From the NCBI GenBank assembly GCA_945882655.1, contig CAMCWL010000008.1:1-32052 (forward strand): DNA of 32,052 nucleotides. Reading direction: 5' to 3'. Below, one piece after another: positions 1-32,052 of this stretch. Every line of letters begins with the position of its first letter. The stretch's first letter is position 1. This DNA comes from Opitutus sp. GAS368 (lineage in GTDB: Bacteria > Verrucomicrobiota > Verrucomicrobiia > Opitutales > UBA953). The translations under genes were made by a program, and so were the position numbers. Under the pieces are notes generated by a model, which was not told the DNA's origin, ran no database searches, and saw only the letters and a list, made by a program, of their open reading frames with translations.

Positions 1-819
1 CGCCGACTTGAAGGCGGCCAAGTCCGTCCGCGCTCTTGGAAACTCGAACTCCTCGAGAAAGAAATCCTGCCGCTGCTCCCCAAGCTCACCCAAGGCGGCC
101 TCGCTCATGGCGGCCTCTTCCTTGGTCGCGATAGCGTGCAGGTGAAGCTCGACTACTCCCGTGCCGATGTCCGCGTCTGGCCGGACGCGGATAATCACCC
201 GCTGATTAATCCTCCGCGCCGACAGGTCGAGAAGCAGGACATCAATCTACGCGAAGTCCTCGGCGGGGGCACGCTCCACACGGCCCGCGCGGGACGACTC
301 TGGAAGAAACTCGGGCTGATCGACGCCGCGGGCCGACCGACCGAACGCGGCCACGTCGCTTCGCTCTTCCAACACGGCGAAGGACTCGCCGTGGCCGCTG
401 CGCTCGAGGACCTATCCTACGACGCCCACGCCATCGCTTGGGACCTTGCTGAGCTCCGCGCCGGCGAACGCGTGGCCTCAGCCGGACGTAACTCCAGCCG
501 CCTTGGTGCCTGTTGCCGCCTCGCTTATAAGTCCCTTACCGCCGAAGGCTATCTGCGCGAAGGCCTGCCTGCTGGCTTCGGCGAAGGCTGTGCCGAAGCG
601 CTCAAAGGCTTCGCTCTCCACGGCAAGATTCCACCCGTCGACGCCGAAGGACACGGGCCAGGTCAAGGCGACCTCGAAAGGGCCGTCCTGGAATGGCGCA
701 GCACGCTGCAACTCATCGCACACGGCCCCTCCCACCCTTCCGATCGCTGGCAACAGTTGCGCGTGGCGGCCCAAGAGGTGCTTGGGCGCGTCATCGGCAA
801 GGCGGCTGAGCGCCGCTAA
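1..819 (+). CDS. C-terminal part of an uncharacterised protein (possibly helicase-like), truncated at the window start
   Basis: Frame 1 is open from base 1 (RRLEGGQVRPRSWKLELLEKEILPLLPKLTQGG...) and continues into the listed 136..819 ORF, ending ...VIGKAAERR*. The helicase-tail idea rests only on weak similarity (GRPTERGHVASLFQHGEGLAVAAALED). Confidence 0.6.
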   Translation, partial: RRLEGGQVRPRSWKLELLEKEILPLLPKLTQGGLAHGGLFLGRDSVQVKLDYSRADVRVWPDADNHPLINPPRRQVEKQDINLREVLGGGTLHTARAGRLWKKLGLIDAAGRPTERGHVASLFQHGEGLAVAAALEDLSYDAHAIAWDLAELRAGERVASAGRNSSRLGACCRLAYKSLTAEGYLREGLPAGFGEGCAEALKGFALHGKIPPVDAEGHGPGQGDLERAVLEWRSTLQLIAHGPSHPSDRWQQLRVAAQEVLGRVIGKAAERR

Positions 820-822
820 GGC

Positions 823-1449
823 TTACTTGCCCAAGATGGCTTTGGCCGCGGCCTTGGCCATTTCGCCGGCACCGGCGGTGTTCGGATGCACGCGATCCGG
901 CAACATCTCGGGGGTCTTCACGAGCGCTGCATGCATGTCGATCACGCCACAGCCGAGTTCCTTGGCCAACGCGTCGACCCGCGGGATCTCCTTCTGGATA
1001 TTCTCCTCGTTGATGCCGTAGTTACCCTTGCCAGGGACCGGCACGGGTCGACAGACGAACACCTTCGGCTTCGACTTTAGGGATTGGAAAGACTTCACGA
1101 GCTCGCGGTAGTCGGCGACGAACTCGGCCTCGAACTTCCAGTTCTGCGGCTTGGTGTCGTTAGTACCGAGCATGATGACCACGATTGCCGGCTCCATCGC
1201 GAGGGCGGCCTGATATTTCTTTTCTTTCCAGTAAGGGAAGTCGCCCTTCTTGAGGAGCGTGCGGCCGCTGACGCCGAAGTTACCGACCTGATAGCCCTCA
1301 CCGAGCAAAGCCTGGAGCTGAGACGGATAGGACTGGCCCGACTTAGCACCGGCACCCTGGGTGATGCTGTCGCCGACGCAGGCAACTTTGATGGGTTCGG
1401 CGGCGCGGGCAGTCATAAGGGAAAATAACGCGAGGAGGAGGATTCGCAT
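823..1449 (-). CDS. Secreted SGNH/GDSL-family hydrolase
   Basis: Signal peptide MRILLLALFSLMTARAAE followed by block I VACVGDSITQGAG, then MLGTNDTKP and DRVHPNTAG (catalytic D..H block). Confidence 0.88.
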   Translation of the reverse strand: MRILLLALFSLMTARAAEPIKVACVGDSITQGAGAKSGQSYPSQLQALLGEGYQVGNFGVSGRTLLKKGDFPYWKEKKYQAALAMEPAIVVIMLGTNDTKPQNWKFEAEFVADYRELVKSFQSLKSKPKVFVCRPVPVPGKGNYGINEENIQKEIPRVDALAKELGCGVIDMHAALVKTPEMLPDRVHPNTAGAGEMAKAAAKAILGK

Positions 1450-1544
1450 GGGGTCCGCCTAATCAAACCGACCCAAAGGCCTTTCCAAGGCCTAAGTCGC
1501 CCCTTTTGCCCTTCCCTGCGGCCCCAGCAGACGCTAACTTGTCT

Positions 1545-1918
1545 GGACAGTCATACATGTGCGTTCGCGCGGAGTAATCCGTGAGGAAAGTCCGGACACC
1601 ACAGGGCAGGATTCCCGCCGCAAGTCGGGGCACGTCGCAAGGCGTGACGGAAAGTGCCACAGAGAAGATACCGCCTCCTCCGCAAGGAACGAGGTAAGGG
1701 TGAAAAGGTGGGGTAAGAGCCCACCGCTCGAAGGGTAACCGACGAGGCAAGGTAAACCCAATCCGGTGCAAGACGAACAGGGACCGTTCGAGGTCGCCCA
1801 CCAAGGTCCCGGGTTGTCGCACCGCCGCAAGGCGGGTCCGCAAGGTCAGAGAAATGAACGCGCAGGGGATCGGCGAGAGCCACCCAAGGACAGAATCCGG
1901 CTTATAGTGTATGGCTCA
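1545..1918 (+). ncRNA. rnpB: RNase P RNA, bacterial class A
   Basis: Hallmarks GAGGAAAGTCCGGACACCACAGGGCAGG, GGTAAGGGTGAAAAGGTGGGGTAAGAGCCCACCG and GACAGAATCCGGCTTATAG. Terminal P1-like pairing AGTCATACA (1549-1557) with TGTATGGCT (1908-1916). Exact ends are approximate. Confidence 0.93.
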
Positions 1919-1924
1919 AAAGAC

Positions 1925-1960
1925 GGAGGGCCGAACGGAAACGTTCGGCCCTCCCCCTTT
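1925..1960 (+). terminator. Intrinsic terminator of rnpB, possibly bidirectional with gltA
   Basis: Perfect 13-bp stem GGAGGGCCGAACG-GAAA-CGTTCGGCCCTCC (1925-1954) followed by CCCTTT; on the minus strand it is followed by GTCTTTT. It lies between convergent rnpB and gltA. Confidence 0.85.
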
Positions 1961-1978
1961 GTGGACTTTTCAGGTCGC

Positions 1979-3280
1979 TCAGCTACGCTGCGCGATCGGC
2001 GAGTACTTGCGCTCGGTGTTGCCAACGTAGATCTGGCGCGGGCGATGGATCTTCTGCTTCGGGGTCTCGGCGATTTCCTTCCAGTGCGAGATCCAGCCGG
2101 GCATGCGACCGATGGCGAAGATGACGGTGAACATCTCGGTCGGGATACCGATGGCCTTGAGGATGATGCCCGAGTAGAAGTCGACGTTCGGGTAGAGGTT
2201 GCGCTGCTTGAAGTACGGGTCGTTGAGCGCGGCTTCTTCGAGGCGCATGGCGATGGCCAGAAGCGGATCGTTGATGCCGAGCACCTTGAGGACCTTGTCG
2301 CACTGGGTCTTGATGATCTTGGCCCGCGGGTCGTAGTTCTTGTAAACGCGGTGACCAAAGCCCATCAGGCGCACCTGCTTGGTCTTGTCCTTAGCGTCGG
2401 CGATAAACTTCGAGCCGTCGTCGCCGGAAGCGTGGATTTCCTCAAGCATCTCGATGACGGCCTGGTTGGCACCGCCATGCAGCGGACCCCACAGGGCGCA
2501 AACGCCGGCGGAGACGGACGGGAAGAGGTTGGCGCCACCGGAGGCGACCATGCGGACGGTGGACGTGGAGCAGTTCTGCTCGTGGTCGGCGTGCAGAAGA
2601 AGAATCAAGTCGAGCGCGCGGGCGATCTCCGGATGGACGGCGTAATCGGCGTTGGGCTGCGAGAAGAGCAGGTGCAGGAAGTTGGAGCAGTAATCGAGAC
2701 CCGGCTTCGGGTACACGGGCGGCTCACCTTCCTTGGAGCGGTGGGCGAGCGCGGCGAGGGTGCGGACCTTGGAGATCAGGACGGCGGCGGTCTCGTCGAA
2801 CTTGGCCAAGTCATGGGTACGCTCGTTGGTGCCGAGCTCGGGGTAGTAGCAACCAAGGGTATTCAGGGTGGCGGACAGTACAGCCATCGGATGGGCGTTA
2901 CCAGGGAAGCCGCTGAGCGCGATGCGCAGGCCTTCGTGAATCTGCGAGTTGTCGAGGATGCGGGCCTTGAAGGCGGTCAGCTGGGCGGTCGTCGGGAGTT
3001 CGCCGTAGACAAGCAGATAGGCGGTCTCGATGAAGTTGGACTTCTCAGCGAGCTCTTCGATGCCGTAACCGCGGTAACGAAGGATGCCCTTCTCGCCGTC
3101 GATAAAGGTGACCTTAGATTCGCAGGCGCCGGTGTTGGCGTAGCCGTCGTCGAAAGTGATGTAGCCGGTTTCGTCGCGCAGCTTGCGGACGTCGACCCCG
3201 CGTTCGCCTTCGGTACCGACGACGATGGGGAGGACGATGTCTTTACCGTCCAGGTTGAGAGTGGCGTTTTGAGTGCTCAT
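1979..3280 (-). CDS. gltA: Citrate synthase
   Basis: [79 protein letters not shown]..., [32 protein letters not shown]. Start trimmed from the ORF-track start at 3454 to the ATG at 3280, because the upstream part overlaps hisH. Confidence 0.96.
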
Positions 3281-3315
3281 AGCGGGGGTGGGGCCGCCGG
3301 AGTCGAAAACACGCC

Positions 3316-3960
3316 TCAGCGGGCTGACAAAGTCAGGAAATTGCGGTAGAGTTGCAAGCCTTTGACCTGACTTTTCTCCGGGTGGAACTGGGTCGCGAAG
3401 ACCCGGCCTCGACGGACACCGCTCACAAACCGGCCGGCATAGTCGGTCTCGCACCAGACCAAGGAAGGGTCGGTCTCGACGACGCGGTAGCTATGCACGA
3501 AATAGAACGGTTCCCCTTCGGCCCGCAGGCCTTCGGTCAGGGGGGCACCCGGCTTGAAGATGGCCTCGTTCCAGCCCATATGGGGGATACGCAGACCGGG
3601 CTGGGACGGGAAACGGCGGACAACCCCGGGGAAGATAGCCAGACCAGGGCGGTCAGCCTCCTCGGAGCGCTCAAAGAGAACCTGGAGGCCCATGCAGACG
3701 CCTAGGAAAGGGCGGTCGGCGGCGATCCACCGCTTCAGGAAGGACTCGAAGTCGGTGCGGCGGATGCAATCCATGCAATCAGCCATAGCCCCCTGTCCCG
3801 GGAACACGACCATCTCAGCCTTCTCGGCTTCAGCCGGAGTGGCGGCAAGGAAGGCGTCGGCGCCGGCGGCGACCATAGCACGGCTGACGCTACGAAGGTT
3901 ACCCATCCCGTAATCGATGACCGCTACCCGCGGGCGGCGCACTGACCCAGAGGCTTCCAC
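3316..3960 (-). CDS. hisH: Imidazole glycerol phosphate synthase, glutaminase subunit HisH
   Basis: [65 protein letters not shown]. Confidence 0.95.
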
Positions 3961-3962
3961 GG

Positions 3963-4565
3963 TCAGGCCAGCGTACCCTTGGTGCTCGGCACGCGACCGC
4001 CCTGACGCGGATCGACTTCCACCGCCTCACGCAGCGCGCGGGCGAAGGCCTTGAAGAGCGCTTCGGCGATGTGGTGCGGCTCATCACCGTACTCGAGCTT
4101 GAGGTGCAAATTGCAACCGAGCGAATTGGCGAGTCCCTGGAAGAACTCGCGGACGAGCGCGATATTGAAGTCCTTCACCATGTAATTAGTGATCTCGACC
4201 TGATAGACCATCATGGGACGATTGCTGAGGTCGACGGCGCAACGGGCCAGCGTCTCATCCATCGGCAAGATGAAGAAACCATAGCGGCGGATACCGGCCT
4301 TATCGCCGAGCGCTTCCTTGATGGCCTGACCGAGCACGATGCCCACGTCTTCCACGGTGTGGTGGTAGTCGACGTCGGTGTCGCCGGTAGCCTTGACCTT
4401 AAGGTCGACCAAGGAGTGGCGGGAGAGGAGCGTAAGCATGTGGTCGAAGAAAGCCACACCAGTGGCGATTTCCGACGAACCGGTACCGTCCAAGTTCACC
4501 TCGAGGGCGATCTTGGTCTCGGCGGTGTCCCGGCGGATGCTGGCTTTGCGAACGACTGCGCTCAT
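3963..4565 (-). CDS. hisB: Imidazoleglycerol-phosphate dehydratase
   Basis: [88 protein letters not shown]. Confidence 0.96.
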
Positions 4566-4602
4566 ACCTCAGAAATCCCCGCGGAAGGCGGGATTGTCAA
4601 CC

Positions 4603-5697
4603 TCACCCTTCCATCCAAGCCGCCACGGCCTGCAGGAATACGTCCGTTTCCTGCTCCGTGCCCACGGAGATGCGCAAAGACTTCTCGGTGAGGCGATGGT
4701 TCGGGAAACGGCGGACGAGAATCTTGCGGGCGCGGAGGAACTCGAAGCAATGCGCGGAAGTCTCAACGGAAGCAGCGCGCTTCGAGGATACCGGGGCGGC
4801 GAGCACGAAGTTGCCAGCGGCGGGATTGACCTGCCAGCCGAGCTTGCAGAGTGCGGTGACGAGTCGTTCACGCGTGGCGCAAATCTGCGCGAGGGTGACG
4901 TCCAGCCACTCGCGGTCGTCTAGCGCCGCGGCGGCCGCGACCTGCGCGAGGCGGTCGACGTTATAGCTGTCGCGGACACGGTGCAGGATCTCGGCGACTC
5001 CCACCGGGCAGAGCGCATAACCGACGCGCAGTCCCGCTAGCGCGTGCGCCTTGGACATCGTACGCGTGACGATGACGTTCGGCAGTTCGCGGGCGAGAGC
5101 GACGCAATCAGCGCCAGCGAAGGAGGCGTAAGCTTCATCGACGACGAGCATACCCTTGAAGGCCTTGGCGACGGAGCGGACGACGTCTGGCGTGAAAGAA
5201 ACGCCGAGCGGGGCGTTCGGATTCGTCAGGAAAAAGACGGAAGCGCCGCTCTTCGCAATGGCATCGACGTCGACGCCAAGCTGATCAGTGACCTCGACCT
5301 TCACGACGTCGGCGGCCTGGGCCGCAGCGAGGACGGGATAAAGCGAGTAGCTCGGATTGAGCATGCCAATGGGACAACCGGGGCCCGCATAGGCGCGGAT
5401 AATCAGATTAAGGATGTCGTCCGAACCATTGCCGGCCACGACGCGGGCGGCATCAAAACTGTGGAAGCGCGCGACGGCCTCACGCAAGGGCGCGGAGTCG
5501 GGTGAAGGGTAAAGGCGGAGCGAGGCACCATCATTGACCAAGGCGGCCCGAATAGCCTCGAGCGAACGTAGGCTCGGCGGATAAGGGTTTTCATTGGTAT
5601 TCAACTTCACCCATCCCCCGCCCTGCGGCTGTTCTCCGGGGACATAAGGCGACATGGCCGCGACATGCGGGTTCGCGGCGGGAATCTTGGCAGACAT
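4603..5697 (-). CDS. hisC: Histidinol-phosphate aminotransferase
   Basis: PLP fold-type I aminotransferase: KLNTNENPYPPS, GNGSDDILNLIIRAY, VDEAYASFAG, TRTMSKAHALAGLRVGYA. Start codon overlaps the ptsI stop (TGATG). Confidence 0.93.
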   Translation of the reverse strand: MSAKIPAANPHVAAMSPYVPGEQPQGGGWVKLNTNENPYPPSLRSLEAIRAALVNDGASLRLYPSPDSAPLREAVARFHSFDAARVVAGNGSDDILNLIIRAYAGPGCPIGMLNPSYSLYPVLAAAQAADVVKVEVTDQLGVDVDAIAKSGASVFFLTNPNAPLGVSFTPDVVRSVAKAFKGMLVVDEAYASFAGADCVALARELPNVIVTRTMSKAHALAGLRVGYALCPVGVAEILHRVRDSYNVDRLAQVAAAAALDDREWLDVTLAQICATRERLVTALCKLGWQVNPAAGNFVLAAPVSSKRAASVETSAHCFEFLRARKILVRRFPNHRLTEKSLRISVGTEQETDVFLQAVAAWMEG

Positions 5698-7445
5698 CAG
5701 CGTAACTTGAGTTTGGCGGCGGCGAAATCCTGGAGCAGCGCGCGGGTCTTGCTGGCGTCTGCACAGGCGACCACCTTGGCGGCGAGCTCGCGTAGCTCAG
5801 ACACAGCGGAATGGCGGAGTACGAAACGAACTTCGGGCAGAGCCGCCGGAGTCATGCTGAGCTCATGCACGCCGAGGCCGATAAGCAAGGGCGCCCAGAG
5901 CGGATCGCCGCCGAGTTCGCCACAGACGGCAGCCGGAATCCCACGCTTCTGGGCGGCGGCGAAGATAACCATCAATGTCCGGACCACGGCGGGATGGCAC
6001 GGGTCGTACAGCGAAGCGACGCGCTGGTTGCCGCGATCGACAGCCAGCAGGTATTGTACGAGGTCGTTGGTACCGACACTAAAGAAGTCAGCTTCGGCGG
6101 CGAGCTCGTTGGCGACGGCGGCAGCGGAGGGAATCTCAATCATCGCGCCAAGGCGGATCGGTTCGGCCGCGCGGACACCTTCACGGGCGAGCTCGGCTTC
6201 GACGTCGCGGAAAATCTCTTTGGCTCGGCGTAGTTCCTCGACGCCGGAAATCATCGGGAACATCACCTGCACCGGGCCATGCGACGCGGCACGAATAAGG
6301 GCGCGGAGCTGCGGACGGAAGACGTCCGGACGTTCGAGACAAAGGCGAACCGCGCGATAGCCCATGAAAGGGTTGGCTTCGTCGGCGAGATCGCCGAGGC
6401 GCTTATCGCCACCGAGGTCGAGCGTACGGAAGGTCACTGGGCGGCCCTTGGCGGCCTTCACGACTTCGGCATATTCCTCATATTGGACCTGTTCGTCCGG
6501 CCATCCATCGAGGCGGAGGTAAAGATTCTCCGTGCGATAAAGGCCGACGCCACGGGCGCAGTAGGCCAAGGCGTCCTCCATCTCGGCGGGGTCGCCGATA
6601 TTGGCCTGTAGGCAGAAAGCGTCGCCATCCGTCGTGAGGTCGGGCAAGGCGACCTCGGAAAGCACGCGGTCGCGTCGGGTGCGGATCGCCTGTTCCTTAT
6701 CGCGGTAGCCTTCGATCGTCTCAGGCGTCGGATTGATGATGATGAGGCCCGATTCGCCATCCACGAGGATGACATCACCTTCCTGCACCGCTTCCATTAG
6801 GCCTTTCACGCCGACGACCGCAGGAACGTCGAGCGAACGGGCCATGATGGCAGAATGACTGGTACGTCCGCCCTCTTCGGTCACGAACGCCAGTACCCCA
6901 CCGTCGTGCAGACCGGCGGTATCCGAAGGGGTAAGGTCGCGCGCGGCGACAACATGGGACTGCGCGGCCTGGCCAACGCGTTCAGGCTGGGTTCCGAGCA
7001 GCTGGTCAAGCACGCGTCCGGTCACGTCACGAATATCCGACGCCCGCTCGCGCAGGAAGTCGTCGTCCATCTTCTCAAAGATCTCGATGTAGCGCTGGGC
7101 GACTTCCTGGAAACAGAACTCGACGTTGAAGCCGCTGCGGCGGACTTCCTTACTCACGTCGTCGATCAGAGCGACATCCTCGAGGACGAGAAGGTGCGCG
7201 TCAAAAATCGAGGCTTCGGACTCGTTGAGTTTACGGGCGATGTCGTCGCGCAACTGCGAGATTTCCAGACGGGTGGCCGCTAGAGCCGCTTCGAGGCGAC
7301 GGATCTCGGCCTCGGGGTCGGCGACCTTTTCGCAAGAGACGATGGCCATACCCCGCATCAGCGGGTAGGCGGGACCACGAGCCACTCCAGGAGCGGCGGC
7401 GATACCCTTGAGGCGTACCTCGGGCCTATGGTTTCCGGCCTTCAT
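5697..7445 (-). CDS. ptsI: Phosphoenolpyruvate-protein phosphotransferase (PTS enzyme I)
   Basis: LKGIAAAPGVARGPAY, phospho-His motif GGRTSHSAIMARSLDVPAVVG, GVGLYRTENLYL, FRTLDLGGDKRL, FSVGTNDLVQYLLAVDRGN, CGELGGDP. Confidence 0.95.
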   Translation of the reverse strand: MKAGNHRPEVRLKGIAAAPGVARGPAYPLMRGMAIVSCEKVADPEAEIRRLEAALAATRLEISQLRDDIARKLNESEASIFDAHLLVLEDVALIDDVSKEVRRSGFNVEFCFQEVAQRYIEIFEKMDDDFLRERASDIRDVTGRVLDQLLGTQPERVGQAAQSHVVAARDLTPSDTAGLHDGGVLAFVTEEGGRTSHSAIMARSLDVPAVVGVKGLMEAVQEGDVILVDGESGLIIINPTPETIEGYRDKEQAIRTRRDRVLSEVALPDLTTDGDAFCLQANIGDPAEMEDALAYCARGVGLYRTENLYLRLDGWPDEQVQYEEYAEVVKAAKGRPVTFRTLDLGGDKRLGDLADEANPFMGYRAVRLCLERPDVFRPQLRALIRAASHGPVQVMFPMISGVEELRRAKEIFRDVEAELAREGVRAAEPIRLGAMIEIPSAAAVANELAAEADFFSVGTNDLVQYLLAVDRGNQRVASLYDPCHPAVVRTLMVIFAAAQKRGIPAAVCGELGGDPLWAPLLIGLGVHELSMTPAALPEVRFVLRHSAVSELRELAAKVVACADASKTRALLQDFAAAKLKLR

Positions 7446-7496
7446 CCGTGGGTCAATTGACCGCCACAGAACGAAGGAAGCAAGGCAGGATTAGCC

Positions 7497-8021
7497 TCAG
7501 ACCTCAACGGCCGACGGCTCGTCGGCGGGCATAGCCATCTCTGGCATCACGAAGTTGGGCATCGTGAGCTCAGAGCCCTCTACGCCTTGAGAGAGATCGA
7601 AGTCTTGAGAGAGATCGAAGTCTTGAATCGAGTCGGTAATCAGGCGAAGAGGGATATCGGTGCCGACCAAGACCTGTGCTTCAGCCGCCGGGGCGTCCAC
7701 GTAGGAAAGGAGTCCCGAGTACTCAGCCGGGATGGTGACCTGGAGTTCGACAAGAACCAGCGCGAGCAGACAGAGGTGGGCGAAAGATCGACCCATGCGC
7801 TGACCGAAGGCATGCAGCCAAATCATCACACCTGAAATCGAAAGCTCTTCGCGACGGCTGAGGAAGCTGAGCTGGGCCTTATGGAGGCGGACGCGCGACT
7901 GGAAGCGGACGCGAAGTTCGGGAGACTGACCGAGGGCGGCACGCAGACGGGCGACTTGGGACTCCGAGGCATTACCCTCAAGGAAAGCCACTACCAAGGA
8001 TTCGAATTCAGAGGTGCTCAT
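7497..8021 (-). CDS. Putative anti-sigma factor (single TM) encoded directly after an ECF sigma factor
   Basis: 4-nt overlap with the upstream sigma gene; N-terminus FESLVVAFLEGNASESQVARLRAALGQSPELRVRFQSRVRLHKAQ resembles planctomycete/verrucomicrobial anti-sigma N-termini; one TM (FAHLCLLALVLVELQVTI). Function assigned by context. Confidence 0.6.
   Translation of the reverse strand: MSTSEFESLVVAFLEGNASESQVARLRAALGQSPELRVRFQSRVRLHKAQLSFLSRREELSISGVMIWLHAFGQRMGRSFAHLCLLALVLVELQVTIPAEYSGLLSYVDAPAAEAQVLVGTDIPLRLITDSIQDFDLSQDFDLSQGVEGSELTMPNFVMPEMAMPADEPSAVEV
7586..7626. repeat. In-frame tandem duplication of an 18-nt unit (2 copies plus 5 nt)
   Basis: CTTGAGAGAGATCGAAGT at 7586-7603 and 7604-7621, then CTTGA; encodes QDFDLSQDFDLSQ in the predicted anti-sigma protein. 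Confidence 0.9.
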
Positions 8022-8608
8022 CCGCGGAACTCCTCTCCCATGAGTTCGCGCAAGGCTTCGCGGGCGCGATTGATGCGACTCTTGACGGTACCAATGGAGA
8101 GACCGAGGTCTTCGGCGATCTCTTCATAGGACATGTTGCGGACGTTGCGCATCGTGAGGATACGAGCGTGTTCCGGCTTCAATTGTTCCATGCATTCGGC
8201 AACTTTGTTGACGAATTCATTGTGCTGGGCCTCGTGGCCGGGGCCTTGGGCACCGTCCGAAAGGATGTCATGCAGGGTGGCGCCGGGGTCGTCACCGAGG
8301 TCGGCGTCGAGGGACATGGACTGATCACGCTTCCGACGGCGCCAATACCAGTAACGGTTACGGGCCAGATTCGTGCCGATCTGATGAATCCAGGTCGAGA
8401 AAGTCGCCGTACCCCGGAAGGAAGCCAGCACACGATGGGCCCGAATAAAGGTATCCTGCGTAATTTCCTCCGCGTCCTGGCGATTACGCAGCAGGGAGAA
8501 GACCTTCGCGAAAATACGCCCCTGATACTTCAGAACCAGTTCGTTATAAGCCGAAAGATTCCCCTCACGGGCACGGTCCAAGGCGGACTGGTCGGCTTCG
8601 GTCTCCAT
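8018..8608 (-). CDS. ECF RNA polymerase sigma factor, sigma-70 family
   Basis: Region 2: DAEEITQDTFIRAHRVLASFRGTATFSTWIHQIGTNLARNRYW; region 4: LKPEHARILTMRNVRNMSYEEIAEDLGLSIGTVKSRINRAREALRELM. Confidence 0.93.
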   Translation of the reverse strand: METEADQSALDRAREGNLSAYNELVLKYQGRIFAKVFSLLRNRQDAEEITQDTFIRAHRVLASFRGTATFSTWIHQIGTNLARNRYWYWRRRKRDQSMSLDADLGDDPGATLHDILSDGAQGPGHEAQHNEFVNKVAECMEQLKPEHARILTMRNVRNMSYEEIAEDLGLSIGTVKSRINRAREALRELMGEEFRG

Positions 8609-8615
8609 TAAGGGA

Positions 8616-8645
8616 AGATTAAGGGGGTAAAGGAAAACAGGTCAA
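8616..8645 (-). promoter_or_regulatory. Candidate sigma-70-like promoter of the ECF sigma gene
   Basis: Minus strand TTGACC-(18 nt)-TAATCT; the -10 ends 7 nt before the ATG. Pattern only. Confidence 0.35.
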
Positions 8646-8654
8646 GGGGGGACC

Positions 8655-8660
8655 TATAAT
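8655..8660 (+). promoter_or_regulatory. Candidate -10 box for the GTPase/GAP1-like operon
   Basis: Perfect TATAAT 66 nt upstream of the ATG at 8727; no convincing -35 found. Confidence 0.3.
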
Positions 8661-8726
8661 CGTGCTTTCATATCTTTACAGTCGTACCTCGCTAATCAAC
8701 CTATTTCAGACCCCACCTCGGAGCCG

Positions 8727-10460
8727 ATGTTCACTTCCAGCAAGAACCCCCCCACCCTCTCTTGGGTAGACTGCCTCAGCGGAGCCCGAGGTCTCATCGA
8801 CAGCCTCCCTTCCTCCCTGCCTGGCGACGACGCCCACCCGTCCCTTTCGTTGGTCAAAAACGGCGAGACCCTCGCCCTTGAACCCTCCGGACACGGTTCA
8901 GCCCTCGTCAATGGCGCCCCGCTCCGTCAGCGACTCGACATCTCCGAAGCCACGACAATCCAACTGGCCTCTGCCCTCCTGGTCGCGGCCCCGGCCGACC
9001 AGCAGAACTTCACCTTCATCCGTACTGACCTCTGGGTACTCTTCGACGCCCAGACCGGCGACCAGCTTGGCGAATTTCCTCCGCAACGCCTGCTCGAGGT
9101 CGCCCAAGAGCTCGGCCGGGCCACCGACACGCTCGCCTGCACGCCGCAGGGACTCGAAGTCGGTTTCAGTCTTTCACAAATCGCGCCACTGCTATCGCCA
9201 CAGGAAGAAGCGCCCATTCGTCCCAGCGGCAAGGCACTGCTCGCCGCCGAACAGAACCGCGGCGCCCACCTCTGTCCGGTCTGCTGGACACGCTTCGACG
9301 CCGGCGACGCACTGAGCATCGCGGTGCACGAAGATCTGCGCGGCGACCCCATCCTCGGCTCCGATGTGCGCCTGCGTTTCCAGCCGACCCGCTTTAACGA
9401 CCAAGGCCTCGCCCTCGACCCGATGGGCCTCGCGTGTACCGACATCGCCTGCCCGCACTGCCGCCGCCAACTTCCGCCGGGCTACCTCGATCGTCCGCAC
9501 CGTATCATCTCGCTCATCGGCGCACCCAGCGCTGGCAAGTCCTACTACCTCGCGGTGCTCACGCGCACGTTGCAAGACCGCCTGCCAGAGGACTTCAACC
9601 TGGCCTTCAAGGATGGCGACCCCAGCGGCAACATGCTGCTCAACCAGATGCGCAACACGCTCTTCTCCGCGGCCACGCCGGAAGACGCACTGCTCGGCAA
9701 GACGGCCCTCGAAGGCGCGACCTACGAGAAGCTCCCCCGCCTCGGCCGCATGGTCTCCCTGCCCCGACCGTTCATTTACTCGATCAGCCGCCCCGGCCAG
9801 CAGCGCAACGAGACCTCGGTCATCCTTTACGATAACGCCGGCGAACACTTCGAGCCCGGCATCGATATCCATGATTCGCCCGGCGCGATGCACGTCGCGA
9901 CGTCGAGCGGACTTATTTTCCTCTTCGACCCCACTGCCAACGCGCGTTTCAAAGCCAAGCTCGTCGGCGTCGATGACCCACAGTTCACGCTCAAGGGACG
10001 CATCGACCAACAGGATAGCATCCTAGCCGAGATGGAGACCCGCATGAAGCGCGTTCTCGGACTCGCACAGGACGAACGCATCAAGACACCACTCGCCTTC
10101 GTCGTCGGCAAGTCGGACACTTGGGAGAAGCTCCTGAGCTCCCCGCTCGAACCGATCATCAAGTCCGGGGGGCTCGATCTTGCCGCCGTCGCCCGCAACT
10201 CCGCCCGCGTCCGCGAGGTGCTCGTCACACTCTGCCCCGGCCTCGTGGCCTCGGCGGAATCGCTCGCTGAACAAATCAGCTACTTCGCAGCTACTTCATT
10301 CGGACACACTCCGGTGATGATTCAAGCCGGACTGAACAAAGGCCGTATCGCCCCCGACCCGCAGCGCCTTGCGCCGGCGCACGTCGAAGAACCCCTCTAT
10401 TGGCTAATGCACCTCGCTTCCCCGGCGATGTTCCCCTCGTCCGAAAACTCCGCCCGCTGA
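8727..10460 (+). CDS. TRAFAC-like P-loop GTPase with zinc ribbon and possible degenerate FHA-like N-terminus
   Basis: Walker A LIGAPSAGKSYYL; G3/Walker B ILYDNAGEH; G4-like FVVGKSD; zinc ribbon HLCPVCWTRF...IACPHCRRQLP directly before the P-loop; N-terminal GHGSALVNGAPL resembles FHA GT-x-VNG. Confidence 0.8.
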   Translation: MFTSSKNPPTLSWVDCLSGARGLIDSLPSSLPGDDAHPSLSLVKNGETLALEPSGHGSALVNGAPLRQRLDISEATTIQLASALLVAAPADQQNFTFIRTDLWVLFDAQTGDQLGEFPPQRLLEVAQELGRATDTLACTPQGLEVGFSLSQIAPLLSPQEEAPIRPSGKALLAAEQNRGAHLCPVCWTRFDAGDALSIAVHEDLRGDPILGSDVRLRFQPTRFNDQGLALDPMGLACTDIACPHCRRQLPPGYLDRPHRIISLIGAPSAGKSYYLAVLTRTLQDRLPEDFNLAFKDGDPSGNMLLNQMRNTLFSAATPEDALLGKTALEGATYEKLPRLGRMVSLPRPFIYSISRPGQQRNETSVILYDNAGEHFEPGIDIHDSPGAMHVATSSGLIFLFDPTANARFKAKLVGVDDPQFTLKGRIDQQDSILAEMETRMKRVLGLAQDERIKTPLAFVVGKSDTWEKLLSSPLEPIIKSGGLDLAAVARNSARVREVLVTLCPGLVASAESLAEQISYFAATSFGHTPVMIQAGLNKGRIAPDPQRLAPAHVEEPLYWLMHLASPAMFPSSENSAR

Positions 10461-12595
10461 TGCCCCTCCAACTTATCTTCACGTCAGCGCCACAGGGACT
10501 CACTCCCGGACGTAGCGGCTATTGCACCATCGCCCGCCACCGCGCTATCCCTGACCGCCTAGCCCAGTTGCTTGAGTCCGTCGGCACGCCGCATGAACGC
10601 CCCGAAGGCGAGACGTACACGTTCCGTATGCTTGAAGCCGGCGGTAAGAACTGGTGCGTACTCTCACGCTTCGTCGCCCGCGGCCTCGACTACACGCAGC
10701 GCGACAACCGCCTCGCCCATCACCTGATCTTCTCTCTCGAAGAAGCTGCCGTCCTCCCGCCGCCCGCCGCCATCGCGGGACGCTGGAAAGGCTGGCGCGA
10801 CGAATGGTCCGGAGCTCCCACCTGGCTCGAAGGCGAGGAACGCCCGCTTCAACTGGAAACGCAGACACCCCTGACGCCCGCCGTGACGTGGCGCGAAGAA
10901 ACCGGCACCGGCGCGAAAGCCGCCTGGCTCATCAACGCTTCCGGCCCCGCTGCGGTCGGCCTGCTCAATCCACCCGAAACCCTGCGCCTCCTCCGACTCC
11001 TCGCCGAAGCCTCCGCGCTCCTCGGTAAGTCTGCTTGGGCCGCCACTTTCACCACCGACGCCACCACCACGGGCAGCGACGGCTTCCTCTGGGCCGTCAA
11101 CTCGACCTCCGCCGCGGCAACAATCGACTTCACCACCGCGAAGTCTCTGCCCGCCCCCTCGGGCGATATCGCCCGTCAGGCCGCCGCCGGACTGACTTCG
11201 CCGAAAGCCGTCGCCGGACAGCCTCAGCGTCGCGCCGCCGCCGCGCCCTCTGCCGCTACCTCCGGCAACAATTCAGCCGCCTGGATTATTGGAGGAGTCA
11301 TCATCCTCGCAGCCGGAGCCGTGGCACTGTTCATGCTGAACCGCCAGCCCGAGCCCACGCCTCCCGCAATCATCGTCGAAGTCAAACCGCAGCCTTCTCC
11401 GGCCGACAACGCCAAGAGCGAAGAGATCCTAAAAGCCAACCGCGCCCTCACCGAAATCCAAGGATTAATGGACTCCGATGATTTCATGGGCGCCGCCAAG
11501 CTATGGGCGGAGACCAGTAAACTTTCGCCGACCTTTGTCCGTAACTACCGCGAACAGATTCTGCCTCGAATCCTCAGCAACTTCTCCACCAGCGTAACGA
11601 AGCAACTCCTGAGCCGTTTAGATCGTCCAGGAATCCTGAACGACCCGAAGTCCATCCTGGCATCAATCACCGAAGCCAAAGAAGCTCTCCAGCTCGGAGC
11701 GGAAATTAAAGTACCGCAGGACGAACCATGGAAGCGCCTGCAGGCCTGCCTCGATCGCGCCCAGTCTCTGACCACTATCGAAGTGCGCCCGACGATGGTG
11801 ATCCCCGGCGAATGGCGAACCGGCGAATCGGGACCAAACTCCCCGTCGCAGGCCGACTTCACTCTTTCCCGCTCCGCCGCCGACGCTGTGACCAAGTTCG
11901 TCGAGGCATCCGGGGCAACCCAGCGCGTGTCCGTTCAGATTCGTATCCGCCTGCTCGCCTTCACCTCCCCTCACCTCCGCGACGACAGTACGAAATACCT
12001 TAACGGCGAGATCCGTCGCACGCCACAGGCCACCTGGATTGAATCGACCCCCGAGCCCGGTAAACTCCCTGCCATCGGCATCGGACTGAGGAATGGCCGC
12101 AATGAAGTCTCGCTCAACTTCCCCACCGGCGAAGGCGCCCGTGGTGGCGCAAATCGCTTGATTGAAGTGATTCTCCCGAACGGTGATCGTCAGTGCTTCG
12201 CGCTCATCAGTGACCTCCCCGCTCTCCAGCCGCTGAACCTCGGCCCGGATGCACTGCTGCTAGACGCCGACACGGGCGTCATCCGTCCTGCCCCCTGGGC
12301 CGAAAGCGCGGTCAATGCCTTCATCTGGACCAATGGCTCAATCGGACTTTATCCGAATGGCCACGAATTCCCCGATCGCGACCTCCCTTCAATCCGCGCC
12401 ACTCGCTCCATGCTCGAGACCGACATCATCCGCCTTGAAAGCAAGCAAGGCCCCGGCACGCCGCCCTACGAAGTCGTCGCCCAGCGCCGCAAACTCTTCA
12501 AGGAAGGTAAGCTCATGCAGGCGGGTGCTCCGTGGTCAATCCAAGCCATCGACGTGAACGGTGCGGCCGGACCCCGACTGCTGGAATTCCGCTGA
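10460..12595 (+). CDS. GTPase-associated protein 1-like (GAP1-N2-like) single-TM protein
   Basis: N-terminus MPLQLIFTSAPQGLTPGRSGYCTIARHRAIPDRLAQLLESVG...RLAHHLIFS resembles GAP1-N domains; TM AAWIIGGVIILAAGAVALFML around 11276-11340. Start codon overlaps the upstream stop (TGATG); start moved from 10400 to 10460. Confidence 0.7.
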   Translation: MPLQLIFTSAPQGLTPGRSGYCTIARHRAIPDRLAQLLESVGTPHERPEGETYTFRMLEAGGKNWCVLSRFVARGLDYTQRDNRLAHHLIFSLEEAAVLPPPAAIAGRWKGWRDEWSGAPTWLEGEERPLQLETQTPLTPAVTWREETGTGAKAAWLINASGPAAVGLLNPPETLRLLRLLAEASALLGKSAWAATFTTDATTTGSDGFLWAVNSTSAAATIDFTTAKSLPAPSGDIARQAAAGLTSPKAVAGQPQRRAAAAPSAATSGNNSAAWIIGGVIILAAGAVALFMLNRQPEPTPPAIIVEVKPQPSPADNAKSEEILKANRALTEIQGLMDSDDFMGAAKLWAETSKLSPTFVRNYREQILPRILSNFSTSVTKQLLSRLDRPGILNDPKSILASITEAKEALQLGAEIKVPQDEPWKRLQACLDRAQSLTTIEVRPTMVIPGEWRTGESGPNSPSQADFTLSRSAADAVTKFVEASGATQRVSVQIRIRLLAFTSPHLRDDSTKYLNGEIRRTPQATWIESTPEPGKLPAIGIGLRNGRNEVSLNFPTGEGARGGANRLIEVILPNGDRQCFALISDLPALQPLNLGPDALLLDADTGVIRPAPWAESAVNAFIWTNGSIGLYPNGHEFPDRDLPSIRATRSMLETDIIRLESKQGPGTPPYEVVAQRRKLFKEGKLMQAGAPWSIQAIDVNGAAGPRLLEFR

Positions 12596-12598
12596 TCC

Positions 12599-15547
12599 AT
12601 GCAGGCCGAACGCCTCATCGCCCGCATTCGCGGACAGCTCGAACTCGGCACCCCCGACCTCGAGGCGCGTTCCCTCGCAGGCGAATACGCCGCTCTGTGC
12701 CAGCGCGCCCGCGAGCGCCTCGAACAGTGTGCGACGCTCGTACGCAGCGGCAACGAGCACGCCGCCTTCCAGTCCGCGGAATCCGACCCTGATCTCCTTG
12801 GGCTCTGCGCCCTGCTGAGCTTCGCGGAGTCTGACCGTTGGCACGCCCTCTGCCGGGAGCGCGGCCTGCCCGCCGGCTTCCCTCTCGACGGCCAGCATGT
12901 GCTCGCCGTCGAAAGCCTCTACGGTCGCGAGATCGGCGAAAGCCACCCGCTCTACGGCGATTACCGCGACGCCATTCGCCGTCGCGAGGAAGACCGCGCC
13001 CTCTCCGTCCTGCGTTCGATTGTTCGGATTAACCCGAACGACCCTAACGCCCGCTCTGAACTCGCCCGACTCTCCGCCAAGTTCCTCCGGGAATCACTCG
13101 GCAAGGTCGCGACCTTCTTTGAGCAAGGCCGCGAAGAGGAAGCCGTCGAGCTGATGAATCGCATGGAGCGCTTCGGCGCCAACGACCTCGCTGACGAGCC
13201 GCGCTGGGATGACGCCCTTGCCCGCCGCGTGGCCTGGCTGCGCTCAAAGGCGGCTCAACAGGTCACGACGCTCGTCGCCGACGCCGCTGAAGCGCGCGCG
13301 GGAGGCCACTGGGAAGCCTGCGCCGCCTCACTGGGCCGAGTTCGCTCCCTCGAGCGCGACCATCAACTCACCCTGCCCGCCGAACTCTCTACCCAAATCG
13401 TCGAGCTCGAAGCCTGGGCTGGCGAACTAGCTGGCGTCGCGGAAGCCGAAGCCAGCCTGCGCGCCACGATTGAAAGCCTGAACGACGAATGGGCGACACT
13501 CCAACAGGAAGCCGCCCGCGGCTCCTCTCCCGCCATTCTCATCGTCCGCCTGAGTTCCTGGCTCGAGCGCGCGACGCCGCAGGCTGAACGTCTACCCGAA
13601 GGCATCCTGCGCGAAGTGCGCGCCCTCCGCCAGAACACCCGCGCCCGCTTGAACCGACGCTACATGGTGATGACGACCTCCTGGGTCGCCAGCCTGTTGC
13701 TCGTCATTGCGGGCGTGGTCTACTGGAATATCCTCAAGACGAAGGAAGAAGAATCGCGGGACCGTTTCTCCGAAGCCTCCCGCCTCATCGAACTCTACGA
13801 TCATCCGGCCGCGCTCGTCGCGCTCGACGAATTCGAACGCGGCGGCATCTCCGCTGCCGACCAAGCCGTGCGTAAGGCGCAGACGGCTCCGCTCCGTCAG
13901 CGCCTGGCCACGCAGAACGCCGATGGGCAGCGACTGCATCTCGAAGCGCTGGCGCTCGCGGATCGACGTAAACAAGGTCTGACTTTAGGTAACGTCGCCG
14001 AGACGGAAAGCCGCGCCAGCAAGTATCTTCAGGAATTCAACCAAGTGGGCGGCAGCCTTCAGTCCAAACTCAAGGCCATCCTCCCGGAACCCGAAGGCCT
14101 ATTATCCGCCTGCCGACAGATGCTGGATCGCACCCGCAACGACGTCGCCACCCAGATCGTGCTCCTCAACAAAGCCATGGGGGATGACAACGTCAGCGAC
14201 CTCGCCAAGGCGGCCGAGGCCCTCGAGCGCCTCCGCCTCCTGCTCAAGACCTTGACCGACGCTAAAGACAAGGACCTCGACTCCGCTTTGGCCGCAGCCG
14301 ACCGGGCCGAGTTACGACTCGCGGGCGAACGTAAGACGATCGCCGCGCTCAAAGGTCTCGGTAAAGCAGCTGACCTTGCGGGCTACCTCGCCGCCCTCTC
14401 CGATACCGCCGCGAATACCGTCGGCGAAAAATCTGACCTCAGTTCCCGCGCCTCCTTCGTCTTCGCCCGTGCACCCACTCTGCAAGCCCTTCCACGTTCG
14501 GCCCTCGCCCCACGCGTCGGCGCAATGTGGGATGCTGCCGCCACGGCTGACCCGTCAGGCATCTTTAATCCCGCTATATTGACCGACGTCGAGCAACGCG
14601 GTCTGCGCACCCTCTCCGATACGTCCCAAGCAGATTCGCTCCGCCGCTACACGCTCAACCTTTATTCCGTCCGCGGAATCGCGACGGGCCGCACAGTCTT
14701 CGTGATTGGCGACATCACCGAATCCAAGCGGAACATCACGGATGGCGTCGAGTTCAGCCAGAAGGCCAAGGAGCTTACCCGCGAAGGGGCGGTGGTCGAA
14801 ATCACCTGGAGCCGTCGCGAATTCAATAACGGGGTGCGCGCGGGCGAGGAGATTACCAATCCCGCTACGATCAACGAATTAGACTTCATCCGTCAGGTCA
14901 GCCGCTTTCAGGACGCCAAGACGGGCAAACTACTCGAACCGCTCATTCGCACGATGGACCGAGTCCGCCGGAGCGACTCGCGCTACCCGGAGTTGCGTGC
15001 CTACCAACTCCAGGAACTTTATAGGCTCGCGACCAGCCGACCAGACGCCTGGGGCTTACTCTTCTCTCCCTCCGCCCAGCGCGATGCCGAGCAGTTACGC
15101 CGCATCACGCAAAATGCGCTGCGTCCTTACGACTTCCTCTTCAAGGACAAGTGGGCCGACATTCAGCTAGAGTTGCGCGCCTTCCTGACTCCCCCTGGTG
15201 GCGCCGGCTACGCCGAGGAGGCCCGCTTCTGGCGCGCGACCTTCGCCAACCTACGTAATCGTAAGCTCATCTTCGCCGGCTGGGTCGGCCGTGACGGTAA
15301 GCCCGAGCTCCGTGAGACGATCAAGGGTAGCGCGCTCTACGGTCTCGATAACGAAGGCAAGGCCACGGTGCTCTTCCGCGTCGGCGACGACGGCGAGGTC
15401 AAGCGTGTCGCTGAAGCCGCACCCCTCACCCCGTTGCTGCGTTACCCTGGCACTGTCGCCGAAGCCGCGCAGGCGGCCGGCATCCCGAAAGGATTGCTCG
15501 CGCCCGAAGGCGGCTGGGAAACCCTCCTCCAAGGCCGAGATCTCTGA
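12599..15547 (+). CDS. Large hypothetical protein, mostly helical, single central TM
   Basis: Begins 3 nt after the upstream stop; long Ala/Glu/Arg-rich helices; TM VMTTSWVASLLLVIAGVVYWNIL from about 13664. No family recognised. Confidence 0.85.
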   Translation: MQAERLIARIRGQLELGTPDLEARSLAGEYAALCQRARERLEQCATLVRSGNEHAAFQSAESDPDLLGLCALLSFAESDRWHALCRERGLPAGFPLDGQHVLAVESLYGREIGESHPLYGDYRDAIRRREEDRALSVLRSIVRINPNDPNARSELARLSAKFLRESLGKVATFFEQGREEEAVELMNRMERFGANDLADEPRWDDALARRVAWLRSKAAQQVTTLVADAAEARAGGHWEACAASLGRVRSLERDHQLTLPAELSTQIVELEAWAGELAGVAEAEASLRATIESLNDEWATLQQEAARGSSPAILIVRLSSWLERATPQAERLPEGILREVRALRQNTRARLNRRYMVMTTSWVASLLLVIAGVVYWNILKTKEEESRDRFSEASRLIELYDHPAALVALDEFERGGISAADQAVRKAQTAPLRQRLATQNADGQRLHLEALALADRRKQGLTLGNVAETESRASKYLQEFNQVGGSLQSKLKAILPEPEGLLSACRQMLDRTRNDVATQIVLLNKAMGDDNVSDLAKAAEALERLRLLLKTLTDAKDKDLDSALAAADRAELRLAGERKTIAALKGLGKAADLAGYLAALSDTAANTVGEKSDLSSRASFVFARAPTLQALPRSALAPRVGAMWDAAATADPSGIFNPAILTDVEQRGLRTLSDTSQADSLRRYTLNLYSVRGIATGRTVFVIGDITESKRNITDGVEFSQKAKELTREGAVVEITWSRREFNNGVRAGEEITNPATINELDFIRQVSRFQDAKTGKLLEPLIRTMDRVRRSDSRYPELRAYQLQELYRLATSRPDAWGLLFSPSAQRDAEQLRRITQNALRPYDFLFKDKWADIQLELRAFLTPPGGAGYAEEARFWRATFANLRNRKLIFAGWVGRDGKPELRETIKGSALYGLDNEGKATVLFRVGDDGEVKRVAEAAPLTPLLRYPGTVAEAAQAAGIPKGLLAPEGGWETLLQGRDL

Positions 15548-15550
15548 ACG

Positions 15551-16183
15551 ATGTCACGCCCTACCCAATTCCGCCTCCGCTGGAAAGGCGCCGTCACCGG
15601 CCCCTTCCCGCTCGTTCGCGTGAGCGAGATGCTCCGGGCGGGCGAGATCAGCCTCCTGCATAACATTGAAGTCGACGGATCCTGGATGACAGTCCGCGAT
15701 TACTTCCGTGCCATCGGCCTCAGCCGCACCTCCTCGGTTTCGTCCACAGATTCGTCCGGACACGGCGCCGACACACCGCCCCCACCGCCAGGAGCAGAGC
15801 TCCCGCTCGGTGAATCACTCGCGCCCGTCGACGCCCGCAATGCCGCCGGCGAATCTCTCGAGCGTGCGGTGCGCGAAGGCTACCTCTGGTGCGGCTCGAC
15901 CTTCCTGCTCCCGCCGCTCTTCGCATTGCTCATCTACGCAGTCTACATCTTGGATACCGACCGCCAAATCTCGCGCACGATGCTGCTCATCCTGCTCGCC
16001 TTCACGACCACGCCGGCGGCACTCCTACCAATCCTCTTCGTCCGGAAGCTGGGCGTGACCCTGGAACAAGAAGGCCTGTCGGACATCCGCCAAACTCAGG
16101 CAAATCTCGTGATCGTCCTCGGTTTCCTGAGCCTAGCCCTGTGGATGCTCTGCTTCTTCGTACTCCTTCCCACCCACCCCTAA
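15551..16183 (+). CDS. GYF_2-like domain protein with C-terminal TM segments
   Basis: N-terminus FRLRWKGAVTGPFPLVRVSEMLRAGEISLLHNIEVDGSWMTVRDY resembles GYF_2 (GPF, basis for W..V); hydrophobic segments FLLPPLFALLIYAVYIL, MLLILLAFTTTPAALLPILFV, LVIVLGFLSLALWMLCFFVLL. Begins 3 nt after the upstream stop. Confidence 0.72.
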   Translation: MSRPTQFRLRWKGAVTGPFPLVRVSEMLRAGEISLLHNIEVDGSWMTVRDYFRAIGLSRTSSVSSTDSSGHGADTPPPPPGAELPLGESLAPVDARNAAGESLERAVREGYLWCGSTFLLPPLFALLIYAVYILDTDRQISRTMLLILLAFTTTPAALLPILFVRKLGVTLEQEGLSDIRQTQANLVIVLGFLSLALWMLCFFVLLPTHP

Positions 16184-16241
16184 GCCTCAATCGGCTTGAC
16201 GAGCCAAGGCGGGACGGCTGGACTGACCGAACTCGGTTTTC

Positions 16242-16318
16242 GGTAGTGTAGCTCAGTTGGTTAGAGCGAGGGACTCATAAGCCCTAGGTCGGCAGTTCGA
16301 TCCTGCCCACTACCACCA
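16242..16318 (+). tRNA. tRNA with CAU anticodon (elongator Met, or Ile2 if lysidine-modified); CCA encoded
   Basis: GGTAGTG acceptor pairs with CACTACC; D stem GCTC/GAGC; anticodon loop CTCATAA; T arm GGCAG-TTCGATC-CTGCC; discriminator A plus CCA; 77 nt. Confidence 0.95.
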
Positions 16319-16337
16319 CCGAGTGCACTCTTTCCGC

Positions 16338-16880
16338 TTAGGCCTTCAGGATGGCCGAGACTGGGATATCCAGTCCGTCCTTCCACAGGGCTTCCAGGGC
16401 GTAGCTCTTGCGGATATCGTCGCGGAAGACGTGGAAAAGAACGTCGAAGGCATCCACGACCGTCCAGCCGCTGTCGCGCTGGGATTCGGAGCGGGAAGTC
16501 ACGCCAACATCATCAAGGGCATGCTCAAGGGCGATGCGCAGAGCGCGCAGGTGCGGCTCGGACGTACCGGTGGCGATGACAAGGAAATCAGCGATGGAAG
16601 AAATCTGGCCCATCTCGAGGACGCGGATCTCGACGGCTTTCTTGTCATCCAAGGCGCGCACGGCGGCGATGAGGTGGGCCGGAATCTTCGGCATGACCAC
16701 CATCGGCTTGGCGGCAGCCTTCTCGCCGCGGCTCTTGGCCTTCAAAGCAGGGATGGCTGGGATGACGCGGCGTGCCGGGCGGACCGAACGGGCGGCAGGC
16801 TTGGCCGACTTGCCAGCGGGGCGACCCTTAGCGGCAGGCTTGGCGGAGGTCTTCTTGGTCTTCTTTTTAAGGGCGGACAT
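16338..16880 (-). CDS. rsfS: Ribosome silencing factor RsfS with a Lys/Ala/Pro-rich N-terminal extension
   Basis: Core AVRALDDKKAVEIRVLEMGQISSIADFLVIATGTSEPHLRAL...DSGWTVVDAFDVLFHVFRDDIRKSYALEALW; basic tail KKKTKKTSAKPAAKGRPAGKSAKPAAR. Confidence 0.92.
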   Translation of the reverse strand: MSALKKKTKKTSAKPAAKGRPAGKSAKPAARSVRPARRVIPAIPALKAKSRGEKAAAKPMVVMPKIPAHLIAAVRALDDKKAVEIRVLEMGQISSIADFLVIATGTSEPHLRALRIALEHALDDVGVTSRSESQRDSGWTVVDAFDVLFHVFRDDIRKSYALEALWKDGLDIPVSAILKA

Positions 16881-16882
16881 GG

Positions 16883-17473
16883 TCAGGCTTGGTAAAGGGA
16901 GCGCTCATCGATGTGGCGGGCGACCGCTAGGGGCAAGCCGTTTCGGGGCGAATCACCGCGGCGCAGGGCCTCGCGCAGGGCGGTGGAGGAGACCTGCACC
17001 GCCGGCGCCTTCAGCACGGTCAAGCGAATGAGCGCCGCGATGGCCGGAGGGGGCACAGTCGAGATACCATCACGTGACAGCACGGCAAATTCTACCAGAC
17101 TGCACAGCTCGGCGACCTCCTTCCACCGATCCAGCCTGGCCAACTGATCGGCCCCGAGGACCCAGACCCGCATGGCCTCAGGAAACTCTTTGGCTAATTC
17201 GCGGGCGGTCTCGACGGACCAGCTGGTGCCATCGCGATGGATTTCTCGCTCATCAATTACGGCCCACGGGCAATCTGCAAAGGCGAGGCGGCACATCGTC
17301 GCACGGTCGGCAGCGGAGGCCACTGGCGCGCCTGACCGCAAGGGCGCCTGTCCCGCTGGAATAATGCGGACCTCATCCAATCCCAGCTGCTTATGCGCGG
17401 CCACGGCTGCCGCCACATGACCCGCATGCGGAGGATCGAAAGTCCCACCTAGGATACCGATGGCAGCAGGCAT
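16883..17473 (-). CDS. nadD: Nicotinate-nucleotide adenylyltransferase
   Basis: IGILGGTFDPPHAGHVAAAVAAHKQLGLDEVRIIPAGQAPLR...; WVLGADQLARLDRWKE; VSSTALREALRRG. Confidence 0.94.
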   Translation of the reverse strand: MPAAIGILGGTFDPPHAGHVAAAVAAHKQLGLDEVRIIPAGQAPLRSGAPVASAADRATMCRLAFADCPWAVIDEREIHRDGTSWSVETARELAKEFPEAMRVWVLGADQLARLDRWKEVAELCSLVEFAVLSRDGISTVPPPAIAALIRLTVLKAPAVQVSSTALREALRRGDSPRNGLPLAVARHIDERSLYQA

Positions 17474-17554
17474 GGCGCATTACGCTCCGGCCGGCCGCCG
17501 GTGGCAACCCAAAGCAGGCTTGAGCCCGAGCCCTTCCGCCGAAACACTGCCTCT

Positions 17555-18409
17555 ATGGCGTCTGCCTCGCGATTCCTCCCCCCGGGCTTCGACCCCACGC
17601 AGACCGTGGCGGTCATCGCCGGTAAAGGCCGCTACCCCGCCCTGCTCGTCGAATGTGCCCACGCCCGCGGCGCCAAGGTAAAGTTGATCTCCTTTGAAGA
17701 AGAGACCGACCCAGCCCTCATCGCCACCTTCGCCCCCGCCGACCACCGCGCGATTCCTGTCGGCAAACTCGGGCAGATGCTCGACGCCCTCAAAGAACTC
17801 GGTGCCGCTGGTGCCGTGATGGCCGGCCAAGTTACCCCGCGCAAACTATTCACCGGCATGGTGCCTGACCTGAAGCTCATCGCGCTGATGGCCTCCCTCA
17901 AGGAACGCAACGCCGAGACCATCTTCGGTGCCATCTCCGTCGAGATTGAGAAGATCGGCGTCCGCATGCTCGATGCGCGCATCTTTCTCGAGGACCACCT
18001 CTCCACACCTGGCTGTATGACCGGCTGGGCCTGTGGCATCGGCGACGACGAGCTTGAATTCGGTACGCGCATGGCCCGCGAGATGGCCCGACTCGACGTC
18101 GGTCAGTCCGTCGTCACGGCCAAGGGCACGGTGATTGCGGTCGAAGCCTTCGAAGGCACCGACAACATGCTCCGCCGCTGCTCGCAGACCGGCGGCAAAG
18201 AGATGCTGCTCATCAAGACCGCGAAGCACGCCCAAGACTGGCGCTTCGACGTTCCTTGCTTCGGCGTCAAGACGCTCGAAAGCATGGCCGAAGGCGGCGT
18301 GACGAAAGCCGCGCTCGAAGCGGATGCGGTCATCCTCATCGATAAGCCCGCCGTTATCGCCCGGGCCAAGCAGCTCGGCATCGACCTCTTCGGCTTCGGC
18401 CCAGTCTGA
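17555..18409 (+). CDS. lpxI: UDP-2,3-diacylglucosamine pyrophosphatase LpxI
   Basis: VAVIAGKGRYPALLVECAHARGAKVKLISFE...; AGAVMAGQVTPRKLF; GQSVVTAKGTVIAVEAFEGTDNMLRRC; ADAVILIDKPAVIARAKQLGIDLFGF. Start moved from 17501 to MASASRF. Confidence 0.88.
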   Translation: MASASRFLPPGFDPTQTVAVIAGKGRYPALLVECAHARGAKVKLISFEEETDPALIATFAPADHRAIPVGKLGQMLDALKELGAAGAVMAGQVTPRKLFTGMVPDLKLIALMASLKERNAETIFGAISVEIEKIGVRMLDARIFLEDHLSTPGCMTGWACGIGDDELEFGTRMAREMARLDVGQSVVTAKGTVIAVEAFEGTDNMLRRCSQTGGKEMLLIKTAKHAQDWRFDVPCFGVKTLESMAEGGVTKAALEADAVILIDKPAVIARAKQLGIDLFGFGPV

Positions 18410-18433
18410 AAAACCCGAAGGACTCAGCCTTCG
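18409..18433 (-). terminator. Candidate intrinsic terminator for the 18424..18702 gene
   Basis: Minus strand CGAAGG-CTGAGT-CCTTCG-GGTTTTT; the hairpin contains that gene's stop codon. Confidence 0.5.
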
Positions 18434-18702
18434 AAGAAATTCCAGGCGACGGCGCTCTCGGCCAGCACCCACGCAGCCACCAAGGCAAGCGCCAGCAGGA
18501 CCCATTTACGATGACGGGCCCAGATTTCTGGCGTCTCCGCCGCATGATCCAATCCGCGCCGCGTGCTCAGCAGCAACTTTAGGCGCGCATGCCAAGCTAG
18601 CTTGGTCTCGCCTGAAAGATCCTTATGGGCATACGCGTTGACCCGGTAATCGGGCTTGCGGAACAGCTGGGCGAGACGACGCAACACATCCCCTGCATAC
18701 AC
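18424..18702 (-). CDS. Small hypothetical membrane protein
   Basis: 92-aa ORF, C-terminal TM WVLLALALVAAWVLAESAVAW; GTG start; fills the gap between lpxI and panB. Confidence 0.55.
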   Translation of the reverse strand: MYAGDVLRRLAQLFRKPDYRVNAYAHKDLSGETKLAWHARLKLLLSTRRGLDHAAETPEIWARHRKWVLLALALVAAWVLAESAVAWNFFEG

Positions 18703-18750
18703 CCTTTACCCACGCTTTACAAGCGGAGCGTCTCTGGGTAAGTCAAAGGC

Positions 18751-19518
18751 GTGAAGTCCACCACCCGGTCCCTCCGCGCCCTCAAAGGCGTCCGGCCCAT
18801 CGTCTGCCTGACCGCCTACGATGTGAGCACGGCCCGCATCGCGGACGCCGGTGGCGCCGACCTGATCCTCGTCGGCGACTCCTTAGGTAACACGGTCCTC
18901 GGCCTCCCGGATACGGTGGGGGTGACCCTCGACATGATGCTCCACCACTCCGCCGCCGTCGCCCGCGCCAAGACGGAAGCCCTCGTGGTGGGCGACCTGC
19001 CCTTCGGCCTGGCCCACGACAGCTTCCCCAAGCTCCTCGGCTACTGCCGCCGCTTCCTCCAAGAAGGCGGCGTCAAGGCCGTGAAGATCGAAGGCGGCGC
19101 CTCCCTCGCGCCGGCCATCGCGCGCCTCGTCGACGCCGGCATCCCGGTCATGGGACATGTCGGCATGCTCCCTCAACGCGTCCACTCTGCCGGTTATCGT
19201 CGTCGCGGACTCACCCCTGAAGACCAGAGGCAAATCCTGATCGATGCCCAAGCCGTCGCCGCTGCCGGCGCCTTCGCGGTGGTCGTCGAATGCGTCGACG
19301 AAAAATTCATGCCAAAGATCACCGAGGCCATCTCCGTCCCGACCATCGGTATCGGCTCTGGTCGCGGTTGCGATGGCCAGATCCTCGTCATCCACGACCT
19401 GCTCGGGCTCACGCCGGAGCCTCCGCCCTTCGCTCGACCTGAAGCCAACCTGCACCGTGACGCGGTCGCGGCCGTCCGCCGCTGGGCCACCAAGGTGCGC
19501 ACCAAGAAATCCAAATGA
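18751..19518 (+). CDS. panB: 3-methyl-2-oxobutanoate hydroxymethyltransferase
   Basis: IVCLTAYDVSTARIADAGGADLILVGDSLGNTVLGLPDTVGVTLDMMLHHSAAVARA; GHVGMLPQRVHSAGYRRRG; PTIGIGSGRGCDGQILVIHDLLGL. GTG start. Confidence 0.94.
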   Translation: MKSTTRSLRALKGVRPIVCLTAYDVSTARIADAGGADLILVGDSLGNTVLGLPDTVGVTLDMMLHHSAAVARAKTEALVVGDLPFGLAHDSFPKLLGYCRRFLQEGGVKAVKIEGGASLAPAIARLVDAGIPVMGHVGMLPQRVHSAGYRRRGLTPEDQRQILIDAQAVAAAGAFAVVVECVDEKFMPKITEAISVPTIGIGSGRGCDGQILVIHDLLGLTPEPPPFARPEANLHRDAVAAVRRWATKVRTKKSK

Positions 19519-20516
19519 ACTGCGTCATCTTCGGAGCCGGCGGATGGGGAACGGCCATGGCCATCCACCTCGCCCGCCAAGGTCAGACCGTCACGCTCGT
19601 CCCGCGCCGCGCCGAACAGGCCCTCGCGCTCGCCACCACGCGCGAGAATAAGGAATACCTGCCCGGACACCGCCTCGATGATTCGATTCAGATCGGACTC
19701 GAACCGCTGCCGGCGCTCATGGACGCCGACCTGGTCTTCCTCGCCTGCCCTTCCAAAGGCCTACCGGAATTACTGAAATCGATCGGGCCGGCCGTACGCG
19801 GCTCGTCGACCAAGATGGCCATCTCGCTCTGCAAAGGGCTCGACCTCACCACGCTGCGTCGCCCGTCTGAGATGATGGCCGACGCCTTCGGCACAATTCC
19901 AGTAGGTACCCTAAGCGGCCCAAGTAATGCCGACGAAGTCGCCCGCGGACTCCCGACCGCGCTGGTGCTCGCTGCGATTACGGACGACGCTCTCCTTAAG
20001 GATGTCCAAGCAGTCGTCAGCGGACCGACGCTGCGCGCCTATACTTCGACCGACCTCATCGGCGTCGAGATCGGTGGCACGCTCAAGAACGTCTACGCGC
20101 TGGGCGCCGGCCTATGCGATGGTCTCGGACTCGGCTCCAACGCCAAAGCCGCGATGCTCACCCGCTCGTTACAGGAAATGGCCCGACTCGGCGAAGCCCT
20201 CGGCGCGCGTCCCGAAACTTTCCTCGGCCTCGGCGGCGTCGGTGACCTGATGGCCACCGCGCACGGCTCTTGGAGTCGCAACCGTTCTCTCGGCGAACAG
20301 CTGGCTAAAGATCCGCAAGGCACGCTCGCCGCACTCACCTCCCGCAAGGAAGCTGTCGAAGGCCACCGCGCCGCCGAAGCGTTGTCCAAGCTGGCAACCA
20401 GCCGAGGCCTCGAAGCCCCCATTCTTTTCTGCCTGCACGCGATTCTCTACAAGGGACTTGATCCCCGCGCCGGCGTCGTCGCGCTGATGACACGCGACCT
20501 CCGTTCGGAGGCATGA
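19515..20516 (+). CDS. gpsA: Glycerol-3-phosphate dehydrogenase [NAD(P)+]
   Basis: VIFGAGGWGTAMAIHLARQGQTV; SLCKGLDL; LSGPSNADEVARG; GVEIGGTLKNVYALGAGLCDGLGLGSNAKAAMLTRSLQEM; GVGDLMATAHGSWSRNR. ATGA overlap with panB. Confidence 0.94.
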   Translation: MNCVIFGAGGWGTAMAIHLARQGQTVTLVPRRAEQALALATTRENKEYLPGHRLDDSIQIGLEPLPALMDADLVFLACPSKGLPELLKSIGPAVRGSSTKMAISLCKGLDLTTLRRPSEMMADAFGTIPVGTLSGPSNADEVARGLPTALVLAAITDDALLKDVQAVVSGPTLRAYTSTDLIGVEIGGTLKNVYALGAGLCDGLGLGSNAKAAMLTRSLQEMARLGEALGARPETFLGLGGVGDLMATAHGSWSRNRSLGEQLAKDPQGTLAALTSRKEAVEGHRAAEALSKLATSRGLEAPILFCLHAILYKGLDPRAGVVALMTRDLRSEA

Positions 20517-20977
20517 GCGCCGCCGACGTCGAGTCGCGCCCCTCACCTATCGCCGGCCTCGGACTCTTCGCGAAGCGGGAGTTCACGGAGGGTGAACGGA
20601 TCTCCCGCTACTCTGGCGTGACGACCTTGGAGCCCCCGTCGGCAGCCTCCTCCGGCGGTAAAGTCTACGCCCTGGAAATCGCCCCAGGGAGATGGCTGGA
20701 TGGGACCTCGGAAGATAACCCTTCTCGGCACGCCAACCACGCCTGCCACCCCAATGCAGAACTCATCTGGCACGAGGAAGAATCGGAGGCTTGGCTGACC
20801 GCCCGGAGACCGATTACCGCGGGTGAAGAAATCACCTTCGACTATGGCTTTTCATTGGCCGAAAGCCTCTTTCACCCGTGCGCCTGCGGGGCATCGGACT
20901 GCGTCGGTCGCATTATCGCCACCCCCTTGCGCCCCGCCCTCCGCCGCCACCTGCGTTTTTCGCGTCCAAGGGATTGA
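20513..20977 (+). CDS. SET domain protein-lysine methyltransferase-like protein
   Basis: PIAGLGLFAKREFTEGERISRYSG; SRHANHACHPNAEL; ITAGEEITFDYGFSL; post-SET-like HPCACGASDCVGRI. 4-nt overlap with gpsA. Confidence 0.87.
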   Translation: MSAADVESRPSPIAGLGLFAKREFTEGERISRYSGVTTLEPPSAASSGGKVYALEIAPGRWLDGTSEDNPSRHANHACHPNAELIWHEEESEAWLTARRPITAGEEITFDYGFSLAESLFHPCACGASDCVGRIIATPLRPALRRHLRFSRPRD

Positions 20978-21028
20978 CCACCCGCATCAGGAAGGTCAGT
21001 TTTCGCAGGTCAAACAGTCCATTTCTCC

Positions 21029-22432
21029 ATGAAAAAAGTCGCCCTTACCGAGCTCGATCCCCGGCTCCAAAAACAGATCACCGCCGCGGACCAGCAGCTG
21101 AAGACCAACCCCCAGTACGCCATCGAGGTCCTCACGGGCATCCTCGTCCGCAATCCGGGCTGCATTGAAGTGCGTCGCACCCTCCGGAAGGCCCAGAAAG
21201 CCCTCCACGGAACGAAGAAGGGTCTCTTTGACGGTATCGCCGGTGCCCTCACCTCGGGCAAGATTGCCAAGGCCGTGGAAGCTGACCCGATCGCCGCGAT
21301 TGCCGCCGCCGAAGAAGTCCTCGCCAAGAAGCCGATCGACTCCAACGCGAACAAGACCATCGCCCTCGCCGCCACCAAACTGGAATTCCACGATCTCGCC
21401 GCGTTCGCCTACGAAGAACTCGCGAACAACGAACCCACAGAGATTCAGCACTTTGTTGACCTTGCCAATGTCTGGATCGCCGCCGGTGAAAATGATAACG
21501 CCCTGAACGCTGCCGACAGAGGCCTCAAACTCTTCCCTGGCAACGGCGACCTCCAGGAAGCCGTCCGCAAGGCCTCGGTCAACAAGACGATGAAAAAGGG
21601 CAACTGGGAGGACAAAGGCGACTTCCAATCCAAGCTCAAGGACAAGGACGAAGCACTCCGCCTCGACCAGTCCGCCCGCACGGTCACCGACTCGGCCACC
21701 GCCCTCGCTCAGGCCGCCGAACTCGCCCAGAAGATCCAGGCGTCTCCCGATAACCTCGACCTCTACCGTGACATCGTCCGCATGTTCCTTATCGCCGAGG
21801 ACCTCGACAGTGCGATCGCATGGCTCCAGCGCGGCCGCCTGACGACCCTCGGCAAGGCCGACACCTCCCTTGAACGTCAGGAAAGTGACCTCGTTATCCG
21901 CCAGTACGAGCGCAACTCCAAGCAGCTCCGCGAGGCGATCACCGCCAACCCGGCCGACGCCGCCAGCAAGGACGCCCTCGCCAAGAACGAGACCGAGCTC
22001 AACGACTTCCGCCTCAAGACCTCCATCGCACTGGTCGAACGCTACCCGAACGACTTCGCTTACCGCTACGAGCTCGGCACCCTCCTGCTCGCCGCCAACC
22101 GTCTCGAGGATGCCGTCCAGCAACTCCAGTACGCCCAGCGCAACCCGAAGTTCCGTCAGCCGGCCCTCCTCGCCATCGGTCTCGCCTTCACTCAAGGCGG
22201 TAAGTTTGACTTGGCCATCGAGCAGCTGACCGCCGCCAAGAGCGAAGTCCAACTGATGAACGACCTGAAGAAGGAAATCATCTACGCCCTCGGCGACACC
22301 TTTGAAAAGATGGGCAAAGACAAGGAAGCCGTCGACGAATACAAGGTCATCTACATGGCCGACTCGGGCTACCGTGACGTCGCCAAGAAGATTAACGACT
22401 TCTACGAACGCCAGAAGGGCGCAACGGCCTAA
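21029..22432 (+). CDS. Tetratricopeptide-repeat-like protein
   Basis: Repeated helical units (NPQYAIEVLTGILVRNPG; NDNALNAADRGLKLFPGNGDL; EDLDSAIAWLQRGRLTTLG; DFAYRYELGTLLLAANRLEDAVQQLQYAQRNP; GKDKEAVDEYKVIYMAD). No signal peptide. Confidence 0.82.
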   Translation: MKKVALTELDPRLQKQITAADQQLKTNPQYAIEVLTGILVRNPGCIEVRRTLRKAQKALHGTKKGLFDGIAGALTSGKIAKAVEADPIAAIAAAEEVLAKKPIDSNANKTIALAATKLEFHDLAAFAYEELANNEPTEIQHFVDLANVWIAAGENDNALNAADRGLKLFPGNGDLQEAVRKASVNKTMKKGNWEDKGDFQSKLKDKDEALRLDQSARTVTDSATALAQAAELAQKIQASPDNLDLYRDIVRMFLIAEDLDSAIAWLQRGRLTTLGKADTSLERQESDLVIRQYERNSKQLREAITANPADAASKDALAKNETELNDFRLKTSIALVERYPNDFAYRYELGTLLLAANRLEDAVQQLQYAQRNPKFRQPALLAIGLAFTQGGKFDLAIEQLTAAKSEVQLMNDLKKEIIYALGDTFEKMGKDKEAVDEYKVIYMADSGYRDVAKKINDFYERQKGATA

Positions 22433-22495
22433 GCCTCACCTCCGCCTTCACCCTCTTGCGGACGGCTTCACCCGCCCGCCTCCCTTTTCCTGCCC

Positions 22496-24043
22496 ATGGC
22501 ACTCACTCCCTTTAAGAGCAACCTCATCGCCGACGTCGGCATCAGCATGGGAGACGAAGGTAAGGGCCGCCTCATCCCTGAGATCGTCCGCGAACTCCAA
22601 GCCCTCACGGGACGTCGCGACGTGGTCGGCACCGTCCTCAAGGTCAACGGCGGCGCCAACTCGGGCCACACAGTCGCCGGACTGAAACTCAATCTACTCC
22701 CCGGCGGCGTGGCCGAACATGACGTCGCCTGCCTGGCCCTCGGCTCTGGTGTCGTCGCCGACCCGCGCAAGGCGCTCTGGGAGGCGCTGCCGCTCGAGAA
22801 GATTGGCATCCCGGTACTCAACCGTCTACTTATCGACGAGCGCTGCATGATCAGCGACGTCTCCCACCGCATCCTCGATCTAGCTTGGGAAGACTACCGC
22901 ATTAACGTCCTCGGCCACGAAGCCCGTGGCTCCACCGGACGTGGCATCACGCCCGCCTATGCGGATGAAGTCGGCCAGTTCCAGATTCACTATTCTGAAT
23001 TCCTCGGCGCCAAGTCCGACTACGCGACGCGCCTCTCATCCCGCCTGAACCGCGCCGCCTCGATTGTGCGCGACGTCTGCAAACTCTCGCCCGACAAGTG
23101 GGCCGGACTCTTCGCCAAACTCACCGAAGCCGAACTGCGAGCCAACAAGGGCGCCATCGACTCCGGCGTCTTCACGGCGGCGGAATTCGACTTCACCCGC
23201 TTCGCTGGCAAGGAACCGTTCACCTTCGACCACGCCGCCGTCCTCGATTGCTACTGGAAGGCCGGCGCCTCGCTCGCCCATACCATCGGCGATGTCCGCG
23301 AACGCATTCTTGGCGACCTCGCCGCCGATCGCCGCATCATCGGTGAGTTCGGTCAGGCCTACTGGCTCGACAAGCGCGCGGGCTTCGCCCCGAACGTCAC
23401 GGCCTCGCATACCTACACGCCAGAGTTCTTCCAGTCCGCCGGCATCCCGGTCCAAGCGATTCATACGGTCGGTTGCTGCAAGGCCTACGACACGAAGGTC
23501 GGCACACACGTCTTCCTGACAAAGATGCCGGAAGAACACCCGCTCCAGCGCGCCCTCGCGAAGCTCGAGTTCGGCACCAGCACCGGTCGCCAGCGCATGG
23601 TGGGCTGGTCCGACCTGGTCGAAAAGGCCGACGCCCTCCGCTACGGCGGTTACGACGACATCGTCCTCAACAAACTCGACGCCCTCTCGCCCCACGGCGA
23701 ATGGAAGGGCGGCGACCTGCTCGTCTGCACGGGCTACCGTGACGCGGCTGGCAAGGTCGTTTCCGGCGTCCCTCGTAACGACGCGGTGCGCCGCACGCTA
23801 CAGCCCATCTACGCCACCCTGCCTGGCTGGACAGCCGATATCACCAAGGTGCGCTCCTACGCCCAGCTACCCGCTGAAGCACGTCGCTACGTGGCCTTCA
23901 CAATGGCAGAGATCGTCCGCCTGGCTTCCCGCGGCGGTTCCCTACCCTATCTCCCGAACCTTCGCTACATCGGCGTGGGTCCGGACCCTGACCAGATCAT
24001 CTCCGACGTCCCCGCGACGGCCGAGCTCATCAAGCAGGCCTAA
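22496..24043 (+). CDS. purA: Adenylosuccinate synthetase family protein, long and divergent
   Basis: [86 protein letters not shown]; 515 aa. Confidence 0.85.
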
Positions 24044-24064
24044 CTCACTTCCGCTGCCGCGCCG

Positions 24065-24403
24065 ATGGCTGATCTGGAACATAACTTCGCCATCCCGCTC
24101 TGGGCTCTCGTCGACCAATCCAAAGTGGAGGCCGGCACATCCGATATGCGCGGCCTCGCCAAGGAACTCGGCAAGTGGCTGGCGCACAATTTCGATGTCG
24201 ACCACAAGGGCGTGGCGATCGAGGAACCCTCGGGCACCGAACCCGGCGCGATGCCGATGTTCGTCGTTGCAAGCGTCCCGCAGGCGCAATGGCACGTGAT
24301 GATCGCGCTGGCCCAGAGCCGCGATTGTAAGCTATTCGTGGTGCTGCCGACGGAAAGCGGTGCCTTCGGCCTTCAGGAATTGAACATCCCAAAGCCGGAG
24401 TGA
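24065..24403 (+). CDS. Hypothetical protein (112 aa)
   Basis: MADLEHNFAIPLWALVDQSKVEAGTSDMRGLAKELGKWL...; 21 nt after purA, same strand; stop abuts the convergent HDAC-like stop. Confidence 0.6.
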   Translation: MADLEHNFAIPLWALVDQSKVEAGTSDMRGLAKELGKWLAHNFDVDHKGVAIEEPSGTEPGAMPMFVVASVPQAQWHVMIALAQSRDCKLFVVLPTESGAFGLQELNIPKPE

Positions 24404-25273
24404 TCAGGCCGCGAAGACCTTGACGGTCTCGAGATGCAGCTCGGCCACCTGCTCCAAGGTCAGGCCTCCCCACTTGTAGCCGCCCGCCAAGGCGAAGATG
24501 TGCGGAATCTTCCTGGCCCGCGCCCAGTGGACGACGAGCTTCTCGCGCTTACGGATCATCTCCTTGGTGATGCCCTTCATGCCACCAGCCTTCTCATAGG
24601 TGTCCATGCCAGCGTTATAAATCAGAAAATCCACGCGCTCCAAGGAGTGTAGTGCATCCTCAACGTGTCCGAGGTAGCCCTTCGGATTGTCGACCTCGAC
24701 GTAGAAGTGCCGAGCCGGATCGGATGGCTCCCAAGAGTCGAACGAGTTCACGGTGACATCAGCCAAATAGACCTGCTTATGGTCGCCGAGGATATCGAAG
24801 GTGCCACCGCCCGCATGCGCATCGAGGTCGAGAATCCCAACGGTCTTGACCTTCTTGAGAGCCTCAAGCGCGGCGAGGGCCAGTCCATTGAACTGGCAGA
24901 AGCCGTTACCAGAATTCTTACGAGCATGGTGCAGTCCGCTGGAGAGGCTGCCGGAGCGGCCATTCTTCAACGCCTCCTTGACGGCATCGCGCATGCCTCC
25001 AGTCGAGGCGAGGATGCTATCCAGTAACGGCTGCGACCAAGCGCCGACCTCCAGGAAACTCCCCTTGTCCTCGAAGGTACTGCGCACGTGCTCGGGCGTA
25101 TGGATCAGTTCGAGCTCTTTCCTGGTCGCAAGCTTGGGTGCCTCCAGCCAGACCTCACCCGCGTTGCCGGCTTCGATCATCTCGGCGACCAGCTTGGACT
25201 TAGTGACGGTCTCGGACTTCCCTTCGACCACGTAGGCGGGGCTATAATAGACGGTGAGCGGCGGCTGCGGCAT
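24404..25273 (-). CDS. Histone deacetylase-superfamily (HDAC/AcuC-like) deacetylase
   Basis: SLSSGLHHARKNSGNGFCQFNGLALAA, ILDLDAHAGGGT, FLIYNAGMDTYEKAGG, LAGGYKWGG: His pair, zinc D/H/D and the GGY Tyr are retained. Start moved from 25531 to 25273. Confidence 0.87.
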   Translation of the reverse strand: MPQPPLTVYYSPAYVVEGKSETVTKSKLVAEMIEAGNAGEVWLEAPKLATRKELELIHTPEHVRSTFEDKGSFLEVGAWSQPLLDSILASTGGMRDAVKEALKNGRSGSLSSGLHHARKNSGNGFCQFNGLALAALEALKKVKTVGILDLDAHAGGGTFDILGDHKQVYLADVTVNSFDSWEPSDPARHFYVEVDNPKGYLGHVEDALHSLERVDFLIYNAGMDTYEKAGGMKGITKEMIRKREKLVVHWARARKIPHIFALAGGYKWGGLTLEQVAELHLETVKVFAA

Positions 25274-25378
25274 GAGGATGTTATGCCTACAGCCAGCCGC
25301 CCCGTCAAATCCGCCCCCTGTCATAGGTTGCGGTTGGCTTCGGGCTGTTGCTTCGCCATGGTCAACGTGTCGCCCACC

Positions 25379-26224
25379 ATGCCCTTCGACCCCAAGATTC
25401 CACGAGAACTCGCTAATAAACTGGGGCGCGAGGCGATGAAGGTCATCGACCTGGGTCTCTACGCCACGCCGACCAGCCAACAGGTCGACATCGCCGCTGA
25501 CATCGCCGCGGCCGTCGCGCGGACCACCCATCTACCGCCCGACCATCGGCATACCACCCCTCGTACGGGATTACACGCGACAGCCATCGAAGTTACCGAT
25601 GAGACCTCCCTGTCCGCGGCCGCCCGCCACGATGCGGCCGGCCTGCGCTCGCTAGTACTCAACTTCGCCTCCCCGACCGTCGCCGGCGGCGGCTTCCTCG
25701 CCGGCGAACGCGCCCAAGAGGAATACCATTGCCGCTCCTCGGCGCTCTTCGCCTGCCAACTCGGCGGACCGATGTATGCCTTCCACCTCCAGCAGGGCAA
25801 CGCACTCCGTTCTGATGCGATGATCTATTCCCCGGACGTTCCCGTCTTCCGGGACGATGAGCATCGCATGCTCGAGACGCCCTTCAAGGTCACCTTCGTG
25901 TCAGCCGCCGCCTGCGACGCCCGTGATGTCGCCCCACTCGATCAGACGAAGATTCCCGGTGCCATGAGCGCACGCATCGTCAAGGTGCTCGCGATTGCCC
26001 AAGCCAATGGACACGACGCGCTCGTACTCGGCGCCTGGGGCTGCGGCAACTTTGCTAACGACCCCGGACTGATTGCCGACCTTTTCCGCCAGGCCCTCGA
26101 CGGACCCTTCAAGGGTGCATTCCGTCGGGTGACCTTCGCGATCGTAGACACCACGCCCGATCAACGTTGCCTGAACCAATTCCGCTTGGCGCTCTCGCCC
26201 AAAGCCCCACCGGGGCACAACTGA
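25379..26224 (+). CDS. TIGR02452-type protein, microbial poly(ADP-ribose) glycohydrolase-like macrodomain
   Basis: LVLNFASPTVAGGGFLAGERAQEEYHCRSSALFAC contains GGG-X7-QEE; MIYSPDVPVFRDDE; ALVLGAWGCGNFANDP. Start is 25379 or the in-frame ATG at 25358. Confidence 0.88.
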   Translation: MPFDPKIPRELANKLGREAMKVIDLGLYATPTSQQVDIAADIAAAVARTTHLPPDHRHTTPRTGLHATAIEVTDETSLSAAARHDAAGLRSLVLNFASPTVAGGGFLAGERAQEEYHCRSSALFACQLGGPMYAFHLQQGNALRSDAMIYSPDVPVFRDDEHRMLETPFKVTFVSAAACDARDVAPLDQTKIPGAMSARIVKVLAIAQANGHDALVLGAWGCGNFANDPGLIADLFRQALDGPFKGAFRRVTFAIVDTTPDQRCLNQFRLALSPKAPPGHN

Positions 26225-26229
26225 GGCGC

Positions 26230-27042
26230 TTATTTGAGGCGGCCTAGGATGGCTTCGCCGACAGTGGCCCCAAGGAAATCGTAGCCGGCTCCGGTGAAAT
26301 GCACGTCCAACGGCGGCTGGAATTCCTTCAGGCGAGGGGTCATCGCGCCGAAGAGGTCATCCGTCGGGATGCCGTGCTTCTTCATCACCTCGGCGGCGAG
26401 GGCATTCTTCTCGACAATCGACACGGCGGTCTGCTTCTGGGCGGGATTATCCGGAATCGGCGTCGTGCTGGCCCAGATGAGCTTGGCCCCAGTCTTCTCG
26501 AGGCGAACGACGATCTCTTCGAGCCGCTTCACATAATCGGCCGCCGGTGTGGCGCGGTCATGGATACCAAAATTAAAATGGACGACGTCCCACTTCCCTG
26601 CGCCGAGCCAGGCATCGAGGTTCTTGAGGCCCGAAGCAGTGGGACCGCAATTAGCCGGGGCGCGGTGGACGTTCGCCTTACCCGCGAGGGCCTTGCGGGT
26701 GGGCTGGGTGTAGCCACGCGAAACGGAATCCCCGATGAGTAGGATGCGCGGTAGCTTCGGGTCGTCCTTCACGAAGTCCCAGGCACTCGACTGGCCGGCG
26801 ATCTTACCGCGCTTGTGCAGAGGTAGGTAAAAGCCGTTACCTAGGTTCGCCTGAAGTACCTTCTCCCACGCTTGCTCTTCCGGCGAGAGCTGGGCGACCA
26901 AAGCCTGATACTTCACTTCCACGGCGGCATCCTGGGCCGCTTTCTTGGCAGCCGCCTCCTTGGCGTTCGTTGGCTCGCCCTTCGGCGGTTCAGCGGCGAC
27001 CAAGACGAGGGCAAGACTGAACAAGGCGAGCAGGTGCTTCAT
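26230..27042 (-). CDS. Secreted SGNH/GDSL-family hydrolase
   Basis: Signal peptide MKHLLALFSLALVLVAA; ILLIGDSVSRGYT; VVHFNFGIHD; DVHFTGAGYDFLG. Start moved from 27084. Confidence 0.85.
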   Translation of the reverse strand: MKHLLALFSLALVLVAAEPPKGEPTNAKEAAAKKAAQDAAVEVKYQALVAQLSPEEQAWEKVLQANLGNGFYLPLHKRGKIAGQSSAWDFVKDDPKLPRILLIGDSVSRGYTQPTRKALAGKANVHRAPANCGPTASGLKNLDAWLGAGKWDVVHFNFGIHDRATPAADYVKRLEEIVVRLEKTGAKLIWASTTPIPDNPAQKQTAVSIVEKNALAAEVMKKHGIPTDDLFGAMTPRLKEFQPPLDVHFTGAGYDFLGATVGEAILGRLK

Positions 27043-27115
27043 AGTGGGGTAAGCTGATGCAACCATCCCACCCCAAACCTTCAAGCCGTCACTGCCGCCC
27101 TCTTGGCAGGATGCC

Positions 27116-27964
27116 TTACTGGGCGACTCCGCTCATCGGGTGCCCGATGACAGCCTTCCAGGCAATCTCCTGCAGCAGACGGTTGAGCTTCTCGGCTTCT
27201 GGAAGTTTGGTGATTTGACTGACGACAGGCAAACCGACCGGGCTGCGTCGATAGATGACCGAGAAATGACAATACGCTGAGAGGACGCGAATCTGTGCAC
27301 CAGGATGCCCGAGGGCATCCGTGAAGAGTTCGTTCTGCGTCTTGATGCCGGGGGCTTCGCCTTTGATGACCTTGTCGCGCAGGGCCATGACAGCTTCTCC
27401 GCTGGGCACGATGACGATCTTCGCCGCCGGGATACGCTCATTGAGTTCCTTCACGTGATCTTCAATGAGTTTGAAATACGGGTCGTGCTTCGAGCGTAAC
27501 TGCGCCAGGGTGGCCCCATCGCGGTCGATGGATTTTGGCTTACTCTTGGAGAGCCAGATTACCGGATCCTCAAAGGGTACCCAGTTCTGCTGAAGGGTCA
27601 GACGAAGCTTGGGGTTATGCTCCAGACCGAGCTTGGCGAAATTCTCAATACCAGGATCCGGCAGGAACGTCGGCGCCATGGTGAAGAGGTCAGCCTTACC
27701 GGCCTCAAGGACCGGCTTCGCCTTATTCTTCTCGGCCGGCAGGTCCCAGTGCTGGATGACCTTGGAGCCGCCGATGGAAGAAATCGCCAGCTGCTCATGC
27801 CCCTGGATACCCGCGGCCTTGGCCATCTCGGCGACCAACGGAGGCATCCACACGTGGAAACTATGGCCCGCGGTTAGCACCTTAAGGCCGGCCGGCGGCG
27901 CCACCTGCGCCGTCAGTCCGACGGTCGCGAGGACGAACAGGAGCAGACCGCGAAGGAGGCGCAT
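27116..27964 (-). CDS. Secreted SGNH-like hypothetical protein
   Basis: Signal peptide MRLLRGLLLFVLATVGLTAQ; LKVLTAGHSFHVWMPPLVAEMAKAAGI resembles a variant SGNH block I. Confidence 0.7.
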   Translation of the reverse strand: MRLLRGLLLFVLATVGLTAQVAPPAGLKVLTAGHSFHVWMPPLVAEMAKAAGIQGHEQLAISSIGGSKVIQHWDLPAEKNKAKPVLEAGKADLFTMAPTFLPDPGIENFAKLGLEHNPKLRLTLQQNWVPFEDPVIWLSKSKPKSIDRDGATLAQLRSKHDPYFKLIEDHVKELNERIPAAKIVIVPSGEAVMALRDKVIKGEAPGIKTQNELFTDALGHPGAQIRVLSAYCHFSVIYRRSPVGLPVVSQITKLPEAEKLNRLLQEIAWKAVIGHPMSGVAQ

Positions 27965-27972
27965 CGTCCGGC

Positions 27973-29454
27973 TTACTTGCTAGAGCGATAAGGCCCGGCC
28001 GGAAGACCGTCCTTGCCTGCAGAGTAAACGCTGATCTCGGGGAAGTTAGCCCAAGCGTAACGCACTTCCTTAGGCGCCTTGACGCCGGTGACGGTCACGG
28101 TCGCGCCGTCCGCCTTCGCCTGACCGAAGACCCACTTGTCGTCGGCTCCGAGCAGACCGAAGCCCTTGCCGTCGTTCTTGAGTAACACCGGACGATCGTA
28201 AGTCAGCACGAAGGCATCGCCCTGACGTTCCGCTTTCTTCACGCGCGGGGCTTCGCCGTCGGTACGGGTTTTGTAAACGCGCTGGAGGGCGACATAAGCG
28301 AGACGCTCGCCGACGGGTAGCTTGTCCTTAGGATGGATATCCTTCTCTTCGCCAAGATCGATGTTCACAGACTGCATCGCGCCCGGGACATTGTCGGCGA
28401 TCCATTCCATGGATTCGCGGATACGGGGCCAGCCACCGTCTTCGACGGCGAGCTCCGGCTTGCGCGCCATGAAGCGAGGGAGCTGGACAATGATGAAGGG
28501 GAATTCCTGGCCCCAGGCCTTGTGCCAGGATTTGATCATCGAACCAAGGACCCACTTATAGGCCTCGGGCTGACCGGCGTTGGATTCGCCCTGATACCAG
28601 ATGGCGCCGCGCACAGAGTAACCGACGAGCGGGGCGACCATGCCGTTCCAATTCATGTGCGGACCGTTGGTCCAAACTGGGGCGACCTTACCGGCATCCT
28701 GCTTCAGTTTAGCGAGAGCAGCCTTGTCCTTCTCGACTGCGATCTTGGCATTGAGTTTCTCGAGGGCGACGGCGCGGGCCTTGATGGCCGCCGTTTCCTT
28801 GGCATCGAAATCCTTGGCGTCAGGGACGTCGGCATACATGCCCTTCGGGCCCCACGCTTCGGCGCGAGTGCCTCCGATGGAAGTATGAATGACGCCGACC
28901 GGCTGCTTGATGTTGGCGCGGAGTTCGCGGGCGAAGAAGAGCCCCGTGGCAGTCAGACCCTCGACGGTCTCCGGAGCGGCGAGCTTCCAAGAACCATAAA
29001 CTTCTTCGGCCGGCTCGGCCTTGGGTGTACGGGCGACGGTGAAGACGCGGAGACCAGCGTCGGCGGGGCGGGACTTAGCGTCCGCGGCGGCGGTGGTGTT
29101 CTTGACGACCCAATCCATATTCGACTGGCCAGAGCCGATCCAGACCTCACCGACGATCACGTCGCGAGCGGTGAAGATTTCCTCGCCGGAACTGACGACG
29201 AGATCCTTACCCTGCTCGGTGGCCTTGAGGCCGCGAAGCGTGGCGCTCCACTTGCCGTCACTGCCGGCGGTGGCCGACGCTTCAGCCGAGCCGAGCTTCA
29301 CGCTGACCTTGGAGCCCGGATGGGCCTTGCCGAAGACGGCGGCGTCACCGGCCTGGAGGACGGCGTGGTCAGAGAACAGAGAGATGAGCTTCAGTTCTCC
29401 GGCGGATACGAGCGCGGAGCAACAAAGCACGAGGAGTGCGAGGCGGGGTAGCAT
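27973..29454 (-). CDS. Sialate O-acetylesterase-like secreted protein
   Basis: LISLFSDHAVLQ..., ARDVIVGEVWIGSGQSNMDWVV, VIHTSIGGTRAEAWG, RGAIWYQGESNAG; signal peptide MLPRLALLVLCCSALVSA. Confidence 0.93.
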   Translation of the reverse strand: MLPRLALLVLCCSALVSAGELKLISLFSDHAVLQAGDAAVFGKAHPGSKVSVKLGSAEASATAGSDGKWSATLRGLKATEQGKDLVVSSGEEIFTARDVIVGEVWIGSGQSNMDWVVKNTTAAADAKSRPADAGLRVFTVARTPKAEPAEEVYGSWKLAAPETVEGLTATGLFFARELRANIKQPVGVIHTSIGGTRAEAWGPKGMYADVPDAKDFDAKETAAIKARAVALEKLNAKIAVEKDKAALAKLKQDAGKVAPVWTNGPHMNWNGMVAPLVGYSVRGAIWYQGESNAGQPEAYKWVLGSMIKSWHKAWGQEFPFIIVQLPRFMARKPELAVEDGGWPRIRESMEWIADNVPGAMQSVNIDLGEEKDIHPKDKLPVGERLAYVALQRVYKTRTDGEAPRVKKAERQGDAFVLTYDRPVLLKNDGKGFGLLGADDKWVFGQAKADGATVTVTGVKAPKEVRYAWANFPEISVYSAGKDGLPAGPYRSSK

Positions 29455-29498
29455 GGGGACAGCACAACTTGCCAGCGAAAGATGGCAAGCCTGTCCCC
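29455..29498 (-). promoter_or_regulatory. Two-part stem-loop abutting the sialate O-acetylesterase start codon
   Basis: Minus-strand GGGGACAG-G-CTTGCCA-TCTTTCGC-TGGCAAG-TTGTG-CTGTCCCC-ATG: outer 8 bp and inner 7 bp, both perfect. Confidence 0.6.
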
Positions 29499-29545
29499 GG
29501 AAGACGGTTGAAACTCCTCGGGCCAGGCGCTGTTATATCCTTACT

Positions 29546-30298
29546 ATGAAGCACCTACCCCTGCTCCTCCTAGCGGCCCTCGGCTTCGCAGCCGACGAAG
29601 CCCCGCGCCCAAACCTCCGACCCGAGGGACCGACCCCCGAAGGCCGCGCCAACCCGCGCCTCCCGGTCCCACTCTCCCCTGACGAACAGAAACGCCTCCG
29701 TGAGGCCATGGAGAAAGCCAATCAGGACCCAGCCGTAAAGGAAGCCCACGAGCAGGCCGCCAAAGCCCAGCAGGCCGCCGCCGAGGCCCAGAAGAAAGCC
29801 CGCGAGGTCACCGATGAAGCCGCCCGTAAAGCCGACCCCTCCGTAGCCCCGATTCTTGAAAAGATCCGTAAGGCCATGGAACAGCGTCAGCCCGAGGTCC
29901 AGCCCCGCGGTGAGCAACCTCGCCGCCCCGAAGGCAGCAACCGCCAGCCGAAAACCGAGCCGGGACGCGGACGCGAAGACGGCAACCGTCAACCCGAGGC
30001 CCAACCCCGTGGCGAAGCCCCGCGCCAGCGCGAAGGCAATCGCGAGGAGCCAGCTAACCGTGGCGGCATGATCCCCGGACTTTCTCCTGATGAACAGCGC
30101 CGCGTCCGCGAGGCGATGGCCAAGGCCAATGAAAACCCGGCCGTCCGTGAAGCTCGCGAAGCAGCGGCCACCGCCCAGCGCAAGGCGATGGAGATCGCCG
30201 AAGACGCCGCCCGAAAGGCCGACCCTTCGCTGGCCCCGCTCTTCGAGAAGATGCGCAAAGCAGGCGAAGCGCAGCGCGGCCGCAAGCAGCCTGAATAA
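29546..30298 (+). CDS. Secreted Ala/charged-residue-rich protein with internal duplication
   Basis: Signal peptide MKHLPLLLLAALGFA; two about 70-aa repeats LSPDEQ[KR]R[LV]REAM...ARKADPS[VL]AP joined by a Pro/Arg/Glu/Gln-rich linker. Start moved from 29021. Confidence 0.78.
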   Translation: MKHLPLLLLAALGFAADEAPRPNLRPEGPTPEGRANPRLPVPLSPDEQKRLREAMEKANQDPAVKEAHEQAAKAQQAAAEAQKKAREVTDEAARKADPSVAPILEKIRKAMEQRQPEVQPRGEQPRRPEGSNRQPKTEPGRGREDGNRQPEAQPRGEAPRQREGNREEPANRGGMIPGLSPDEQRRVREAMAKANENPAVREAREAAATAQRKAMEIAEDAARKADPSLAPLFEKMRKAGEAQRGRKQPE

Positions 30299-30318
30299 GC
30301 ACGGTATCGTCCGTATCG

Positions 30319-30347
30319 AAGGCCGGCCGATTGGCCGGCCTTTTTAT
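30319..30347 (+). terminator. Intrinsic terminator
   Basis: AAGGCCGGCC-GATT-GGCCGGCCTT followed by TTTATTT, directly after the 29546..30298 CDS. Confidence 0.88.
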
Positions 30348-30382
30348 TTCCCATTACTGACCACGATGCTCATATTGCCCAT

Positions 30383-32052
30383 ATGCGCCTCCCCACGCTC
30401 GCCCTCACGGCACTCAGCCTGCTCAACCTCGCCCACGCCGAAGATGCGCGCCTTGGTCCGCTCAAGGACCTCAACGGCACGTTCCCCTTCCCTGCGCCGA
30501 AATCCGTTCAGGAATGGGAGCCGCGCCGTGACTTTTTCCAACGCCAGCTGACGATTTCGCAAGGCCTCTGGCCGATGCCGACGAAGACGCCGCTCAATGC
30601 GGTGATCCACGGCAAGATCGACCAAGGGGACTACACGGTCGAGAAGGTCTACTTCGAAAGTGCGCCGGGCTTCTTCGTGACGGGCAATCTTTACCGGCCT
30701 AAGAATATTTCGGGTAAGGTGCCCGCGGTCGTCTTCCCGCACGGACACTGGGCCGACGCGCGTTTCGTCAACCAGTCCGACAAATTCGTCCGCGAAGAGA
30801 TCGCGACGGGACAGGAGCGTTTCGAGCAAGGCGGGCGCTCGCGCTTCCAGTCTATGTGCGTCCAGCTGGCACGCATGGGCTGCATCGCCTGGCAGATCGA
30901 CGCCCTGAGTGATTCGGATTCGAAGCAGTTCACGCCCGAGATCATCCACAAGTTCGCTAAGCAGCGCCCGGAGATGAACCGTACCGAAGGATGGGGACTC
31001 TACAGCCCTCAGGCCGAAGCCAACCTGCAGAGCGTCATGGGACTGCAGACGCTCAATTCAATCCGTAGCATCGACTTCCTCCTCACTCTTCCCGAGGTCG
31101 ACCCCGCCCGCCTCGCGGTCACGGGCTCCAGCGGCGGCGGCACGCAGACGATGCTCCTGGCGGCCACCGACCCCCGCCTCGCGCTTTCCTACCCAGTCGT
31201 GATGGTCAGTACCGCAATGCAAGGCGGCTGTTCCTGCGAGAACGCTACCTTACTCCGAGTGAACTCCGGCAACGTCGAGATTGCCGCCCTCTTCGCCCCT
31301 AAACCGCAAGGCATGAACACCGCAAACGACTGGACGAAGGAAATGGCGACGAAGGGATTCCCTGATCTGCAGAAGCTTTATGCGCTCTACGGTAAGAAGG
31401 ACTTCGTGACGCTCCAACGTGGCGAACACTTCCCGCACAACTACAACGCAGTCACGCGTATGGGTTTCTACGAGGTACTGAACCGCCACTTCAAACTGGG
31501 CCAGCAATCGCCCATCGTCGAAAAGGATTATGTGCCGCTACCCAAAGAAAAACTCACAGTGTGGGACGATGCCCATCCGGCTCCGAAGTCCGGCGACCCC
31601 GACTTCGAACGCGGCCTATTGAAGTGGCTGAAGTCCGACGCGGAGCAGCAACTCCTCGCCGCCGCCAAGACGCCCGAAGGGCGCGAGCACACTCTCCGCC
31701 CAGCCATCGAGGCCCTCATCGGCCGCCCTTACGCTCAAGCCGGTAAGATCTCTTTCCCCGAGGCCAGCACGCAGTGGCGCGACTCACACTTCCGCACCCA
31801 AGGCAAGCTACTCAACGCGACTTACGGCGAAGAAGTCGCAATCGACTGGCTGCAACCGATCAACCCGACCGGCGAAGTGGTGATCTGGCTCGATGACGCG
31901 GGCAAGGGTTCCGCCCGCCTGCCCGACGGCACCATTCGCCCCGAACTACAAGAACTCATCGATCGCGGCGTCGGCGTGCTCACGGCCGACCTTTTCCTGC
32001 AGGACGACAAGAAGCTCAAGCAGACCCGCGTCGTGACCGGCCCCCGAGAGGT
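30383..32052 (+). CDS. Secreted alpha/beta hydrolase (acetylxylan-esterase/Abhydrolase-like), truncated at the window end
   Basis: Open frame from ATG 30383 to the window end, missing from the ORF track because it has no stop: MRLPTLALTALSLLNLAHAEDARLGPLKDLNGTFPFPAPKSVQEWEPRRDFFQRQ...VPAVVFPHGHW...LAVTGSSGGGTQTMLLAATDPR. Confidence 0.88.
   Translation, partial: MRLPTLALTALSLLNLAHAEDARLGPLKDLNGTFPFPAPKSVQEWEPRRDFFQRQLTISQGLWPMPTKTPLNAVIHGKIDQGDYTVEKVYFESAPGFFVTGNLYRPKNISGKVPAVVFPHGHWADARFVNQSDKFVREEIATGQERFEQGGRSRFQSMCVQLARMGCIAWQIDALSDSDSKQFTPEIIHKFAKQRPEMNRTEGWGLYSPQAEANLQSVMGLQTLNSIRSIDFLLTLPEVDPARLAVTGSSGGGTQTMLLAATDPRLALSYPVVMVSTAMQGGCSCENATLLRVNSGNVEIAALFAPKPQGMNTANDWTKEMATKGFPDLQKLYALYGKKDFVTLQRGEHFPHNYNAVTRMGFYEVLNRHFKLGQQSPIVEKDYVPLPKEKLTVWDDAHPAPKSGDPDFERGLLKWLKSDAEQQLLAAAKTPEGREHTLRPAIEALIGRPYAQAGKISFPEASTQWRDSHFRTQGKLLNATYGEEVAIDWLQPINPTGEVVIWLDDAGKGSARLPDGTIRPELQELIDRGVGVLTADLFLQDDKKLKQTRVVTGPRE

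Follow-up and report, generated by a model that had tools for sequence, protein, structure and literature searches.

The orphan third gene (ORF3) of a four-gene operon in a lake bacterium defines a large new core family that is tied to a GTPase across Verrucomicrobiota. The operon spans 8727-16183 of the window, the whole stretch of 32,052 nucleotides analysed here and an entire contig of a 1.84 Mb MAG, whose near relatives with names are mostly uncultured Opitutia such as UBA953. Its four co-directional plus-strand genes (table 1) encode a GTPase, a GAP1 protein, ORF3 and a GYF-like protein, and we give even chances to the reading that they form an inner-membrane scaffold switched by the GTPase, a Verrucomicrobiota variant of the DO-GTPase2/GAP1-N2 systems.

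Table 1. Features of the operon and its flanks, with positions in the window; domain and TM assignments are predictions.
Feature	Position	Strand	Length	Architecture or matches
Candidate anti-sigma factor	7497..8021	-		Weak zf-HC2 match (PF13490, 14.6 bits, cut-off 22.2); TM 79-97
ECF sigma factor	8018..8608	-		Sigma70_r2 and r4_2 matches; divergent from the GTPase gene
GTPase	8727..10460	+	577 aa	From N to C: FHA-like (about 15-100), possible degenerate GYF-like segment, zinc ribbon, TRAFAC-type G domain (GAPSAGKS, DNAGE); no TM
GAP1	10460..12595	+	711 aa	N-terminal GAP1-N2 domain, TM 275-293, predicted periplasmic helical and beta region
ORF3	12599..15547	+	982 aa	Cytosolic half made up of helices only, TM 356-374, then helical repeats and beta domains on the periplasmic side (predicted)
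GYF-like protein	15551..16183	+	210 aa	GYF-like N-terminal domain, PPPPPG linker, three TM helices
tRNA-Met (CAT)	16242-16318			

The close packing described in the initial annotation is confirmed in its coordinates and its junctions, a TGATG overlap between the GTPase and GAP1 genes followed by 3-nt gaps at both GAP1/ORF3 and ORF3/GYF. In complete loci of the genus the successive junctions measure -1 to 8 nt, 1 to 6 nt and 2 to 5 nt. Low dN/dS shows that the four frames are real genes, not chance ORFs. TM segments are predicted in three of the four products, as had been reported, and the proposal of a membrane-associated complex is supported. A PADLOC search (E<=0.1) with the four window proteins and an NCBIfam search returned no match, while a sigma-70 promoter scan gave nothing above shuffled sequences. 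Between the GYF gene and rsfS there is a tRNA-Met gene.

The P-loop, the DNAGE motif and the zinc ribbon attributed to the first product are all present and conserved among its homologues. The zinc-ribbon cysteines, CPVC...CPHC, correspond to C183/C186 and C242/C245, two CxxC pairs that would make one apparent zinc ribbon as judged from the sequence. Across 19 diverse homologues the Walker B region reads DxAGE, with D369, A371 and G372 invariant and the glutamate, E373, conserved in at least 90%. The assignment of this protein to the DO-GTPase2 kind holds at the level of the family, PF19993 being matched by 16 of 19 diverse homologues (E<=0.01) and passed by the L122 copy at 30.7 bits, but the window copy itself stays below the cut-off of 27 (24.4 bits, E 2.6e-5). 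The Pfam FHA and GYF_2 domains are found in 4/19 and 3/19 homologues, respectively, and the family profile matches FHA structures over positions 15-100 (E 0.0015). In the window GTPase the putative FHA part is divergent, and the possible GYF-like segment is read off the alignment only.

The second product had been likened to GTPase-associated protein 1 in its N-domain, and this proved right: PF20013 (GAP1-N2) matches it at 57.1 bits against a cut-off of 24. Neither GAP1-M nor GAP1-C has a Pfam match at E<=1 in this protein. AlphaFold2 models of GAP1 (pLDDT 87.5) and ORF3 (pLDDT 86.1) each begin with an N-terminal domain and a single TM helix, followed by a helical region and beta domains, and hydropathy and charge suggest that both proteins have the N-terminus inside. 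Homology between the two is not detectable by hhalign (probability 1.9%), and a fold search of the GAP1 model against the PDB gave no match at E<=0.001. For ORF3, the Pfam search was without informative match and the search of PDB sequences yielded only weak coiled-coil, designed-helix or repeat matches. The fold search of its model was likewise uninformative, the lone match with E<0.001 being a designed helical toroid with a TM-score of 0.09-0.14.

The distribution of ORF3 follows that of the GTPase. Among 388 genomes of the phylum the ORF3 profile has matches in 70 and the GTPase in 74, with both in 65 (Fisher p 1.5e-57, a value that is overstated, as the genomes are not independent and the profile derives from linked copies). 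In several GTPase genomes with no ORF3 match, the place of ORF3 is taken by a shorter frame (about 700 aa), perhaps a diverged version of the gene. In one genome (G039) the GTPase stands alone at its locus (L059, 6648-8516) and an ORF3 homologue lies on another contig (C49), and in several Puniceicoccales MAG loci (L186-L192, L209) the GTPase has no GAP1 or ORF3 called alongside. The viral contigs searched for ORF3 relatives contained none.

The fourth product has no Pfam match of its own in the window. GYF_2 is matched by 9 of 20 locus-linked homologues, and the protein is considered GYF-like by this homology only. Some relatives' GYF proteins carry trypsin or PrsW domains.

Within the genus the operon is a fixed feature. 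A GTPase match is found in about 34 of 37 genomes (the window's own included), some of them only fragments, and wherever the contig is long enough the same four genes follow in the same order between the ECF sigma/ptsI/his side and rsfS-nadD, a variable effector component not being seen. We sought a clean empty site in the genus and found none; G011 and G025 have no GTPase match, but G011 is also without nadD, and the contig of G025 ends just after rsfS. Elsewhere in the family the locus recurs in a second genus (G433) and is absent from a third (G201, G228 and G356). The expectation that the genes would co-occur in relatives is thereby upheld, by the genus synteny and by the 65 phylum genomes above. 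Against near relatives dN/dS comes to about 0.04-0.15 in the three large genes and, with two near relatives compared, to 0.11-0.13 in the GYF gene. Seven relatives were compared, and with the most distant of them it climbs to 0.17-0.39, the GYF gene being fastest there. GTPase identity tracks that of ptsI, nadD and rsfS (r about 0.91-0.93). The four genes are vertically inherited in the genus and under purifying selection. Isolated broken copies occur, with the GTPase in fragments with stops in L060 (G015), a split ORF3 in L050 (G020) and one TAA in the GTPase of L029 (G017), and these could be MAG assembly errors or signs of decay.

The ECF sigma gene overlaps that of the candidate anti-sigma factor, which is syntenic within the genus, and its product is 83-99% identical in most genus genomes. 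In other Opitutales lineages a divergent ECF sigma also sits beside the GTPase gene, where it is only 41-48% identical, and in L056 the downstream neighbours are unlike those of the window though the divergent sigma is present. Since the divergent sigma is kept at this low identity while the downstream neighbours differ, a functional link between sigma factor and operon is favoured, and the ECF sigma is a probable regulator of the operon. The same sigma family is found in several genomes of the order that have no GTPase, so the association is not exclusive.

At least 21 loci of relatives have, along with the core, genes for a MotA/TolQ/ExbB subunit and for TolR-like proteins, usually in the order GTPase-GAP1-ORF3-GYF-MotA-TolR1-TolR2. 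All eight aligned MotA homologues match PF01618, and the profile of this subfamily found no match among PDB sequences. Of the 34 genomes with strong matches to it (E about 1e-95 or better), 33 have the GTPase. The distance to the GTPase is at most 12 kb for 28 of these 33 MotA copies and 23 kb for one, and the remaining four are on other contigs. The corresponding Fisher p of 4e-26 is overstated, the profile having been built from operon-linked copies and the genomes not being independent. A profile comparison with hhalign shows the two small protein families to be homologous (98.9%), and each has an invariant or near-invariant Asp where the TM helix starts. The two proteins put through a Pfam scan had no match, ExbD included, and the TolR1-like profile against the PDB returned coiled-coil noise only; we call them TolR-like by their apparent anatomy (Asp and TM helix) and their adjacency. 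At L125 a vWA-domain protein (3209-4249) follows the motor genes, and similar-sized ORFs hold the same position in L127, L128 and L130. In the family f51 locus L115 (11004-14276) the core is followed by a PilM-like protein (PF11104), a weakly PilO-like one and a small membrane protein, with no MotA/TolR, and L116 and L117 have a similar layout.

The window genus has no member of this MotA subfamily, and the three MotA_ExbB proteins of the window genome are unlinked to the operon. Since loci with the motor exist in the window's own order (L057, L098) and class (L102) as well as in more distant lineages, a loss of the motor by the window lineage seems likelier than several gains. The absence of the motor from the genus also makes a motor-coupled mechanism inapplicable to the window copy as such.

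How might such a scaffold operate? We propose that the GTPase would dock, in one nucleotide state, on the N-terminal domains that GAP1 and ORF3 would expose to the cytosol, while the GYF domain would tether a proline-rich partner. Switching of the GTPase might then alter GAP1/ORF3 assembly or periplasmic engagement and, where present, the proton motor would either drive the complex or be gated by it. The core, which is all that the window genus has, is probably controlled by the divergent ECF sigma and would serve in envelope maintenance or surface organisation. A wider reading, which we put forward tentatively as somewhat more apt to be wrong than right, is that the phylum has a widespread, as yet undescribed trans-envelope machine made of a DO-GTPase (FHA/zinc-ribbon/GYF), GAP1, ORF3 and a proton motor (MotA/TolQ-type plus two TolR-like subunits), convergent with the parts list of Myxococcus gliding, and that the window genus has kept a stripped core under an ECF sigma.

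One competitor in function is a conflict system, anti-phage or abortive-infection, in which GAP1 and ORF3 would sense an invader, the GTPase would set the threshold and a membrane effector would kill the cell. It has precedent, since main-text passages of Kaur, Burroughs, Iyer and Aravind 2020 (eLife 9:e52696, PMC7159879) class GAP1-N2/DO-GTPase as membrane-proximal, diversifying conflict systems with GYF-TM partners in planctomycetes, and the membrane-rich GYF protein, or the trypsin and PrsW domains of its relatives, could be effectors. Against it, there is no variable effector, and across the genus the four genes and their chromosomal site stay constant, with vertical inheritance, purifying selection, housekeeping neighbours and no PADLOC match. 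We regard it as unlikely, and the defence role suggested in the initial annotation is not borne out by a locus so fixed, vertical and constant; a fixed locus of constant composition fits envelope machinery better than diversifying defence. The persistence of four functionless genes after loss of the motor, a decaying remnant, would accord with the missing motor and the few broken copies (G015, G017, L050), but a dN/dS far below 1 and four intact, tight frames in nearly all complete loci largely refute it and leave it a very slim chance.

Another possibility, on which we would place little weight, is a Verrucomicrobiota counterpart of the Agl-Glt machine of Myxococcus. Such a trans-envelope complex would be regulated by the GTPase, powered by protons and used for motility on surfaces, for adhesion or to transport surface polymers, and the window genus would have a derivative of it that is without the motor. 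The GTPase, the FHA, the zinc ribbon and GYF, the MotA/TolQ subunit with its two TolR-like partners, the vWA protein that follows the motor in L125 and the modelled helical envelope-spanning proteins would all suit such a machine; however, the GTPase family is not that of MglA, the FHA is on the GTPase and not on a TonB-like protein, and the window genus has no motor. With the scaffold as the preferred reading, the wider significance is that DO-GTPase/GAP1 systems have so far been read as defence, whereas a phylum-wide lineage, fixed and vertical in this genus and repeatedly motor-joined, suggests that part of them are envelope machinery. Besides the new core family, the analysis yields gene sets that can be tested, Prosthecobacter relatives included.

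The closest described systems are the DO-GTPase2/GAP1-N2 ones of Kaur et al. 2020 (PMC7159879), whose main-text passages name verrucomicrobiae among the hosts. The operon shares with them a GAP1-N2 gene next to that of a DO-GTPase2-like protein with an apparent zinc ribbon, the GAP1 TM segment and, judged by homology, a GYF-TM partner like that of planctomycetes. The view that it is under-described therefore stands in part: the GTPase/GAP1-N2 core with a GYF-TM partner is already in that paper, but the ORF3 family, the MotA/TolR-like module and the ECF sigma link are not in its main-text passages, and a word search of the main text finds no MotA, TolQ, ExbB, TolR or RDD. A literature search for the combination of GTPase, motor and GYF retrieved no describing paper. 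Unlike the systems of Kaur et al., the window operon has no detected GAP1-M, GAP1-C or FNIII (the last without a Pfam match in any of the four products) and has the large ORF3 instead, as well as an FHA-like GTPase N-terminus, a fixed composition in the genus and, in relatives, MotA/TolR-like and ECF sigma genes. Its fourth protein has one GYF-like copy where these passages describe a pair, and they give two N-terminal zinc ribbons on the GTPase as usual, not universal.

The motor-bearing relatives invite further comparisons. They share the PF01618 channel family with Tol-Pal/ExbBD, from which they differ in that their TolR-like subunits form two paralogous families, with no Pfam ExbD match in the two proteins scanned, and are linked to the GTPase, GAP1 and ORF3. 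In Zorya, a MotA-type subunit and B-like partner subunits stand beside a nucleotide-hydrolysing protein, as they do in these relatives, but here the enzyme is a GTPase rather than an ATPase, no helicase or nuclease was found and the four proteins have no PADLOC match. In the Agl-Glt machine MglA is the GTPase, and GltJ carries zinc-ribbon and GYF domains. In Myxococcus xanthus, AglR is TolQ-type, AglQ and AglS are TolR-type and GltG has an FHA domain (PMC3169522). The operon resembles this machine in its putative regulatory GTPase and its FHA-like, zinc-ribbon and GYF-like parts, to which the motor-bearing relatives add a TolQ-type and two TolR-like subunits. It departs from it in the family of the GTPase, in the domain combinations and in that FHA belongs to the GTPase and not to a TonB-like protein, and the window operon is without the TolQ-type and two TolR-type subunits that are present in 21 relatives' loci. 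By analogy, the motor-bearing relatives would thus resemble Agl-Glt in their parts list rather than belong to it.
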